This document shows positions 1 to 64,000 of a DNA stretch of 64,000 nt, piece by piece. The translations under genes and the position numbers were made by a program. The notes below the pieces were generated by a model. That model was not told the origin of the DNA. It ran no database searches and saw only the letters and a program-made list of their open reading frames with translations. Position 1 is the stretch's first letter; each line of letters opens with the position of its first letter. The stretch is taken from assembly GCF_014652935.1 (NCBI RefSeq), contig NZ_BMZT01000002.1:1-64000 (forward strand), given 5' to 3'. This DNA comes from Luteimonas padinae (GTDB lineage Bacteria; Pseudomonadota; Gammaproteobacteria; Xanthomonadales; Xanthomonadaceae).

Positions 1-948
1 CGAGGATGCGGCGCAGGGTCGCCAGGCAAGACCAGAAGCTGTCAGCTCTTTTACAACCGTCCGTGATTTCGGGGTAGAACCCTCCCGATGCCACCGCAAG
101 TACGTTGGGTGAGGGCGAAGTTCCGGCGTGTCAGGCACCACCAGCTTCCGGTCAGCTCGAATCAGCTTATCCACGTCTCCCGGAACGCCATGCGGCGACA
201 GGATGATCTGGTAGTCGTCACTGAACGTCATTAGTCCGCGATCGAACAACCAGTGAGCGGTGCCCGTCAGTGCGATCCCGTTCCGCACGGCGTCGGGGCC
301 GTCGGCTTCGACTGAGCGAATGTGGGCCGCCTGGACTTCAGGTCTCCCGCCACCATTGATCAAGCAAAGGCCGGTGGCCGCGCACGTGTTCACGTATGCC
401 GCACGCACCTGTCGACGAAACGCGATGTCGCGGACCTTGCGTGCAGTGACCAGTTCGATGATGGGTCGGGTGACGTACTCGGGAACCTCCTCGGCGACGG
501 CGCTGATGTGCTCCCAAGGTTCGCCCTGGAGGCTGATGCCGCGCCGCACGATGTCATCAAACTCGTGCCGCGGTAGTTCACGAACCGAGCGTCCAAACGC
601 GCCCTTGTTGGTCTTGCCGTCTTCCCGGACAAGCTTGCTCTCGCGGTAGCCTTCGGCATCCCGGAAGGGGACCGCCGTGTCAAAGGCGATGTAGCCCCGC
701 ATCAGTGCGTAAAAGTGATCGGCGAGCCTAGTGTCCGGGATGACGCCCGCGACCTGGGCAAGGGCGAAATAAGCCTGTCGTCCGGTCGCGCTGCTGGGGC
801 CCGTCGTCCGCCGCGGTTCGTAGTACACGATCCAGTCGCCAATCGCTGCTTCTACTTGCGGCAGGTACCGGCGTGGAAAGTGGTAACGCTCCTCGACCAG
901 GTCGTCGTATACCGAGCTGTCCGAAGCGATGAATACAGCGTTCGTCAT
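1..948 (-). CDS. HNH restriction endonuclease, 3' end outside the window
   Basis: The reading frame starts at an ATG and stays open to the left edge, so the C-terminus is missing. The first ~100 residues carry the YHFPRRYLPQ and WIVYYEPRR motifs of an N-terminal PUA/EVE-like module found in this endonuclease group. Around residues 200-250 lies an HNH nuclease core (INGGGRPEVQAAHI, then RNGIALTGTAHWLFDRG) with the expected His, Asn and His. Family knowledge points to a cytoplasmic, probably modification-sensing restriction enzyme. It diverges from the Mrr-like gene next door, which suggests a small defence patch. The last ~30 visible residues, after YLRWHRE, look unlike the usual short end of the family, so the true stop may be altered. 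Confidence 0.8.
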   Translation of the reverse strand, partial: MTNAVFIASDSSVYDDLVEERYHFPRRYLPQVEAAIGDWIVYYEPRRTTGPSSATGRQAYFALAQVAGVIPDTRLADHFYALMRGYIAFDTAVPFRDAEGYRESKLVREDGKTNKGAFGRSVRELPRHEFDDIVRRGISLQGEPWEHISAVAEEVPEYVTRPIIELVTARKVRDIAFRRQVRAAYVNTCAATGLCLINGGGRPEVQAAHIRSVEADGPDAVRNGIALTGTAHWLFDRGLMTFSDDYQIILSPHGVPGDVDKLIRADRKLVVPDTPELRPHPTYLRWHREGSTPKSRTVVKELTASGLAWRPCAASS

Positions 949-1058
949 GGCGTCCCCTAAGCGCGGCGCCAGGGTAACAGGGTAATCTCCGGGATCGCAC
1001 TCGCCGGAATGCAACGGGTGGCACGGCACCTGCTACGCATCCGGATAGCAAACATGGG

Positions 1059-1973
1059 ATGTCTGCGATGCGACTGAAGCGCGTCAGGGAACGTCGAAGC
1101 GATGCACTGGCCGGGGAGGACTGGGCCCGGGTCGAACAGTTGCTGGCGGATTACTACCGCGGCCAAGGCTATGTCGTGGAGCATTGCGGGACGGGCGGCC
1201 GTGCCGCCAGGTTCGACGGCGGAGTCGATCTGCGGCTCCGGCGGGACGGCGAAACCACCCTCGTCCAGTGCAAGCATTGGAACGCCTACCAGGTCCCGCA
1301 CAACGACGTGCACCAGCTGCTCGGCATCATGGTCAACGAGCGCGCATCCGGCGCGATCCTGGTGACCAGTGGTGAATTCACGCGCGCCGCCATCGAGGCC
1401 GCCACGCGACACGGTCATGTCCAGCTGGTGGATGGCGACGATCTGCGCAGGATGCTGGGTCCGCGGTTTGATCAGCTGGGTGCGGGCAGAACCACGGGTG
1501 GGCAGGGCAACCGTCGCGGAGGGGCCCCGGTGGGTGGATTCGGCGCGTGGGCTGCCGAGCGGTTGGTATCCGCAGCCGAGGATCGGATCCGGGGTGGCGG
1601 AAAGCGACGCGCAACGTCGATCATGGCCGCTGGCGCGTGGTCCGGGCTTGTCGCCATCCTGCTCAAGTTCGTCCTGGCCATCGCGCTCTTCTGGTTCATG
1701 AGCGCGGCGCTGCAGCGGATCGTCCTGAACATGACGCCGGTCAAGCCGTCGCCCGCTCGGGCCGAACCCGTGCCGCAGTCGGCGTCGACGCGCTCGTTTC
1801 CGGTGCGTCAGTCGCCGACGCGGGTTGTCTCGCCATCACCGCCAGTAATTCACGTGCCGACAGCGCAGGAAATCGAGCAGCACCGCCGCCGCAATGCGGA
1901 ATCGATGGAGATCCTGCAGGAGTCGACGCCGGAGCTACCGGTCGACCCGCGGAGCCGGAATGTGTTGCAGTAG
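1059..1973 (+). CDS. Mrr-like restriction endonuclease with membrane anchor
   Basis: A 304-residue protein. Its N-terminal ~135 residues form a PD-(D/E)XK nuclease domain of the Mrr type: GGVD (D57), then LVQCKHW (Q70, K72), and an ILVTSGEFT strand. It is followed by a Gly/Arg-rich linker, one hydrophobic helix at about 190-220, and a Pro/Ser-rich tail of ~80 residues. The layout, nuclease inside and tail outside, resembles proteins named 'restriction endonuclease' in Xanthomonads whose role is not settled. It is transcribed away from the HNH endonuclease. Defence against foreign DNA is inferred from family and neighbour only. Confidence 0.75.
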   Translation: MSAMRLKRVRERRSDALAGEDWARVEQLLADYYRGQGYVVEHCGTGGRAARFDGGVDLRLRRDGETTLVQCKHWNAYQVPHNDVHQLLGIMVNERASGAILVTSGEFTRAAIEAATRHGHVQLVDGDDLRRMLGPRFDQLGAGRTTGGQGNRRGGAPVGGFGAWAAERLVSAAEDRIRGGGKRRATSIMAAGAWSGLVAILLKFVLAIALFWFMSAALQRIVLNMTPVKPSPARAEPVPQSASTRSFPVRQSPTRVVSPSPPVIHVPTAQEIEQHRRRNAESMEILQESTPELPVDPRSRNVLQ

Positions 1974-2098
1974 CGTCGCTGGCGGAGGTCCCCCGTTGGA
2001 GCGGCTGGATCTGACCAGCGCGGAGAAGGAGTAGGTCCGGCACGGCAACGCGGCCCGGCGGAGCCGGGCTCGGTGCATGGCTTCGCCAGTCCCTGCGC

Positions 2099-2104
2099 TA
2101 CGAT
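2099..2104 (+). promoter_or_regulatory. -10-like hexamer TACGAT, leaderless start
   Basis: TACGAT ends six bases before the ATG of the AbiEii-like gene, and no Shine-Dalgarno sequence fits between them. Transcription would then begin at or next to the start codon. No convincing -35 box is visible. Confidence 0.35.
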
Positions 2105-2110
2105 TGCCCC

Positions 2111-2605
2111 ATGCCCAGCCTGCTTGACCAGATCAGGGAAGCCCTGGTCGCCTTCACCCGCCTGCAGACGCCTCCGGCGCTGATCGGCGGGCTCGCGCTT
2201 GCCGCGCACAACGTGGTCCGTGCCACGCGGGATGTCGACTTCCTCGTGGATGCCGACGACGCCGACCGCCTGCACGGACTCCTGCTGGAGCTGGGATACC
2301 ACTGTGTCCATCGCAGCGCGGACGCGGCCAATTATCTGCGCGGCGAGGAAGGTCTCGACCTTCTGTACACGCACCGTCCCATCGCCAGGAAGTTGCTGGA
2401 GACTGCCGATGAACGGGACACGCCGATGGGGCGGCTCAGGGTGATCCGCAGCGTTGTCCTGGTGGATGAGGGCGGTGTGCAGCGCCTGCCGGCGCCGGCC
2501 GATCCGATCCAGGCGTGGATCGATCTCATGGAGGTCGTGCGGATGCTGCGTCCTCCTCGCGATGCGCGGCCGACCAGGCAGGCCGGCGGCCGGTTCCTGC
2601 TTTGA
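2111..2605 (+). CDS. AbiEii-like nucleotidyltransferase, possibly truncated
   Basis: A 164-residue protein with the MNT/AbiEii signature: LIGGLALAAH followed by the metal-binding RDVDFLVDA, then a conserved LLYTHRP stretch. Relatives act as toxins in abortive-infection or toxin-antitoxin pairs, or as orphan nucleotidyltransferases. In the family the domain continues with a 'K-x-x-A, DxxDI' helical part. Here, from about residue 130 (QAWIDLMEV), the sequence turns into Arg/Pro-rich residues and stops, so a frameshift or 3' truncation is likely. No antitoxin partner gene is visible. The ATG lies very close to a -10-like hexamer. Confidence 0.65.
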   Translation: MPSLLDQIREALVAFTRLQTPPALIGGLALAAHNVVRATRDVDFLVDADDADRLHGLLLELGYHCVHRSADAANYLRGEEGLDLLYTHRPIARKLLETADERDTPMGRLRVIRSVVLVDEGGVQRLPAPADPIQAWIDLMEVVRMLRPPRDARPTRQAGGRFLL

Positions 2606-2814
2606 TCCACGGCGGCGCTTGAACGACTGCGCGAAGGACTACGGCAGGACAGGGCCACGACCGGCCTGCTTCGGCGCTATGGCACCGGAGCGCGCACCTG
2701 GTAGACCATGAAACCTGTGTCGGAGTCGCCCTCCTGTAGCCACGCGCCTCCGGACCGTGACAGATTCCCCGTCCGGTTGACCAGACCAGACCCCGCCCCG
2801 CCCGGCCGTCCTCG

Positions 2815-3678
2815 ATGAAAGATGCACTCGTGTTCTCCCATGCCAACGGATTCCCGGCGCCGGTCTACCGCGTGTTGTTCAATGCGCTCGGCGAGCGGTT
2901 CGATGTGTCCGCGGTGGATCGGTTCGGCCACGACCAGCGATACCCGGTGGGTCGCGGCTGGCCGGGCCTGGTCGCCCAGCTGCGCCACCACATCGAGTCC
3001 GCAGTCGCGCCCGGTCGGCGCACGTGGCTGGTCGGGCATTCGATGGGCGGTTACCTGAGCGTGCAGGCCGCGGCAACGCTCGGCAGTCGTATCGCGGGCG
3101 TGGTATTGCTCGATTCGCCGTTGATCGGCGGACTGGGCGCACGTGTCGTCAAGCTGGGTCGGCTCACCGGGCTGGACCAGCACCTGATGCCGCTGGAGCA
3201 GACCCGCCAGCGGCGTACGCGCTGGCCGGATGTCGACTCGGTCCGTGCACACTTTGCCGACAAGCCGGGTTTCAGGCGCTGGGATCCCCGAGTGCTGCAC
3301 GACTATGCGAAGCACGGCACCGAGGCCCGCGACGGGGAGCGCGCGCTGCGCTTCGATCGCGAGGTCGAGTACCGGATCTACCGGACCCTGCCCACGCGCA
3401 GCATCGTCGAACTCGCGCGAGGGCTTCCACTGCCGATGGGATTCGTCGCGGGCCGATACTCGCGCGAGGTGCGGCACATCGGCCTGCGGCACACGCGCCG
3501 CGTGGTCGGCGACCGGCTCGACTGGATCGATGGCAGCCACCTGTTCCCGATGGAACGTCCCGTCGAAACGGTCTTGGCGATCGAATCACTGGTCGACCGG
3601 ATGCGGTGCGGCAACTGCCACGACAACGACGTCTCACCGGTAGAGTTCGAAAGGCGCTACGCGCAAAGCGGCCGTTGA
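2815..3678 (+). CDS. alpha/beta-fold hydrolase
   Basis: A 287-residue protein without a signal peptide. FSHANGFPAPVYR near the N-terminus is the oxyanion-hole strand (HANG) typical of a subset of alpha/beta hydrolases. The nucleophile elbow is GHSMGG with Ser76, and DGSHLFPMERP near residue 245 supplies the catalytic His. It is probably a cytoplasmic esterase or lipase-like enzyme; the substrate cannot be told from sequence. The C-terminal tail after residue 265 (CGNCHDNDVS) is not part of the fold. Upstream there is a 209-base stretch without a supported gene. Confidence 0.8.
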   Translation: MKDALVFSHANGFPAPVYRVLFNALGERFDVSAVDRFGHDQRYPVGRGWPGLVAQLRHHIESAVAPGRRTWLVGHSMGGYLSVQAAATLGSRIAGVVLLDSPLIGGLGARVVKLGRLTGLDQHLMPLEQTRQRRTRWPDVDSVRAHFADKPGFRRWDPRVLHDYAKHGTEARDGERALRFDREVEYRIYRTLPTRSIVELARGLPLPMGFVAGRYSREVRHIGLRHTRRVVGDRLDWIDGSHLFPMERPVETVLAIESLVDRMRCGNCHDNDVSPVEFERRYAQSGR

Positions 3679-3779
3679 GTGTCTATGAAACTCTGGGCGG
3701 CCCAGGATGCTTCAGGGCCACGGCGGTGCTCCATGCGGGTGGTGAAGGTCGAGGATATCCGCTGACGCGGCCCCGGCGG

Positions 3780-4256
3780 CTACTTCCGCCGCGCCACCCA
3801 GGTGTCCAGTGTCTTGGCGAACGCCTGCCTGTCCCGCGCACCGAACGCCGCCGGGCCGCCCGTCTGCACGCCTGCGCCGCGCAGTTCCTCCATGAAATTC
3901 CGCACCGACAGGCGCTCGGCGATGTTGTCCTTCGTGAACCGTTCGCCGCGTGGATTCACGGCTTCCGCACCCTTGGCCAGCACGCGCGATGCGAGCGGGA
4001 TGTCCTGGGTGACGACCAGGTCACCCGGCCCGGCGCGTTCGGCGATCAGGTCGTCCGCCGCGTCGAAGCCGCCCTGCACCTGCAGCGCGCGCACGAAGCG
4101 CGAGCCCGGCGTGCGCAGCCACTGGTTGGCGACCAGGGTCACCGGCACCTGCGCGCGCTCGGCGGCGCGGAACAGCATGTCCTTCACCGGGCCGGGGCAG
4201 GCGTCGGCATCGACCCAGATCTGCGGCGGGGCGGGCGGGGGCGTGGGATCGGTCAT
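3780..4256 (-). CDS. YaiI/YqxD family protein (UPF0178), copy 1
   Basis: A 158-residue protein beginning MTDPTPPP, with the family hallmark [13 protein letters not shown], followed by [25 protein letters not shown], and the C-terminal [12 protein letters not shown] block. The family has a PIN/NYN-like nuclease fold with conserved acidic residues (DADA, TQD), but its substrate is unknown. The frame extends upstream, yet homology starts only at this ATG. A second copy at 10.3-10.8 kb differs at about 12 of ~147 aligned residues, so one of them is a recent paralogue or has been homogenised by gene conversion. Confidence 0.85.
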
Positions 4257-4267
4257 GGCGGTACAGC

Positions 4268-4426
4268 CTACCCGCGCTCGAGCCGCACAAGCACCTCCGC
4301 GGCGTGGAACACGCGGTTCCTGCGTCGCTTCGGCTCGGTCAGGATCTTCCGCTCCACCAGCTGGTTGACCGCACGGCCGGCGGCCACGAACGAGATGCCG
4401 TGTGCCTTGGCCACCTGGTTCACTGT
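4268..4426 (-). pseudogene. Remnant of a Fic family protein (C-terminal winged helix)
   Basis: The 52 codons before a TAG stop read as a winged-helix domain ([20 protein letters not shown], then [12 protein letters not shown]) of the kind that ends many Fic/DOC AMP-transferases. No Fic catalytic HPFxDGNGR motif is present upstream, and the frame there is unrelated. It is best read as the surviving 3' end of a deleted Fic gene. It could instead be a small DNA-binding protein, but no start codon or ribosome site supports that. Confidence 0.55.
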
Positions 4427-4431
4427 TGCGA

Positions 4432-4480
4432 TGCAAAATGCACACTTGTTCAGTTTGTGTACAGTCGTCCTCGAGCCCGC
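4432..4480 (+). promoter_or_regulatory. AT-richer upstream region with small palindromes
   Basis: This is the only AT-rich patch in the 340-base gap before the secreted Cys-rich protein gene. It holds TGCA-AAA-TGCA and the inverted pair ACAC...GTGT. It is a plausible promoter or operator region for that gene, but no regulator can be named. Confidence 0.25.
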
Positions 4481-4596
4481 CGCAGGTCCCTTTGGGGACG
4501 CCAGACCGGGGACATGTCGAAGGCGCTCTCGAGTCGCGTTGCTGCTTGCTGTTCCGCAGTCCAGTAGTCCAACCACACACTCTTGGGGATACACAC

Positions 4597-6042
4597 ATGA
4601 TTCGCATGGGGAAGATCGCAGTCTGCATTGCGTTGGCCACGGGGCTGGCGTTGGCCGGTCCAGTCGCCGCCCGCTCCGGCGGTACGGGGGGCACCGCCGG
4701 CATCGACGTCAACGCCGTTGCGGAGGGGAACGTCACCTTCTTCGTCGCGGACCCGGAACTGGGCCTGGCTGGCGTCTACAGCGCCAATGGCACCGACCTC
4801 TACTTCGAAGCCCGCCGGGCGCTGGATCCGGCCACTGGCGCGCCCGGTGCGCTCAGCGTCCGCGTCATCGATGCCGAAGCGCGCACGCTCGCGCTGGGCG
4901 GCGAGCCCTACGCGAAGCACTGGGTGCCGCAGCCCGGCGAGTTCGGGAAGGGGGAGGGGGTGGAACAGGTCCAGCTGCTCGCCAGTCTGGGCGAGGCGCT
5001 GGGAGCCGCCAGGCTGCATCCGTCGCTGTCGGCCGAGAAGTCGGCGCTGGCGGCGCTGGCCAGGCGGGCCGCGGGCACGTCCGCGGGATTCCCGCTGCGC
5101 ACGGGCGCGGACGCCACCACGTACGCGGCGCCGGCCGCGGCCCAGGTGTCCGACTTCTACCTGCAGTCGGCCCGCGACCTGAAGCTCGAGCGCAAGCCCG
5201 ACGGCACGCTGGTCGCCGATCTCGGTGGCGGAATCGTGCTGGAGGCCTCGCAGCGCTTCATCGCGGACGAGCCTGACGAGAACGGTCGCATGGGCCGCTT
5301 CGATACCTACTCGATGGTGAGGGCGGCCGACGGCTATGTCCTGGCGACCGAGCTGGGCGGCGACGAGCTTCCCGAAGGCTGGAACGAGGCGATGGATCGG
5401 GTGAACGAGCGGGAGCACCACGCGCTGGCGGCGGATTTCGGCCGCGCGGCCACGGCCCTGAACTCGCTCGCCTATGGGGTCCGGAGCGCGGGCGCGGCCC
5501 TCAGTCCGGACAATGAGCAGGCCTCGCTGCAGCGGCTGGCGCAGACCCTGGCCACCCACCTGCTGCCGGTGCGCGACGACAAGACCGACGGCGGGGACGA
5601 TCGGCTCACACGCGCCGCCGGCCTGTACCAGACCTACATCCAGGTGTGGCGCAAGCCCTTCGTCGTGATCGCGGAGCACTCCGGCACGCGCGTGGGCAAG
5701 TGGAAGTTCAAAAGCACCTCGACGTCGAGCACCAAGGTCCACCAGGGCTGGGTGAGCTACTGCAACCACGGCACCTGCGCGGCGGGCTCGAAAATGACCC
5801 ACAAGTGCACGTTCACCGGCCCGCGGTTGACCTGGTACCGGCTGCCGTCGCGGCGCACGGATGCCGGTGGCCATACCTGCAGCACGCCGTACTGGGCGAT
5901 CGCGCGCGGCGGACACCACAACTGCCATGACGATTCTTCGGTCCAGGTCAGGGCGGTGCGGGGGCAGTCCTACTCCGTCACGGGTGGCCGCTGTGGCGAC
6001 TCCTGGTTCTCGGCGTACGCGCCGACCTGCGGCGCGCAGTAA
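4597..6042 (+). CDS. Secreted protein of unknown function with Cys-rich C-terminus
   Basis: A 481-residue protein whose start [10 protein letters not shown] leads a clear signal peptide cleaved near GPVAARS, so it is exported to periplasm or medium. Residues ~30-370 are a mixed region I do not recognise, with no repeats or catalytic motif. The last ~110 residues are a separate domain with seven cysteines (for example [24 protein letters not shown]) and many aromatic residues, suggesting a disulfide-stabilised binding module. The frame runs further upstream but that part lacks a signal peptide. The gene is monocistronic and faces a convergent TetR gene across a hairpin. Confidence 0.65.
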
Positions 6043-6066
6043 GCGCCGGTAGCGATGTGGCACGGC

Positions 6067-6112
6067 GACGCCGGACGCTGGTCCGGCGTCGTCGTATCCG
6101 GCGTCGTCGTAT
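6067..6112. terminator. Hairpin plus tandem repeat between convergent genes
   Basis: GACGCCGGA and TCCGGCGTC form a 9-bp stem with a 6-base loop, and the 15-base unit TCCGGCGTCGTCGTA then occurs twice in tandem. It lies between the convergent secreted-protein and TetR genes. There is no T-run, so this would be a weak or Rho-assisted bidirectional terminator. Confidence 0.45.
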
Positions 6113-6118
6113 CCCGGG

Positions 6119-6778
6119 TCAGGCGGGCCGGGGCGTGGCGGCGGCTTTCGCGCTGATGCCGCGTGCACCGATGACGATCATCTTGACCATCGTGGTCAGT
6201 TCGTCGATCTGTCCGGCATCGCGTTCGGGCGGCAGGTCCATCGCGCTGGCGCCGACCGCGAAGACCAGTCGCGTGATGGCACGGGCCACCAGGTCCGGTG
6301 CATGCAAAGGGGTGCCTGTGGTCTCGGCGAGCCGGACCAGGTCTTCGCGCAGTTCTTCCTCGAAGAAGCGCAGCTGTGCGTCCACCGCGTGCTTGTACGC
6401 GTCCGACCCGGCCAGGCCCTCGCGCAGGAGAAGGTGCAGGAACTTGTCGTCGGCGCGCAGCCGGTCGAAGAACGCTTCCACCGAACTGCGCACCACGCTG
6501 CGCCCGGAAGTCGCGCGATGGCGGGCCTGGCCGATGACCGTGCGCAGCGAAGTGCCGGCGCGCTCGATGAGGGTGACGGCCAGTTCGTCGATGTCGCGGA
6601 AGTGGCGATAGAAGCTGTTGGGCGCGATCCCGGCCTCGCGCGTGACTTCGCGCAGGCCCAGGGTGGAGACGCTGCGGTTGGGGCCGAGCAGGGCCATCGC
6701 CGCCGCGATCAGGTCCTCGCGCGTGATCGAAGGCCTGCGGCCGAGGCCGCGGCGGGGGAGCGGTTTGGAATCGGGCAC
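6119..6778 (-). CDS. TetR family regulator, FabR-like
   Basis: A 219-residue protein with an N-terminal helix-turn-helix (LREVTREAGIAPNSFYRHF, then DIDELAVTLIE) that strongly resembles FabR/YijC, the repressor of unsaturated fatty-acid synthesis genes. The ligand-binding part contains VVRSSVEAFF and FLHLLLRE as in FabR. FabR senses acyl-ACP/CoA pools; that role is inferred from family. No fabA or fabB gene is close, so its targets would be elsewhere. The ~50-residue C-terminal end (TTMVKMIVIGA) is less conserved. Confidence 0.75.
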   Translation of the reverse strand: MPDSKPLPRRGLGRRPSITREDLIAAAMALLGPNRSVSTLGLREVTREAGIAPNSFYRHFRDIDELAVTLIERAGTSLRTVIGQARHRATSGRSVVRSSVEAFFDRLRADDKFLHLLLREGLAGSDAYKHAVDAQLRFFEEELREDLVRLAETTGTPLHAPDLVARAITRLVFAVGASAMDLPPERDAGQIDELTTMVKMIVIGARGISAKAAATPRPA

Positions 6779-6868
6779 GGGATGGGGTGATCGGAAGGTC
6801 TGTCGTCATCATCCCGCAAACCGGGGCGGAGTGCCGCCCGCGTTGCCACTGGTGCCCGACGCGGTCCC

Positions 6869-8416
6869 TCACCCGTCGTGGTGCGTTTCCAGGTAATCCG
6901 ACACGTCGTTATTGGCGATCGCCAGCAGCATGTCGTACAGCGTGTCCTCCAGGCGGCGCGACATCGCGCCCGCCACCACCGGGTTGTCGCCGTACTCCGC
7001 CTGGATGCCGGCGTCGACCATGTCCGCCAGCTCCTGCAGCCCGGCCTCGATCTCTTCGGGCGAGCCGGACATCAGCCCGGTGAGGTACTGCTCCAGGCCG
7101 GCCTCGATCTGGGCGTCGGTCAGGCCTTCGACGGTGCCGTACAAGTCGAAGAGGAAGTCTGCGAACTTGCCGGTGGGCACGAGGCTGCCGATGGTGACCA
7201 CCGTGTCGATGATCCGCAGGATGCCGTTGACCCTGGCCTCGTTCGATTCGAGGTTGCCCAGGAAGGGCAGCGACTGTGCGATCAGCAGGGCGGGCGACAG
7301 GATCTCCAGTCGTCCGAGCGCGCTCTGTGCCTCGGCGGATTGCGGGTCTACGGCGACGATGTCGGCCTGGTCGCGGGTGTAGTCGTCGAGCTTCGACGCC
7401 ACGGCCTCGCCGAAAAGGTTGTCCGGGTTGAACGCGGTCACGCCCAGCAGGAAGCCGAGGCGGCGGGCGTCGTCGGCCGCGTACTGGCCGGGATTGTCGT
7501 AGCCATCGGTGAGGTCGTCGAAAATGGCGTCGGAATGGCTGATCAGCAGGCGCGAGAGTGCTTCGGTCCGGGAATCCGAGGTCCGCTGTGAGAAGATGTC
7601 GTTCTCGACGAAGTATTCCTGGTTGTCACCCGCCCAGTTGGCCATTTCCACGGCCAAGTCGGTGCCGCGGCCGCCGGACTCCGCCAGCGCGACGATCAGC
7701 CCGGCCAGCGCATCGGGCGAATGCGTGTCGTAGCCGACAGAGTCCTTGTCGGCCAGCAGTTCGCGGATGTGCTGGCGCTCGGCGGCATCGCGATCGGGAG
7801 ATGCATAGGCGTCGAACAGTGCCTGGCGGCTCAGTGCGTCGACGCCAAGGCCGGCAATCACGTTGTTCGCCCAGCCGGTGATCTGCACGTCGGTGCCATG
7901 CGATGCCCTGTGGCGGTCGGCTCCGGCGAGGATGTCCATCGCCATGGTGGCCATCGCCGCTTCGAAATCCTGCATGGCCTGGCTGTTGGAGGCACCGAAC
8001 AGCATCTGCGCACCGCGTTCCTGCTGGGGGCCGAAGCCGGCGATGCCGAACCCGAACAGGCTGAACAGTTCGTCCTGGTCGAGCGAGCCTTCCGCGTGCT
8101 TGGCGGCGATCGCGTCGGCGAGCGCGGTCAGGCCGCTGGCCGGATAGCCGCTGCCCTCCAGCCGACCGAGCTCGGTGGCATTGACGAAGTCGGTCCACCG
8201 GTCCGGCTCCCGCCGCTGCAGCTCATCGAGGATCGCCTTGGCCTCCTCGGGCGTGCAGCACCTGGACAGTTCATCCAGCAGCACCTGGGTGGGGTCGCCG
8301 TTGCCGCGCGCATCGAGGACGTTGTCCACGGCCTGGTCGACGTCTACCGTGCCGCAGGACGTGTTGGTGCCCACCGGGCCGCCGGCGTCGGGGATGGCGT
8401 GGATGGTGTTGATCAT
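6869..8416 (-). CDS. Orphan 515-residue protein, helical, no signal peptide
   Basis: The start MINTIHAIPDAGG is chosen over an in-frame upstream start because the added residues are low-complexity. The protein is acidic, rich in Ala, Asp and Leu, and mostly helical by composition, with no recognised domain, signal peptide or metal motif. Around residues 385-440 there is a mildly hydrophobic Gly/Leu stretch (PALLIAQSLPFLGNL, then IIDTVVTIGSLVP) that could insert into or lie on a membrane. Its style resembles the 876-residue protein at 34-37 kb: an acidic helical body and a hydrophobic region late in the chain. A substrate of a specialised secretion system is one guess; no such system is in the window. 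Confidence 0.5.
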   Translation of the reverse strand: MINTIHAIPDAGGPVGTNTSCGTVDVDQAVDNVLDARGNGDPTQVLLDELSRCCTPEEAKAILDELQRREPDRWTDFVNATELGRLEGSGYPASGLTALADAIAAKHAEGSLDQDELFSLFGFGIAGFGPQQERGAQMLFGASNSQAMQDFEAAMATMAMDILAGADRHRASHGTDVQITGWANNVIAGLGVDALSRQALFDAYASPDRDAAERQHIRELLADKDSVGYDTHSPDALAGLIVALAESGGRGTDLAVEMANWAGDNQEYFVENDIFSQRTSDSRTEALSRLLISHSDAIFDDLTDGYDNPGQYAADDARRLGFLLGVTAFNPDNLFGEAVASKLDDYTRDQADIVAVDPQSAEAQSALGRLEILSPALLIAQSLPFLGNLESNEARVNGILRIIDTVVTIGSLVPTGKFADFLFDLYGTVEGLTDAQIEAGLEQYLTGLMSGSPEEIEAGLQELADMVDAGIQAEYGDNPVVAGAMSRRLEDTLYDMLLAIANNDVSDYLETHHDG

Positions 8417-8589
8417 GCGCGGACCTTCCGTAAACCTGGGCTCGCCCCATGCTGGCAAGAGGAGGGCAGGGCCGGAAGCTGGGGCCAACCCCTGGCCTGG
8501 CTTCGGGAGGCTGCATCCCGCAGACGGGTTTCCGGCTGCTTAACGCTTCGCTTGCTAGCGTCCGTGGCCAAGCCGTCGCGGAGGACACC

Positions 8590-8913
8590 ATGGATCGTTC
8601 GAACGTCGCTGTGTCGCGCAGGTGGGGGATCCTCCTGCTGATGACCGTCTGTTGCGCCTTGCCCATATCGGCAGCGCATGCGCAGGCGGCCCCGCAGGCG
8701 GGCACTGCGAACCCTTCGCAGGCTGCCGATGAGGCCGCGGTCAAGGCCGAGCTCAGGCGCACGGTCGAGCAGCGCAAGCGGGAGCTGCGACCGGAGTACG
8801 AGCGCCGCGTGCGCGAGGACGGCAAGCCGAGCGCCGACCGCTGGCTGCGCGAGGCGGCCGCCGAGATGGGCCGCCGCGACGGCGCCGCGATGCGCGCCAG
8901 ATACGGAGAGTGA
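8590..8913 (+). CDS. Small exported charged protein
   Basis: A 107-residue protein. The first ~34 residues are a signal peptide (WGILLLMTVCCALPISAAHA). The mature part is short, rich in Arg, Glu and Ala, and probably one or two long helices with no cysteine. I do not recognise a family. The ATG is preceded by GGAGGACACC, a good ribosome site. It diverges from the 515-residue orphan, and the gap between them contains a TAGCGT hexamer that could serve as a -10. Confidence 0.55.
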   Translation: MDRSNVAVSRRWGILLLMTVCCALPISAAHAQAAPQAGTANPSQAADEAAVKAELRRTVEQRKRELRPEYERRVREDGKPSADRWLREAAAEMGRRDGAAMRARYGE

Positions 8914-8932
8914 CGGGCAGGCGCGATGCCTT

Positions 8933-8962
8933 CGCGCTCCGTGCAGCCGCGCTCCGTGCAGC
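8933..8962 (+). repeat. 15-bp tandem duplication
   Basis: CGCGCTCCGTGCAGC occurs twice head to tail just after the small exported protein gene. It has no clear function. Confidence 0.6.
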
Positions 8963-8977
8963 GCCCGGGCTTCCTGG

Positions 8978-9125
8978 TTACAGGCTGTGGACGTGCAGGA
9001 TGTTGCCGTCGGGATCCTTGAACCAGATGCCGGCGAAACCGTCGGCCCGGTGCACGCCGCGGTCGATGGCCATGCCCAGCTCGGGTATTCCTCCAGCGCC
9101 ACACCCTTCGCGTTCAGCCAGCAGC
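8978..9125 (-). pseudogene. VOC/glyoxalase family remnant, frameshifted
   Basis: The end reads HRADGFAGIWFKDPDGNILH followed by VHSL and a stop, a typical C-terminus of small vicinal-oxygen-chelate proteins. Upstream, the matching segment WLNAKGVALEEYP lies one base out of frame: restoring a C in the YP codons would give the expected EEYPELGM. The N-terminal half is absent, because the sequence runs into the end of the lyase gene. This is a dead 3' fragment, not a functional gene. Confidence 0.6.
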
Positions 9126-9139
9126 GTTCCGGCGGTCGA

Positions 9140-10294
9140 TCACCCTCCGATCGCGTCCACGAAAACCCCGGCAACGGCCTCCGCGGATGTCCGCATGAGC
9201 GTCGGGTTCACCTGCATCGCGAACCTGCCCGTCTCCGGATGCCCGTGCGACAGCACCACGCCGCGCCCGGCAAGCCGTTCGCGCAGCAGCTCCGGGGCTA
9301 CACCGGTCGCGCTCATGAAGAAGCGGCTGGTGCCGTTGGGAAGCTTCTCGAACGAGAACCTGCGGTCGTCCTGCATCAGCGCGATCAGCCGGTCGGCCAC
9401 CTGCCACGCGTTCGCGTAGTCGTCCAGGTAGCCGTCGACGAAGCGCAGCGCCACGGCGGCCGCGGGCCAGGCATTGGGCAGGGCGCCGCCGAACATGCGC
9501 CGCTGGTGGTACAGGCCTTCGATGAAGCCGGCATCTCCGGCGAGGATCGCGCCCGAGGCGGCGTTGAAGTGCTTCCACAGCGAGACGTACACGGTGTCGA
9601 ACAGCGCGCCGTACTCGTGCAGGGACCTGCCGGAATGGAGCGGCAGGTTGAACATGCGCGCGCCATCCAGGTGCAGGCGGATGCCGCGCTCGCGGGCCAG
9701 GCCGCAGACGCGCGCGAGCTGGTCGAAGTCGACCATCTCGTGGTGGCGCCGCCGCACTGGCGACTCGATGGCGATCACGCCGACGCGGGTTTCGACCCGG
9801 CCGCTGCCGGAGCGCGCCAGCCAGCGCTCGACCTCGTCGAAGGTCAGCGTGCTGCTGCCCTCGGCCAGCGGCACCAGGTTCAGCCCGCTCAGGGTCTGGG
9901 CGCAGTCGCCGCTGTCGTTGTAGAGGTGGCTTTCCGCCTGCACGAGCACGCGGCGGTCGTGGCCGGCGAGCTTGCGCACCGCGAGGTGGTTGGCCAGCGT
10001 TCCGGTGGGGAGGTAGATGGCGTCCTGCTTGCCGAGCAGCCGGGCGAAGCTGAGCTCCAGCTCGCGGATGACGCCGCCCCGCGAGTAGTTGTCGGCCGCG
10101 AATCCGTCTTCTGCCGCGACCTCGGCCAGGATGGCCGCGTATTCCGGCGCGCCGAGCCCGAGGCCATCTGACGCGAAGTCCACGGTCGTGGGGGCGGGGC
10201 GGCCGGGACGGGTCGCCACGGGCGCGGCGATGGCGGGCAGCAGCGGCGTCGCGGCGGCAAGGCCGCCGACGCCCAGGAAGCGGCGGCGATCCAT
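9140..10294 (-). CDS. Tat-exported beta-eliminating lyase (threonine aldolase-like PLP enzyme)
   Basis: A 384-residue protein. The start [15 protein letters not shown] gives a textbook twin-arginine signal (RRRFLG), so the folded enzyme would be exported. The mature part is a fold-type I PLP enzyme of the threonine aldolase/tryptophanase group: YLPTGTLANHLA, LHLDGARMFN (the Asp that pairs with the pyridine nitrogen) and VSLWKHFNAASGA (Lys for the Schiff base). It may cleave beta-hydroxy-amino acids in the periplasm; the substrate is unknown. Its ATG overlaps the stop of the upstream YaiI copy (TGATG), so the two are translationally coupled. Confidence 0.8.
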   Translation of the reverse strand: MDRRRFLGVGGLAAATPLLPAIAAPVATRPGRPAPTTVDFASDGLGLGAPEYAAILAEVAAEDGFAADNYSRGGVIRELELSFARLLGKQDAIYLPTGTLANHLAVRKLAGHDRRVLVQAESHLYNDSGDCAQTLSGLNLVPLAEGSSTLTFDEVERWLARSGSGRVETRVGVIAIESPVRRRHHEMVDFDQLARVCGLARERGIRLHLDGARMFNLPLHSGRSLHEYGALFDTVYVSLWKHFNAASGAILAGDAGFIEGLYHQRRMFGGALPNAWPAAAVALRFVDGYLDDYANAWQVADRLIALMQDDRRFSFEKLPNGTSRFFMSATGVAPELLRERLAGRGVVLSHGHPETGRFAMQVNPTLMRTSAEAVAGVFVDAIGG

Positions 10295-10779
10295 CAGGGC
10301 GCCTGCTTCCGCCGCGCTACCCAGCCGTCCAGCTGGTTCGCGAAGGCCTGGCGGTCGCGGGCGCCGAAGGCGGTGGGGCCGCCGGTCTGCACGCCGGCGC
10401 CGCGCAGCTCTTCCATGAAATCGCGCACCGACAGGCGCTCGGCGATGTTGTCCGTGGTGAAGCGCTCGCCGCGCGGATTGACCGCCTCGGCGCCCTTGGC
10501 CAGCACGCGCGAGGCCAGCGGGATGTCCTGGGTGACGACCAGGTCGCCCGGGCCGGCGCGCTCGGCGATGGCGTCGTCGGCGGCATCGAAGCCACCCTGC
10601 ACCTGGATCGCGCGCACGAAGCGCGAACCGGGCGTGCGCAGCCACTGGTTGGCGACCAGGGTCACCTGCACCTGCGTGCGCTCGGCGGCGCGAAAGAGGA
10701 TCTCCTTGACGGGGCCGGGGCAGGCGTCGGCGTCGACCCAGATCCGGGGAGGCCGGGGCGAGGTGTCGGTATCGGTCAT
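10294..10779 (-). CDS. YaiI/YqxD family protein (UPF0178), copy 2
   Basis: A 161-residue protein with the same motif series as copy 1 ([48 protein letters not shown]). It lies directly upstream of the lyase and overlaps it by one base, so they form a two-gene operon. Differences from copy 1 are scattered and conservative, and both keep the acidic motifs, so both are probably functional. It may be an RNA- or nucleotide-acting protein; the family function is unknown. Confidence 0.85.
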
Positions 10780-10835
10780 GCGGGGATGTTAGCCGCTGGC
10801 CGGGCCGAGGCCGGGCTCATCCCGCACCTGCCTGA

Positions 10836-11546
10836 TCACCGCGCAATCTCGAACACCGCCGACACCCGCTCGGTGAAGTCGATTTTCGGCTGCAGGTAGC
10901 GGCCGCTGTCGATGCGCGATCCGGTGACCTGGATGCGATCCAGCGTGGTGTTCCCATACCCGTGCGCCTGCATCGAGTTGAGGCTGTTGATGCTGTACAC
11001 GGGCCCGAGCCGGCCGCCAAACGCCACGGCAAGCCCGCCTGCCTTCTCCCGCGCATCGGCCACGGCACGCGCCCGCGCGTCCTCGCGCAGGCGAGCCTCC
11101 TGGCTGGACTTGAAGCTGACGTCGGACACGTCGGTGAAGCCCGCCGCCAGCGCGGCGTCCATCCACGCGCCCAGCCGTTCCAGGTCGTCCAGGCGCACCT
11201 TCACTTCGCGGCTGGCGACGTGGGCCGAGGGCAGCCGACGGTCGTTGTCGTCGTACTCCTGCTCTTCCCGCAGGGCGAGGTCGGAGGCGGTGATGTCGTC
11301 CGGGTCCACGTCGAAGTCGGGCGCCACCTTCAGCAACGCGGCGACCGCGCGGTCGACGACGCGTTTGGCCTCGCCGGCATCCGCGGAGCGGTGCCGCGCG
11401 ACCATGGACACGGTCGCCGAGTCGGGTGCAACGCTGACCAGGCCTTCGCCCTGCACGACCACGTGCGGGGCGTCGGGCAGCGGGGTGCCTGCGACGACTG
11501 CGGCAGGGGACAGGGCGAGGGCTGCGGCGATCATCCATGTGCGCAT
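10836..11546 (-). CDS. SIMPL domain (DUF541) periplasmic protein
   Basis: A 236-residue protein with a short signal peptide (MIAAALALSPAAVVAG). The mature part starts HVVVQGEGLVSVAPDSATV, the first strand of the SIMPL domain, and ends in the family's ARAVADAREKAGGLA helix and a final beta hairpin. SIMPL proteins are periplasmic or outer-membrane associated, and some help under oxidative stress. The precise role here is unknown. It stands alone, 56 bases from the YaiI gene on the same strand. Confidence 0.8.
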   Translation of the reverse strand: MRTWMIAAALALSPAAVVAGTPLPDAPHVVVQGEGLVSVAPDSATVSMVARHRSADAGEAKRVVDRAVAALLKVAPDFDVDPDDITASDLALREEQEYDDNDRRLPSAHVASREVKVRLDDLERLGAWMDAALAAGFTDVSDVSFKSSQEARLREDARARAVADAREKAGGLAVAFGGRLGPVYSINSLNSMQAHGYGNTTLDRIQVTGSRIDSGRYLQPKIDFTERVSAVFEIAR

Positions 11547-11740
11547 GGCGTGGGCTCGTTCTTGGCGGCTGGAGTGTGCAGCCTACCCGCGCTCAGCCGG
11601 ACTGTGCTGGACACGGGCCGGCGGTCGGCCGCCGGGAACCCTCTGCGCATGCGACCGACCATGTCCTGCCGCCGATCACGCTGCGCCAATGGCCCCGGGC
11701 CCATCCTGATGCGCCCCCAACGTCAAACCGGGAACACTCC

Positions 11741-12289
11741 ATGGGCAAGTCCCTCGAAGGCAAGACCGTCGCCATCCTCGCCACCGACGGCGTGGAGCAG
11801 GTGGAACTGACCGAGCCGCGCAAGGCGGTCGAGGCCGCGGGTGCCACCGTGCGCCTGCTGTCGCTGAAACCCGGCGAGATCCAGGGCATGCACCACGACA
11901 GGAAGGGCGACAGGCTGCCCGTGGACGGCGTCGTGGCGGACGCGCGCGTGGATGACTACGACGGGCTGATCCTGCCCGGCGGCGTGCAGAACCCCGACAC
12001 CCTGCGCATGGACGCGAAGGCGGTCGGCTTCGTGCGCGACTTCGTGGAAAGCGGCAAGCCGGTCGGCGTGATCTGCCACGGTCCGTGGGTGATGATCGAA
12101 GCCGACGTGGTCCGCGGCCGTCGCATGACGTCGTGGCCAAGCGTGCGCACCGACCTGCGCAACGCCGGCGCGGACGTGGTGGACGAGGAAGTGGTGGTGG
12201 ACCAGGGCCTGGTCTCCAGCCGCAAGCCCGAGGACCTGCCGGCCTTCTGCCGCAAGCTGGTGGAAGAGTTCGCCGAGGGGCGCCACTGA
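11741..12289 (+). CDS. DJ-1/PfpI family protein (type 1 glutamine amidotransferase-like)
   Basis: A 182-residue protein starting MGKSLEGKTVAILATDG, with YDGLILPGG and the nucleophile elbow GVICHGPW (Cys and following His) near residue 107. The size and VSSRKPEDLPAFCRKL ending match bacterial PfpI/YhbO-type proteins, which are stress-related deglycase or chaperone-like enzymes. Cytoplasmic. The long frame upstream has no family match, so this ATG is preferred. Immediately after the stop begins a decayed scrap of the GDPD gene described below. Confidence 0.85.
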   Translation: MGKSLEGKTVAILATDGVEQVELTEPRKAVEAAGATVRLLSLKPGEIQGMHHDRKGDRLPVDGVVADARVDDYDGLILPGGVQNPDTLRMDAKAVGFVRDFVESGKPVGVICHGPWVMIEADVVRGRRMTSWPSVRTDLRNAGADVVDEEVVVDQGLVSSRKPEDLPAFCRKLVEEFAEGRH

Positions 12290-12290
12290 G

Positions 12291-12361
12291 CTGCCAGGTC
12301 CATGTCGCGCTCCAGGCACACCGGATCGTTGGCCGTTCAGGCCTGCAGCCGGTAGCGGCAA
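12291..12361 (-). pseudogene. Third, tiny GDPD remnant
   Basis: About 70 bases resemble the part of the GDPD genes that encodes LQAWTVNDPVRMARYMDLG. It is more diverged than the 12.4-13.2 kb copy and has no usable reading frame. It sits between the PfpI stop and that larger pseudogene. Confidence 0.5.
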
Positions 12362-12401
12362 AGGCGCAGGGCAGGCGAGGCCCGTTCGATGACACAACGT
12401 G

Positions 12402-13158
12402 TCATTTCGGGTCATGCCGGAACCAGCTGTGCAGGCGCGCCAGCAGCAGCTCGACCTCGGTCAATGCCGCCCGTTCGTCCCGCAGCCGCACCGCGAGTTC
12501 CGGCACGTCGGTGCTGATGTCGTCCACGCCCAGGTCGATGTAGCGCGCCATGCGCACCGGATCGTTGACCGTCCAGGCCTGCAGCCTGTAGCCGCGGCGG
12601 CGCGCATCCGCGACGGCACCGGCATCCACCTGCAGATGGTTGAGGCCGAGCCCGCGGCCTCCGCACCCCAGACGAAGCGCCCCGGATGGTGCGGCATGGC
12701 GTCCAGGACCCGCGCCCCGCGCGCGCCGCCGAGGCGGTGGAACAGGGCGCGCACCAGCAGCGTGTTCAGGGTGGTGCCCAGCAGCAGCGCGCCCAGCAGC
12801 GTCGCCGCGTTGAGCGTGAGATAGGCCACCATCCCAAGGCTCAGCATCAGGCGGTGTTGGGGAAGCCAGTCCAGCAGCGGCGTGGCGGCCTGCTGGTAGA
12901 GCCAGGTCACGGCCAGCGGCAGTGCCGCGACCGTGAGCGCGACGCCGGCCACCAGCGTGGCGATGCGCAGGTGCCGGCCGCGGGTCAGCGTGCGGCTGCG
13001 GCGCAGCGCGCCGAGCGGCGAGTGACCCTCCAGCACCAGCGCCGGCGTGGCGAGCAGCCATCGGAAGTACAGCATGGCGTGCAGCAAAAGGCCGATTGCG
13101 AGCACCGGCAGGAATCCGCCAGGAACCACCAGAGTGCCGCAGGCCGCGCCACCAGCAC
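12402..13158 (-). pseudogene. Deleted and frameshifted copy of the GDPD membrane gene
   Basis: Nearly identical to 15310-16648 but broken in three ways. The 5' third is missing. One C is lost near 13118 (CCGCCAGG against CCGCCCAGG in the intact copy). A deletion of ~590 bases, matching about 15551-16140 in the intact gene, removes most of the GDPD catalytic domain and joins out of frame near 12650. The 3' end still reads GYRLQAWTVNDPVRMARY to SWFRHDPK. It cannot make an active enzyme. Its high similarity to the intact gene means the duplication is recent or the copies are kept alike by recombination. Confidence 0.85.
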
Positions 13159-13171
13159 CGCGGACCGTGCT

Positions 13172-15190
13172 TCAGCGACGCATCCGTGATTCCGCCTTTC
13201 CTGCGCTTGCCGGGCTGCGCACCGCAGCGTGGCCGGCGGTCGGAAGGGGGCGGGCCTCGTGAAATTGCGGGCGCGACTGTGCCAGTGCCGCTTCATGACC
13301 AGGGCCCTCTCCGCCGGCCTTCACGTAGTACTCCTCGATGCCGTGGATGCGGTTGCCGACGCGCGCGAGCGGCCGGAAGTAGCGCACCGAGCTCCGCCAG
13401 CATTGCGCCGAAGGCTGGGTACAGTCGGCACCGGACCACCTCGTGGAGTAGAGGCGGCCCCATGCGGTGGTCCAGCGCTCTGGATCCACGGGAGCGGGAG
13501 CGTCGTTGACCCACTCCACCGACTGACCGGAGGCATCCCTCACGATGCGCACGCGCGACGAGAACGGTCTCACCAGGTACCACCTGCTGCTGAAATCGCG
13601 CGTGCCATAGCCCCATGCGCCCACCGCGGAGGAGGCCGTGTAGGTGTCCGGGACCCCGGCGCGGATCATCGCGGTATAGCCGGCGATGCTGACGCGGCCG
13701 GCCCCGCGATCGGCGTCGGCGATGTGGACCACGCCGAGTGCGGCGCCGTCGCCACCGTCGAGCACCCAGTAACGGACGCGTTCTTCGCCGGCCTGCACGT
13801 GCATGGCCCCGTCGTCGCCCATGGCCCAGGAGAACGGCCTGCGTCCGGAGGACTGGATGGGTGCCAGGCCGCTGCCCACCTTGTCGCCCAGGTCTAAGAT
13901 GGTCCCGGTGCCGTCGCTGGCGAATTCGTGCACGTCGTAGCTGCAGCCGACGATGCTGCTGCCGTTGTGCTGGTCGGAGGTATCGCAGAAGACCGGCAGC
14001 GCGGTGCGCCCCTGGAAACGGCGAGCGCTGGTCAGCAAGCCGGTGTCGGCCAGGTCGGCCGCGGCGGAGATCCCGGTGGTCCTCTGAATGCTGCCCGGAA
14101 GTTCCGGGCACTCCGGATAGCTGATTTCGCTTTCGGTCGTCGTTTCCCAGATCTGGAGCCGGTCGCCCGTCCAGCGCCTGCGCATCTCCTGGCGCAGCAG
14201 CTTCCATCGCTCGCCGGTCATCTCGAGGGTCGATGGGCACCAGACCTGGGCGAGGTTGGTATAGGCGATCTCGACCGAAGGCGTCAGCACCAGGCGACCG
14301 TCCTGGACCGCTCCGGTGTACGTATTGCCTAGGTCCGAAAACCCGCCATGCAGGGTGAATGCGTCGCCTTCCCGCTCCAGTACGCTCGCATAAACAGCCA
14401 GTGGGCTGCGGACATCGAGCATGGGTCCGAGGAAGGCGATGCGTGCCGGGACATCTGCATCGGTGATGTCCGCGGCCGGAATCGGTGCCAGGGCGGCCGC
14501 GGGGTCCTCCAGCAGCAGCGCGTGGTGCGTCTGCTCGAGGTAAGTCCAGAACGCGGACGGGTCCTGCAGCAGGGCGAGTCCCGTGTCATGGCCGGGGGGC
14601 AAGAGGTCCGGCGAATCCGCCAGGCGCGCCAGTGCCACGGTGGCGGAGGTGAGGTCGCTGCCCATCCGGCGAACGACGTTGCGCAGTTCCATGTCACTGC
14701 GGGGTGCATGCCCCAGCAGCGTGGTGGCCATGTGCTGCAGGCCGGTGCTGAAGGCAGACACACGGGTGCACTCGCAATCCTCGAGCGTCAGCCTGTTGTC
14801 GGTGCCGGCGATGCGGAGCAGGCGCGCTCGTGACCCGAGCAGCGAAGTGAAGTGCACTCCAGCCTGCGTGTACTCGAGCGAGACCATGGCCGAACCGGGG
14901 CCTTCCGGCAACACGATGGTGAAGGCGCCGGCCGTGGTCCCCACCTGTTGCTGCACGGCACCGCCCACGCGCAGCGTCAACGTGCCCGTCTCACCGGGGG
15001 CGACGCCGATGACTTCGCCTTCGATGCGGAGGGCGCCGGGCCTGGAAGGCAGTCGCAGGCGGCTGTCCGCCGCAGACGCAACCGCAGACGGTGCCGGGTC
15101 CGGTGGGCGCGGCGTTGAGGTTCCTACCATCCATGCCGAAGCCATGAGCGTGGCGCCGGCCACCGCTCCCCAGACGATTGCACGCCTCAT
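13172..15190 (-). CDS. Large exported protein of unknown function (672 aa)
   Basis: The N-terminus MRRAIVWGAVAGATLMASAW is a signal peptide or membrane anchor. Residues ~45-130 look like a beta-sandwich carrying a carboxypeptidase-regulatory-like motif (GEVIGVAPGETGTLTLRVGG). The rest is beta-rich with scattered cysteines (ECTR, WCPSTLE, PECPELPG, FCDTSD, VGCSYD, ADCTQPSAQCW). I do not recognise a family. The last ~45 residues, after YYVKAGGEGP, are low-complexity and abut the pseudogene, so the original C-terminus may have been replaced by read-through into rearranged DNA. The gene lies between two direct repeats of GDPD sequence. Confidence 0.6.
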   Translation of the reverse strand: MRRAIVWGAVAGATLMASAWMVGTSTPRPPDPAPSAVASAADSRLRLPSRPGALRIEGEVIGVAPGETGTLTLRVGGAVQQQVGTTAGAFTIVLPEGPGSAMVSLEYTQAGVHFTSLLGSRARLLRIAGTDNRLTLEDCECTRVSAFSTGLQHMATTLLGHAPRSDMELRNVVRRMGSDLTSATVALARLADSPDLLPPGHDTGLALLQDPSAFWTYLEQTHHALLLEDPAAALAPIPAADITDADVPARIAFLGPMLDVRSPLAVYASVLEREGDAFTLHGGFSDLGNTYTGAVQDGRLVLTPSVEIAYTNLAQVWCPSTLEMTGERWKLLRQEMRRRWTGDRLQIWETTTESEISYPECPELPGSIQRTTGISAAADLADTGLLTSARRFQGRTALPVFCDTSDQHNGSSIVGCSYDVHEFASDGTGTILDLGDKVGSGLAPIQSSGRRPFSWAMGDDGAMHVQAGEERVRYWVLDGGDGAALGVVHIADADRGAGRVSIAGYTAMIRAGVPDTYTASSAVGAWGYGTRDFSSRWYLVRPFSSRVRIVRDASGQSVEWVNDAPAPVDPERWTTAWGRLYSTRWSGADCTQPSAQCWRSSVRYFRPLARVGNRIHGIEEYYVKAGGEGPGHEAALAQSRPQFHEARPLPTAGHAAVRSPASAGKAESRMRR

Positions 15191-15309
15191 TGGTCATCCC
15201 CTGATCCGGCGCGCCCTGCGCCGCGGCCGAATGATACACCGCGCCGCGCCAACGCCGGACCTCGGGCCTGGTCCCGGCCCCACCGCAGCGCGGCTTCGAA
15301 TCGATGTCT

Positions 15310-17160
15310 TCACTGCCGGAACCAGCTGTGCAGGCGCACCAGCAGCAGCTCGACATCGGTCAACGCGGCGCGTTCGTCGCGCAGCCGCACCGCGAGTTCC
15401 GGCACGTCGGTGCTGATGTCGTCCACGCCCAGGTCCATGTAGCGCGCCATGCGCACCGGATCGTTGACCGTCCAGGCCTGCAGCCGATAGCCGCGGCGGC
15501 GCGCATCGGCGACGGCGCCGGCATCCACCTGCAGGTGGTTGAGGCCGAGCATGTCGAAGTCGGTGCGACGTGCGGTGCCGGGCAGGGCGGCGTTCGCGAA
15601 CAGGGCCAGTCGTGCCCCGGGGGCAGCGGCGCGCGCGGCGCGAACGAGTCCGGGGGACAGCGAGGCCAGCACGACGGCGTCCTGGTAGCCGCTGCGCCGG
15701 ATCTCGCGAAGCGTTGCGGCGAGGAGGGCATCGGCGTTGTCCACGTCGGGCTTGAGCTCGACCAGCGCAGCCGCGCGTCGGTCGATGAAGGCGAGGGCTT
15801 CGGCCAGCGTCTTGATGCGCTCGCCAGAAAAGCGCGGATCGAACCAGCTGCCGATGTCGATATCGTGCATGTCGGCCAGCGCCGTCTCCACCACCGGGCG
15901 CGGGTCGTTGGCGACCCGGCGGAAATCGCTGTCGTGGAACACGACGACGGCCCCGTCGGCGCTCAGCCGGACGTCGAATTCGATCGCATCCGCACCGGCG
16001 TCGATCGCCGCCTGGAACGCCGCGAGGGTGTTCTCCGGTGCCATCAACGCGGCGCCGCGGTGTGCGGTCACCGTCACCTCGCGGCGCAGGTTCATGCTGC
16101 CGACCGCGATGCTGGCCTGCACCAGCGCGAGCGCCAGGAACGCGGCCTCCGCACCCCAGACGAAGCGCCCCGGATGGTGCGGCGTGGCGTCCACGGCCCG
16201 CGCCCCCCGCGCGCCGCCGAGGCGGTGGAACAGGGCGCGCACCAGCAGCTTGTTCGCGGTGGTGCCCAGCAGCAGCGCGCCCAGCAGCGTCGCCGCGTTG
16301 AGCGTGAGATAGGCCACCATCCCGAGGCTCAGCAGCAGACGGTGTTGGGGAAGCCAGTCCAGCAGCGGCGTCGCGGCCTGCTGGTACAGCCAGGTCACGG
16401 CCAGCGGCAGGGCCGCGACGGTGAGCGCGACGCCGGCCACCAGCGTGGAGATGCGCAGGTGCCGGCCGCGGGTCAGCGTGCGGCTGCGGCGCAGCGCGCC
16501 GAGGGGCGAGTGCCCCTCCAGCACCAGCGCCGGCGTGGCGAGCAGCCAGCGGAAGTACAGCGTGGCGTGCAGCAAGAGACCGATCGCGAGCACCGGCAGG
16601 AAGCCGCCCAGGAACCACCAGAGTGCCGCGGGCCGGGCCACCAGCACGAAGTAGGGGTCGTAGCCGCGCAGCAACAGCCAGTAGAGCGCGGCGCCGATCG
16701 CGAGCCACGGCATCGCCAGCACGGCGTGCGCGGTGACCTGCAGCGCGGCCAGCGCCGCCAGCGGAACGGCCCGGCGCAGCATGCCCAGCAGGGCCGCCGC
16801 GGCCGTGCGGTAGCGGCAGCCGTGGCTGGCGGAGACCAGCAGCATGCCGGCCTGCTGCAGCATGACCACGTACCAGGACAGCGCGCCGGCCAGCATCAGC
16901 CAGGTGAGCGCGAGCAGGTTGTCGCGCACGCCATCGAGGTCGCCGGCGAAGGGCCGTTCGATCCAGTGCAGCAGCGCCGCCAGCGACCAGGTGGTCAGCG
17001 GCGCCGCCGCCACCGTCGCGAAGGCGGTGAACAGCAGATACCAGGCCAGCATCGGGCGCAGGTGGCGGCGCAGGTCGCGGCGGATGTCGTGCGCCAGGAT
17101 GCCGCGCAAAAGCGCGCGGTCATCGGTCGCGGAGGCGGACGCAGGTGGGCGGGCCGGCAT
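15310..17160 (-). CDS. Membrane-anchored glycerophosphodiester phosphodiesterase
   Basis: A 616-residue protein starting MPARPPASAS. Residues ~15-330 hold about eight hydrophobic helices (the GPDP membrane domain, for example WLLATPALVLEGHSPLGALR). Residues ~365-610 are a GDPD TIM barrel: VTAHRGAALMAPENT (HRG...PENT catalytic set), IEFDVRLSADGAVVVFHD (EFDV metal site, second His in FHD), and ALVELKPD. It would hydrolyse glycerophosphodiesters to glycerol-3-phosphate and alcohol at the membrane, in lipid recycling or phosphate scavenging. The complete copy; a damaged copy lies 2 kb away on the same strand. Confidence 0.9.
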   Translation of the reverse strand: MPARPPASASATDDRALLRGILAHDIRRDLRRHLRPMLAWYLLFTAFATVAAAPLTTWSLAALLHWIERPFAGDLDGVRDNLLALTWLMLAGALSWYVVMLQQAGMLLVSASHGCRYRTAAAALLGMLRRAVPLAALAALQVTAHAVLAMPWLAIGAALYWLLLRGYDPYFVLVARPAALWWFLGGFLPVLAIGLLLHATLYFRWLLATPALVLEGHSPLGALRRSRTLTRGRHLRISTLVAGVALTVAALPLAVTWLYQQAATPLLDWLPQHRLLLSLGMVAYLTLNAATLLGALLLGTTANKLLVRALFHRLGGARGARAVDATPHHPGRFVWGAEAAFLALALVQASIAVGSMNLRREVTVTAHRGAALMAPENTLAAFQAAIDAGADAIEFDVRLSADGAVVVFHDSDFRRVANDPRPVVETALADMHDIDIGSWFDPRFSGERIKTLAEALAFIDRRAAALVELKPDVDNADALLAATLREIRRSGYQDAVVLASLSPGLVRAARAAAPGARLALFANAALPGTARRTDFDMLGLNHLQVDAGAVADARRRGYRLQAWTVNDPVRMARYMDLGVDDISTDVPELAVRLRDERAALTDVELLLVRLHSWFRQ

Positions 17161-17194
17161 GCGCCAAGTGTTGCACGCGGTGTTGCCAAGCGAC

Positions 17195-17340
17195 GGTACC
17201 TCGACGAGGCGGCGCTGCGTTTCGAACACCACCCCGACTGCCGTACCCCCGCGGGCCTGTTCGCGCGGCTCGATCCACTATCCGGGCTTCAGCCAGGATG
17301 AGGTGGGGGCGCTCTGCCACTTCTCCTGGCCGGACTGACG
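17195..17340 (+). pseudogene. Frameshifted paralogue of the small gene at 20.3 kb
   Basis: The frame reading YLDEAALRFEHHPDCRTPAG, then LFARL, continues one frame away as HYPGFSQDEVGALCHFSWPD and stops. This matches the 73-residue protein at 20313 (DEADLRFEHDPARRTLPGLF, then HYPGLDEGETVTLCHFFFD). No start codon or ribosome site precedes it. It is a decayed duplicate. Confidence 0.6.
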
Positions 17341-17344
17341 CCCG

Positions 17345-17755
17345 TCAGTCGCCGAGGATGCGGGCCACGAGGCCGGATGCGAGTTCGATCATGTAGTACG
17401 TGTCGTCCCCGGGATCAGGGCGCACGTAGGTGTAGCCGGCCGGCGGTGCGTCCCAGCCGTGCCTGCGGTAATCGTGCACGTAGTAGCGAGGCTGGCGGTA
17501 CTCGACCGGGATGTACTGGCCGCGGGCCCATCGGCGATACGCCTTTTCTTCCTCGCGGACGGCCTTCCTGTAGTCGCGCTCCGCCTTTTCGTACTCCTTG
17601 TGGGCACGGCGTTCGGCCTTCTCGCGATGCTTCCAGTAGTCGCGTTCGGCCTTGCTGGCGTGGTGGCCATGGCGATGGTTGTCCCGCGCTTCGGCCGCCC
17701 CGTTGGCGGAGACGGCAACGGTGGCGAGCGCGGCGGCGAGCAGGAGGTGTTTCAT
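17345..17755 (-). CDS. RcnB-like periplasmic protein
   Basis: A 136-residue protein. MKHLLLAAALATVAVSANGA is a signal peptide, so the ATG inside the longer frame is the start. The mature N-terminal half is a highly charged helix with repeated KAERDYWKHREKAERRAHKE-type units. The C-terminal part is the RcnB domain (YIPVEYRQPRYYVHDYRRHG, then PPAGYTYVRPD, and a terminal LVARILGD). RcnB in E. coli modulates Ni/Co retention in the periplasm; most Xanthomonad homologues are uncharacterised, so a metal role is only inferred. The next 295 bases upstream contain nothing I can support. Confidence 0.8.
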   Translation of the reverse strand: MKHLLLAAALATVAVSANGAAEARDNHRHGHHASKAERDYWKHREKAERRAHKEYEKAERDYRKAVREEEKAYRRWARGQYIPVEYRQPRYYVHDYRRHGWDAPPAGYTYVRPDPGDDTYYMIELASGLVARILGD

Positions 17756-18050
17756 GGCGGAGACCTCATCAATCCGGATCTGGACCCCATCCTGTCGGAC
17801 GCCGGGTGAATGCACGGCGGACGCGGAGGCGGATCCCGATCCGCATGCAGGTCGCGGTCAGGGACATTCAGGCCGCCGTGACGGCGGTGGGCTTGCCGCC
17901 GCGCACGCGTCGTAGGCCAGCGCGAGCGCCCACGATGGCGTGGTCCAGGCGATCGCGCCGTTGTTCCGTAGGCAGGCCCACGGCCTTTGCGCATGGCGCT
18001 GGTCCGGCATACTGGTCGTGGATCGCGGAGGAGTTGCCCTGGTCGGACGG

Positions 18051-19025
18051 ATGGGAATGATCGCCTTGCTGGCGGCGGTGCTGGTGGCCACCGGCTGCGC
18101 GGGCGTGCCTGGCGCGTCGCCCGACGATCCGGCCTCGCGCGCGCCGCTGCAGCACCGGCCTGCGACGCTTCGGCCCGGGGTGGCCTGGCCGCGGACGGTG
18201 GTCCGTGCGAAGCAACGCCCGCCCGGCGCCGCGCCGGAACCCGCGGTCGCGACGTTCGACTACGCCTACGCGCCGCCGGCCTCGTCCGCCCTGCAGCAGA
18301 TCCACGACCGCGTGCGCGACGCCGACCTGCTGCGTCGCCTGCCGGAACTGCAGGCCCTGGACGGGATGTTCGTGCTGCCGCGACGCCTGCGCTACGTCAC
18401 CGCCGAGTGCGGCGAGTTCGGCTCCTTCTACCGCCCGGCCGAGGCCGAGGTGGTGCTGTGCTACGAAACCCTGCGCACGCTGTACGAGCGCGGCCGGGCG
18501 CAACAGCAGCAGGGCGGCCTGGATGACGGATACGCGTTCGCTTACGTCCGCGCCAACATCCGCTTCATCGTGCTGCACGAAACCGGCCACGCGCTGGTGC
18601 ACCTGCTCGACCTGCCGGTGACCGGCCGCCAGGAGGACGCCGTGGACCAGCTGGCGGCGATCCTGATGCTGCGCTTCGCCGGCCTGGACGAAACTTCCGA
18701 CCAGGTGATCGGCAGCCTGCGCATGGCGGCGGACTGGCTGCTGTCGCGCAGCACCGGCGCCTACAACCTCGACGCCTACGCTGACGAGCATGCGCTGGGC
18801 GAGCAGCGCTACTTCAACCTGCAGTGCCTGATCTACGGCACCGACCCGGCGGCGTTTACCAGCATGGTGGACGCCGGTGACCTGACGCCGTCGCGTGCCC
18901 GCGGCTGCGCGCGCGAGACGCGGATGGCCACCCGGGCTTGGCTGCGCCTGCTGCTGCCACATCTGGCACCGGGCCTGGAACCATACGAGCAGGAAGCGGC
19001 GCGCTACCTCGAGCTTCAGGGGTGA
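18051..19025 (+). CDS. DUF4344 putative metallopeptidase lipoprotein
   Basis: From MGMIALLAAVLVATGC, a lipoprotein signal with lipobox VATGC, about 324 residues follow. FIVLHETGHALVHLLDLP carries an HExxH zinc motif, and GRQEDAVDQLAA after it supplies the probable third ligand Glu. Both are features of DUF4344. Predicted to be anchored in the envelope and to face the periplasm; its substrate is unknown. Start choice: the ATG nearest the lipobox is used although a frame extends upstream. It converges with terC. Confidence 0.75.
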   Translation: MGMIALLAAVLVATGCAGVPGASPDDPASRAPLQHRPATLRPGVAWPRTVVRAKQRPPGAAPEPAVATFDYAYAPPASSALQQIHDRVRDADLLRRLPELQALDGMFVLPRRLRYVTAECGEFGSFYRPAEAEVVLCYETLRTLYERGRAQQQQGGLDDGYAFAYVRANIRFIVLHETGHALVHLLDLPVTGRQEDAVDQLAAILMLRFAGLDETSDQVIGSLRMAADWLLSRSTGAYNLDAYADEHALGEQRYFNLQCLIYGTDPAAFTSMVDAGDLTPSRARGCARETRMATRAWLRLLLPHLAPGLEPYEQEAARYLELQG

Positions 19026-19041
19026 GCGCCCCCGGAGCCTG

Positions 19042-20010
19042 CTAGCACCCCGGGCCGGCCGGATGCGGCTTCACCGGGCGCGCCAGGCTCAGCGCGACGG
19101 TGCTGGCCAGGATCACCGCGACCGCCGCCAGCGACCACAGCACCGGGATCTTGTACATGTCGATCAGCAGCATCTTCGTGCCGATGAACACCAGCACCAC
19201 CGCCAGCCCGTAGGGCAGCAGGTGGAAGCGTTCGGCCATGCCCGCCAGCAGGAAGAACATCGCGCGCAGGCCCAGCACCGCGAACACGTTCGAGGTCAGC
19301 ACGATGAAGGGGTCTGTGGTGATGGCGAAGATCGCGGGGATCGAGTCCACCGCGAAGATCACGTCGGTGATGCCGATCATCACCAGCACGATGAACAGCG
19401 GGGTGAACTTGCGCCGGCAGCCACTGCCCAGCCACAGGGCGCCGCCGTGGTAGCGGCGCACGAAGGGGACGTGCGCGGTGAGCCAGCGCAGCACCGGATT
19501 CTTTTCGAGGTCGGGCTCCTGGCCGGCGGCGAACCACATCTTCACGCCGGTCAGCAGCAGGAACGCGCCGAACACGTAGAGCATCCAGTGGAACTGCGCC
19601 AGCAGCGCGGCGCCGGCGAAGATCAGTACCGCGCGCAGCACGATGGCCAGCAGGATGCCGATCACCAGCACGCGCTGGCGCTGCACCTCGGGCACCGCGA
19701 AGTAGGTCATCAGCATCAGGAAGACGAAGATGTTGTCGACCGCGAGCGCCTTCTCGACCAGGTAGCCGGTCAGGAACTCCAGGCCCACGCGCCGGGCTTC
19801 GTCCGGGCCGGCGGTCTGGCCCAGGTACCACCAGAGCGCGGCATTGAAGGCCAGCGCCAGGGCCACCCAGCCCAGGCTCCACCATGCCGCTTCCTTGAAC
19901 GTGACCTTGTGCGCGCCGCCGTGGCGCATCAGCACCAGGTCGACCATCAGCGCAACCAATACCAGGCCGGAGAAGCCGGCCCACAACCAGACGTTGCCTA
20001 TCCTTTCCAT
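19042..20010 (-). CDS. TerC/Alx family integral membrane protein (probable Mn2+ exporter)
   Basis: A 322-residue protein with about nine transmembrane helices and the family's acidic intramembrane motifs: ALMVDLVLMRHG, VEKALAVDNIFVFLML and IGITDVIFAVDSIPAIFAIT. Family members, such as E. coli Alx, export or balance manganese. The start MERIGNVWLW is preceded by a long leader containing a yybP-ykoY riboswitch, which senses Mn2+, so expression should rise with manganese. The substrate assignment rests on family and on that riboswitch. Monocistronic. Confidence 0.9.
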   Translation of the reverse strand: MERIGNVWLWAGFSGLVLVALMVDLVLMRHGGAHKVTFKEAAWWSLGWVALALAFNAALWWYLGQTAGPDEARRVGLEFLTGYLVEKALAVDNIFVFLMLMTYFAVPEVQRQRVLVIGILLAIVLRAVLIFAGAALLAQFHWMLYVFGAFLLLTGVKMWFAAGQEPDLEKNPVLRWLTAHVPFVRRYHGGALWLGSGCRRKFTPLFIVLVMIGITDVIFAVDSIPAIFAITTDPFIVLTSNVFAVLGLRAMFFLLAGMAERFHLLPYGLAVVLVFIGTKMLLIDMYKIPVLWSLAAVAVILASTVALSLARPVKPHPAGPGC

Positions 20011-20082
20011 CGTGATTCCGTGCAAGGGGAGGGGCGGCCGCGGACGCAGGCGGCACGGAACCCTTGCTCGGAGATCCGGGGA

Positions 20083-20205
20083 CGCACCTTCGCCATCGCG
20101 GCGAAGGTCTTGCTCACAGCCCGGTGGGCTGCCGTGGGACCGGAGCATCGCTGCTCGAACTGACGGCCTGCACGTCGGGAGCTACTCCCCTTCGGGCGAG
20201 GAGTG
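20083..20205 (-). ncRNA. yybP-ykoY (manganese) riboswitch
   Basis: Reading the minus strand toward terC, the leader has AAGGGGAGTAGCTCCCG, then CCGTCAG, and then GAGCAAGACCTTCGCC with a closing GGCGAAGGTGCG that pairs to form the second conserved stem. GGGGAGTAG and GAGCAAGACC are the conserved blocks of the yybP-ykoY family, which binds Mn2+. The aptamer ends about 70 bases before the terC start. A genuine covariance-model match would settle it; the motif set and the gene context agree. Confidence 0.85.
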
Positions 20206-20299
20206 TGCGGGTGGCGGCGGGGCCGGTCAACCGGGGGAAGGTCTGGCGCGGCCGGTTGTACGGTTTGCGTGCGGCGCGGGGCGTCTCGCCGGTGCGCGC

Positions 20300-20305
20300 T
20301 AGACT
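20300..20305 (+). promoter_or_regulatory. -10-like hexamer TAGACT, leaderless start
   Basis: TAGACT ends seven bases before the ATG of the 73-residue gene, and there is no Shine-Dalgarno sequence between them. It faces away from the divergent terC riboswitch leader. Confidence 0.4.
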
Positions 20306-20312
20306 CGCGGCC

Positions 20313-20534
20313 ATGTCCCCAGACGACCACCCGCACCAGGACGAGGCCGACCTGCGCTTCGAACACGATCCGGCGCGCCGCACGCTGCCGGGCCTGTTCC
20401 GCGAGCTGGCGGTCCATTACCCGGGCCTCGACGAAGGCGAAACGGTGACGCTCTGTCACTTCTTCTTCGATGGCGCTGGGGAGCAGCCGTCTGCGCCCGC
20501 AGACCCTGGGCGGCCGCCGGGTGGGCACGGGTGA
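20313..20534 (+). CDS. Small orphan protein (73 aa)
   Basis: A short soluble protein, MSPDDHPHQDEADLRFEHDP..., with no signal peptide or known domain. I accept it as a gene because a related but frameshifted copy exists at 17.2 kb with protein-level similarity (DEAxLRFEH, GLF, HYPG, LCHF). A -10-like hexamer also sits just before the ATG. The tail after FFFDGAGEQ is low-complexity and may not be functional. It is transcribed divergently from terC. Function unknown. Confidence 0.5.
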   Translation: MSPDDHPHQDEADLRFEHDPARRTLPGLFRELAVHYPGLDEGETVTLCHFFFDGAGEQPSAPADPGRPPGGHG

Positions 20535-20631
20535 TGGCGGTGGCGTGTCACGGTTCGCCACCAGGATGCGTCCGGGGATGATGGAAGGCCGGGCTGCGAA
20601 GGCCGGGCCGCGACACCTCCGGGAGGACACG

Positions 20632-21849
20632 ATGAACGCAGGACGCATGATGCACGGGCTGGCATGGGCGATCGCGGCGCTGGTGGGCTGCGTGGCGCTG
20701 GCCTGGCTTGTGCTGGTGGTGGTCAACCGCAGCGACGAGGCGCCATCGGCGGATGCGCTGCGGCTGGAAGCACGGGTGCGCGACCGTGCGCCGCTGGTCG
20801 ATGCGGACAACGGCTACATCCACGCGCTGGGCCTGGCGGCGGCGCCGGATGCGGATGTGGTCGCGGTCGGCCGCGCGCGTGCTTCGTACATAGAGAACTA
20901 CGTCGCGCCGATGGCGGACGGTGGCGCACACGCGTGGCCGGGGCGGGACGTCGATTACCGGGCGGCACGCGGCGCGGACGTCACCGCGCTGGTGGACGCC
21001 TGCACCAAGGCACAGGCCTGCCTCGACGCGCTGCAGGCCCACCCGGATGCGCTGGCGCAGTGGCTGGACTCGGAGCGGTGGCTGCTGGAGCGCTACCGCG
21101 GGATGCTGGCCACCGGCGCCTGGCACGAAGCCATCCCGTCCGATCCGGCCGCGCCGATGGCGGGCCTGCAGCACGCCTTGGATGCGCAGAAGCTGCACCT
21201 GCTCGACGCGCGCCGGCAGGCACTGGCCGGCGATGCCATGGCGGTGCGCGGGCTGCTGGAGCAGGACCTCGCGTTCTGGCGCCAGGTGCTGGCGTCGTCG
21301 GACCTGTTGCTCTCCAAGATGGTCGCCGCGGCCGCGGTGACGCGGAACTTCGAGATCGGCAGTGTGGCGCTGCGCGCGCTGCCCGCCGCCGGCGTCGATG
21401 CGGCCGTGCCGCCGTCGTGGCGACGGCCGCTGTCGGTGGACGAACGCTCGCTGGCGCGCGCGCTGGCCGGGGAGTGGCACTACATGCGCGCCGGCATGCG
21501 GCTCGCGCTGGAGCATGAGGTGGAGGCCGCGGCGCCGTGGTGGCGGCTTGATCACCAGCTGCAGCGTCCGCTGTACCAGCCGCAGGCCACGCTCAACCTG
21601 TCCGCCGCGCGCATGGTGCATGCGGGCGAGGTCTCGGAGCTCCCGCATGCGGAACTCGGTCGCGCGCTCGAGGCCATGGCCCGCCCGCAGGAGGCGACGC
21701 CCCGCCTGCGGGCATACAACACCGTGGGCGAGCTTTATGACCAAGTGGCGGCCGGCGCCAGCTACGCGCACTACATCGAGCGTGTGGCGGATCTCGAAGG
21801 CGTCCGCCGCGCCGCGCTGCAGGCCGTCGACGACGGCCGGGGCTCCTGA
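20632..21849 (+). CDS. Membrane-anchored periplasmic protein of unknown function
   Basis: A 405-residue protein started at the ATG after CCGGGAGGACACG, a good ribosome site. Residues 8-30 are one hydrophobic helix (AWAIAALVGCVALAWLVLVV) that acts as an N-terminal anchor. The rest is helical and Ala/Arg/Leu-rich, with a GYIHALGLAA motif near residue 65 and two cysteines close together (CTKAQAC, near 125). I know similar 'hypothetical' proteins in Xanthomonads but no function. It is followed after a 31-base gap by the glutaminase gene. Confidence 0.65.
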   Translation: MNAGRMMHGLAWAIAALVGCVALAWLVLVVVNRSDEAPSADALRLEARVRDRAPLVDADNGYIHALGLAAAPDADVVAVGRARASYIENYVAPMADGGAHAWPGRDVDYRAARGADVTALVDACTKAQACLDALQAHPDALAQWLDSERWLLERYRGMLATGAWHEAIPSDPAAPMAGLQHALDAQKLHLLDARRQALAGDAMAVRGLLEQDLAFWRQVLASSDLLLSKMVAAAAVTRNFEIGSVALRALPAAGVDAAVPPSWRRPLSVDERSLARALAGEWHYMRAGMRLALEHEVEAAAPWWRLDHQLQRPLYQPQATLNLSAARMVHAGEVSELPHAELGRALEAMARPQEATPRLRAYNTVGELYDQVAAGASYAHYIERVADLEGVRRAALQAVDDGRGS

Positions 21850-21880
21850 TTCCGGGGCCGGGTGCGGCACAATCTCCGCC

Positions 21881-22834
21881 ATGCGCAAGCTTGCCCCGAA
21901 CCCCGACGACCTCGGCCGCCTCGATCTCGACGACATCCTCGGCACCATCAACGAGGAGGTGCGGCGGCGCTTCGGAGAAGGCGAAGTCGCCGACTACATC
22001 CCGAAGCTGGCCGAGGTGCCGAAGGACCGCTTCGGCATGGCCCTGGCGATGCTCGACGGCAGGGTGCACGAGGTTGGCGATGCGCGCGAGCGCTTCTCGA
22101 TCCAGAGCATCTCCAAGGTGTACACGCTGACCCTGGCGCTGGAGGCGGCGGGCGACGCGCTGTGGACGCGCGTTGATCGCGAGCCTTCGGGCGATCCGTA
22201 CAACTCGCTGATCCAGCTCGAGCTGGAGAAGGGCATCCCGCGCAATCCGTTCATGAACGCCGGCGCGCTGGTGACGGCGGACGTGGTGCTGTCGAACTAC
22301 GACGATGCCGAACGCATGTTGCTGGACTTCATGCGGGCGCGCTCCGGCAATCCTGAGGTCGGCACCGACGACGTGGTGGCGAAGTCCGAGCGCGAGAGCG
22401 GCTACCGCAACGTGGCGATGGCCAACTTCATCCGCAGCTACGACAACCTGCACAACGATGTCCAGGACGTGCTGGACTTCTACTACCAGCAGTGCGCGCT
22501 GCGCATGGACTGCGTGGACCTGGCGCGCAGCGTGCAGTACCTGGCCGATGGCGGCCGCTGCCGGGCCACGGGCGAGGCGGTGACGACCGCGGAGGGTGCC
22601 ACCCGCATCAACTCGGTGATGATGATCGCCGGCACCTACGACGCGGCCGGTGACTTCGCCTATCACGTCGGCCTGCCCGCGAAGAGCGGTGTGGGCGGCG
22701 GCATCGTCGCCGTGGTGCCGCGGGTGATGGGCCTGTGCGTCTGGTCCCCCGGGCTGGACGAAAAGGGCAATTCGCTGCTCGGCCGCTACGCGCTGCACCG
22801 CTTCACGCGGATGACGGGCCTGTCGGTGTTCTGA
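21881..22834 (+). CDS. glsA: Glutaminase
   Basis: A 317-residue protein of the serine-dependent beta-lactamase-like glutaminase family: FSIQSISKVYTL gives the SxxK catalytic pair (S76, K79), then PFMNAGALVT, ERESGYRNVAMA and PAKSGVGGGI near the C-terminus. It hydrolyses L-glutamine to glutamate and ammonia in the cytoplasm, in nitrogen metabolism or acid resistance. Length and motif order match the family without gaps. CACAAT lies seven bases before the ATG and could be a -10 for a leaderless message; co-transcription from the upstream gene is also possible. Confidence 0.95.
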   Translation: MRKLAPNPDDLGRLDLDDILGTINEEVRRRFGEGEVADYIPKLAEVPKDRFGMALAMLDGRVHEVGDARERFSIQSISKVYTLTLALEAAGDALWTRVDREPSGDPYNSLIQLELEKGIPRNPFMNAGALVTADVVLSNYDDAERMLLDFMRARSGNPEVGTDDVVAKSERESGYRNVAMANFIRSYDNLHNDVQDVLDFYYQQCALRMDCVDLARSVQYLADGGRCRATGEAVTTAEGATRINSVMMIAGTYDAAGDFAYHVGLPAKSGVGGGIVAVVPRVMGLCVWSPGLDEKGNSLLGRYALHRFTRMTGLSVF

Positions 22835-22975
22835 GGAACCGCTGGCGGGATGAAGGGAGCGGCACGCCCCGGCGCACGCCGTCTCCTGAATGGGCGCCCC
22901 TCGGGTCATCCCCGGATTGATCGGGCGGGACGCGCCGCCTAGCGTCGGATCATTCCCCCGACGCGGACGGCCATC

Positions 22976-23806
22976 ATGACCTTCATCGACACCGCTGCAC
23001 GCATGTCCAACGCCGCGCTTGATGCGGCCGCCAGCTGGCGCGACGACGTGGCGTCGACGTCGCTGCAGCGTGCCCCGGTTGCCGACGGCGTCGGGCGCAT
23101 GTTCGACGCGATCCAGCGCGCCGACGCTGCGGCCGGCAAGGCAGTGGACGCGGCCGGCAAGCCCGACAAGGCCGGCGGGCGCGAACTGGTGGCCACCGAG
23201 GACAGCGTGGACGTCGGCGGCCATCGCGACGCGTACGAGCTGCGGCTCTACCGCGAGGCGGACGGCACCTACACGCTCGAGCTGCACATGAAGATCGAGT
23301 TCAACTTCGAGGACGGCGCCAACGGCCTGGACTGGACGCCGGAGGAGAAGCAGGCGTTCATGGAGGACTACGTGCGCGAGGTCGAGAGCGCGTGGGACGG
23401 CCACTCGTTCACCACCGACGACGGCCGCGAGGTCACGCTGGACATCCAGCTCGAGGTGAGCGAGCAGGAAAGCGGCTTCATGGGGCGCGTCCGCGACTTC
23501 ATGGATCCGAGCGAGAACTACAACATCAACGTGCTGCGGATCCCGGAGGGCGACTTCCACCGCAGCTCGGTGGGTCCGGGCAACGTCTCCCACCTGGACA
23601 GCGAAGACAACCGCGCCGTGCCCAAGGGCGCCAGCATGTCGCAGGTCGGCACGGCCCACGAGTTCGGCCACATGATCGGCCTGCCGGACGAATACCATCC
23701 CGGCCACGCCCACGAGTCCGACACCGACAGCATCATGAATTCCGGCATGGAGGTGCGAGAGCGCCACCTTGACCTGGTGGAGGATTGGGTGGAGAACAAC
23801 AGCTGA
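22976..23806 (+). CDS. Metzincin-like zinc metallopeptidase without signal peptide
   Basis: A 276-residue acidic protein. TAHEFGHMIGLPDEYHPGH contains HExxHxxGxxD (H228, E229, H232, D238), the metzincin zinc motif with Asp as third ligand. DSIMNSGM downstream gives the Met-turn (M254). There is no signal or lipobox. The first ~65 residues are an Ala/Asp-rich helical region and residues 85-165 are beta-rich. Such an enzyme without export signal could be a cytoplasmic protease or a toxin delivered by a specialised system. A lipoprotein gene follows after 21 bases and might be its partner. The role is inferred, not shown. Confidence 0.6.
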   Translation: MTFIDTAARMSNAALDAAASWRDDVASTSLQRAPVADGVGRMFDAIQRADAAAGKAVDAAGKPDKAGGRELVATEDSVDVGGHRDAYELRLYREADGTYTLELHMKIEFNFEDGANGLDWTPEEKQAFMEDYVREVESAWDGHSFTTDDGREVTLDIQLEVSEQESGFMGRVRDFMDPSENYNINVLRIPEGDFHRSSVGPGNVSHLDSEDNRAVPKGASMSQVGTAHEFGHMIGLPDEYHPGHAHESDTDSIMNSGMEVRERHLDLVEDWVENNS

Positions 23807-23827
23807 TCCCCCCCCTGGACGCATCGC

Positions 23828-24187
23828 ATGAAGCCCATCGCAGTGGTCTGCGCCCTGGCGCTGCTGGTAGCCTGCGGCAGCCAGGTGACCGGAGGTGGCA
23901 TGGCCACGGACAGTGAGTTCGACGGTGCATGGGAGCGCGTGCGCGGCGCGACGGATGCACAAGAGCAGGGCGACGCGGTGGCGGCCTTCCTGCGCCGCAA
24001 CGAGGAGGCTGGCGCGCCGGCGCTGCAGGTATCGGTGCATCGCCGCGACACCGGAGCCAGGGCCGCGATCGACGATGCGCTCTGGCAGGATCCTTCGCAG
24101 TACGAAGTCACCCTGCGCTACGGCACGCGCAGCCACGTGTTCGTGCCGCTGTCATCGGCAAGCCTGCAGCCGCTGTTCCGCGAATAG
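23828..24187 (+). CDS. Small lipoprotein downstream of the metallopeptidase
   Basis: A 119-residue protein starting MKPIAVVCALALLVACGSQ, a signal peptide with lipobox LVAC, so it is lipid-anchored and faces the periplasm. The mature part is small, with a helical N-terminal half (AWERVRGATDAQEQG) and a beta C-terminal half (YEVTLRYGTRSHVFVPLS). No family recognised. It is read together with the metallopeptidase gene and could serve as its periplasmic inhibitor. That idea rests only on position and localisation. Confidence 0.55.
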   Translation: MKPIAVVCALALLVACGSQVTGGGMATDSEFDGAWERVRGATDAQEQGDAVAAFLRRNEEAGAPALQVSVHRRDTGARAAIDDALWQDPSQYEVTLRYGTRSHVFVPLSSASLQPLFRE

Positions 24188-24206
24188 GCCGTTGCGGCCT
24201 CCTTCC

Positions 24207-24575
24207 ATGCCCACGCCCGACAACGCCCGCCTGGACCGCATCGTCGCCGAGGCCCGGCGCGCCGCCGAACGGCGCGGCCACGGCTATCGCGAGCGGGCGC
24301 TGAAGATGTACCCGTGGATCTGCGGCCGCTGCGCGCGCGAGTTCACCCGCGCCAACCTGCACAAGCTGACCGTGCACCACCGCAACCACAACCACGACGA
24401 CAATCCGGCCGACGGCAGCAACTGGGAGCTGCTGTGCCTGTACTGCCACGACAACGAGCACTCGCGCCAGCTGGACCACACCGGCGTCAGCGCGCTGGAC
24501 GCGGAGGACGCGCCGGCCGCGGCCACGTCGACGCCGTTCGCGGGCCTGGGATCGCTGCTCAAGCGGGGGGCGTGA
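24207..24575 (+). CDS. yajD: YajD family HNH nuclease
   Basis: A 122-residue protein matching E. coli YajD: ALKMYPWICGRCAREF (first CxxC), then KLTVHHRNHNHDDNPADGSN (HH and N of the HNH motif) and ELLCLYCHDNEHSR (second CxxC and final His). It is a small cytoplasmic zinc-bound HNH protein whose biological target is unknown. The last ~35 residues (TSTPFAGLGSLLKRG) match the usual family end. The ATG is the first one giving family alignment; the frame runs upstream through the lipoprotein gene without homology. Confidence 0.9.
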   Translation: MPTPDNARLDRIVAEARRAAERRGHGYRERALKMYPWICGRCAREFTRANLHKLTVHHRNHNHDDNPADGSNWELLCLYCHDNEHSRQLDHTGVSALDAEDAPAAATSTPFAGLGSLLKRGA

Positions 24576-24648
24576 GGCGCCCGCGGCGCCGTGAACACCC
24601 GGAGTGCACCGCGGGCGTGCTTGGATGCCGTCGCCCAGGAGATCGTGC

Positions 24649-25089
24649 ATGCGCCGCCAGCTGCTTCCCCGCGACCTCGGTTTCGACGTCCTGCCCCGGG
24701 ACGAACCGTCCCTGTTCAAGTGGTTCCTCGCCAGCTTCCTGTTCGGCAACCGGATCTCGCAGGAGATCGCCGCCGGAACGTGGCGGGTCCTGGTCGAGGT
24801 CCACGGGCGCGACACGCCGGCCAGGCTCTGCGAATGCACCCATGCCCAGCTGGTGCGGATCCTCGGCGAGGGCGGCTATCGGCGCTACGACGAGTCCACC
24901 GCCACCCGGCTGCAGCGGCTGTGCCGGACCCTGCTCGATGACTACGAGGGGCGCATCCTGGGCATCGCCGAGGTGGCGGGCACCCGGGAGGAATTCGAAC
25001 GCCGCCTGCTGGAGTTCCGGGGCGTGGGCCCGGTGACGCTGGCCATCTTCATGCGCGAGGCCGGTCCGGCGGTGTTCGGCCCGGCGTGA
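24649..25089 (+). CDS. HhH-GPD-like DNA-binding protein
   Basis: A 146-residue protein started at the ATG after AGGAGATCGTGC. EPSLFKWFLASFLFGNRISQ and RRLLEFRGVGPVTLAIFMRE, the latter a helix-hairpin-helix with GVGPVT, resemble the DNA-binding half of endonuclease III-type proteins. The catalytic Lys/Asp pair and iron-sulfur cluster are not evident, so it is a minimal relative of unknown activity. It is sometimes labelled 'DNA methylase' in databases, for which I see no motif. Cytoplasmic; a DNA-repair-related role is plausible. Confidence 0.6.
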   Translation: MRRQLLPRDLGFDVLPRDEPSLFKWFLASFLFGNRISQEIAAGTWRVLVEVHGRDTPARLCECTHAQLVRILGEGGYRRYDESTATRLQRLCRTLLDDYEGRILGIAEVAGTREEFERRLLEFRGVGPVTLAIFMREAGPAVFGPA

Positions 25090-25138
25090 CCGGACGGGCG
25101 GCGGTAGACTGCACTCCTCCCCGCCGCGTGCCGGTTCC

Positions 25139-25609
25139 ATGATCAACAACGACGTCCTGCGCAGCATCCGCTACATGCTCGACCTGGGCGACCAGCACGT
25201 GGTCGAGCTCGCCCGCCTGGCCGACCCGTCCTTCGCGCTGGAGAAGGAGGAGGTGCGCGCCTTCCTGCTGAAGGAGGACGAGCCCGGCTACCAGCCCTGC
25301 AGCGACGCCGTGCTGGCGCACGTGCTGGACGGGCTGATCGTGCACCTGCGCGGCCGCGACGACAGCGTGGCGCCGAGGCCGGTGGAGAAGCGCATCAGCA
25401 ACAACGTGGTGCTGAAGAAGCTGCGCGTGGCGTTCGAACTCAGGGACGTGGACATGCACCAGGTGTTCGCGGACGCCGGCTTCCCGGTGTCGAAGCCCGA
25501 GCTGTCGGCGCTGTTCCGGCAGCCGGGGCACAAGAACTACCGGGCCTGCGGCGACCAGCTGCTGCGCAACTTCCTGAAGGGGCTGACGTTGCGGGTTCGC
25601 GGCGGCTGA
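25139..25609 (+). CDS. DUF1456 family protein (YehS-like)
   Basis: A 156-residue protein with two tandem ~70-residue DUF1456 units: MINNDVLRSIRYMLDLGDQH...FLLKEDEPGYQPCSD and RISNNVVLKKLRVAFELRDV...FRQPGHKNYRACGDQLLRNF. Each unit ends in a Cys/Asp motif and a helix. Function is unknown, but the family is widespread in gammaproteobacteria and usually stands alone. TAGACT lies 29 bases upstream, consistent with its own promoter. Confidence 0.9.
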   Translation: MINNDVLRSIRYMLDLGDQHVVELARLADPSFALEKEEVRAFLLKEDEPGYQPCSDAVLAHVLDGLIVHLRGRDDSVAPRPVEKRISNNVVLKKLRVAFELRDVDMHQVFADAGFPVSKPELSALFRQPGHKNYRACGDQLLRNFLKGLTLRVRGG

Positions 25610-25632
25610 GGGGAGGCCGTGCGCGCGCGGCG

Positions 25633-25656
25633 GTCGCGGCTTTAGCCGCTCCTACA
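25633..25656. repeat. Dispersed palindromic repeat
   Basis: GTCGCGGCTTTAGCCGCTCCTACA, with the inverted core GCGGCTTTAGCCGC, is a repeat I recognise as common between genes in Lysobacter, Xanthomonas and Pseudomonas. It lies at the junction of two convergent genes and overlaps the 3' end of the SPOUT methyltransferase gene. It may act as a terminator-like hairpin. Confidence 0.55.
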
Positions 25657-26260
25657 GGGCGGCCTGGCCCGGCTGGTCGAGGGCGTGGTGGATCAGGACC
25701 ACGCACTGGGACGCGAACAGCATGGTCGGGCCGAGGCTGATCTTCTTCGCGCCCATGCGCTCGAGGCCCGGGATCGCCTTCTTCGGCATCGGGATGTGGT
25801 CGGTCAGCAGGAAGCAGGGATTGGCGCCGAAGGCCTGCGCGTGGATCGGCGCGCCCTTGCGGTCCATCAGGAACAGCTGGTGGTCCGCCGACAGCTGCTG
25901 CACCAGGCGCTCGAAGCTCAGGGTCTGCACGGTGACGCCGGCCTCCACCGCGCGCGTCTCCTCCTTGCCCATGCCGCGGGAGGCGTCCAGCGCGTGCGCG
26001 ACGCGGGCGAGCAGCCTGCGCTCGTCGAAGCCGCCGATGTCGCGCATCGCGTTGGACTCGAAACGGATCGTCCGCGAGTAGTCGCGGGTGCTTTCCAGCA
26101 CCAGGTAGACCACCACGTCCGCGCGGTGCGACTGCGCCACGAAGATGGCGTTCATCAGCGTGTGCGCGAGGATCTCGGTGTGCGCGGCCTCGCCGACGGA
26201 GGCCAGCAGCGCCTGGCTGTCGGTCGGGGCGGCGCGCGCGCGGAGGACGAAGGTACGCAC
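25652..26260 (-). CDS. tRNA pseudouridine N1-methyltransferase-like SPOUT protein (TrmY family)
   Basis: A 202-residue protein with a GTG start after TGAGGCCCGCC. It begins RTFVLRARAAPTDSQ and carries HTLMNAIFVAQSHRADVVVY, LSFERLVQQLSADHQLFLMD, NPCFLLTDHIPMP and KKISLGPTMLFASQCVVLIH, the knotted SAM-binding C-terminus of the TrmY family. The archaeal enzyme makes m1-pseudouridine at tRNA position 54; bacterial members have an unclear target. It follows a pseudouridine synthase gene by eight bases, so the two steps could act on the same RNA. Confidence 0.8.
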   Translation of the reverse strand: MRTFVLRARAAPTDSQALLASVGEAAHTEILAHTLMNAIFVAQSHRADVVVYLVLESTRDYSRTIRFESNAMRDIGGFDERRLLARVAHALDASRGMGKEETRAVEAGVTVQTLSFERLVQQLSADHQLFLMDRKGAPIHAQAFGANPCFLLTDHIPMPKKAIPGLERMGAKKISLGPTMLFASQCVVLIHHALDQPGQAAL

Positions 26261-26268
26261 GGCGGGCC

Positions 26269-26991
26269 TCAGAAGCGTTCGCCGACGGGCAGGTAGCGCC
26301 ACTGGCCGGCCGGCATCTTGGCCAGCGCCACCTTGCCGATGCGCAGGCGCCGGATCGCCACCACGTCCAGGCCCACCTGCGCGCACATGTGGCGCAGCTG
26401 GCCGCCCTGCACGCCCTTGATCGCGAAGCGCAGGCGCACCTCGTTCTGCCAGCTGACCTTGCAGGGGGGCAGGGCGCGGCCGCCGTAGGACAGGCCGTGC
26501 TGCAGCCGGGCCAGCCCGTAGGGCGCGATCTCGCCGGCGACCTCGACCACGAATTCCTGTTCGATGTCGTCGCGGTCCTCGGTCAGCCGCCGCCACACCC
26601 GGCCGTCCTGGGTCAGCACGATCAGGCCGCTGGCTTCGGCGTCGAGCGGCATCAGCGGCGTCAGGCGCTGGAAGTGGCGCTGCAGCAGGCGCACGCCCGA
26701 GGGGTCGTCGTCCCAGCGGCTGTCGCGATCCACCAGGTCGAGCGCCGGGCGCGGCCCGCTGATCGCGTCATGGCCCGCGGGCTTGTGCAGCAGGATGGTG
26801 GCGGGCTCGATCGCCTGCTGACGGGCGGCCGGATCCAGCACGATGGTTTCGCCGGTGACCGGGTGCGCCGGGTTCTCGACCACTCGTCCGTCGACCGAGA
26901 CCCAGCCACCCTTGATGTACTGCTCGGCCTCGGTGCGCGAGCAGCCGGTGAGGGCGATGAGGCGTTTCGCCAGTCGTACCGGATCGGTCAT
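26269..26991 (-). CDS. RNA pseudouridine synthase, RsuA/RluF type
   Basis: A 240-residue protein. Residues ~5-60 form an S4 RNA-binding domain (RLAKRLIALTGCSRTEAEQY, then VSVDGRVV). The catalytic region contains LMPLDAEASGLIVLTQDG, corresponding to the RLD active-site motif with the Asp kept but the Arg replaced by Pro. GQLRHMCAQVGLDVVAIRRL near the end matches the RluF-type 'RQIRRM' block. It probably modifies 23S rRNA or tRNA. First gene of an operon with the TrmY-like enzyme. Confidence 0.85.
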   Translation of the reverse strand: MTDPVRLAKRLIALTGCSRTEAEQYIKGGWVSVDGRVVENPAHPVTGETIVLDPAARQQAIEPATILLHKPAGHDAISGPRPALDLVDRDSRWDDDPSGVRLLQRHFQRLTPLMPLDAEASGLIVLTQDGRVWRRLTEDRDDIEQEFVVEVAGEIAPYGLARLQHGLSYGGRALPPCKVSWQNEVRLRFAIKGVQGGQLRHMCAQVGLDVVAIRRLRIGKVALAKMPAGQWRYLPVGERF

Positions 26992-27050
26992 GGGCCAGCG
27001 GTGTCGGGAGGGACGGGCAGTGTATCCGCCGGCGGGGTGCGGGCTTTGGA

Positions 27051-27056
27051 TAGACT
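27051..27056 (+). promoter_or_regulatory. -10-like hexamer TAGACT, leaderless start
   Basis: TAGACT ends six bases before the ATG of the lipoate-ligase accessory gene, with no ribosome site between. The opposite strand carries the pseudouridine synthase gene, so this is a divergent promoter region. Confidence 0.4.
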
Positions 27057-27062
27057 GCGCGC

Positions 27063-27395
27063 ATGGACATCTCCCGCGACGCCGCGCACGGCGAGTACAA
27101 GATTCCCGGCGGCAAGCTGGTGGTGGTCGACCTGGCGGTGGCCGGCGGCCGGATCGCGGCCGTGCAGGTCAGCGGGGACTTCTTCCTCGAACCTGCCTCC
27201 GCGCTGGATTCGATCAATGCGGCCCTCGTCGGCCAGCCGGTCGATGCCGGCGAGGCCGCGCTGGCGGCCGCGGTCGCCGCGGCGCTGGATCCGGACGCGC
27301 AGCTGTACGGCATCACGCCCGAAGGCGTCGCGGTCGCGGTGCGTCGCGCGCTGGCCGCGCCCGGCGACGTCGCGGACGGCGAGGGCGGTGCATGA
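27063..27395 (+). CDS. Lipoate-protein ligase accessory domain (LplB-like)
   Basis: A 110-residue protein reading YKIPGGKLVVVDLAVAGGRI, VQVSGDFFLEP, AALVGQPVD and LYGITPEGVAVAVRRAL. This is the small domain that in E. coli LplA is fused at the C-terminus, and in Thermoplasma and some bacteria is a separate subunit. It is needed for the adenylation of lipoate. Its stop overlaps the start of the large subunit (ATGA), which supports joint function. Confidence 0.8.
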   Translation: MDISRDAAHGEYKIPGGKLVVVDLAVAGGRIAAVQVSGDFFLEPASALDSINAALVGQPVDAGEAALAAAVAAALDPDAQLYGITPEGVAVAVRRALAAPGDVADGEGGA

Positions 27396-28180
27396 ACACT
27401 CCCGTGCGCAGCGACTGGCGCGACCACGCCTGGCAGCTGGTGCATGCCGGGCCGCAGGCGCCCGCGCTGCACATGGCGCTGGACGACGTGATGCTCGACG
27501 ACGTGGCCGCGGGCCTGCGGCCGCCGACGCTGCGGGTGTGGGAATGGGCCGGCCCGGCGGTGGTGATGGGCCGCTTCCAGTCGCTGCGCAACGAGGTCGA
27601 CGCCGCGGCCGCGGCGCGCCACGGCATCGAAGTGGTGCGCCGGATCAGCGGCGGCGGCGCGATGTTCATCGAGCCGGGCAACACCATCACCTATTCGATC
27701 GTGGCCCCGGAATCGCTGGTGGCGGGCATGTCCTTCGAAGAGGCCTATGCCCACATGGACGCGTGGGTGATCGAGGCGCTGGCCGGCCTGGGCATCGAGG
27801 CCTGGTACCAGCCGCTCAACGACATCGCCTCGCCGGCCGGCAAGATCGCCGGCGCCGCGCAGACCCGGCGTCGCGGCGCGGTGCTGCACCACGTCACCAT
27901 GGCCTACGACATCGATGCGGCGAAGATGCTGGACGTGCTGCGCATCGGCCGCGAGAAGCTGTCCGACAAGGGCACCACCAGCGCCGCGAAGCGCGTCGAT
28001 CCGCTGCGCAGCCAGACCGGGCTGCCACGCGCGGAGGTGATCGAGCGCATGGTCGAGACGTTCCGGCGCCGTCACGGCGGGCTGGTGCATGGGCGCCTGC
28101 ACGCGGACGAGCTGGGGCGCGCGCAGGCGCTGGCGCGCGAACGCTTCTCCACGCCCGGGTGGACCGCGCTGCTGCCGTAA
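27392..28180 (+). CDS. lplA: Lipoate-protein ligase, catalytic subunit
   Basis: A 262-residue biotin/lipoate ligase-fold protein: MALDDVMLDDVAAG, LRVWEWAGPAVVMGRFQSLR, VVRRISGGGAMFIEPGN (the RRxSGGG lipoyl-AMP loop), and SPAGKIAGAAQTRRRGAVLH with the catalytic Lys. It attaches free lipoate to dehydrogenase E2 subunits and GcvH in the cytoplasm. The E. coli-type C-terminal domain is absent and is supplied by the preceding gene, so the pair is a bipartite ligase. Confidence 0.9.
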   Translation: MNTPVRSDWRDHAWQLVHAGPQAPALHMALDDVMLDDVAAGLRPPTLRVWEWAGPAVVMGRFQSLRNEVDAAAAARHGIEVVRRISGGGAMFIEPGNTITYSIVAPESLVAGMSFEEAYAHMDAWVIEALAGLGIEAWYQPLNDIASPAGKIAGAAQTRRRGAVLHHVTMAYDIDAAKMLDVLRIGREKLSDKGTTSAAKRVDPLRSQTGLPRAEVIERMVETFRRRHGGLVHGRLHADELGRAQALARERFSTPGWTALLP

Positions 28181-28279
28181 TGCGCGCGCGTGCCGTGCGG
28201 GCAGGCTGGCGACGGCCGCTAACCGGGAGTTCACGGCGGCGGCCGCATATGGGCATGACGACCGACCTGGAGCATGCCC

Positions 28280-29002
28280 ATGACCCGCACCCTTCGCAGC
28301 ACCGCCATCACGCTGGCCGCCGGCACGCTGCTGCTGGCCGGCTGCGCCAGCACCGGTGGCTATGGCGCACCGGGTGGCTACGGCTACCCGGACCAGCGCT
28401 ATCCCGATCGCGGCTACCCGGACCAGGGCTACCCCGTGCCGGGCGGTCCGTCGCCATATGCCAGCCGCGTGCAGGGCACGGTCGACCGCATCGACACCGG
28501 CCGCGACCGCATCCTGCTCATGGTCGACGACCCGCGCAGCGGCCGCGGGCTGCAGCGCGAAGTGCGATACGACCAGCGCACGCGCCTCTTCTACCAGGGC
28601 CGCGAGAGCGCGGTGGAAGGGCTGGAGCGCGGCGACGTGGTGAGCATCGACATGGTCGAGTCGGGACGCGAGTGGTGGGCGCGTTCGATCGACGTGGTGC
28701 GCAACGTGCGCGACGGAGGCTACGGCGGCGGCTACGACCCGGGCTACGGCACCGGCGACACCCTGCGCGGCTCGGTCTCGCATGTGGACGCGCGCGCGCG
28801 GCTGATCCGGCTGGACGGTGCGGGCCATGGCGGCCGCGTGCACCTGGCCTACGACGACCGGACCACGGTCGAGTACCAGGGCCGGCGCTACCGGCCGGAG
28901 GACCTCGAGCGCGGCGACCTGGTGCGCGTGCAGGCGCGTCGACTCGGCCGCGACCAGTGGCTGGCGGAGCGCATCCTCGTCGAGCGTTCGGTCGGGTACT
29001 AG
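28280..29002 (+). CDS. Lipoprotein with two OB-like repeats
   Basis: The second of two close ATGs is chosen because it lies a good distance from CTGGAG. It gives 240 residues starting MTRTLRSTAITLAAGTLLLA with lipobox LLAGC. A Gly/Tyr/Pro/Asp repeat region (GYPDQxYPDxGYPDQGYP) leads to two similar ~80-residue beta units, VQGTVDRIDTGRDRILLMVD...LFYQGRESAVEGLERGDVV and LRGSVSHVDARARLIRLDG...VEYQGRRYRPEDLERGDLV. These resemble DUF5666-type small barrels. Envelope-anchored; role unknown. Confidence 0.75.
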   Translation: MTRTLRSTAITLAAGTLLLAGCASTGGYGAPGGYGYPDQRYPDRGYPDQGYPVPGGPSPYASRVQGTVDRIDTGRDRILLMVDDPRSGRGLQREVRYDQRTRLFYQGRESAVEGLERGDVVSIDMVESGREWWARSIDVVRNVRDGGYGGGYDPGYGTGDTLRGSVSHVDARARLIRLDGAGHGGRVHLAYDDRTTVEYQGRRYRPEDLERGDLVRVQARRLGRDQWLAERILVERSVGY

Positions 29003-29024
29003 GCATCGCGGCCAGGCTGCGCGG

Positions 29025-29936
29025 ATGAGCACGCGCCCCACCCGCGAGGGCATTCCCGCCAGCCGCCTGCAGCTTCCGCAGGGGCCGTGGGCCACCGTGT
29101 TCGAAGCGCTGTGCGCGCACTTCCCGCAGGTGTCGCCGGACGCTTGGCGCGACCGCTTCGAGCGTGGCCGAGTGCTGGATGCCGAAGGCCGCGAGCTGTC
29201 CGCCTCGGCCGCCTGCAGGCCGGGCGCGGAGGTGCACTACTTCCGCGAGGTCGCCGACGAGGCTCCCATCCCCTTCGTCGAAACCATCGTGCATGCCGAT
29301 ACGCACCTGGTGGTCGTCGACAAGCCGCACTTCCTCCCGGTCGCGCCCACCGGTGCCTGGGTGCGGGAGACGCTCCTGACCAGGCTGGTGCACCGGCTGG
29401 GCAACCCGGCGCTGGTGCCGCTGCACCGCATCGACCGCGAAACGGCCGGGCTGGTCATGTTTTCCGCCGATCCGGCCAGCCGCGGGCGCTACCAGGCGCT
29501 GTTCCGCGAGCGCCGGATCCGCAAGCGCTACCTCGCGCTGGCGCCGCCGCTGCCCGGCCTGGAATTTCCGCACGTGCGCCGCAGCCGGCTGGAACGCGGC
29601 GAGCCGTTCTTCAGGATGCGCGAGGTGCCCGGCGAGGCCGACAGCGAGAGCGTGGTCGAGGTGCTCGAGCGCGGCGACGGGGCCTGGCGCTACCGCCTGG
29701 AACCGGTGACCGGCCGCAAGCACCAGCTGCGCGTGCACATGGCAGCGCTGGGTGCGCCGATCCTCGGCGACCGCACCTATCCCGCGCTGCGGGAACGCGC
29801 CGCCGACGACTACGCCCATCCGCTGCAGCTGCTGGCGCACGCGCTGGACTTCGAGGATCCGCTGACCGGCGTCCCGCGCAGCTTCGTGGCGGCGCCGGGG
29901 CCGTGCGCGCTGCGACGTGCAGCGTCGGCGGCTTGA
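29025..29936 (+). CDS. RluA family pseudouridine synthase
   Basis: A 303-residue protein with LVVVDKPHFLPVAPTG, LVPLHRIDRETAGLVMFSAD (catalytic Asp in the HRIDxETxG motif), RRIRKRYLAL and VTGRKHQLRVHMAALGAP, the standard RluA order. There is an N-terminal ~90-residue extension with an S4-like PDAWRDRFERGRVLDAEG segment. It converts uridine to pseudouridine in rRNA or tRNA; the exact site is not predictable. Cytoplasmic. It begins 23 bases after the lipoprotein gene. Confidence 0.88.
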   Translation: MSTRPTREGIPASRLQLPQGPWATVFEALCAHFPQVSPDAWRDRFERGRVLDAEGRELSASAACRPGAEVHYFREVADEAPIPFVETIVHADTHLVVVDKPHFLPVAPTGAWVRETLLTRLVHRLGNPALVPLHRIDRETAGLVMFSADPASRGRYQALFRERRIRKRYLALAPPLPGLEFPHVRRSRLERGEPFFRMREVPGEADSESVVEVLERGDGAWRYRLEPVTGRKHQLRVHMAALGAPILGDRTYPALRERAADDYAHPLQLLAHALDFEDPLTGVPRSFVAAPGPCALRRAASAA

Positions 29937-30088
29937 TCGAGGGCCTGCGGCCGAGGCGCTTGGGGAAATCGGAGTCTGGGACGGCAGCGGTCCAGCGAAG
30001 TGCGCACATGATCGGGCAATTGCCGCGTCCACGCCGGGCCATCCCCGGCCACGCTAAGCTCCGGCGTCACGCCACGACTGGATTCCCC

Positions 30089-30469
30089 ATGTTCCGCACC
30101 CCGCTGCCGTGCCGGCTCCCGTTTGCCCTCGCCGCCACGCTGCTGGTCGCATCATGTGCCATCACCGCGCCGGCTCCGGCGGCCGGGCCGACCCGCATCC
30201 AAGGCACGATCGCCTCCATCGACCTGCAGCCCTGGACCTACGACGGCCATGCCGTGGTCGAAGTCGATGCCGATGGCGGTGGTCGCGTGCCGGTCGCGCT
30301 GCCCGCGCGCTGGAATCTTTGCAGGGCCGCGGCCGTGGAAGTCGAGGCGCTTGCCGTGGGCATGCGCGTGGACGTCGTGGGCGAGGCGTCCGGGGAGGGC
30401 GAAGTGGTGGTCTGCACTGATCCAGCGCACCGGCTGACGCCTGCAGCAGGCGTGGGATCCAAGCGGTGA
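30089..30469 (+). CDS. Small lipoprotein
   Basis: A 126-residue protein, MFRTPLPCRLPFALAATLLVA followed by SC: a lipobox-type signal. The mature part has a single beta-barrel-like unit (IQGTIASIDLQPWTYDGHAV, then VGMRVDVVGEASG) similar in style to the OB units in the lipoprotein at 28.3 kb. TAAGCT about 28 bases upstream may be a -10. Function unknown. Confidence 0.6.
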   Translation: MFRTPLPCRLPFALAATLLVASCAITAPAPAAGPTRIQGTIASIDLQPWTYDGHAVVEVDADGGGRVPVALPARWNLCRAAAVEVEALAVGMRVDVVGEASGEGEVVVCTDPAHRLTPAAGVGSKR

Positions 30470-30555
30470 ACCGGCGCTGATGCCGCGCAGTGCCGCCGCT
30501 GTGCGGCGAAGGTACTCACGCGCCAGTCGCGCGTCGCCCGCTAGCGTGCGTGGCC

Positions 30556-31263
30556 ATGAAGACCGTTTCCGATCCGCGCCGGGCGCACCCGCGCAGCGGC
30601 GCCCTGACCCGCACCTTCCTCGCCCACGTCGACGCCCCGGACTTCCCCTGCGTGGGGTCGAAGGCGGCCCTCGCGCGTGATGCCATCGAGACCCTCGAAC
30701 TCGGTCGTCTCGGCGATCGCCGCAACGACGCCGGACTGCTCGATGCGCTGGCTGCGTTCGGCGCCGGGCTCGACGCCGGCGATGGCGACGACTCCACGGT
30801 GCGCTCGTTCGTCGCGCTGTTCGACGGCCCCGTCGACACCGGTGAACAGCGCTTCGAAGCGCTGCTCTGGTCGCAGCTGCAGCGGCTGCACGAGCTGGAC
30901 GCAGGCCGGGGGAGCCGCTGGGCGCCGGACGTCAGTGCCGATCCGGCCGACCCGCGCTTCAGCCTGAGCCTCGCCGGGCATCCATTCTTCGTGATCGGGC
31001 TGCATGCGGGAGCGTCGCGCACGGCGCGCCGCCTGCCGTCGCCGGCGCTGGTCTTCAACTCCCATCGCCAGTTCGACCGCCTTCGCGCCGACGGCCGCTA
31101 CGCGAAGATGCAGGCGGCCACGCGCGAGCGTGACATCGCCCTGCAGGGGTCGATCAATCCCAACCTGGCCGACCATGGCGAAGCCTCGGAGGCCCGGCAG
31201 TACAGCGGGCGCGCCGTCGACGCCGACTGGATCTGCCCGTTCCGGCCGAGGGCGCGGCGTTGA
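30556..31263 (+). CDS. YqcI/YcgG family protein (GntA-like heme protein)
   Basis: A 235-residue protein with FPCVGSKAAL near residue 30 and ALLWSQLQRLHELD, SLAGHPFFVIGLHAGASRTA and PALVFNSHRQFDRLRADGRY, the conserved blocks of the YqcI/YcgG family. One member, GntA of guanitoxin biosynthesis, is a heme-dependent arginine-type N-hydroxylase; function in other members is open. The conserved Cys of FPCVG may take part in heme binding. Its stop overlaps the TTG start of the next gene. TAGCGT lies eight bases before the ATG. Confidence 0.8.
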   Translation: MKTVSDPRRAHPRSGALTRTFLAHVDAPDFPCVGSKAALARDAIETLELGRLGDRRNDAGLLDALAAFGAGLDAGDGDDSTVRSFVALFDGPVDTGEQRFEALLWSQLQRLHELDAGRGSRWAPDVSADPADPRFSLSLAGHPFFVIGLHAGASRTARRLPSPALVFNSHRQFDRLRADGRYAKMQAATRERDIALQGSINPNLADHGEASEARQYSGRAVDADWICPFRPRARR

Positions 31264-31883
31264 CCCGCGCGGCGGACGCGGTGCCCGTGGAGCGTATCCC
31301 GCCCTGTTCCGGCCGCGCGATCGAACTCGACGCCGGCGATGAGCTGGTCGTGATCGATCCGATGGGCCAGCAGGTCAGCGACCTGACGGCCTTCGCGCGT
31401 GACGACCTCGACGAGTACCTCTCGTCGGGGCGCTCGATCGATTACGCCGCCAAGCTGTGGCTGAGCACCGGCGACGTGCTGTACTCCAATCGCAGTCGGC
31501 CGATGTTCACCATCGCCGAAGACACCTGCGGACGCCACGACTTCACCCTGACGCCGTGCTCGAAGGAGATGTTCGAAAAGCTCTACGACGAACGGCCTGG
31601 CCGTCCGGGCTGCGAGGGCAACCTCGCGACGGCACTGGCGCCATGGGGTATCGGACGCGACCGGGTGCCAGTGGCCTTCAACATCTTCATGCACGTCGCC
31701 ATGGACCCCGCCACCGGCGCCGTTGCCGTGCTTCCACCGCTCAGCCGCGCCGGCGACCATGTCCGCCTGCGCGCGGAAATGCCGCTGGTGGTGGCGATGA
31801 CGGCCTGTTCGGCGGGCCAGTCGAACAATTTCAGCTACAAGCCGATCGACTTCCGGGTGGAGCGCGCCGTCGCGCGCGCCTGA
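31260..31883 (+). CDS. DUF1989 urea carboxylase-associated family protein
   Basis: A 207-residue protein with a TTG start that overlaps the previous stop (TTGA). Family marks: LDAGDELVVIDPMGQQVSDL, SIDYAAKLWLSTGDVLYSNR, RHDFTLTPCSKEMFE, FNIFMHVAMDP and DHVRLRAEMPLVVAMTAC. DUF1989 proteins often accompany urea carboxylase or guanidine metabolism enzymes and have a beta-barrel fold with a conserved metal-like site. Coupling with a GntA-like protein suggests both act on a guanidine- or amidine-type substrate. No urea carboxylase or transporter is nearby. Confidence 0.8.
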   Translation: MTRAADAVPVERIPPCSGRAIELDAGDELVVIDPMGQQVSDLTAFARDDLDEYLSSGRSIDYAAKLWLSTGDVLYSNRSRPMFTIAEDTCGRHDFTLTPCSKEMFEKLYDERPGRPGCEGNLATALAPWGIGRDRVPVAFNIFMHVAMDPATGAVAVLPPLSRAGDHVRLRAEMPLVVAMTACSAGQSNNFSYKPIDFRVERAVARA

Positions 31884-31925
31884 CCGGCGACCGCGGCCTC
31901 CGTCGCGGTCGCGCACTGCGTGGCT

Positions 31926-32669
31926 TCAGCTCCCGTCGTACAGCCGCTGGCAGGTGTCGCACCAGAACGCGCGGCGCCTGGCCTGGCCGAGGTGCTTGCG
32001 ATACGACAGGCGGGTGCCGTCGCGCGGGCAGGTCGTCTTCGCATGAACCTGGCAGTGCTTTTTCAGCTCGAACGCCTGCTTCCAGCGGTAGAAGTCGAAG
32101 CTGTATTCGCGCGCCTGGGTGACCAGCTCACCCAGCTTGCGGGGCGGCAGCGCGCCCACCGGGCTTTCCGGGTGCACGCGGATGCGATGCAGTACCTCGT
32201 TCTTGATGATGTTGCCGACGCCGGCGAACACGTCCTGGTCGAGCAGCGTGTCGGCGGCGATCACCCCGGGCTCGGCGCGCAGCTTGCGACGCGCGGCGGC
32301 GGCGTCCCATGCGTCGGCCATGACGTCGGCGCTCCAGTCGTAGTGGGCGTCGAGGTCGCCCTCGAGGAAGCGCACCGAACAGGCATAGAAGTTCAGCGTC
32401 TCGCCCTTGCTGAAGCCGAGCGACAGCCGTGGCGGACGCTCGCGTTCTTCATCGATGCGCCAGCTGCCGAACAGCAGGAAGTGGATGCGCAGGCCGAAGC
32501 CGTCGAACTGCAGCAGGAAATGCTTTCCCCAGCTGCACACGGCCAGGACCTTGCGCCCCTGCATGCGCGCGATGTCCTGCGTACTGTTGCCCGAGACCCG
32601 CAGGACCTTGCGACCTGCGAACTTCGCCGCGGCCTCGCGGAGGATGACGATGGAAGGGCCTTCGGGCAT
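31926..32669 (-). CDS. Fpg/Nei family DNA glycosylase (endonuclease VIII-like)
   Basis: A 247-residue protein starting MPEGPSIVILREAAAKFAGR. After Met removal, Pro2 and Glu3 are the catalytic pair. LLDQDVFAGVGNIIKNEVLH is the helix-two-turn-helix motif and CPRDGTRLSYRKHLGQARRR followed by FWCDTCQRLY is the C-terminal zinc finger. It resembles the subgroup named endonuclease VIII-like rather than MutM. It excises oxidised bases and cleaves the abasic site. It converges with the DUF1989 gene. Confidence 0.88.
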   Translation of the reverse strand: MPEGPSIVILREAAAKFAGRKVLRVSGNSTQDIARMQGRKVLAVCSWGKHFLLQFDGFGLRIHFLLFGSWRIDEERERPPRLSLGFSKGETLNFYACSVRFLEGDLDAHYDWSADVMADAWDAAAARRKLRAEPGVIAADTLLDQDVFAGVGNIIKNEVLHRIRVHPESPVGALPPRKLGELVTQAREYSFDFYRWKQAFELKKHCQVHAKTTCPRDGTRLSYRKHLGQARRRAFWCDTCQRLYDGS

Positions 32670-32850
32670 GTCCGCAGTATCGGCGTGGCCGATGAGGCAT
32701 GCGTCAACGCGAGCCGTGTGAAGGTGCGCGAGCGTCCTTGCGGGGACTGTTCATCGTCGTCGCGGCGCGGATAACGGCGGCTTCACGCCTCACGAATCCA
32801 CCGGCTGGTGTTCTGGTTGTCCCCACCGCAACAAGTCCCAGGAGACCTCC

Positions 32851-33414
32851 ATGCTCGGACGACTCATCAAGCTCGGCGTCGTCGCCGGTGCCGGTTACGC
32901 CGCCTGGAAGGCGCTTTCGAAACAGCCGCCGAAGCAGTCCTTCTTCCAGCAGGCGCTGCAGTCGGGCATCGCCGACGTCGCCGCGGCGCAGTCGGCCCAG
33001 CTGCGCGCGGCCTCGGCGGACGTGCGCGCGTTCGCGCAGCAGCTGGAGCACGACCACGGCGGGCATAACCGCGACCTTGCCGACGCGTCGGGCCTGGGCC
33101 TGCCCGAACCGGACGACCGCCAGCTTGCTGACCTGCACGCGATCGACCTGCTGCAGGGCGAGGCCTATGACCGCGCCTGGCTGAAGTACATGTCGAAGTG
33201 CCATCGCAGGACCATCCGCCTGTACGAGCGCGAGGTCGAACAGGGTGGCGCGGGCGGACCACTGGCCGAGGAAGTGCTGCCCAGGCTTCGGGCCCACGCC
33301 GAGCGTATTGGCCAGCTGCAGGCGCCGGCGGCGGGGGACGACGCCGATGCGGTCGTCGCGTCTGCTGAGCCGACGGAAGCGGCCGGCCACGACGGGCCGC
33401 GCGCGGTGATGTAA
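32851..33414 (+). CDS. DUF4142-like protein with membrane segment
   Basis: A 187-residue protein with a good ribosome site (AGGAGACCTCC before ATG). Residues 5-21 (LIKLGVVAGAGYAAWKAL) are a short hydrophobic segment. SFFQQALQSGIADVAAAQSA and LLQGEAYDRAWLKYMSKCHR then fit the DUF4142 (ferritin-like four-helix) pattern, including the H(R)xTIRLYEREV helix. The C-terminal 35 residues are low-complexity and acidic. It is probably a periplasmic or membrane-associated helical protein, function unknown. Confidence 0.65.
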   Translation: MLGRLIKLGVVAGAGYAAWKALSKQPPKQSFFQQALQSGIADVAAAQSAQLRAASADVRAFAQQLEHDHGGHNRDLADASGLGLPEPDDRQLADLHAIDLLQGEAYDRAWLKYMSKCHRRTIRLYEREVEQGGAGGPLAEEVLPRLRAHAERIGQLQAPAAGDDADAVVASAEPTEAAGHDGPRAVM

Positions 33415-33419
33415 CGGCT

Positions 33420-33746
33420 GCGGCGGCATCGGAGGACGGCTTCGAGGTCGCGGAGGTGGACTACGGCAGCATCGGCGTCAACGCCCGCTTCAACTTCGGA
33501 CGCAGCAGCCCGGTCTACGCCCTGGTGCGCGCCGGATACTGGAGCGCCGAGGAGAAGGGCGACTACGGCATGGACGTCGACGGCGGCTACTTCGGGCTCG
33601 GCCTGGGCGTCGACATCAACCGCCACGTCAACCTCGGCCTGACCTACACGAACTACGTGTACTTCGACAGCTACTACTGGGGCGATGGGTACTACGAGGT
33701 CAACCGTGCCGACACCCTGATGTTCGGCGCCGAAGTCCGGTTCTGA
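33420..33746 (+). pseudogene. 3' fragment of an outer-membrane beta-barrel gene
   Basis: The frame reads EVDYGSIGVNARFNFG, VYALVRAGYWSAEEKG, YFGLGLGVDINRHVNLGLTY and ends FGAEVRF. Alternating hydrophobic strands and the terminal Phe fit outer-membrane barrel proteins. No signal peptide or start is present: the sequence begins a few bases after the preceding stop. It is the 3' end of a truncated gene. A GTG within it could start a 96-residue product, but that would lack export. Confidence 0.55.
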
Positions 33747-33803
33747 GGGGGGCGGCGGGCCTGGTGACGGGCCCGCCGCGCGGCGGGGCCGCGCCCGCCT
33801 CGA

Positions 33804-34258
33804 TCAGGCCGCGGTCAACCGGGCCAGGAACACCAGCATCGTCGCCACCAGCGCCGCCGAGGCGATGCCCTCGACGCTGCTGGTGTCGACCGCCGTCGTC
33901 CACGTGCAGGCCCACCGCGCCGATGAAGAAGGTGAGCACGCTGAGGACCACGAACATGCGCAGCGGCGCGATGTGCCGCGCGCGGTGGCCGGCGAGCTAG
34001 TTGATCGCCACCTCGCCCGGCGACCACAGGTCGCGCAGAGTGCGGAACACGCGCCCGTCGAGATGCCAGAAGGCCTCGCAGAACTCCTCGACCGCGTGGC
34101 CGAGGGGCCGGATCGGGTTGTGCACGGATTGCCCGCAGGCGTGGCAGAACTCGGCATGCAGGGGGGGAGCAGTTCTCGCAGTGGGCGGGTGAGTCGTGGG
34201 CGCCGGTATCGACGGCTGTCTGCTCACGCTGGATGGTTCCCCGGTTCGCGGCCGCCAA
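33804..34258 (-). pseudogene. DUF3667 membrane protein gene, multiply disrupted
   Basis: The N-terminal zinc-ribbon motif is split: HCENCSPP is in one frame, and EFCHACGQSVHNP in the next after a run of seven G/C pairs at 34161-34167. The conserved FWHLDGRVFRTLRDLWSPG segment then meets an in-frame TAG at 33997-33999 where the family has Tyr (VAINY). After the stop the frame continues as LAGHRARHIAPLRMFVVLSV and then shifts again. The gene cannot yield a normal DUF3667 protein. Confidence 0.7.
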
Positions 34259-34318
34259 GGTTACGGGCGGCCGGGCTCGGGCACCAGTGCGCGCTGCCTG
34301 CAGCGGGCCCTGTCTTCG

Positions 34319-36949
34319 CTATCTCTCGGCCAGGATGCTGCCGCCGGCGTAGTGGCCACGCTGGTACAGGAAGGCATCGATCTCGCCCACCGTGTTTGGC
34401 TCGTAGACGGTCTTGACCGGAGTGGCCGCGCCGGTGCTCGGGTTCACGTAGTACTCCGTGGGCGGCCGGGTGGTGTCGCTGCCCAGCTTGCCGGGATCAC
34501 CTTCGTAGCCGTCGATGACCTTGTGGAGGTTGTTGTTCAGGTCTTCCAGCGTGCCCCGGGGGAGGCCGTTGATCCAATCCACGAAGGCCTCGCCATCTTC
34601 CGGCTTGTCGAGGTCGTAGCCCTTGTGCGTCGCGTACTCCTGCAGCACCAGCATCGAACTGTAGCCATCGCCGCTGAAGTCGGAGAGCACCTCGGCGGCG
34701 TCGGCATCGAAGCCCATCGATGCCAGGAAGCCGCGGCTTGCATCCTCCACTTCGCCCTCCGCGGCCTTCGCGCGGTGGACGTTGAGTCCGAAGCTGGCCG
34801 CGGCGGCGATCAGGCCGATGCCCACGCCCACCGGGCCGGCCCAGGAGCTGGTGCCGAGCAGCGCGAGCGCGCCGCCGCCCACGCCGGCAAGGCCGATGCC
34901 GGCCTGCGCCAGGTCGCCCTCGGACAGGCTGTCGGCCACGCCCACCAGGCCAAGCCCGATGCCGACGCCGCCAAGCACCTTACCCAGCGTGCTGCTGGCC
35001 GAGAAGCGGCTCCACGGGCTGGACTCGGGAATCGCGCCCAAGCCGGTGGCGAGGTCGCCAGTGGCGACCGCCAGGCCTGCGGAATCGGCCAGCACCCTGA
35101 CACCGGACTCCAGCGAGGGATCGTCGATGAGGCCGGTCGTGGATCCCCACAGCGACGCCACGCCCGCCGCCACGCCGATGCCGCGGAACACCTGGCCCAG
35201 CGGCTGCGCGCGATCGAAGGCATCGAGTTTGTCGAGGCTGTCGTTGAGCTGGCGCAGCCGGGTGTCGACATCGGCCTGCGACAGGGTTTCCCCGTTCTGC
35301 GGCAGGATGCGCTGCAGTTCGTTCACCGCCGCGTCGAGGTCGCCGAGCTGCGATGGATCCAGGCCCAGTGCGGTGGCGATCGCGGGATTGCGCAGGGTGG
35401 ATATCTGCGAACGCGCGTTGGCCAGGGCCTCGGGATCGGCGGGATCGATATTGGCCAGCGTGCCCAGCACGTTGTTCTGTACATGGGCGGAGGCGAGCGC
35501 CTTGACCACCTTCTGGCCGCTGTTGCCCAGCTTCAGGGCGTCGGCGAAGCCCACCATTTCCGGCAGGTCGAGGCCCTGGATGGCTTCGGGATCGGTGCTG
35601 GCGGCGGTGGCGATGGCGTAGCCCGTCTCCGGGTCCTCGAGCAGCGACTTGATGCGCGCGCTGGCGTCGTCGCCGTACGCATCCTTGATGCCCGGAGGAA
35701 GGTCGCGCAGCGCATCGATCTGCTGCAGCAGCGCCCCGCCGTGCTCCGCGACCTCGCCCTGCAGCCGGTCGTGCTCCTCCTGCCAGCCGGGATTGGCCTT
35801 GGCGTAGTCCTCGATTGCCTTCTGCAGCATCTCCGGAGACGCGCCGGCACCCAGGTTCTGCAGCATCCAGTTGAGTTCGGAAGTGTGTTCGGAGTACGCC
35901 TCGATGGCGGGCTCCACCTTCTTCTCCACGTAGTCATCGAGCGCCTTGTCGATGTTGCCGGTGAACATGTCGAGCTCGTGCTCGCCGAAGCGCGTTTCGA
36001 CCATGTCGGCCATGTGCAGGTACAGGGGCAGGCCGATGCCTTCGTCGCGCAGCGGCGCCATCAGAGATTCGTTCGCCGGGCCGGTGGCGTCGAACATCAC
36101 GTCGGCGATGCGGGTCAGCAGGCTGTCGCCCTGGCGCGTGCCGGCCACGCGGTCGGCCACGGTGGCCAGCGAGGCCAGTGCCGCTTCGCCCTCGGCGCTG
36201 TGGACGGTGCCGGGGAAGAAGCCGATGTCGTCCATGCGTCCGGCGATCGGCTCCAGCGCCTGGTCGACGATGGCCGCTGCGGCTTCGGGGTCGAGGTCCG
36301 CGGTCATCTGCTCCAGTCGCGCGGTCGCTTCCTTGATCGCGTCGAACTGCTCGCGGTCGCTGAGGTCGTCGAAGCCCTCCAGCGCATTTTCCACGTAGTC
36401 CGTGGCGGCGCTGGAGCGGGTCGGGATGCCGGCTTCGCGCAGCAGCTGGTCGCTGCGTCCGGGCAGGGATTCCGGAGTGATGCCGGCATCGCCGATGCCG
36501 CCCACGCCGTCGACGTAGTCCTGCACCGTCTGGTAGGCCTCCAACCGCTCCGCCGGGGTGGCGCCTTCCAGCGTGACGCCGCGGGTGACGGTGGTGTTTG
36601 CGTGGAGCGCCTGGTCAACGGCCGCCACGACTTCGGAATCGAAGCGCGTGGGAATCCCGGCCCGTTCCAGGGTTCCTATCGCGTTGCCTTCCAGGGTGGC
36701 GGCGTCGATGCCGGTGAAGTCGCCGCCGCTGGCGACGGCGTCGTAGTACGCCTGGACTTCCTGGTAGGCCTGGGTGAGTTCCTTCTGGCCGATATCGGGG
36801 TCGACCACCTTGTTGACTGCCGCCTCCACGTCCTTGTTGACGCCTTCGGGAACCTTGGCTTTCTCGGCCGCGGGGGGCGGCGGTGGCGGCGGTGGCGGCG
36901 GCGGTGGGGGAGGCGGGATCCTGGGAAGGATGTCGACCGGACGGTTCAT
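34319..36949 (-). CDS. 876-residue polyproline repeat protein, possible secreted effector
   Basis: It starts MNRPVDILPRI followed by 15 consecutive prolines (residues 12-26), encoded by a GGCGGT-type repeat tract. Residues ~42-115 and ~108-190 are two imperfect repeats, each ending in LxxAGIPTR (95-102 and 171-178), with a partial third after them. The middle is acidic and helical. Around residues 600-760 there are Gly/Ala-rich hydrophobic stretches (GVGIGLGLVGVA, LAGVGGGALALLG, VGVGIGLIAAAASFGL) able to insert in a membrane. There is no signal peptide. N-terminal repeats plus a hydrophobic late region recall HrpF/HrpK-type translocators in layout only. No secretion genes are nearby. Function unknown. 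Confidence 0.6.
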   Translation of the reverse strand: MNRPVDILPRIPPPPPPPPPPPPPPPAAEKAKVPEGVNKDVEAAVNKVVDPDIGQKELTQAYQEVQAYYDAVASGGDFTGIDAATLEGNAIGTLERAGIPTRFDSEVVAAVDQALHANTTVTRGVTLEGATPAERLEAYQTVQDYVDGVGGIGDAGITPESLPGRSDQLLREAGIPTRSSAATDYVENALEGFDDLSDREQFDAIKEATARLEQMTADLDPEAAAAIVDQALEPIAGRMDDIGFFPGTVHSAEGEAALASLATVADRVAGTRQGDSLLTRIADVMFDATGPANESLMAPLRDEGIGLPLYLHMADMVETRFGEHELDMFTGNIDKALDDYVEKKVEPAIEAYSEHTSELNWMLQNLGAGASPEMLQKAIEDYAKANPGWQEEHDRLQGEVAEHGGALLQQIDALRDLPPGIKDAYGDDASARIKSLLEDPETGYAIATAASTDPEAIQGLDLPEMVGFADALKLGNSGQKVVKALASAHVQNNVLGTLANIDPADPEALANARSQISTLRNPAIATALGLDPSQLGDLDAAVNELQRILPQNGETLSQADVDTRLRQLNDSLDKLDAFDRAQPLGQVFRGIGVAAGVASLWGSTTGLIDDPSLESGVRVLADSAGLAVATGDLATGLGAIPESSPWSRFSASSTLGKVLGGVGIGLGLVGVADSLSEGDLAQAGIGLAGVGGGALALLGTSSWAGPVGVGIGLIAAAASFGLNVHRAKAAEGEVEDASRGFLASMGFDADAAEVLSDFSGDGYSSMLVLQEYATHKGYDLDKPEDGEAFVDWINGLPRGTLEDLNNNLHKVIDGYEGDPGKLGSDTTRPPTEYYVNPSTGAATPVKTVYEPNTVGEIDAFLYQRGHYAGGSILAER

Positions 36950-37092
36950 GCGGTGGTCCCGGAAACGTGTCTGCGACCATGGTCGTGGCGCGCGGGCGGT
37001 GTGCCAATCTAGGGTTCGCCCCACCGGCGACGCTATCCATGGCGGGGGAGCGGTTGCTAGGCTGGGCCGCCACCGGAATGCGGACGAGCGAC

Positions 37093-38142
37093 ATGAACAG
37101 GCGGGAATTCATCACGAACGCCGCAGCTGCAGGTTTGTTGCTGCCACTTGCAGGCGGCTTAGGTGGCCACGCGTTCGCGGCATCGCGCAGCCGCCTGCTG
37201 CCGGTGCCGCTCCGCAAGGGCGATACCGTGGCCCTGGTCAGCCCCTCGTCCGCCACCGACGAACGCATCAATCTGCAGCTCCCACGGGAAGTCATGGAGG
37301 CGCTCGGCTTCAAAGTGAAGACCGGCGCGCACTACGGATCGCGCTACGGCCACCTCGCCGGCACCGACGCCGAGCGTGCGGGGGACATCAACACCGCCTT
37401 TGCCGACCCGGAGGTCCGGGCCGTGATCGCCCTGCGTGGCGGTTCCGGCGCGGCGCGGCTGCTGCCGCTGCTCGACTACGAGGCCATCCGCGCCAACCCC
37501 AAGGCCCTGCTCGGCTACTCCGACATCACCGCGCTGCATTGCGCGATCCACGCGCAGACCGGCCTGGTCACCTTCCACGGCCCCAACGGCACCGGCAGCT
37601 GGAACCGCTTCAACGCCGACCAGTTCCGCCGCGTCTTCTTCGAGCGCGAACTGGTGGAATACCGCAATCTGGTGGAAGCCGGCGACGAACTGGTGGCGCG
37701 TCGCAACCGCACGCTCACCATCACCGGTGGCCGCGCACGGGGCGAACTGGTGGGCGGCAACCTGGCGGTGCTCAGCGCGCTGGCGGGCTCGCCCTACCTT
37801 CCGGACTTCCGCGGCAGGATCCTGTTCCTGGAGGACGTGTCCGAGGCGCCGTACCGCGTCGACCGCATGCTCACCACGCTCAAGCTGATGGGCGCGCTGG
37901 ACGGCATCGCCGGCTTCATCTTCGGCGAATGCACCGACTGCGATCCGGGCGGCGGCTACGGCTCGCTCACCCTCGACCAGATCTTCGACGACCACATCCG
38001 GCCGCTGGGCGTGCCCGCGTACCGCGGCGCGATGATCGGGCACATCCGCCAGCAATTCATCGTGCCGGTGGGCGGCCGGGTGGAGATGGATGCCGATGCC
38101 GGGAGCTTCCGTCTGCTGGAGCCGGTGTTCCAGGCGGGGTAG
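37093..38142 (+). CDS. LD-carboxypeptidase (S66 family) with Tat signal
   Basis: A 349-residue protein starting MNRREFITNAAAAGLLLP, a twin-arginine type signal (RREF). The mature enzyme shows VALVSPSSATDERIN, IALRGGSGAARLL, LLGYSDITALHCAI (nucleophile Ser in GYSD), GNLAVLSALAGSPY and GHIRQQFIVPVG with the catalytic His. This is the muramoyltetrapeptide carboxypeptidase fold. It removes the terminal D-Ala from murein tetrapeptides; the exported form would act on periplasmic fragments. It is divergent from the polyproline protein. Confidence 0.88.
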   Translation: MNRREFITNAAAAGLLLPLAGGLGGHAFAASRSRLLPVPLRKGDTVALVSPSSATDERINLQLPREVMEALGFKVKTGAHYGSRYGHLAGTDAERAGDINTAFADPEVRAVIALRGGSGAARLLPLLDYEAIRANPKALLGYSDITALHCAIHAQTGLVTFHGPNGTGSWNRFNADQFRRVFFERELVEYRNLVEAGDELVARRNRTLTITGGRARGELVGGNLAVLSALAGSPYLPDFRGRILFLEDVSEAPYRVDRMLTTLKLMGALDGIAGFIFGECTDCDPGGGYGSLTLDQIFDDHIRPLGVPAYRGAMIGHIRQQFIVPVGGRVEMDADAGSFRLLEPVFQAG

Positions 38143-38165
38143 CGCGCTACTGCGCTACAGGGCGG

Positions 38166-39500
38166 TTACTCGCTGTCCTTCGTGGCAGCCGCAGGCATAG
38201 GCAGGGCCGCGTCGATGTCGCAGTCCAGCGTCCAGGCGACATCGCGGCCTCCGGCGTCACGCGCAAGGTGGAAATGTGCGGACATGCCGGGCCCGAAGCC
38301 GCCGCGCTCCTCCGTCGCATCGCCGCCGGGCGGAGCGAAGGGAATGATGTAAAGGCCGCTGGCGTCGATCACGCGGCGTGCCTTCGCGCCGCCCAGGTCG
38401 CCGACATCGGCGATGCGGCCGCCGCGTCCCAGCAGCGGCTGGTCGAATCGCAGCAGCAGGTCGACCCGTGCCTGCGGCCGTCCCGGCAGCACCAGGGTGC
38501 CTCCGGTGACCAGCAGATCGGGCCAGGTCTCGCCGTTTTCCGGAAGCTCCTCGTAGGCCGCGTGCGGCAGGCCCGCGTGCGCGCCCGTGGCGATGGCGTC
38601 CAGCGCGGCGGCCAGCGCCAGGAAGTTGAGCTTGCGCAGTCGCTGCTTCTGCACGTCGCCCTCGATGCCGCCGGATTCGATCAGGATCGTGGACACGCCG
38701 GCCTTCGCGGTGAGGTCGCCGAAGGCGCGCGGATTGAAGGTGTCGTCCCACTTCGCGATGTGGCCGGCGATCCGGGGCTCGAGCGCGGCGCGGATCGCCA
38801 CCGCCACTTCGATGGCGCGTGCGCGGCTGGCGTCCACCTCGCGCGCCTCGTTGAAGGCGGGGGCGAGCAGGGCGATGGCGGTGCCGCGGTCGGAATCGCC
38901 GGCGCGGTAGCCGACGTGCTGGTCGTGCAGGTTGAAGCCGAAGGCCGGCCGCACGCGCTCGCGCAGTCCGTGCAGGGCGCGGCCTTCCGGCGTGGCCAGG
39001 GCGCGGGCGTCGCGGTTGACGTCGACGCCCTGGGCGTTGCGGCGCTGGAAGCGCGCCGCGCCGTCGGGGTTCACGATCGGCATGAAGTGCAGGGTGGTGC
39101 CGCTGCGCAGGCGCCGGACCAGCGGGTCGTCGGGGTGTTCGCCCAGGAAGCGCAGCAGGTCGGCCAGCGCCATCGATGCCGTGCTCTCGTCGCCGTGCAT
39201 CTGCGACCACAGCAGCACGCGCGTGTCGCCTTCGCCCCAGGCCACGTGGCGCAGCGGGCGGCCTTCGGCGCTGCTGCCGATGGTTTCCACCGTGAAGCCG
39301 CGCTTGCGGGATGCCAGAGGCAGGGCGATGTCCCACCACGCCTCCGGCTGGAACCGGCGGTCATCCAGGCCGTCGACGCGGAGGCCGGCGTCATACAGTG
39401 CCTCGAGCCCGTCCAGCCAGTCCGGCGGCGGGGGCGTCGCGGTCGCGGCGGTGGCCGGCAGCATCGACAGCGAAAGCAGGAGGATCAGGGCAAGGCGCAT
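38166..39500 (-). CDS. M14 family zinc carboxypeptidase
   Basis: A 444-residue protein with a signal peptide (MRLALILLLSLSMLPATAA). LWSQMHGDESTASMALADL supplies the HxxE zinc pair. FNLHDQHVGY gives the downstream His and STILIESGGIEG the catalytic Glu region. The M14 core spans ~60-300; the C-terminal ~140 residues (RVDLLLRFDQPLLGRGG) are an extra beta-rich domain. It is periplasmic or secreted and probably trims peptides. It converges with the S66 peptidase gene. Confidence 0.85.
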   Translation of the reverse strand: MRLALILLLSLSMLPATAATATPPPPDWLDGLEALYDAGLRVDGLDDRRFQPEAWWDIALPLASRKRGFTVETIGSSAEGRPLRHVAWGEGDTRVLLWSQMHGDESTASMALADLLRFLGEHPDDPLVRRLRSGTTLHFMPIVNPDGAARFQRRNAQGVDVNRDARALATPEGRALHGLRERVRPAFGFNLHDQHVGYRAGDSDRGTAIALLAPAFNEAREVDASRARAIEVAVAIRAALEPRIAGHIAKWDDTFNPRAFGDLTAKAGVSTILIESGGIEGDVQKQRLRKLNFLALAAALDAIATGAHAGLPHAAYEELPENGETWPDLLVTGGTLVLPGRPQARVDLLLRFDQPLLGRGGRIADVGDLGGAKARRVIDASGLYIIPFAPPGGDATEERGGFGPGMSAHFHLARDAGGRDVAWTLDCDIDAALPMPAAATKDSE

Positions 39501-39528
39501 CGCAAGGCTCCAGGTGCGGGCGGGGCTG

Positions 39529-39534
39529 TAGCAT
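39529..39534 (+). promoter_or_regulatory. -10-like hexamer TAGCAT, leaderless start
   Basis: TAGCAT ends seven bases before the ATG of the DUF3228 gene with no ribosome site between, the same layout as the other leaderless starts in this window. Confidence 0.35.
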
Positions 39535-39541
39535 GGCCCCC

Positions 39542-40099
39542 ATGTCGATCATCCTCACCGATTTCGCCCGCGCCCGTCTGTTCCCCCGCGAGCCGCGTCG
39601 CAACACCATCCAGGACTGCACGCCGGAGCAGTTCGAGCGCCATCTCAACGAAGTGCCGCCGCTGAAGGTCCTCGACGGCTATGCGCCGTTCTGCAAGCTG
39701 CACGTGCACCGCAACTGGACCTCGACCCGCTGCCTCTCAGTGCCCATCACCGACGCCAACCGCCACCTGCTGCGCTCGGCCTACGAGGCGCGCAGCCGCG
39801 ATGAACTGCCGGTGCTGGTGCGCTGGTTCGAAGGCCTGGAGCCGCCGGTGGCCGAGTACCTTGTCGTCATCCTCTACAGCCGCGAGCAGATGGCGAAGGA
39901 GGGCACGCCGATCGACGCCGACTGGGGCGTGGTCGGCTGCATGTACACCGCCGAACCCGAGGAAACGCCGATGGCGCCGATCACGATGATGCGCAATGCG
40001 CTGGGCGTGGAGGAGGGCGGGTCGGGGGTGCCGATCGACCGCGAGGCCTACCGCCGCGCCGTGGAGTTCTGGGACGCGCACGCCAACTGGCGCGGCTGA
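39542..40099 (+). CDS. DUF3228 family protein
   Basis: A 185-residue protein: MSIILTDFARARLFPREPRR, HRNWTSTRCLSVPITDANRH, EYLVVILYSREQMAKEG and WGVVGCMYTAEPEETPMAPI are the family's blocks. Cytoplasmic, with no known function, but it occurs widely in proteobacteria and even in plants. A second ATG nine bases upstream (MAPMSII) is possible; I prefer the later one because it leaves the -10-like hexamer intact and aligns with the family start. Confidence 0.8.
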   Translation: MSIILTDFARARLFPREPRRNTIQDCTPEQFERHLNEVPPLKVLDGYAPFCKLHVHRNWTSTRCLSVPITDANRHLLRSAYEARSRDELPVLVRWFEGLEPPVAEYLVVILYSREQMAKEGTPIDADWGVVGCMYTAEPEETPMAPITMMRNALGVEEGGSGVPIDREAYRRAVEFWDAHANWRG

Positions 40100-40197
40100 C
40101 GGTCCGCGCGCCGGCAGGGCCCGCAGCGGCCGGCAGCCGATGTGATCCGGCTGCGCCTCGGCTAAGGTGGGCTCCGGTCAACCGGGGAGGCGGCACG

Positions 40198-41787
40198 ATG
40201 TGGCAGCGGACGTGGTCCAGGCGCGAGGTTCTGGCGTCGATGGCGGCAGGGGCCGCCTGCATGGCGCTGCCGGGAATGGCCGGCGCGCGGGGGACGCCGG
40301 CGGCTGGCGCGGGCGTGCTGCTGCGTGACGTGCGCCTGGTCGACGGCAGCGGCGCGCCCGCGCGAAGCACCGACGTGCTGGTGCACGGCGACACCATCGC
40401 GCGCGTCGGTCGGGTGCGCGCCCGCGACGCGCACGGACTGCGCGTGGTCGAGGGTGGTGGTCGCGTGCTGGCGCCGGGCTTCATCGACCTGCACACCCAC
40501 GGCGACCCGCTGGAGGTGGCGTTCACGCCGTTCCTCGCGATGGGGGTGACCACGGTGGTGCTGGGTCAGGACGGCGGCAGCCCCGCGCTGCCGGGCACTG
40601 CGCGCGACTCGGGCAGCCTCCCGGCCTGGATGGACGCGGTCGAGGCCGCGGCGCCGGGCCTCAACGTCGCGACGCTGTCCGGCCACGGCGCGCTGCGCCG
40701 CCGCGCCGGCATCGACGACGGCACGCGCCGGCCTTCGGACACGCAGCTGGAGCGGCTGCAGGCGGTGCTCGACGCCGACCTGCGCGCCGGCGCCTTCGGC
40801 CTGTCGACCGGACTGGAATACGTGCCCGGCCGCTACGCGGAGATGCGCGAACTGGCCTCGCTCGGGCCGGTGGTCGCGCGCGCCGATGGCGTGGTGATGA
40901 GCCACATGCGTTCGGAGGATGCCGGCGACGTGCGCGCCTCGATCGACGAACTCATGCAGGCCGCGGGGCCGGCGCGCGCACACGTCTCCCACCTGAAAGT
41001 GGTGTACGGCCAGGGCGAAGCCGCCGCGGAGGAGCTGCTGGCCTTCCTGCGCGGGCTGCGCGGCGCCGGCAACAGCCCGACCGCCGACGCCTATCCCTAC
41101 GAGGCCAGCTACACCGGCATCGGCATCCTGTTCCCGGAGTGGGCACTGCCGCCAAACGACTATCCGGCGGTGGTGGCCGCGCGCGGCGACGAGCTGCGCG
41201 CGCACCTGGCGGCGCGGATGGAGCAGCGCAACGGCCCTGGCGCCCTGCTGTTCGGCACCGGGCCGCACGCCGGCCGCAGGCTGGCGCAGGTGGCGGAGGC
41301 CGAGGGCCGGCCCTTCGTCGAGGTGCTGGTGGCGCTGGGGCCGGGCGGCGGCCAGGCCGCGCATTTCGTCATGGACCGCGCGCTGCAGGACCGTCTGCTG
41401 CTGGAGCCCTTCGTCGCGATCGCCAGCGACGGCTCGCCCGGCGGCAGCCATCCGCGCGGCGCGGGCACCTTCGCGAAGTGGATCGAGGCCTTCGCCACCG
41501 GCGACGCGCGCGTGCCGCTGGAAGAGGCGGTGCGCAAGGCGACCTCGCTGCCGGCGTCGATCCTCGGCCTGCGCGACCGCGGCCTGGTGCGCGAAGGCGC
41601 GAAGGCGGACCTGCTGCTGTTCGATCCCGAGCGCGTGCGCGCCCGCGCCGACTACGTGGATCCCACGGCGATGGCCGAGGGCTTCGACCTGGTGCTGGTG
41701 AACGGACAGTCCGCCTTCGAGGACGCCGCCGCCGGTGCGAATGCCGGCCGCCTGCTGCGGCGCGGTGCCACGCCCGCGGGCGCCTGA
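40198..41787 (+). CDS. N-acyl-D-amino-acid deacylase, Tat-exported amidohydrolase
   Basis: A 529-residue protein with TWSRREVLASMAAGAACMAL, a twin-arginine signal. The mature part is an amidohydrolase-superfamily enzyme: GFIDLHTHGDPLEV (HxH metal site), GLSTGLEYVPG, HMRSEDAGD, HVSHLKVVYGQ and IASDGSPGGSHPRGAGTF (catalytic Asp). These match the D-aminoacylase group, which removes acyl groups from N-acyl-D-amino acids. GGGGAGGCGGCACG before the ATG is a fair ribosome site. With the S66 and M14 peptidases upstream it suggests local use of cell-wall or peptide fragments. Confidence 0.85.
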   Translation: MWQRTWSRREVLASMAAGAACMALPGMAGARGTPAAGAGVLLRDVRLVDGSGAPARSTDVLVHGDTIARVGRVRARDAHGLRVVEGGGRVLAPGFIDLHTHGDPLEVAFTPFLAMGVTTVVLGQDGGSPALPGTARDSGSLPAWMDAVEAAAPGLNVATLSGHGALRRRAGIDDGTRRPSDTQLERLQAVLDADLRAGAFGLSTGLEYVPGRYAEMRELASLGPVVARADGVVMSHMRSEDAGDVRASIDELMQAAGPARAHVSHLKVVYGQGEAAAEELLAFLRGLRGAGNSPTADAYPYEASYTGIGILFPEWALPPNDYPAVVAARGDELRAHLAARMEQRNGPGALLFGTGPHAGRRLAQVAEAEGRPFVEVLVALGPGGGQAAHFVMDRALQDRLLLEPFVAIASDGSPGGSHPRGAGTFAKWIEAFATGDARVPLEEAVRKATSLPASILGLRDRGLVREGAKADLLLFDPERVRARADYVDPTAMAEGFDLVLVNGQSAFEDAAAGANAGRLLRRGATPAGA

Positions 41788-41803
41788 GCCGGCGCCCGGC
41801 ACG

Positions 41804-42865
41804 TCACATCACCGCAAGCTCCGCATTCGACAGGATCCCGCGGTACTGCTCGCGCAGCCGCACCTTGCGCGCCATGTCCGCGATGATGGCGCTGCTGAAG
41901 TCGACGCCGGTCAGCGCCTCGGCCATGTTGATGCCGCCGGGCGTGTCCACGTTCACCTCCATCAGCTTGTCGCCGACGATGTCGAGGCCGGCCAGGTACA
42001 TGCCGTCGCGGATCAGCTTCGGCGCCACCGCTTCGGCCAGCCGCAGCGCGTCGGCGTCGGGCTCGGCCAGCTCGATCTTGCCGCCGGCGCTGATGTTGCT
42101 GCGCGCGTCGCCGCTGTCGTTGTAGCGGCGGAAGCAGGCGTAGCGTCCGTCGACGCGCAACGGCCGGCCGTTGAGGGTCAGCAGCCGCAGGTCGCCCTCG
42201 GCGGCGCCTGGTAGGTACTCCTGCGCGATCGCGTAGCCGTCGCGGATCACCGCCTCGATCATCTGGTTGAGGTTGGCCGCGTCGCCGTCCTTGACCACGA
42301 ACACGCCGTGCCCGCCGGATCCCTGCAGCGGCTTGATCACGCCGCGGCCGCCGTGGGTGGCGATGAAGGCGCGCAGCTCGTCGGCGTCGCGGCTGATGCA
42401 GGTGACCGGGCGCACCTCCTCGGGGAAGTGCTGGAAATAGGTCTTGTTGGAGGCGTTGGTGAGGTGGAAGGGATCGTTGAGCACGATCACGCCGCGCCGC
42501 GTCACCAGCTGCGCGAACAGCAGGGCGCTGTTCGAGGCCCATGGTCGCTCAACCAGTTCTTCGGCCGGGTCGCTGCGCAGCATCAGCACGTCCAGCTCCT
42601 CGACGTTGATGCGCTGGGTGGCGGCCTCCTCGCCCTGGATCTCGTCGAGCAGCGCCTGGTCGTCGGCGTAGGCGCTGCCGGCGGGGAGGTGCGCCATCGC
42701 GCAGACGGTGCCGTTGGCGTCGTAGATGAAGTCGGCCAGGCCGATCAGCGCTACCTGGTGACCCTGGTTGGCCGCGGTGCGCGCCAGGCGGATGGTGGTG
42801 TAGTTGTCCTGTTCGGTGGCGACGTCGTTGACGACGAAGCCGAGCCGCAGGGTGCGGTCGCTCAT
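41804..42865 (-). CDS. Glutathione synthetase-like ATP-grasp ligase
   Basis: A 353-residue ATP-grasp protein: LRLGFVVNDVATEQDNYTTI, LNDPFHLTNASNKTYFQHF, GVIKPLQGSGGHGVFVV (ATP-binding loop), DGRYACFRRYNDSGDARSNI and KLMEVNVDTPGGINMAEA (Mg2+ site). It resembles GshB but sits third in an operon with N-formylglutamate amidohydrolase and DUF1704, an arrangement distinct from glutathione biosynthesis. It may ligate an amino acid to an unknown acceptor. Its start overlaps the previous stop (ATGA). Confidence 0.82.
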   Translation of the reverse strand: MSDRTLRLGFVVNDVATEQDNYTTIRLARTAANQGHQVALIGLADFIYDANGTVCAMAHLPAGSAYADDQALLDEIQGEEAATQRINVEELDVLMLRSDPAEELVERPWASNSALLFAQLVTRRGVIVLNDPFHLTNASNKTYFQHFPEEVRPVTCISRDADELRAFIATHGGRGVIKPLQGSGGHGVFVVKDGDAANLNQMIEAVIRDGYAIAQEYLPGAAEGDLRLLTLNGRPLRVDGRYACFRRYNDSGDARSNISAGGKIELAEPDADALRLAEAVAPKLIRDGMYLAGLDIVGDKLMEVNVDTPGGINMAEALTGVDFSSAIIADMARKVRLREQYRGILSNAELAVM

Positions 42866-44085
42866 GGCACGGATTCCTGGGAGGCGGGGGAAGGGGGATG
42901 GACGTGGTGCAGGCCGGCGACGCCGGCCTGCCTGCAACGCGCCAGCACGTCGTCGAAGCCGTCGGCCAGCGCGTAGCGGGGCAGCAGCGCGGGCGGCAGC
43001 ACCCAGCCGGCGGCCGCGAGCTGCTCCAGCACCACCAGGTGGTCGAGCGCGAACTTGCCGGCGAACAGCCACTCGAAGCTGCCGCCGGAGCCAAGGTGCC
43101 CGAGCAGGTCGCGCAGGCCGCGCAGGTAGACCGCATCCTTGGTGAGGCCGCCGCCGCGGAGCGCGCGCACCGCGATGTCGAAGGCGTCGGCGGTGGAAAA
43201 GCCGTGGGCGTCGTGCAGGCAGGCGAAGACGGCGGGGATGTCTTCGCCATGGATCGCCATGTCGGCGGCCACCACGCGCGCGGCCAGCACCCGCAGCCGC
43301 TCGCCGGGCAGGTAGCCGGACAGGTATTCGGCCAGCACGCCCAGGCCTTCCTGCAGCGGGTCGTAGTGCGCAAGCCCCACCGAAAGCTGGCGCAGCGGTT
43401 GCTGCAGGCCGTTGTGGCGCGTGAGCACGTGGGTGCCGATCTCGTGCTGCACCAGCGGCTGCAGACGCGCGCGCGGCAGGCGCAGGCGTGCATCGAGGTA
43501 CAGCCGGCCGTGGGACACCATCATCAGCGAGCCGATGTCGGCGTCGACCACCACGTCGAGACTGAAGCCGGGCGCGCGCCCGCGGTACCAGTCCACTTCG
43601 TCCTCGACCGCGGCTACCACCGCGTCGACGCCGGTGTCGGCTTCCAGCGGCTCGCTGTCGGCGACGCTGGCGAGGACGTCGCTGGCCAGCGCGAGCAGTC
43701 CGGCCTCGACGCCGCCGAACAGGTCGATGCTGGCGCCCACGAAACCGTCGGTGCCGCGCAGGCGCACCAGTTCGATCATGCGCGCGAGTTCGCGCTGCTT
43801 CTCGCCCAGTACGCCGGCCAGCAGCGGTGACTCGATCCGCTCCACCGGCAGCGCCAGCAGGCGCTCGCGCATCGCGTCGAGGCCCGCCGGCGGCTCGGCG
43901 TAGCGCAGTGGTGCCACCCGCCGGCGGCCGGAGGCCTCGAAGTCCTCCCAGAGCGCGTCGGTGCCGAGCGGCGTAAGCGCGATCAGCCAGTCCAGTCCGG
44001 CGTCGATCTCGATCAGCGCCGCGTCCACCTCGGCGGCGACCGGCGGCAACGGGCGCGGCGACACGGCGCCGTGGTCCGCGCTCAC
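42862..44085 (-). CDS. DUF1704 / QEGLA motif metallopeptidase-like protein
   Basis: A 407-residue protein with a GTG start overlapping the previous stop (GTGA). LQPLVQHEIGTHVLTRHNG carries HExxxH (H214, E215, H219), and YDPLQEGLGVLAEYL is the QEGLA motif with the third zinc-binding Glu. The family includes the eukaryotic MATCAP tubulin carboxypeptidases, so a peptidase that removes a C-terminal residue is a reasonable idea. Older labels call it 'flavohemoglobin expression-modulating' without strong support. Operon: formylglutamate amidohydrolase, this gene, ATP-grasp ligase. Confidence 0.82.
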   Translation of the reverse strand: MSADHGAVSPRPLPPVAAEVDAALIEIDAGLDWLIALTPLGTDALWEDFEASGRRRVAPLRYAEPPAGLDAMRERLLALPVERIESPLLAGVLGEKQRELARMIELVRLRGTDGFVGASIDLFGGVEAGLLALASDVLASVADSEPLEADTGVDAVVAAVEDEVDWYRGRAPGFSLDVVVDADIGSLMMVSHGRLYLDARLRLPRARLQPLVQHEIGTHVLTRHNGLQQPLRQLSVGLAHYDPLQEGLGVLAEYLSGYLPGERLRVLAARVVAADMAIHGEDIPAVFACLHDAHGFSTADAFDIAVRALRGGGLTKDAVYLRGLRDLLGHLGSGGSFEWLFAGKFALDHLVVLEQLAAAGWVLPPALLPRYALADGFDDVLARCRQAGVAGLHHVHPPSPASQESVP

Positions 44086-44939
44086 CCGGCGGCCCTGAAG
44101 TCGTCCCGCACCGCGTCGACCGCGGCCTGGAGCCCGTCGCGCATGGCATACAGCGCGGCGATGTCCGCCTGGCCGCTGTGCTCGTCCATGAAGATCTTCT
44201 TGTATTCGGGCGAGATCGTGCACACGCGGCTGCCCCAGCGCGCGTATACCCATTCCGGGAAGTCGCCACCGGTGGGGAAGCGCACGTTTGCACGCACATC
44301 CGGCATGCGGCCGGCGATCGGCGTGGCGCGCAGCGCGTCGGCGAAGCGCGCGGTCACCGCGCTCCAGCGCGCGGGGTCGGCCGTGGTCAGCCCCAGCTCG
44401 ATGTCCGGGTTGTCGTCCTGCGGCGCGGCGTCGGCATCGGGACCGTCGCGGCGGTGGTTGTAGCTGTGGATGTCGACCAGCAGCACCGCGTCCCAGCGTT
44501 CGAGCAGGCGGTCGAGCAGCTCCGCGACCATCGAGCGGAAGCGGTCCCAGCCGGCGAGCGACCGTGCGATCTCGGACTCGGGCAGCGGCCGCCGCCATAC
44601 CTCCAGGCCCCAGCAGTCGTCCGGGCCGGTGTACACCGCGCCCTTGCGCGGCCGGTTGTGGTCGAGCTCGAAGCGCGAGGTCGGAACCTGGATGCGCACG
44701 TCGCCGACGGCGGTGAGCAGGCCGGTGAGCGGATCCTCCTCGCGGAAGCGTGCGGCGTCGGGAAGCGCCAGCAGCGGCCGCAGCGCGGACCGGATGCGGT
44801 GGCCGTCGTGGATCGCGGTGGCGACCACGGGGCCGTCGGACACCGCGATGTTCCATTCGCGCGTCGCGGGGCTGGGGATCGGCAGGTCGTCGCCGGCGAA
44901 GTAGCGGCCGCGCGCGGCGGTGATGTCTCGCAAAGCCAT
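44082..44939 (-). CDS. N-formylglutamate amidohydrolase family protein
   Basis: A 285-residue protein starting MALRDITAARGRYF. DGHRIRSALRP, TSRFELDHNRPRKGAVYTGP, LLVDIHSYNHRRDG (HSY metal/catalytic motif) and FPTGGDFPEWVYARW are the conserved FGase blocks. HutG-type members cleave N-formylglutamate, but in this neighbourhood the enzyme probably acts on another N-acyl or C-terminal amide. First gene of a tightly overlapped three-gene operon. The ATG is preferred over longer frames, which lack homology. Confidence 0.85.
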   Translation of the reverse strand: MALRDITAARGRYFAGDDLPIPSPATREWNIAVSDGPVVATAIHDGHRIRSALRPLLALPDAARFREEDPLTGLLTAVGDVRIQVPTSRFELDHNRPRKGAVYTGPDDCWGLEVWRRPLPESEIARSLAGWDRFRSMVAELLDRLLERWDAVLLVDIHSYNHRRDGPDADAAPQDDNPDIELGLTTADPARWSAVTARFADALRATPIAGRMPDVRANVRFPTGGDFPEWVYARWGSRVCTISPEYKKIFMDEHSGQADIAALYAMRDGLQAAVDAVRDDFRAAG

Positions 44940-45033
44940 GGTGCCGATGCTGGCAGCGCCGCAATGATCATGCCGTGACCACCGCGCTGCGTTGCCCACG
45001 CGCAGGACACGCAGCGCCTGCGAGCATGCCGCC

Positions 45034-46146
45034 ATGTCCGCACGCATGCACGCACTGCCCGTGGTCGCGATGCTGGCGGTGGCGATGCTCGTGCCGCTGG
45101 CCTGCGGGAAGACACCTGGCGTCGATCCGCCGCCGCCGTCCGCCGCGCCTCCAGCCGGGTTGGCGGCGCAGTCCGGGGGCTGCGTCGCGCGGCCGGACCG
45201 GCAAGGCCTGGCCGCGACGGTCGCGGCGCTGCTGGCCGAGGCCGACGCGATCGCGCCGCTGCGCGCGGTGGTGGTCGCGCGCGATGGCGTCGTGCTGGCA
45301 GAGCGCGGTTATGGCGGTGCGCGTCCCGACACGCCGGCCAACATCAAGTCGGCCTCGAAGACCGTGGTGTCGGCCCTGGTCGGCGTCGCGATCGACAAGG
45401 GCCTGCTCGAGGGCGTCGACCAGCCGATCGCGCCGCTGCTGGACACGGAGCTGCCGCCCGATCCCGATCCACGGCTGGCGCGCGTCACCATCGGCCACCT
45501 GCTGTCGATGCAGGCGGGCCTGGAGCGCACCTCGGGCCCGTACTACGGGCGCTGGGTGGCCAGCGACAACTGGGTGCGCGATGCGCTGGCGCGGCCCTTC
45601 GTCGACGAGCCGGGCGGGGCGATGCTGTATTCCACCGGCTCCACGCACCTGCTGTCAGCAATCCTTGCGCGCGCCAGCGGGCGGCCGGTGCTGGAGCTTG
45701 CGCGCGAATGGCTCGGCCCGCAGGCCGGCTTCGTCATCTCCGCGTGGGACCGCGACCCGCAGGGTATCCACTTCGGCGGCAACAACATGGCGATGGACAC
45801 GCGCTCGCTGCTGGCCTTCGGCGAGATCTACCGCAGCGGCGGCGTGTCACGCGACGGACGCCGGCTGCTGTCCCGGGCGTGGATCGACGCGTCGTGGCAG
45901 CCGCGGACGCAGTCGCGCTTCACCGGCGACGGCTACGGCTACGGCTGGTTCCTGCGCGACATCGCCGGCGAGCCTGTGCGCTTCGCTTGGGGCTACGGCG
46001 GGCAGATGCTCTACGTCGTGCCTTCGCTGGAGCTGGTGGTGGCCATGACTTCCGATGACGGCCAGGCGTCTGCCCGCAGCGGCCACCGCGATGCGCTTCA
46101 CGGGCTTGCCGCGGAGGTCATCCGCGCGGCGCGCTGCGCCTCCTGA
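45034..46146 (+). CDS. Serine hydrolase (beta-lactamase fold) lipoprotein
   Basis: A 370-residue protein starting MSARMHALPVVAMLAVAML, with lipobox LVPLAC. The mature part is a class C beta-lactamase/DD-peptidase-like enzyme: NIKSASKTVVSALVG (SxxK), MLYSTGSTHLLSA (YxT/N motif) and WGYGGQMLYVVP (third motif in place of KTG). It acts in the periplasm and may hydrolyse esters or D-peptides rather than beta-lactams. It is divergent from the formylglutamate amidohydrolase operon. Confidence 0.82.
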   Translation: MSARMHALPVVAMLAVAMLVPLACGKTPGVDPPPPSAAPPAGLAAQSGGCVARPDRQGLAATVAALLAEADAIAPLRAVVVARDGVVLAERGYGGARPDTPANIKSASKTVVSALVGVAIDKGLLEGVDQPIAPLLDTELPPDPDPRLARVTIGHLLSMQAGLERTSGPYYGRWVASDNWVRDALARPFVDEPGGAMLYSTGSTHLLSAILARASGRPVLELAREWLGPQAGFVISAWDRDPQGIHFGGNNMAMDTRSLLAFGEIYRSGGVSRDGRRLLSRAWIDASWQPRTQSRFTGDGYGYGWFLRDIAGEPVRFAWGYGGQMLYVVPSLELVVAMTSDDGQASARSGHRDALHGLAAEVIRAARCAS

Positions 46147-46195
46147 GCCCGCCGCCGCCCGCCGCCGCGAGTGCCGGAAGTCCGCCTTCATGTGC

Positions 46196-46201
46196 TAATG
46201 T
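46196..46201 (+). promoter_or_regulatory. -10-like hexamer TAATGT before the borosin-like locus
   Basis: TAATGT lies in the 136-base gap after the serine hydrolase gene. A transcript starting just after it would carry a ~75-base leader to the precursor ATG, which has GGGGAC as a weak ribosome site. No clear -35 box is visible. Confidence 0.35.
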
Positions 46202-46282
46202 CCGCCGATGCTGCGGGTCGGGAAGGGGCTGGGGAGTCCCGGCGCGGGCCGTGGACGTTCGCACATCGACGGGGACAAGAAG

Positions 46283-46495
46283 ATGCTGACGCTGCTGGAC
46301 CTGATGAGGAAGCTCGCGAGTGATGCCGCGCTGGCCGCGGAATACGAGAGGGACCCCGCCGCCGTGGTGAGCCGCGCCGGCCTGACCGACGAAGAGCAGA
46401 AGGCGATGCTGGCCAAGGACTACGCGTCCATCAAGGAGCTGACCGGGCTGAGCGACGGCCAGTTCGCGACCAACCACATCGTCAAGGCGTACTGA
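46283..46495 (+). CDS. Predicted split-borosin RiPP precursor peptide (70 aa)
   Basis: A 70-residue protein: MLTLLDLMRKLASDAALAAE, then YERDPAAVVSRAGLTDEEQK and a tail ending NHIVKAY. The helical body with D-P-x-A-V and AGLT-D-E-x-(2)-A-M-L matches the LigA-like binding domain of split-borosin precursors such as Shewanella SonA. There, a short hydrophobic C-terminus is N-methylated on backbone amides; here the candidate core is about FATNHIVKAY. The downstream gene encodes the matching methyltransferase domain, 39 bases away. The in-frame upstream ATG at 46208 is disfavoured because the added residues do not align. No cleavage site is recognisable. Confidence 0.75.
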   Translation: MLTLLDLMRKLASDAALAAEYERDPAAVVSRAGLTDEEQKAMLAKDYASIKELTGLSDGQFATNHIVKAY

Positions 46496-46534
46496 CCGCC
46501 GTCCTCGCCGCCGTCCGCCGCGACCGCACGCCCC

Positions 46535-49033
46535 ATGTGCCGGCTGGCCCGCATTGCCGCCGTCCTCGTGCTGGTGCTGGCGGGTGCGCCGGTGCTTGCC
46601 GACGATGCGCTGGAAGCACGGGTCGCGGAGATCGAGCAGCTGGGGATCTCCGCGCACTGGCGCGAATCCGACCGCAAGCTCGACGACCTGGCACCGCGCC
46701 TGGATGAACTCACGCCGGAGCAGCGCGCCCGGGTCGAGTTTGTGCGCCTGCGCAACCTCGGGCTGGCCGGCAGGGAGCCCGCGGCGCTGCAGGGCTTCTC
46801 CCGGCTGCTGCAGCAGGCGGAGATGCCAGCCGCGCTGCGGGTGCGCGCCTACACCACCGCGATCAGCATCGCCGCCAACGTCGAGGACTGGCCGCGGGCC
46901 TTCGGCTGGCTGAGCGAAGGCCTGGAATACCTGCCCGACGCGCCGGAAAGCGCTCCCGCGCTGCTCGGGGCCGCCAGCTACCTGCACACGCTGGTGGGCG
47001 AGATCGGCAAGGCGCGCGACCTCGCCCGCCAGGCCCTGGATGCGGTGGAGGCGACGGGCGACGCGCGTGGGCGCTGCCTTGCGCTTGCCGACCTCGCGAT
47101 GGCCGAGGACCACGCGGGCAACTACAGCGAAGCCGAAGGCTGGAGGCGCCGCCAGATCGACGCCTGCCAGGCTGCCGGCGACCGCGTCTTCGTGGCCAAC
47201 GCCAAATACGGCATCGGCAAGATGGTCGCGGCCCAGGGACGGCCGGCGGAGGCGCTGGACTGGTCGCGCCAGGCGCTGGCCGAATTCGAGGCGGCCGGCT
47301 TCGCCGCGGGCAGCTGGAGCGCGCGGCTGGAGCTGGCCGGCAACCTCATCGCGCTGGACCGCGAGCTCGACCGCGCGGAGTCCATGCTGCTCGAGACGCT
47401 GGAGTATTACCGCGGCCAGAACACCGAGCTCGCGGTAGCCGAGACCGAGCGCCTGCTCGCGCGGCTCGCGGAGCAGCGCGACGACGACGTCGGGGCGCTG
47501 ACCCACCTGCGGCGGGCGATGGACGCGCAGGAAATCGCCGAGCGTGAATCCCGCGAGCGTCGCTTGGCCTATCTCCAGGTGGAATTCGACACGCAGCTGA
47601 AGGAGCAGCAGATCGCGCTGCTCGAAGCCGAAAAGGAGCTGGCCGCGCTTCAGGTCACGGCCACCCAGCGCCGGCAGTGGCTGCTCGGCATGGGCATGTT
47701 CGGCCTGCTGGTCACCGCGCTGCTGCTGCTGCTCCTGCTGCGGCACAGCTCGCGCGAGCGCGGCCGCTACCGCCATCAGTCGGAGCGCGACGGGCTGACC
47801 GGCCTGTTCAACTACCAGCAGGTGCGCAAGCGCGGCGGCGATGCCTTCCGGCGCGCGCGCCAGGACGGCCGCCCGTTCACCGCCGTCATCGCCGACATCG
47901 ACCTCTTCAAGCAGGTCAACGACCGCCACGGCCACGCCGCGGGCGACGAGGCGCTGCGCTCCCTCGGCGGCTGGATCAGCGGGATCGTCGGGGCCGGCGC
48001 GATCGCCGGCCGCAGCGGCGGCGACGAGTTCACGATCCTGCTGCAGGGAACGGCCGCCGACGCCGAAGCGCTGCTGCAGCGCCTGCGCGAGCGGATGGAG
48101 CCGATCACCGTGTTCGGCCAGACCTTCAGCTTCAACTTCAGCGCCGGCGTGTGCCAGTACGACGGCAGCACGACCACGCTCGAACAGCTCATCCACAACG
48201 CCGACCAGGCGCTGTACCGCGCCAAGCACGGCGGGCGCGACCGGGTGGTCTGCGCGCGCGGGGCGGGGCAGCCGGAGGCGGGGCCCAGTGGATCGCTGGT
48301 GGTGGTGGGCAGCGGCATCCAGTTCGGGCGCCACACCAGCGAGCGCACGCTGTCGGAGATCCGCGAGGCCGAGCGGGTGCTCTGCCTGGTCGATCCGTTC
48401 GCGCTGGGAATGATCCACGGCTTCCGGCCCGACGCCGTCAACCTCGGCGTCCACTACGCGCCGGGCAAGGACCGCCGGGAAACCTATCGCGAGATCGAGG
48501 CCGCGATCATGGCCGAGGTCGAGGCCGGCCGGCAGGTCTGCGCGGTGTTCTACGGCCATCCCGGCGTCTTCGCCGACGTGCCGCATGCGGTGGTGCGCAG
48601 GACGCGCGCGCTGGGCCTGCCGGCGCGCATGGAGCCCGGCATCTCGGCGGAGGCCTGCCTGTACGCCGACCTCGGCCTGGATCCGGGACTGCGCGGCGTG
48701 CAGTCGCTGGAGGCCACGCACTTCATGATCCACGACCGCGAACCGGACACCGCCGCGCTGGTGCTGCTGTGGCAGGTGACGCTGGCCGGCGACCTCTCCT
48801 GCACCCGGTTGCACGCCGAGCCGGAAGGACTGCAGGCGCTGGTCGACAAGCTGCTGCGCTGGTATCCCGCCGACCACGAGGTGGTGCTGTACGAGGCGGC
48901 GCAGCTGCCGATCGACGCACCGCGGATCGATCGCCTCGCGCTTGCGGACCTGCCAGCGGCGCATTACGAGGAATACACCACGCTGGTGATCCCGGCGCTG
49001 CGCGTGCCGCGCAGGGTGCAGGCCGGCGCCTGA
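46535..49033 (+). CDS. TPR-transmembrane-GGDEF-borosin methyltransferase fusion
   Basis: 832 residues. Order: signal peptide 1-22; TPR-like helical repeats ~40-330 (for example LARQALDAVEATGDARGRCL); coiled coil ~335-380; one transmembrane helix ~381-403; GGDEF domain ~413-575 with ADIDLFKQVNDRHGH (D454, N462) and GGDEF at 495-499. The RxxD inhibitory site is replaced by GAGA (486-489). From ~586 to 822 comes a tetrapyrrole-methylase-fold domain of the borosin type: GSLVVVGSGIQFG, YGHPGVF (673-679), MEPGISAEACLYADLG, LLWQVTLAGD. Y641, R647 and Y651 match the catalytic Tyr/Arg/Tyr spacing of OphMA and SonM. The TPR part is periplasmic; the cyclase and methyltransferase are cytoplasmic. It follows its likely substrate gene. 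Confidence 0.85.
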   Translation: MCRLARIAAVLVLVLAGAPVLADDALEARVAEIEQLGISAHWRESDRKLDDLAPRLDELTPEQRARVEFVRLRNLGLAGREPAALQGFSRLLQQAEMPAALRVRAYTTAISIAANVEDWPRAFGWLSEGLEYLPDAPESAPALLGAASYLHTLVGEIGKARDLARQALDAVEATGDARGRCLALADLAMAEDHAGNYSEAEGWRRRQIDACQAAGDRVFVANAKYGIGKMVAAQGRPAEALDWSRQALAEFEAAGFAAGSWSARLELAGNLIALDRELDRAESMLLETLEYYRGQNTELAVAETERLLARLAEQRDDDVGALTHLRRAMDAQEIAERESRERRLAYLQVEFDTQLKEQQIALLEAEKELAALQVTATQRRQWLLGMGMFGLLVTALLLLLLLRHSSRERGRYRHQSERDGLTGLFNYQQVRKRGGDAFRRARQDGRPFTAVIADIDLFKQVNDRHGHAAGDEALRSLGGWISGIVGAGAIAGRSGGDEFTILLQGTAADAEALLQRLRERMEPITVFGQTFSFNFSAGVCQYDGSTTTLEQLIHNADQALYRAKHGGRDRVVCARGAGQPEAGPSGSLVVVGSGIQFGRHTSERTLSEIREAERVLCLVDPFALGMIHGFRPDAVNLGVHYAPGKDRRETYREIEAAIMAEVEAGRQVCAVFYGHPGVFADVPHAVVRRTRALGLPARMEPGISAEACLYADLGLDPGLRGVQSLEATHFMIHDREPDTAALVLLWQVTLAGDLSCTRLHAEPEGLQALVDKLLRWYPADHEVVLYEAAQLPIDAPRIDRLALADLPAAHYEEYTTLVIPALRVPRRVQAGA

Positions 49034-49043
49034 GGGCGTGGTG

Positions 49044-49072
49044 GCCGCCGCGGACCCCGGGTCCGCGGCGGC
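49044..49072. terminator. Perfect inverted repeat between convergent genes
   Basis: GCCGCCGCGGACCC and its complement GGGTCCGCGGCGGC form a near-perfect palindrome of 29 bases between the stop of the fusion gene and that of the M28 peptidase. There is no T-run, so it is probably a bidirectional Rho-assisted terminator or stabiliser. Confidence 0.6.
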
Positions 49073-49078
49073 GCAGGC

Positions 49079-50671
49079 TCACTTCGGATCGAGCAGCGGC
49101 TTGCGCGGCATCCGCTCATCGCGCATCGCCGCGTGCCAGGCGAACGAGGCCACGATGGCCGCGGCCTGTTTGAGGTCCTCCGGCTCGGCGTGGTCCCAGG
49201 TGTCCAGGTGGGTGTGGTGGACGTTGGTGAAGTAGTCCAGCCGGTCCTGGATGAACTGGAAGCCGGGCAGCCCGACGCGGTCGAAGGCGATGTGGTCGGT
49301 GCTGCCGGTGTTGCGCGTGGCGACGGTGGTGGCGCCGACGTCGTGGAAAGGCTTGAGCCAGGCCTCGAAGATCGGCATCGCGGCGAGGTTCTCCTGCGCG
49401 TAGATGCCGCGGAAGCGACCCGAACCGTTGTCCATGTTGAAGTAGACCGAGAAGCGCTCGTAGTCGCGCATCTTCCGCAGCGGGCCGGTGGGCTCGCGCA
49501 GCGAGGCCGGCAGCGCCTTCTGCGCCGGGTCGGTGGGCTCGGGGTAGTGGGCGAAGTGGCGCGCCACGTAGTCCTGCGAGCCGACCAGGCCCTGCTCCTC
49601 GCCGCTCCACAGCGCCACGCGGATGGTGCGCTCGGGCCGCGCGCCCACGGCCTTGAGGATGCGCATGGCCTCCATCATCACCGCCACGCCGGCGGCGTTG
49701 TCGGCGGCGCCGGTGCCGGTGTGCCAGGAGTCGAGGTGCGCGCCGATCATCACGATCTCGCCGGCCTTGCCGCCGCGGCCGGGGATCTCGGCGATGGTGT
49801 TGTGGCCGGGCTGGTTGGTCTCGTCGGTGAAGCGGGCGGCGACGTTGACGCGCAGGCGCACCGTCTGGCCATCGTCGAGCGCGCGCACCAGCGGATTGAA
49901 GTGCTCGGCGATCATGGCCAGTTCGGGGATCCCGACCGGCTCGCCGGCCTTGCGCGAGCCGCCGCCGGCGACGCGGATGATGCCGTTGTCCCAGCTGCTG
50001 ATGCTGATCGCCGCCAGCGCGCCTTCCTCGGCGAAGAAGGCGTTGACCGCACGGGTGAGCTCCTGGCGCTCGCCGTACTCCTTGACCCGCTTCGCGCGGT
50101 CGGCGGCGGCGGTCTTCGGCACGGTGAATTCCTGCAGCCCTTCCAGCGAGGTGGCGTCGTGGCGGTGCGAATCCGGCTCGGTGCCGCGCTTGTACTCGCG
50201 CGCCTCGCCCAGCAGCAGGACCTTGCCGCCGAGCTTGCCGCGGTACTTCTCGATGTCGGCCAGGGTCTTGATGTCGACCTTCACCAGTTCGCCCTCGACA
50301 GGGCCGTCGGTGCCCGGCGTCCAGGCCTTGGGCAGGGCGTGCAGCGGCTGCACGCGCCCGCCGAGCATCTCGACGCTGGCGGCGCTGAACTCCCAGCCGC
50401 GGCCGAAGTCCTCGAAGGCGTCGTCGTGGACGTTGGACAGGCCCCACTCGCTGAACTTGCCGCGGGTCCAGGCGTTGGCTTCCGCCATCTGCGGCGAGTT
50501 GCTCAGGCGCGGGCCGATGGTCTCGGTGAGGTGGCTGAAGGTCGCCATGACCTGGGAGTTGTGGAAGGCCTCCTGGCGGATCCGGCTGACCATGTCCAGG
50601 TCCACCGGTTCGTTGGCCATGGCCAGGCCGCTGGCGGCGAGGAGCACCGCCATCACGTAACGCTTCGACAT
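49079..50671 (-). CDS. M28 family zinc aminopeptidase, exported
   Basis: A 530-residue protein with a signal peptide (MSKRYVMAVLLAASGLAMAN). M28 core: MIGAHLDSWHTGTGAADNAA (first His and bridging Asp), WSGEEQGLVGSQ (catalytic Glu pair), YFNMDNGSG (Asp) and VHHTHLDTWD (last His). Residues ~130-270 form the PA-like insert. It cleaves N-terminal residues or dipeptides in the periplasm. It converges with the GGDEF-methyltransferase gene and shares no operon with it, so a role in maturing that peptide would be pure speculation. Confidence 0.9.
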   Translation of the reverse strand: MSKRYVMAVLLAASGLAMANEPVDLDMVSRIRQEAFHNSQVMATFSHLTETIGPRLSNSPQMAEANAWTRGKFSEWGLSNVHDDAFEDFGRGWEFSAASVEMLGGRVQPLHALPKAWTPGTDGPVEGELVKVDIKTLADIEKYRGKLGGKVLLLGEAREYKRGTEPDSHRHDATSLEGLQEFTVPKTAAADRAKRVKEYGERQELTRAVNAFFAEEGALAAISISSWDNGIIRVAGGGSRKAGEPVGIPELAMIAEHFNPLVRALDDGQTVRLRVNVAARFTDETNQPGHNTIAEIPGRGGKAGEIVMIGAHLDSWHTGTGAADNAAGVAVMMEAMRILKAVGARPERTIRVALWSGEEQGLVGSQDYVARHFAHYPEPTDPAQKALPASLREPTGPLRKMRDYERFSVYFNMDNGSGRFRGIYAQENLAAMPIFEAWLKPFHDVGATTVATRNTGSTDHIAFDRVGLPGFQFIQDRLDYFTNVHHTHLDTWDHAEPEDLKQAAAIVASFAWHAAMRDERMPRKPLLDPK

Positions 50672-50849
50672 CCTGATTCCTTCGCGCCGGGACGGGGCGC
50701 TGCAAGCCTTCGACTCTAGCGGCCGTGGCGCCGCGCTTCACCCGTCTTTAGTCACGCCGGTGCGCGGACCGCGCGGGCCGCGCACTGGTCCGCCGCCGCT
50801 GTTTGCTACGCTTCGCGCCCCCGCCACCGGATCGTCCGCCGTGCCCCTG

Positions 50850-51731
50850 ATGTCCTCGCTGCGCGCCGCCTTGGTCCTGCTCCTGATCATCCTGCACACG
50901 CTGGTGCACGCGCTGCCGCTGCTGCTGCTGGCGCTGGTGAAGGCGCTGCTGCCGTTCCCCGGCCTGCGCCGTGCGCTGGGCGGCGTGCTGGCGGCCATCG
51001 CCGAAAGCTGGATCGCGGCCAACACCTGGATGGTGGACCACCTCACCGGGACCCGCTTCCACGTCGCCGGCGACGACGGGCTGCTGGCCGACGGCCACTA
51101 CCTCGTGCTGGCCAACCACCAGAGCTGGGTCGACATCGTCGTGCTGCAGAAGGTGTTCAACCGCCGCATCCCGCTGCTTCGCTTCTTCCTCAAGCAGCAG
51201 CTGTTCTGGGTGCCGGTGCTGGGCCTGGCCTGGTGGGCGCTCGACTTCCCCTTCATGGGCCGCTACAGCCGCGCGGAGATCGCGAAGAACCCGGAGCTGG
51301 GCCAGCGCGACATCGAGGCCACGCGCCGGGCCTGCGCGAAGTTCCGCGAGATGCCGGTGGCGGTGATGAACTTCGTCGAAGGCACGCGGTTCACGCCGGA
51401 GAAGCACGCGCGCCAGGCCTCGCCCTACCGCCACCTGCTCAAGCCCAAGGCCGGCGGCGTGGCCTTCGTGGTCGACGCCATGGGCGATGCGCTGCACGCG
51501 GTGCTGGACGTCACCATCGCCTATCCGGGCGGGCGTCCGACGATGATGGACCTGATGGGCGGGCGGATCCCGGACGTGCACGTGCTGGTGCGCCAGCGCC
51601 CGATCCCCGACAGCGAGGCGATGGGGGGGCGCTACCAGGACGACCGCGCGGCGCGCGCACGCTTCCAGCAGTGGCTCAACGGGATGTGGCGGGACAAGGA
51701 CGAGGCGCTGGCGCGCCTGCTGGGCGACTGA
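50850..51731 (+). CDS. 1-acylglycerol-3-phosphate acyltransferase family (YihG-like)
   Basis: A 293-residue protein with an N-terminal membrane helix (LVLLLIILHTLVHALPLLLL). LVLANHQSWVDIVVLQ is the NHxxxxD motif, MNFVEGTRFTPEKHA the EGTR acceptor-binding motif, and the AYPGGRPTMMDLMGG block follows. The set fits the YihG group of LPLAT acyltransferases. It acylates lysophosphatidate or a related lipid at the inner membrane. An in-frame GTG nine bases upstream is an alternative start. Confidence 0.85.
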   Translation: MSSLRAALVLLLIILHTLVHALPLLLLALVKALLPFPGLRRALGGVLAAIAESWIAANTWMVDHLTGTRFHVAGDDGLLADGHYLVLANHQSWVDIVVLQKVFNRRIPLLRFFLKQQLFWVPVLGLAWWALDFPFMGRYSRAEIAKNPELGQRDIEATRRACAKFREMPVAVMNFVEGTRFTPEKHARQASPYRHLLKPKAGGVAFVVDAMGDALHAVLDVTIAYPGGRPTMMDLMGGRIPDVHVLVRQRPIPDSEAMGGRYQDDRAARARFQQWLNGMWRDKDEALARLLGD

Positions 51732-51770
51732 GTCCCGCCGCGCGCCCTGGCGTGCGACCGTGGCGGAGCT

Positions 51771-51932
51771 TCAGCCCGCCGGGTCGGAATCGGGCTCCGG
51801 TTCGGGAGCCGGCCCGGCCGCCGCGGCCCGGGCCTCGCGTTCGGCGCGCTTCTTCGCTTCCTTCTCGTCCTGCTTCTTCTTCTTGGCCAGCTCGCGCTGG
51901 CGCTTTTCGAACGAATAGTTCGGCTTTGCCAT
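51771..51932 (-). CDS. Small highly charged conserved protein (53 aa)
   Basis: MAKPNYSFEKRQRELAKKKK begins a 53-residue protein that is mostly Lys/Arg/Glu helix and ends in a Pro/Glu/Asp tail. Short proteins starting AKPNYSFEKRQ are familiar in Xanthomonads and other proteobacteria, but their role is unknown. It may be a nucleic-acid or ribosome-associated peptide. It converges with the acyltransferase gene. Confidence 0.75.
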   Translation of the reverse strand: MAKPNYSFEKRQRELAKKKKQDEKEAKKRAEREARAAAAGPAPEPEPDSDPAG

Positions 51933-52263
51933 GGATCACCGTGGGGAAATAGGGCGTCCAGTGTAACCGCCGGTTCCGCGGGGGCCGCGGCGGCCGTCCA
52001 TGCCGTCCTCGAGGAGGCGTGGCCGTCGCAGGAATCCGATAGACTCCGGGAACGCCGACGTGACAGGTCCTGTCCGTTTCCCGGCGCCGGCGATGCCGCC
52101 GCATCCCGCCGTCGGTCCCGCCGAGCCAGCACGCGCATGGCCCGGGAAACCCGGCCGCCGTGCCCTTCCGCGCGCGGTGCGACTCCATCCCGATTCCTTC
52201 AACCGCGTCCGCCGCCGGATGTGTCCGGCTGCGTGCGTCGATCAACACCATTGGCAGGAGCTC
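51933..52263 (+). promoter_or_regulatory. 331-base intergenic leader with TAGACT box
   Basis: TAGACT at 52040-52045 could be the -10 of the PhnD-like operon, giving a ~215-base leader. The leader has GACAGGTCCTGTC, a short palindrome, and GGGAAACCC plus CGGTGCGACTCC blocks that hint at structure. I could not match it to a known riboswitch. No open frame in it looks coding. Confidence 0.35.
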
Positions 52264-53124
52264 ATGTCCGAATCCGTCATCCGCATGGGGGCCGTGTCCT
52301 ACGCCCCGAAGGTCGTCACCATCTGGGAGGGCTTCAAGCCCTGGCTGAAGGCGCGCGGTTTCGCCTTCGACTACGTGCTGTATTCCAACTACGAAGCGCT
52401 GGTCGAGGCGCTGATGGCCGGCCAGCTGCATTTCGCCTGGAACTCGCCGCTGGCCTTCGTGCGCGCGCAGCGCATGGCGCGTGCGCTCGGGCAGGAGGTC
52501 GAGCCCATCGTCATGCGCGATACCGACATGGACCTGCAGTCGGTGCTGGTGGTGCCCGCCGGCAGCGACGTCCGGGGCGTGGAGGACCTGCGTGGCAGGA
52601 CGCTGGGCTTCGGCGCCATCGATTCGCCGCAGGCCACGCTGATCCCGCTCGATCACCTGCGCCAGCACGGCCTGGTCCGGGGGCGCGACTACAGCGCGCG
52701 GCTGTTCGACGTGCTGGGCGGCAAGCACGGCGACCACATCGGCGGCGAGCGCGATGCGGCCGAGGCCATGGTCAAGGGCGACATCGACGCCGCGTGGATG
52801 ATCGCCGGCAACTACCAGGCCTTCGCGCAGGAGGGCACGCTGGCCGCCGGGTCGACCCGCATCGTCGCCACCACCGGCGAATTCGACCACTGCAACATGA
52901 CCACCGCGCCCGGCCTGGATCCGGCGCTGGCGCAGCGCTTCGCCGACCTGCTGCTGGGCATGTCCTGGGACGACCCGGAGGTGCGGCCGCTGCTGGAGCT
53001 GGAAGGCCTGAAGGTCTGGCACCGGGGCCGCAGCAGCGGCTACGCCCTGCTCGAACGCGCCGTGGACGACGAGAAGTTCTACGACGCCCAGGGCCGGATC
53101 ACCGAATCGAAGTACGACTACTGA
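52264..53124 (+). CDS. PhnD-like substrate-binding protein without signal peptide
   Basis: A 286-residue protein after GGCAGGAGCTC, a strong ribosome site. IRMGAVSYAPKVVTIWEGFK, LMAGQLHFAWNSPLAFVRAQ, VEDLRGRTLGFGAIDSPQAT and VKGDIDAAWMIAGNY follow the PhnD/SsuA-type periplasmic binding fold. No signal or lipobox precedes it, so it should be cytoplasmic, and no ABC permease or ATPase is near. It is the first gene of a module with a dehydrogenase-like flavoprotein and a ferritin-like protein. It might sense or hold a small anion or organic ligand for them. Confidence 0.7.
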   Translation: MSESVIRMGAVSYAPKVVTIWEGFKPWLKARGFAFDYVLYSNYEALVEALMAGQLHFAWNSPLAFVRAQRMARALGQEVEPIVMRDTDMDLQSVLVVPAGSDVRGVEDLRGRTLGFGAIDSPQATLIPLDHLRQHGLVRGRDYSARLFDVLGGKHGDHIGGERDAAEAMVKGDIDAAWMIAGNYQAFAQEGTLAAGSTRIVATTGEFDHCNMTTAPGLDPALAQRFADLLLGMSWDDPEVRPLLELEGLKVWHRGRSSGYALLERAVDDEKFYDAQGRITESKYDY

Positions 53125-53134
53125 GGGCGCCGCG

Positions 53135-54253
53135 ATGAGCCATCTGGAGAAGCTTGAGCCGATCGTCGAGACGATCATCCTGCCGCGCGCCGCCGAACTC
53201 GACCGCGAGGCGCGCTTCCCGCGCGAGGCGATTGCCGCACTGGGGGAGGCCGGCCTGCTCGGCCTGATCAGCGCGAAGGAAGTCGGCGGCATGGGCCTGG
53301 GCCTGGCCGAGGCGACCGAAGTGGTCGAGCGCATCGCCCGCGACTGCCCGGCCACGGCGATGGTGGTGACGATGCACTACGCCGGCGCCACCCTGATCGA
53401 GATGCACGGCCCCGCGGATATCCGCCGCGAGATCGCCGCCGGGCGCCACCTGACCACGTTGGCCTGGTCCGAGACCGGCTCGCGCAGCCACTTCTGGGCG
53501 CCGGTCAGCACCGCCACCGCCGATGGTGACGATCATGTGCTGCTCGACGCCAGCAAGAGCATGGTGACCTCGGCCGGCGAGGCCGATTCCTATGTCTGGT
53601 CCTCGCAGCCGCTCGCCGCCGGGGGCGCCAGCACCATCTGGCTGGTGGACGCCAGGAGTGACGGGCTGTCGTCGCCCAGGCCCTTCGATGGCCTCGGACT
53701 GCGCGCCAATGCCTCCGCGCCGGTGGCGGCGAAGGGCGTGCGCGTGCCGCTGGCGCACCGCCTGGGCGGTGACGGCGAAGGCCAGGGCGTGATGTTCAAC
53801 GACGAGCTGCCGACCTTCGTCAACCTGATCGCCTCGGTGTCGATCGGGCTGATGGAGGGCGCGCTGCAGCGCGCGGTGGCGCACGTGACGAAGACCGGTT
53901 TCGCCGCCGGCGGCACGCTGGCCGAGCTGCCGACCCTGCGCGCGCAGCTGGCGCAGGCCCGCAACGCGCTCGACGGCGCGCGCGGCGTGCGCGCGGTGGC
54001 GCTCGACCGCATCGCCAACGGCGGCGATGACACCTTCATGCGCGTGCTGCAGACCAAGGCGGTGGCCGCCGAGGCCGCGCTGCTGGTCACCGATACCGCG
54101 ATGCGGGTGTGCGGCGGCGCCGCGTTCCGCAAGGACGTGGGCATCGAGCGGCTGTTCCGCGATTCCCGCGCTGCGGCGGTGATGGCGCCGACCACGGATG
54201 TCATCAACGATCTGCTGGCGCGGATGATGTGCGGCATGCCGCTGATGGAGTGA
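53135..54253 (+). CDS. Acyl-CoA dehydrogenase-like flavoprotein
   Basis: A 372-residue protein with FPREAIAALGEAGLLGLISA and VGGMGLGLAEATEVVERIAR (N-terminal helical domain), LTTLAWSETGSRSHFWAPVS (flavin beta domain) and TDTAMRVCGGAAFRKDVGIE followed by RLFRDSRAAAVMAPTTD (C-terminal helices). The fold also serves monooxygenases of the DszC/nitroalkane-oxidase kind, so a beta-oxidation role is not certain. It starts 10 bases after the PhnD-like gene. Confidence 0.8.
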   Translation: MSHLEKLEPIVETIILPRAAELDREARFPREAIAALGEAGLLGLISAKEVGGMGLGLAEATEVVERIARDCPATAMVVTMHYAGATLIEMHGPADIRREIAAGRHLTTLAWSETGSRSHFWAPVSTATADGDDHVLLDASKSMVTSAGEADSYVWSSQPLAAGGASTIWLVDARSDGLSSPRPFDGLGLRANASAPVAAKGVRVPLAHRLGGDGEGQGVMFNDELPTFVNLIASVSIGLMEGALQRAVAHVTKTGFAAGGTLAELPTLRAQLAQARNALDGARGVRAVALDRIANGGDDTFMRVLQTKAVAAEAALLVTDTAMRVCGGAAFRKDVGIERLFRDSRAAAVMAPTTDVINDLLARMMCGMPLME

Positions 54254-54261
54254 GGCCGGAC

Positions 54262-55482
54262 GTGGACACGATGGAACCCCGCAAGGCCGGTGATGCGGCC
54301 GGCATGGTGGACCTGGCCGGCCTCGGCTTCGACGCCGGCGCACACCTCCTGGTCAAGCACGTGCTGAACCAGGTCGGCGTGGGCGAAGCGGTCACCGTGC
54401 GCGGCACCGCGCCAGGCTGGCAGGCCCAGCTGTCCGCGTGGTGCCGCAGCCAGGGGCACGTGATGGAGGCCGGTGCGGGCGTCGTCCGCGTGCGCCGGGG
54501 CTCGGCGCAGGCCGGCCGCTGGCGCGACGCCATGCCCACCGGCCACAGCGATCCGCGCGCCGAGGACGCGATCGCGTCGCGTGCGCATCCGCGCTGGGGC
54601 CTGGCCGCGCGCGGCGCGGTGGTGGAGGCGGGCGCGCCCGAGATCCATTTCCGCCTGTCCGACCGCGACGAGCTCTGGAACGAATCGGCCGCCAGCCTCT
54701 ACCGGCAGGCCGTCGCCGCACAGTGGGATCCGGAGGCCATCGACTGGGACGACGCACCCGTGCTGCCCGACGAGATCGAGGACGCCGTTGTCCAAGTGAT
54801 GACCTTCATGGTCGAGAACGAGAACGCCGCGCTGGTGATCCCCGCGCGCTTCCTCGGCCAGCTGCATCCGCATTACCGCGAGCTGCAGGCCGCGCTGGCG
54901 ATCCAGATCGCGGACGAGGCCCGCCACATCGACGTCTTCACCCGCCGCATCCGCCGCCACGGCCGCGAGCCGGCGCTGTCGACCGCCGGCGGGCAGGAGT
55001 CGCTGAAGAGCCTGCTCGACGAGACCGACTATTCGGTGGCCAGCTTCCTGCTGTCGGTGCTGGGCGAGGGCACCTTCGTCTCGCTGCTGAAGTTCATCCA
55101 GGCCGAGGCGCCGGACCCGCTGACCCGGCAGATCGCGCGCTACGCGGCGGTCGACGAGGCCCGCCACGTGGCGCTGGGCATGTCGCACCTGCTGTACCGG
55201 CTGCAGCGCGAGCCCGACTTCCGCAACCGCCTTGCGCGCGCGGTGGAGGAGCGGCACGAGGCGCTGCGCCACACCGGCGGGCTCAACGAGGAGGTGTTCG
55301 ACGCGCTGGTGGTGATGGCCGCCGGCGCGCTGACGCCCGAGGCCATCGCGGAGGGCTCGCGCAAGGTGCAGGCGCTGATGAAGGACATGGCCGACAGCCG
55401 CTACGCCAAGCTGGTGCGGCTGGGCTTCGACCCGGAGCGCGCGCACCACCTGTCGAGCCTGCATACCCGCAACTTCATGTAG
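54262..55482 (+). CDS. TusA-like domain fused to ferritin-like diiron domain
   Basis: 406 residues if the GTG after GAGGCCGGAC is used; an ATG nine bases later is possible. Residues ~15-85 resemble TusA (VDLAGLGFDAGAHLLVKHVL, then GEAVTVRGTAPGWQAQLSAW), but the usual Cys-Pro motif is replaced by FDAG. Residues ~125-400 are a ferritin-like helical bundle with VENENAALVIPARF, IADEARHIDVFTRRI and VDEARHVALGMSHLL. The E...ExxH...ExxH pattern typifies a diiron oxygenase such as AurF. It is the last gene of the module. Suggested: an oxidation reaction on a sulfur- or nitrogen-linked substrate. Confidence 0.7.
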   Translation: MDTMEPRKAGDAAGMVDLAGLGFDAGAHLLVKHVLNQVGVGEAVTVRGTAPGWQAQLSAWCRSQGHVMEAGAGVVRVRRGSAQAGRWRDAMPTGHSDPRAEDAIASRAHPRWGLAARGAVVEAGAPEIHFRLSDRDELWNESAASLYRQAVAAQWDPEAIDWDDAPVLPDEIEDAVVQVMTFMVENENAALVIPARFLGQLHPHYRELQAALAIQIADEARHIDVFTRRIRRHGREPALSTAGGQESLKSLLDETDYSVASFLLSVLGEGTFVSLLKFIQAEAPDPLTRQIARYAAVDEARHVALGMSHLLYRLQREPDFRNRLARAVEERHEALRHTGGLNEEVFDALVVMAAGALTPEAIAEGSRKVQALMKDMADSRYAKLVRLGFDPERAHHLSSLHTRNFM

Positions 55483-55515
55483 GCGGCCCGACGCCTGGGG
55501 TGGCCTCGGCGGCGC

Positions 55516-55521
55516 TAGAAT
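55516..55521 (+). promoter_or_regulatory. -10-like hexamer TAGAAT
   Basis: TAGAAT lies 41 bases before the ATG of the small membrane protein. A short leader with CGGGGGAAGCGGGG as ribosome site follows. Confidence 0.4.
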
Positions 55522-55562
55522 CCGGCGGACGCTCCGCACGGGGCACGACGGGGGAAGCGGGG

Positions 55563-56000
55563 ATGAAGCACTGGGTGCGCAACGTCGCGGCCGTGGTCGC
55601 GGGGCTCGTGGTGGGCAGCGTGGTCAACATGGCGATCGTGGCCGCGGGCCCGGCACTGGTGCCGCCGCCGGCGGGTGTGGACACCACCACGGCCGAGGGC
55701 CTGGCCGCGGGCATCCACCTGTTCCAGCCGAAGCATTTCCTGTCGCCGTTCCTGGCGCATGCGCTGGGCACGCTGGCCGGCGCCTTCGTCGCCTTCCTGG
55801 TCGCCGGCAGCCGCAAGGCGGCGTTCGCCTGGACCATCGGCGTGCTGTTCCTGGCCGGCGGCATCGCCGCGGCGGTGATGATCCCGGCGCCGGCGTGGTT
55901 CATCGCGCTGGACCTGCTGCTGGCCTACCTGCCGATGGCGTGGCTGGCGATCCTGGTGGGGCGGCGGTTGTCGGCGAGCGGGGCGCGGGCGGACGCATGA
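55563..56000 (+). CDS. Small integral membrane protein (145 aa)
   Basis: Four transmembrane helices are visible: VAAVVAGLVVGSVVNMAIVA, a helix around FLAHALGTLAGAFVAFLVA, FAWTIGVLFLAGGIAAAVM and IALDLLLAYLPMAWLAILVG. Similar small proteins are common in proteobacteria as 'hypothetical membrane protein'. Its stop overlaps the ATG of the DUF2071 gene, so they form an operon. Function unknown. Confidence 0.7.
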   Translation: MKHWVRNVAAVVAGLVVGSVVNMAIVAAGPALVPPPAGVDTTTAEGLAAGIHLFQPKHFLSPFLAHALGTLAGAFVAFLVAGSRKAAFAWTIGVLFLAGGIAAAVMIPAPAWFIALDLLLAYLPMAWLAILVGRRLSASGARADA

Positions 56001-56812
56001 AGGCGGACGGCGCCGAGGGAGGCGCATCGACGCTGCGCCTGCGCTTCCAGGACTGCCTGCATCCGCGCCCGGCTCCGTCGGGTATCGACGTGCTGTGCAA
56101 ACTGCAGCACTTCGCCATCGTCAGCTACGCGTTCGACCCGGCGCGCTTCGCAGGGGTCATGCCCGGACGCTTCCGCCTGGACGCGGTGTCCATCGACGGG
56201 CAGGAGCGCGCGCTGGTCTCGGTCGTGCCCTTCATCGATGTCGACTTCACTTCGGCGGTGTTCCCGTTCCCCAAGTTCCGCATGGGACAGACGAACTACC
56301 GCATCTACATCGTCGACAACGAAACCGGCGAGCGCTGCGTGTGGTTCCTGGGCACGACCCTGGATTCGTGGACCCGGATCGTCCCGCACCGGCTGTGGAA
56401 CCTGCCGTGGTACGGGGGACGGGTGCGCTTCGACTGCGCACAGGCGGTGGACGGGCGCTACCTGCGCTATCGCATGGATACGGTTGCGCAATGGGCGCCA
56501 GCGTCGCTGTCGCTGGTGGGCGAGGCCGGACCGGTGGAGCGGCTGCCCGGCTTCGCGGACGTCGAGACCGGACTCGTCTACCTGACCCATCCGCTGCGCG
56601 GCTTCTACCATCGCCGCGACGGGCGCCTGGGCACCTACCACGTCTGGCACGGGCGCTTGCAGGTCGCGCCGGCGCGGTTGGAGCAGGCGCGCTTCGGGCT
56701 GCTCGATCGGCTGGGCCTGGTGACGCCGGAAGAGCAGCAGCATCCGCACAGCGTGCTCGTCGAGCCGGTCAACGAGTTCACCATCTACCTGCCCCCGAAA
56801 GTCCTGGCCTGA
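55997..56812 (+). CDS. DUF2071 (YqjF-like) family protein
   Basis: A 271-residue soluble protein: KLQHFAIVSYAFDPARFAGV, ALVSVVPFIDVDFTSAVF, NYRIYIVDNETGERCVWFLG and HRLWNLPWYGGRVRFD match the acetoacetate-decarboxylase-like DUF2071 fold. Its start overlaps the previous stop by four bases (ATGA). Activity is unknown; no catalytic Lys typical of acetoacetate decarboxylase can be named with confidence. Confidence 0.75.
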   Translation: MKADGAEGGASTLRLRFQDCLHPRPAPSGIDVLCKLQHFAIVSYAFDPARFAGVMPGRFRLDAVSIDGQERALVSVVPFIDVDFTSAVFPFPKFRMGQTNYRIYIVDNETGERCVWFLGTTLDSWTRIVPHRLWNLPWYGGRVRFDCAQAVDGRYLRYRMDTVAQWAPASLSLVGEAGPVERLPGFADVETGLVYLTHPLRGFYHRRDGRLGTYHVWHGRLQVAPARLEQARFGLLDRLGLVTPEEQQHPHSVLVEPVNEFTIYLPPKVLA

Positions 56813-56865
56813 GCTGCGGCGCGGCCGGCGGTCTTGCAGGTCCGGCCGGAAGGCCCGCTCCGGGC

Positions 56866-57924
56866 TCAGGCGACTTCGACGCGCGCCTCGCCGGCGCGGG
56901 TCTCGCCGATCACCGCCGCCTCGGCGAAGCCGCCGGCGTGGAAGGCCTCCAGCACTTCGCCCAGGGCCTGCGGTGCGCAGGACACCAGCAGGCCGCCGGA
57001 GGTCTGGGGATCGGTGAGCAGGTCGCGGGCAGGCTGGTCGATGCCGGCGCCGAGCTCGACGCCATCGCCGTAGGCGGCCCAGTTGCGCCCCGAGGCGCCG
57101 GTGACCACGCCCTCGGCGGCCAGCGCCTCCACGCCCGGCAGCCAGGGCAGGTCGTCATGGCGCAGGCGCACCGTGAGCTTCGCGCCGCGCGCCAGCTCCA
57201 GCGCGTGGCCGAGCAGGCCGAAGCCGGTGACGTCGGTCATCGCGTGCACGCCGGGCAGCGCCGCCAGCGCGGGCCCGGGGCGGTTGAGGCGGGTGGTGGC
57301 GTCGATCATCGCGCGGTAGCCGGCGTCGTCGAGCACGCCGCGCTTGAGCGCCGCCGACAGCACGCCCACGCCCAGCGGCTTGCCCAGCACCAGCAGGTCG
57401 CCGGGGCGCGCGTCGGCGTTGCGGCGGATGCGGTCGGGGTGGGCGATGCCCATCGCGGCCAGGCCGTAGATCGGCTCGACCGAGTCGATGCTGTGGCCGC
57501 CGGCGACGGGAATCCCGGCTTCGGCGCAGGCGTCCTCGCCGCCGCGCAGGATCTCGGCGATGACGTCATGCGGCAGCACGTTGATCGGCATGCCGACCAG
57601 GGCCAGGGCCATGATCGGCGTGCCGCCCATGGCGTAGACGTCGGACAGCGCGTTGGTGGCGGCGATGCGGCCGAAGTCGTAGGGATCGTCCACGATCGGC
57701 ATGAAAAAGTCGGTGGTGGCGATCAGCGCCTGCTGGTCGTTGAGCCGGTACACCGCGGCGTCGTCGGCGGTGTCGTTGCCGACCATCAGCTGCGGCCAGA
57801 CCGGCGCCGGCGCGGCGCGCTTGAGCAGGTCGGTCAGCACGCCCGGCGCGATCTTGCAGCCGCAGCCGCCGCCGTGGGAGAGCGAGGTGAGGCGGGGCGT
57901 CGTGGTATCGGGAGAGTCGGTCAT
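56866..57924 (-). CDS. selD: Selenide, water dikinase
   Basis: A 352-residue protein: SLSHGGGCGCKIAP holds the catalytic Cys21 (Cys, not Sec) and Lys24. NDTADDAAVYRLND, GGTPIMALALVGMPIN, AGGHSIDSVEP and TDPQTSGGLLVSC match SelD throughout. It makes selenophosphate from selenide and ATP for selenocysteyl-tRNA synthesis. It lies downstream of tRNA-Sec and selB on the same strand, about 20 bases after the tRNA. The frame upstream of the ATG runs through the tRNA, which fixes the start. Confidence 0.95.
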   Translation of the reverse strand: MTDSPDTTTPRLTSLSHGGGCGCKIAPGVLTDLLKRAAPAPVWPQLMVGNDTADDAAVYRLNDQQALIATTDFFMPIVDDPYDFGRIAATNALSDVYAMGGTPIMALALVGMPINVLPHDVIAEILRGGEDACAEAGIPVAGGHSIDSVEPIYGLAAMGIAHPDRIRRNADARPGDLLVLGKPLGVGVLSAALKRGVLDDAGYRAMIDATTRLNRPGPALAALPGVHAMTDVTGFGLLGHALELARGAKLTVRLRHDDLPWLPGVEALAAEGVVTGASGRNWAAYGDGVELGAGIDQPARDLLTDPQTSGGLLVSCAPQALGEVLEAFHAGGFAEAAVIGETRAGEARVEVA

Positions 57925-57943
57925 GTCGGGCACACGTGCGGAA

Positions 57944-58039
57944 TGGCGGAAGGCAACAGGAGTCGAACCTGCCTGGGAGCGGCTGACGCCCCCAACCGGG
58001 TTTGAAGCCCGGCCGCGCCACCGGGCGCGCTTGCCTTCC
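57944..58039 (-). tRNA. selC: tRNA-Sec (anticodon TCA)
   Basis: The minus strand gives GGAAGGCA at the 5' end pairing with TGCCTTCC (8-bp acceptor), then G and an encoded CCA. The anticodon loop reads CTTCAAA (TCA). A long variable arm (GTTGGGGGCGTCAGCCGCTC) and the T loop GGTTCGACTCC follow. The ~96-base length, long extra arm and UCA anticodon are specific for selenocysteine tRNA. It sits between selB and selD. Confidence 0.95.
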
Positions 58040-58131
58040 ATTCGTGGCCGCGTCGGCGGGGTGCGCCGCGGGCGGAAGCCAAGCTATCACACGGAACGAA
58101 TGGCGACGGATGCGGTCTGGATCGCAGCGTT

Positions 58132-60084
58132 TCAGTGGCCGGGCGCGTCTGCGGCCGACGTCGCGCGCAGGGCCTGCAGCCACGCGCTGTCCTCGCGCAG
58201 CACGTGGCTGTCGCGGACGCGGCGGGTGAGGCCGGTGCGGTCGAAGTGTTCGAGGATCTGGATCGCGCGCTTGCGCCCAAGGCCGGTGGCGTCGCGAAAA
58301 CCAGCGGCGGCGATGGCGCCGGTGGCGTCGGCGATGGTGGTCGCCAGCGCCGCCAGCGCCTGCATCCGTTCGCGGTGGTAGAACAGGTCGCGGACCACCT
58401 GGTGCGCATCGCCCTGCAGGGCGAGCATGCGCAGCAGGCGGCGCACGCGTTCCTCGGGCTCGGCTTCGATGCGCGCGAGGTCGCGCACCCAGGGCGGCTC
58501 GAAGCCGCCTTCGTCCAGCCGCGCGAGCAGGCGCTGCGACAGAGCGGCATCGTCGGCGTCCATCGCCACCGTGTGCCCGGGCAGATGCAGCCACGGGCCC
58601 TTGCGCTGGATGCGGCCTGCGTCGGCGAGTCCGTCGAGCAGCACCTGCCAGAGCGCGGCCGACACCGTGGGCACGGCGATGCGGCGCAGGCGGGTGGCTT
58701 CGGGGCCGGGCTCGTCGGGCGCCTGGAGGTGGAACTCCGCCAGCGCCCGTTCGATCTGCGCGTGCAGCGCATGGCGCTGGGCATCGGCGATCGCGATGCG
58801 CGCGCCGCCGCGCGGTGCCAGCCAGCGCGCGCCCTCCGGAAGCACCAGCTGGTCGGGAGGCCGGCCAAGCAGGCGCACCAGGGCGGCCTCGTCGATGCCT
58901 TGCGCGGCTTCGCGCAGCAGGGCCTCGAGGCCGCCGCCGTCGAGCATGGCGGCGACGCCGTCCAGCCAGGCCAGGCGCTGCGGCGAGCGCCGGCGCCGCG
59001 CGGGTGCGTCGGGGTCGAGCACGCGGCCGCCGCCGATGGTGCGGCTGGCCTGGGCGTCGCGGACGATGAAGCGGTCGCCGGGGGCGGCGCACAGCGCTTC
59101 GTCGACCACCAGCTGCACGCGGCCGCGCGCTCCGGGGGCGATGCCGTCGTCCGACAGGGGCACCGCGTGCGCCAGGCGCCGCGCCGTGCCCAGGTGCAGA
59201 TGCAGCGGCGCCCAGTTGCCGAGCGTGGCCGCGGCGTCGGGCAGCAGTTCGAGCTCGACGTCGAGGTTGCGTGTCGGCCGGAAGGCGCGCGCGTCGGCGA
59301 TCCAGTCGCCGCGTGCGATCGCGTCGCGGCCGGTACCGGCGAGATTGAGCGCGCAGCGCTGCCCCGCGCGCGCTTCGTCGCTGGGACGGTTCTGGGCATG
59401 GATGGAGCGCACGCGCACCGGCGTGCCCGCGGGCGCCAGCACAAGCCGGGCGCGCTCGTCGCCAGCGGCGGTGCGCCCGGAGAAGACCGTGCCGGTCACC
59501 ATCGTGCCGTGGCCGGGCAGGGTGAAGACGCGGTCCACGGCGAGGCGGAACAGGCCATCGGCATTGCGCGCGGCCGCCGCGTGCGCGCGGTCTTCCAGCT
59601 GCCGCCGAAGGGCCTCCACGCCCGGATCGCCGTCGCGGGTGGCGTCGGTGGCGAACATCGGCGCGCCGGCCAGCGGGCCGCCCTGCAGTAGCGTGGTGAC
59701 GTCGGCGCGCACCGCGTCCAGCCGCGCCGCGTCCACGCGATCGGCCTTGGTGATGGCGACCGCGCCCTGGTCCACGCCCAGCAGACCGAGGATCGCCAGG
59801 TGCTCGCGCGTCTGCGGCATCACGCCGTCGTCGGCGGCCACCACCAGCAGGCCGAAGTCGATGCCGCAGGCGCCGGCGGCCATGGTGTGCACCAGCTTCT
59901 CGTGGCCGGGCACGTCGACGTAGCCCAGCACGCCGCCGTCGGCGAGCGGCGCATAGGCGTAGCCGAGTTCGATCGAGATGCCGCGCGCCTTTTCCTCCTT
60001 CAGGCGGTCGGTCTCGACGCCGGTGAGGGCGCGCACCAGGCTGGTCTTGCCGTGGTCGATGTGGCCGGCGGTGCCGACGATCAT
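58132..60084 (-). CDS. selB: Selenocysteine-specific elongation factor
   Basis: A 650-residue protein: [20 protein letters not shown] (G1), [10 protein letters not shown] (G2 region), [20 protein letters not shown] (G3) and AITKAD (G4) in the GTPase domain. Two beta barrels follow, and a C-terminal ~300 residues of winged-helix units read the SECIS hairpin (for example [20 protein letters not shown]). It delivers Sec-tRNA to UGA codons. Its start overlaps the selA stop (ATGA). Confidence 0.95.
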
Positions 60085-61535
60085 GTGCGCAGGTTTTCCA
60101 GCTGGGCGGCGAAGCCGGGCTCGTCGGGTTCCTCCAGGCAGCGCAGGTCCAGCCACAGCGCGTCGTCGGCGATGCGGCCGATCACCGGGCGCGGCAGCGC
60201 GCGCAGGGCCTTCGCCAGGCGCTCGAGGGCGCGGCCGCGGCTGCCCTTGCCGGCGTAGCGCAGCGACAGGCCCCAGCTCGGCAGCGCCTCCACCGGCATC
60301 GCGCCGCTGCCAATCTGGCTGGACATCGGCGCGGCGGCAACGCGCCAGTCGTCGCCAAGCGCGGCCTGCAGCGGGGCCAGCAGCCGCTGCGCCTGCGCCT
60401 GCATCGCGGCCTGCGGGCGCAGCAGCAGGCGCAGCGTGGTCAGGCGCTCGGGCAGGTGCTCGGGCGCGCGGTACAGCGCGAGCACCGGCTCCAGCGCCGC
60501 CAGGGTGAGCTTGCCCACGCGCAGGGCGCGCTTGAGCGGATTCCTGCGGATCTTCCGGATGAGGTCGGCGCGACCGACGATCAGCCCGGCCTGCGGCCCG
60601 CCGAGCAGCTTGTCGCCGCTGAAGGTGACCAGGTCCGCGCCGGCGGCGAGGGTCTCGCGCACGGTGGGTTCGTGCGGCAGGCCCCAGCGCGCGGGATCCA
60701 CCAGCGAGCCGCTGCCCAGGTCCACGCCCACCGGCAGGCCGTGCGCGCGCGCGATCTCCGCCAGCGCCGGCGTGTCCACGCTCGCGGTGAAACCGGTGAT
60801 CGCATAGTTGCTGCAGTGGACCTTCATCAGCATCGCGGTACGCGGGCCGATCGCGCCGGCATAGTCGGCCGGATGGGTGCGGTTGGTGGTGCCGACCTCG
60901 ACCAGCTTCGCACCGGCGCGCGACATGATGTCGGGAATGCGGAAGGCGCCGCCGATCTCGACCAGCTCGCCGCGGGACACGATCACTTCGCGCCGGTTGG
61001 CGAGCGAATTGAGCATCAGCAGCACCGCGGCGGCGTTGTTGTTGACGACGGTGGCGGCCTCGGCGCCGGTGAGTTCACACAGCAGGCCTTCGACCAGGTC
61101 GTCGCGGTCGCCTCGGGCACCACGTTCGAGGTCGTACTCCAGCGCCATCGGCGCAGACAGCGCCTGCACCACCGCCTGCACCGCGGCGTCGGGCAGCACG
61201 GCGCGGCCGAGGTTGGTGTGCAGCACGGTGCCGGTAAGGTTGTGGACCGTGCGCAGGCGCGGCCGCGACGCGTGCTCCAGCGCCACGCCGAGGCCGGCGG
61301 CGAGCGCGGCGGGCGCCAGCGCGCCATGGCGCAGCGTGCCCGCGCGCGCTTCGTCGCGCAGTGCCGCTAGCCGCGCGCGCAGGGCCGAGGTCACGCGCGA
61401 TGGCCCGTGCTCGGCGGCCAGCGCCGCCAGCGCCGGGTCCTTCAGCAGGCGGTCGAGCGAGGGGATGTCGCTCGCGACCGCCGCCGCGCCGCCGTCGTCG
61501 ACCGCGTCCAGGCTCAGTCCCCGGTGTCCTGCCAC
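60081..61535 (-). CDS. selA: L-seryl-tRNA(Sec) selenium transferase
   Basis: A 484-residue PLP enzyme: [20 protein letters not shown] at the N-terminus, [34 protein letters not shown] and [20 protein letters not shown] with the Schiff-base Lys, then [18 protein letters not shown] near the end. It converts Ser-tRNA(Sec) to Sec-tRNA(Sec) with selenophosphate. No ATG suits the start; a GTG inside the end of fdhE gives an overlap of 22 bases and the expected length. Confidence 0.93.
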
Positions 61536-62443
61536 AGCAGCGGGCTGCCGCTGCGGCGCGCATAGCCTTCCTCGCCCATCAGCATGTCGAGGGCGAGGCT
61601 GCCGAGGTCGTCGGCCACCGGCTCCATGAACGGATCCTTGTCCTGGTAGAAGATCTTGCGGTAGCTGCGGCAGCCGTCGCAGGCCTCGGCCTTGACCCCG
61701 TCGCGGCCGCCTTCGATGTAGTGGTAGGCGATGCCCTTGGTGGTGGCGCAGTGCGAGCACTTCACCCGTTCCAGGTGCCATTCGCAGCTGCACAGCGGAC
61801 AGCACAGGTAGCGGTAGCCGTCATGGGCGCCGCCGATGCGCACCACGCTGGCCACCGGCGGCGTGCCGCAGGTGGGGCAGAGGCCGAAGGCACCGACCGG
61901 CAGCTGCGATTCGCGCAGGCCGGAGGCCATCGCGGTCCAGTAGACCTGCAGCGCGGCCATGACGAACGGCGCGGGCGCCACGTCGGCGCCTTCGACGCGC
62001 CCGGCGAGCAGGGCGTCGGCCATCTGCTCGACACGCTCCGGAGCGGTGTCCAGGGTGTGCGCAAGTGCGTTGCAGGCCGCCACCGCCTGCGCGGGCGTGC
62101 CGGCGTCGCCGGCGACCTCGTCCAGCAGTCGGGCGAGCAGGGCGCGCCAGGCCGGATCGCGCGCCAGCCCGGTGGCCGGCAGCGGCGGCATCTCGTGCCG
62201 GCGCGCCTGCGCGAGCACGTCGTCGTCGATCGCCGGCGCCTCGAACGATTTGAGCGCGCGCTGCTGCGCCTCGGCCAGGCGCGCCATCAGCCGCAGGTAG
62301 CCCTCGATCGTGCTGGCGTCCGCCAGGCTGCGCAGGCGCGCGGCGCGGTCGGAGAACACGCCGGCGCGCTCGGGGATGCGCAGGCGCGGGATGCGGGTGT
62401 GGTCGAGGTTTTCGATCTCGCCTCGCGGCAGGATGCGCGGCAC
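61514..62443 (-). CDS. fdhE: Formate dehydrogenase accessory protein
   Basis: A 309-residue protein with four paired-cysteine iron-binding motifs in the FdhE pattern: [31 protein letters not shown] and [19 protein letters not shown]. The N-terminal ~150 residues are helical. FdhE binds the catalytic subunit of respiratory formate dehydrogenase during maturation. It is first in the fdhE-selA-selB cluster and follows the formate dehydrogenase gamma gene after a terminator. Confidence 0.92.
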
Positions 62444-62462
62444 GGTGCCTCCGTCGGGAGTG

Positions 62463-62493
62463 GAAAAAGGACGGCGCGCCGCGGGGGCGCGCC
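62463..62493 (-). terminator. Rho-independent terminator after the fdh operon
   Basis: On the minus strand GGCGCGCC-CCCGC-GGCGCGCC forms an 8-bp stem with 5-base loop, followed by GTCCTTTTTCC, a five-T run. It ends the formate dehydrogenase message before fdhE. Confidence 0.75.
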
Positions 62494-62560
62494 GATGTGC
62501 CCCGTGGGGCAGGTTAGGCCATCGGTGCCGGCCGCGGCAAAGGCCGCGACCGGCGTGCCA

Positions 62561-63220
62561 TCACTTGGCGCTGGCGTCGCGGTCCACCTCGCGCAGCCAC
62601 TCGCGGTGGTGCTTCCAGGCCCAGCCGCGCGTCACCCGCCCGCGCACCATCGCGCCCATCGAGCCCTTGACCCAGAACGCCGAGTAGGCGTGGAAGATGA
62701 TCAGGCAGATGAGCACCGTGGCCAGGATCGCGTGCAGCACCGAGCCGAGGCGGACGATGGAAACCGGGAAGGCCGGCGCGAACCAGGGCTGCCACATCAC
62801 GATGCCGGTCGCGAGCAGGCCGAGCATGCACAGCACCAGCAGCCAGAACAGGACCTTCTGCCCGCCGTTGTAGCGCCCGACCTCCGGCAGCTTCTCCTCG
62901 CGCCCGGCGGCGACGTCGTCGATCTGCTTCAGCCACTGGCGGTCGCGCGCATCGAGCCGGTTGGAGCCGCCCATATGCCAGGCGAACAGCACGAACACCA
63001 CGAACATGAAGACGCCGAAGAACGGGTGCAGCACGCGCGTCCACGGCCCGCCGCCGAACAGGGCATAGAGCCAGCTCATCGCCGGGTGGTACAGGGCCAG
63101 TCCCGACAGGCCCGCCAGCAGGAAGCCGATCGCGATCAGCCAGTGGTTGGTGCGCTCGTTGGCGGTGTAGCGGACGATTTCGCGCGGATGCCCGCGGTCG
63201 GCCGGGGTGCGCTCAGTCAT
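62561..63220 (-). CDS. fdoI: Formate dehydrogenase gamma subunit (cytochrome b556)
   Basis: A 219-residue integral membrane protein: [40 protein letters not shown] and [20 protein letters not shown], then [20 protein letters not shown]. The four helices with paired His ligate two b hemes as in FdnI/FdoI. It passes electrons from the beta subunit to quinone. Its start overlaps the end of the beta-subunit gene by eight bases. fdn or fdo cannot be told apart from this subunit alone. Confidence 0.9.
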
Positions 63221-64000
63221 GGCGGTGCTCCTCGTCGCGTGCGCGCTGCAGGGTCCCCGGCGGATAGTCGCCCGCGGGCCGACCATCGGCCAGCGAGGCC
63301 TCGGCGTCCGCTTCGTCCACGTCGGTGACCACCTGGCGGCCGGTGCGGATGAAGTGGAAGAAGCCGATCACCGCGGTCACCGCCATCGCCGCCAGGCCGA
63401 CCGGCTTGGCCACGCCCTTCCACAGCGCCACCATCGGGCTGATGGTCGGGTTCTCGGGCAGGCCGCTGTACAGCGCCGGGCGGTCGGCGTGGTGCAGCAC
63501 GTACATCACGTGCGTGCCGCCGACGCCCTGCGGGTCGTACAGGCCGGCGTTCTCGAAGCCGCGCGACTTCAGGTCGACGATGCGGCTGGCGGCGTGGTCG
63601 GTCATCGCCTCCTTGGTGCCGAACACGATCGCTCCGGTCGGGCAGACCTTGGCGCAGGCCGGCGACTGGCCCACGGCCACGCGGTCCGAGCACAGCGTGC
63701 ACTTGTAGGCCTTGTTGTCCTTCTTCGAGATCCGCGGCACGTCGAACGGGCAGCCGGTGATGCAGTAGCCGCAGCCGATGCAGTTCTCCTCGTGGAAGTC
63801 CACGATGCCGTTGGCGTACTGGATGATCGCGCCCGGAGAGGGGCAGGCCTTCAGGCAGCCCGGGTCCTCGCAGTGCATGCAGCCGTCCTTGCGGATCAGC
63901 CACTCCAGGCCGCCGTCCTCGGTCTCGTGCTCGGCGAAGCGCATCAGCGTCCACGACTGCGCGCTGAGGTCGGCGGGGTTGTCGTACACGCCGACGTTCT
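63213..64000 (-). CDS. fdoH: Formate dehydrogenase beta (iron-sulfur) subunit, 5' end outside the window
   Basis: The frame is open to the right edge, so the N-terminus and its first ferredoxin cluster are cut off. Visible motifs: [37 protein letters not shown] and [20 protein letters not shown], which hold ferredoxin-type [4Fe-4S] sites. A C-terminal membrane helix follows ([15 protein letters not shown]). It carries electrons from the selenocysteine/molybdenum alpha subunit to the cytochrome b subunit. The alpha gene should lie just beyond the edge. Confidence 0.9.

Follow-up and report, generated by a model that had tools for sequence, protein, structure and literature searches.

In the window (the whole 64,000-nucleotide stretch of Luteimonas padinae DNA analysed here), it was found that a precursor peptide, a borosin methyltransferase (MT) that has the catalytic residues known for such enzymes, and a TPR-TM-GGDEF sensor form, as judged from their sequences, one conserved unit, which is encoded here by two genes. 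We consider it possible, at slightly under an even chance, that the peptide gene is of the split-borosin kind, its modifying enzyme having fused to the partner sensor, and that peptide, enzyme and receptor make up one circuit.

Both genes lie on the + strand. A 70-residue peptide gene (46283..46495) is followed, after the gap of 39 bases given in the preliminary description (46496..46534), by the gene for an 832-residue protein (46535..49033). The larger protein had been read as a sensor with a signal peptide, TPRs, a transmembrane helix and a GGDEF domain, and Pfam and hydropathy bore this out, giving the order signal peptide, TPR, TM, GGDEF and borosin MT, with all features on the + strand. 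The hydropathy profile contained two segments, residues 4–22, belonging to a predicted signal peptide (residues 1–22, 46535..46600, also judged from the N-termini of fused relatives), and residues 384–402, the one transmembrane helix (47684..47740, Kyte-Doolittle 2.56). A TPR-type sensor region (residues 26–380, 46610..47674), periplasmic according to the predicted topology, matched Pfam TPR_12 in three stretches (E 1.5e-10) and, weakly, the TPRs of GPSM2 (1.9e-5). The GGDEF diguanylate cyclase domain (residues 413–573, 47771..48253) was recognized by TIGR00254 (1.8e-35) and by Pfam GGDEF (residues 418–570, E 1.2e-33). Its RSGGDEF motif was intact and the RxxD inhibitory site was absent; the GG[DE]EF signature and the metal-binding Asp expected of a diguanylate cyclase were both intact, and the sensor part probably makes c-di-GMP. 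A variable linker (residues 574–585, 48254..48289), with 0/12 columns invariant among 21 sequences, leads into the MT domain (residues 586–822, 48290..49000), in which 110/237 columns were invariant among the window and 20 fused relatives.

The C-terminal domain had been assigned to the borosin enzymes rather than to the cobalamin or siroheme methylases. Its best PDB match was indeed SonM (E 6.8e-67), with OphMA at 3e-36, whereas the best precorrin methylase match reached only 4.5e-4. Pfam TP_methylase covered residues 588–789 (E 5.3e-15), and the NCBIfam tetrapyrrole models scored far under their cut-offs. An ordinary tetrapyrrole (cobalamin/siroheme) methylase should lie close to the precorrin and uroporphyrinogen methylases, and these scores ruled out that identity. 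The motifs YGHPGVF, MEPGISAEACLYADLG and LLWQ were present, Y641, R647 and Y651 (48455..48487) lay in the places first described, and we take the Y/R/Y spacing to be that of OphMA. These three putative catalytic residues and a fourth, Y673 (48551–48553), were each found in 21/21 sequences (the window and 20 fused relatives); in a 37-row alignment, Y641, R647 and Y673 were invariant and Y651 occurred in at least 90% of the rows. Homology to SonM and OphMA and conserved catalytic Tyr and Arg residues are as expected of a split-borosin enzyme, and the domain probably methylates a peptide backbone. Type IV enzymes are free-standing MTs of about 260 residues; because the MT here is embedded in a protein of 832 residues, as residues 586–822, it should be regarded as a fused-enzyme variant and not as plain type IV. 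Our confidence in the domain content and the borosin kinship is very high.

The proposed kinship of the small protein to split-borosin precursors was supported by phmmer, in which SonA chains were its first matches (best E 1.2e-6); Pfam LigA remained just under its cut-off (24.3 vs 25.3 bits). Residues 1 to about 56 (within 46283..46495) are the predicted borosin-binding domain (BBD), and the presumed core, QFATNHIVKAY, occupies residues about 60–70 (46460..46492). Among 41 precursors of fused loci, the core columns F61 (36/41), A62 (38/41), T63 (36/41), N64 (35/41) and Y70 (40/41) were kept. The methylated positions of SonA are L63 and I65 (PMC8429565), which correspond to T63 and H65 here by an ungapped extension of the alignment whose register is unsure. 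An upstream orthologue of the precursor was found at 20/20 fused loci (L031–L050), at a distance of 8–39 bases from the fusion gene. A separate precursor with a BBD and a C-terminal core is the arrangement of split borosins, and the assignment of the 70-residue protein as a SonA-like precursor is supported by these features.

Five flanking genes of the window were sought at the same 20 loci, and each was found at 1 to 6 of them: the acyltransferase at 6/20, the glutathione-synthetase-like frame at 5/20, the N-formylglutamate amidohydrolase-like gene at 4/20, the beta-lactamase-like gene at 1/20, and the M28 peptidase, on the opposite strand, at 4/20, all in near relatives (L031–L034). Apart from this peptidase, no exporter or protease was found among the five flanking window genes kept in relatives. 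A distant M28 peptidase (28–29%) was also observed in L053 and L054. No Rfam RNA was detected at the gathering threshold in 40000–53000, c-di-GMP riboswitches included.

The fusion had been taken to be a single gene and not two separate ones, and this held. The two-gene order of precursor and then fusion was found in 20/20 fused loci fetched at larger size, so that it is not due to chance, and the fused relatives ruled out that two genes had been joined artificially in sequencing or assembly; the fusion is a real, conserved single gene. Fused MTs accounted for 43/163 distinct MT sequences and were set apart from the others by one branch (SH-aLRT 82) in a quickly built tree with several long branches. 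Before the 163 rows were counted, MT matches of under 190 residues or scoring weaker than 1e-20 had been dropped, as had sequences identical to or contained in others; L188 (weak) and a second MT-like ORF in L106 are likewise absent. Of the other 120 rows, 105 had a GGDEF gene no farther than 1.5 kb away, 3 had a TPR-histidine kinase and 12 had neither. The smallest strongly supported set reaching beyond the fused rows held 17 rows in which the sensor lies upstream of the MT. The GGDEF motif was intact in 41/41 fused and 106/108 split sensors, whereas RxxD was present in 0/41 and 59/108, respectively, so that the cyclase is regulated differently in the fused clade.

The link between the MT and the GGDEF sensor was strongly supported by gene neighbourhoods. 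In 101 genomes, 72 strong MT loci were found, 22 fused and 50 split, and at 48/50 split loci a GGDEF-protein gene lay on the same strand within about 1.1 kb. From the GGDEF density (487 in 77.6 Mb of 21 genomes), it was estimated that a chance neighbour would be expected in less than 1%. The TPR profile built from the fused proteins matched 47/48 of these neighbours. Among the named loci, which are the top 80 of at least 534 relatives and overlap with the 101-genome survey, so that the two surveys are not independent, GGDEF was fused or adjacent at 78/79 loci; the sole exception, L126, represents the contig end that also appears as L051. Shewanella orthologues of SonM (L164) and SonA (L156) both had TPR-GGDEF next to them, although the gene in L156 was broken by a frame change. 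Where the sensor lies downstream, the stretch separating it from the MT held, at 76/84 loci, a small ORF matching one precursor profile, which had been grown from L146 in five rounds on those gap ORFs themselves; control stretches matched it at 0/82 and 0/84. The precursor profile of the fused clade matched at only 5/50 split loci of the taxonomic order at 1e-6, and weakly at 7 more. In L180, L181, L194 and L199 the TPR protein was a histidine kinase, which means that the output domain changed while the TPR was kept. Most of this borosin clade, the Shewanella SonM/SonA orthologues included, adjoins a TPR-GGDEF gene; since 12/163 MTs, from more distant borosins, were without a sensor, the link is a trait of the clade.

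Within the genus, presence and absence spoke for the link. Among 52 congeners, MT and TPR sensor were both present in 39 and both absent in 13, and four of the latter, included in a GGDEF count, kept 9–24 GGDEF domains. Outside the genus, single-sequence searches of 49 genomes gave 14 with both, 11 with MT only, 5 with TPR only and 19 with neither, and the match is looser there than within the genus. Beyond MT loci, the TPR region was found in 15/74 matches in the 101 genomes, most of them weak, and no complete MT was found at the 10 of these 15 that were fetched. Two losses were observed, each in a relative that also holds a second, split MT locus: in G012, the MT and most of the BBD were lost in frame while the core GKFATNHTIRAYD and the TPR-GGDEF protein were kept, and in G036, both MT and precursor were lost and TPR-GGDEF was kept, which indicates that loss of the peptide need not entail loss of the sensor. 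No covariation of core with TPR distances was obtained after controlling for MT and GGDEF (partial r 0.075, with 100/500 permutations as high). Unexpectedly, the docking domain and the TPR region did covary (partial r 0.396, 0/500 permutations).

The preliminary description had suggested that backbone methylation may be linked to c-di-GMP signalling and to a periplasmic cue, and its interpretation was supported in part. We consider it likely that peptide modification and the sensor cyclase are functionally tied. In the circuit that we propose, the BBD of the precursor would dock on the cytoplasmic MT domain, which would methylate backbone nitrogens within the core. The methylated core would be protease-resistant and would cross membranes better, although K68 and the polar TNH stretch of the core make passive crossing doubtful. 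Once released, the peptide, or a complex containing it, would be read by the periplasmic TPR region of the same protein, and the signal would reach the GGDEF domain via the single TM helix and change c-di-GMP synthesis. In the fused form, peptide-modifying enzyme and receptor would be one polypeptide. That the peptide is the ligand of the TPR domain is suggested only tentatively, and the circuit as a self-contained whole, in which a methylated, membrane-crossing ribosomal peptide is the TPR ligand and controls c-di-GMP, or a histidine kinase in some relatives, is rather doubtful.

The tie could also run in the opposite direction, with the sensor controlling the peptide: the TPR would read a periplasmic cue that has nothing to do with the peptide, and the GGDEF domain, via c-di-GMP or by contact, would gate whether a borosin with a different task is methylated or produced. 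The operon and fusion data fit this equally well, and the intact GGDEF motif (41/41 fused, 106/108 split) and the distribution of RxxD (absent in 41/41 fused, present in 59/108 split) also favour it. Nevertheless, the core of G012 beside an MT-less TPR-GGDEF protein, a single case, is not predicted by a model in which the cyclase purely controls the enzyme, and we regard control of the peptide by the sensor as somewhat unlikely. Less probable still is an intracellular pair, in which the docking or methylation state of the precursor would set the dimerization of the MT and thereby that of the GGDEF domain, the peptide not being released. GGDEF enzymes require dimers, which favours such a pair, as do the MT directly following the GGDEF domain across the 12-residue variable linker and the kept flanking genes, without exporter or protease other than the M28 peptidase of four near relatives. 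SonM, moreover, is a dimer and complexes with its precursor (PMC8429565). But MT and GGDEF are separate proteins in 105/163 rows, so direct mechanical coupling is not general, and G012 kept the core after losing most of the BBD. We think it unlikely that the genes are merely co-expressed in one regulon without contact, the fusion being a neutral loss of a stop codon: the 17 sensor-upstream rows nearest the fused set do have the order easiest for a read-through fusion, but the co-presence and co-absence in 52 congeners, the change of output domain with the TPR kept and the persistence of the fusion across 43 distinct sequences argue against it. Finally, the Pfam labels TP_methylase and, under cut-off, LigA would point to an ordinary tetrapyrrole methylase at the C-terminus and an unrelated small protein of the LigA kind, but this is hardly credible in view of the SonM and OphMA scores against precorrin methylases and the first match of the precursor to SonA.

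Among known systems, the type IV split borosins SonM/SonA of Shewanella oneidensis (PMC8429565; PDB 7ltc and others) share the MT homology and the BBD-core precursor. The catalytic residues and the separate precursor gene are also common to both, and the Shewanella orthologues likewise lie beside TPR-GGDEF; here, however, the MT forms the C-terminal part of the TPR-GGDEF protein, the order is precursor and then sensor-MT, and the core FATNHIVKAY is unlike SYLVISHG of SonA. Fungal OphMA/dbOphMA have the same catalytic domain, but their MT is fused to its own core, whereas here the sensor is its fusion partner and the core is encoded apart. Membrane diguanylate cyclases of the TPR-TM-GGDEF type share the signal peptide, the TPRs, one TM helix and the intact GGDEF motif, to which the fusion adds a C-terminal borosin MT, and it is without the RxxD site. 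The RRNPP peptide receptors are alike in idea alone, as TPR receptors of a neighbour-encoded peptide; they are cytoplasmic, and their peptides are not known to be backbone-methylated. Borosin types V–X reportedly come from Imani 2022 and Cho 2022. The novelty of the architecture is weaker than the preliminary description stated, as the Figure 1 legend of the borosin type scheme 0–XI (PMC11395268, 2024) includes 'GGDEF, GGDEF-sequence-containing domain' among the architectures, and the architecture may already be published, if the type so labelled is the present fusion. Apart from this legend, nothing tying borosins to TPR sensors or c-di-GMP was found in the texts covered by our literature search, the primary papers of the type scheme lying outside it.

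According to the 2021 split-borosin paper, no such pathway had yet been tied to a final natural product (PMC8429565). That peptide, enzyme and sensor are kept together in many relatives hints at a place for borosins in cell signalling. The TPR sensor accompanies split borosins in several proteobacterial families, retains its TPR part where the output differs and has merged with the enzyme in one clade, which suggests a testable role in peptide-linked c-di-GMP signalling. If this is true, borosins of the SonM/SonA type would be signals rather than toxins or antibiotics, with the modifying enzyme and the receptor merged into one protein in the clade of the window, and a bacterial peptide signal would carry a modification known chiefly from the borosins of fungi and from nonribosomal peptides.

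Both ORFs were found at the positions assigned to them in the preliminary description: a precursor of 70 aa at 46283–46495 (+) and, 39 bases past it, a fusion of 832 aa at 46535–49033 (+). In Pfam and NCBIfam, the fusion protein had TPR_12, GGDEF and TP_methylase matches, and the 70-aa protein had a sub-threshold LigA match. Against the PDB, the methyltransferase (MT) domain reached 6.8e-67 with SonM and 3e-36 with OphMA structures, whereas its best precorrin methylase match was 4.5e-4, which supported the earlier assignment to the borosin type; the top PDB matches of the 70-aa protein were SonA chains (1.2e-6). Two hydrophobic segments in the fusion protein, at residues 4–22 and 384–402, suggest a signal peptide and one transmembrane helix, respectively, and therefore the TPR region is predicted to lie outside, and GGDEF and MT inside. 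An open frame of 948 aa antisense to the fusion (46118–48964, –) is probably a high-GC effect and no gene. The frames at 41804–45047 (–), on the strand opposite the fusion, matched N-formylglutamate amidohydrolase, MATCAP (tyrosine carboxypeptidase-like) and the glutathione-synthetase ATP-grasp family, and look like an unrelated operon.

When the genomes of 101 relatives, the window's own among them, were searched at a cut-off of E 1e-3, the MT domain gave 76 matches in 66 genomes, of which 72 were strong (E 4e-52 or better) and 4 were short and weak. Larger stretches were obtained for 70 of the 72 strong loci, the exceptions being the window and the genome G043. It was found that 20 of these 70 loci encoded TPR, GGDEF and MT in one long ORF, with a precursor directly upstream in all 20. 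The fusion is real, as had been claimed from the window alone. The total rises to 22 of 72 with the window and G043, which was scored as fused because one 816-aa open frame holds both its MT and TPR matches. Across the window and the 20 fused proteins, invariant columns numbered 110/237 in MT, 48/164 in GGDEF, 45/355 in TPR and 0/12 in the linker, MT thus being the best-kept region, followed by GGDEF and then TPR. In a named collection of 79 loci, from the best 80 of 534 relatives, fused forms were seen in Luteimonas, Pseudoxanthomonas, Thermomonas, Dokdonella and Rubrivivax gelatinosus, among others. The loci of R. gelatinosus, a betaproteobacterium (L114, L153 and L113), suggest horizontal transfer of the fused form; strain IM 151 of this species has two fused copies on two scaffolds. 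A Dokdonella MAG (L108) carries two precursor–fusion pairs in tandem, the MT of the first scoring lower (7e-107 vs 2e-140).

The sensor also accompanied the enzyme where the two are separate genes. A gene for a GGDEF protein adjoined MT on the same strand, within about 1.1 kb, in 48 of the 50 split loci, and 47 of these 48 proteins matched the TPR profile as well. Of the other two, L051 is truncated at the end of its contig, and L093 is the second of the borosin copies that its genome carries. In 21 of the surveyed genomes there were 487 GGDEF domains in 77.6 Mb, or one per about 159 kb, so that adjacency by chance was estimated at <1%. GGDEF was fused or adjacent in 78/79 loci of the named collection, again from the best 80 of 534 relatives, the sole exception (L126) being the contig end of L051 again. 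In that collection, Wenzhouxiangella and Sedimenticola had the gene order precursor, TPR-GGDEF, MT, and Shewanella had MT, precursor, TPR-GGDEF. The Shewanella evidence came from L164 (S. hafniensis; MT a SonM orthologue, 9.4e-163) and L156 (Shewanella sp.; precursor a SonA orthologue, 8.8e-41), S. oneidensis itself being outside the locus set. L093, the second borosin MT of the Wenzhouxiangella-type genome G068, has no adjacent sensor gene; its SonA-like small protein ends in FIII. Distant borosin MT domains within open frames of 460–530 aa (L201–L203), with no sensor gene, are perhaps another borosin type.

The TPR region was the constant partner. Three loci (L181, L194 and L199) had a TPR–HisKA–HATPase–receiver protein after MT and precursor, and L180 had a TPR-histidine kinase together with a TPR-GGDEF protein. 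Searched alone in the 101 genomes (cut-off 1e-5), the TPR region gave 74 matches in 58 genomes, 59 at MT loci and 15 elsewhere. Among 52 genomes of the genus, TPR and strong MT matches occurred in the identical 39 and were both missing from the identical 13, with G005 counted as MT-absent for its weak partial match; the four of these 13 that were included in the GGDEF count retained 9, 24, 20 and 24 GGDEF domains. The match was looser in the 49 genomes outside the genus (14 both, 11 MT only, 5 TPR only, 19 neither), and all 11 MT-only genomes had an adjacent GGDEF gene too diverged for the TPR search. Among 297 sampled family genomes, 23 TPR matches were obtained at 1e-15, of which 19 lay in open frames of at least 842 aa; the remaining four comprised two broken or cut frames (G1102 and G879) and two split relatives (G870 and G929).

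An MT tree was made from 163 distinct sequences, 43 fused and 120 not. All 43 fused rows fell to one side of a single branch, whose SH-aLRT of 82 is not strong; the next strongly supported set around them (SH-aLRT 99) held 63 rows: besides the 43 fused ones, there were 17 whose sensor lies upstream, 2 whose sensor lies downstream and 1 cut by a contig end. For the 120 non-fused rows, the GGDEF gene was downstream in 82, upstream in 22 and divergent in 1; 3 had a TPR-histidine kinase and 12 had no sensor within 1.5 kb. In the first tree version, which had a faulty window row, 10 of these 12 lay outside a 153-row clade (SH-aLRT 93), and L051 and the long-branched L186 lay inside.

The GGDEF motif was intact in 41/41 fused proteins and 106/108 split sensors, and the RxxD inhibitory site was present in 0/41 and 59/108, respectively. 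In the 41 fused-clade precursors, core residues F61 (36), A62 (38), T63 (36), N64 (35) and Y70 (40) were kept and position 66 was variable; by ungapped extension, in an unsure register, T63 and H65 correspond to the methylated L63 and I65 of SonA. Docking-domain and TPR distances covaried in the fused clade with MT and GGDEF controlled (0.396; 0/500 permutations). The fused-clade precursor profile matched 20/20 fused loci at 1e-6, 5/50 of the order survey's split loci (with weaker matches in another 7) and 55/79 named loci, from the best 80 of 534 relatives. A second profile, seeded on a small ORF of L146 and grown on ORFs between MT and sensor, matched 76/84 split loci with a downstream sensor, SonA-type precursors included. 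Its E-values are flattering, the profile having been trained on those gaps, and two control stretches from these loci, which gave 0/82 and 0/84, are the better guide. Many of its precursors close with an acidic tail that is preceded by a few hydrophobic residues, frequently including Cys. This second precursor family lies between MT and TPR-GGDEF (e.g. L146:7531–7722, L083 and L091), with hydrophobic stretches such as ARTNVVCGLHP and LMCMIIAPDEGE, and is possibly another borosin core class.

Natural losses were found away from MT loci, where no complete MT was present at the 10 TPR matches examined of the 15. Two of the 10 were close to the fused type, and their genomes, G012 and G036, each have another, split MT locus. 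In G012 (L209), MT was lost in frame save about 27 residues with TPR-GGDEF intact, and most of the precursor's docking domain had likewise been deleted in frame but its core GKFATNHTIRAYD retained, a pattern that speaks for the core being tied to the sensor. In G036, both MT and precursor were lost and the sensor was kept, so the sensor can persist after the peptide has gone.

A borosin-type figure legend of 2024 (PMC11395268) lists GGDEF, and the fusion may already have been published; no paper connecting borosins with TPR sensors, with a swap of the output domain or with control of c-di-GMP was found in a literature search covering few subscription papers. As to mechanism, the reading ranked first is that the methylated peptide would be read by the TPR domain, so that a peptide signal would lead to c-di-GMP, in the direction we infer. 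Counting against it, core and TPR distances showed no covariation with MT and GGDEF controlled, a route for export or cleavage was not found, and the window core is not very hydrophobic. Ranked second is that the sensor would gate the peptide, and third that precursor docking would regulate the cyclase within the cell. The best-supported conclusion is that the peptide, its enzyme and the sensor make up a single functional unit.
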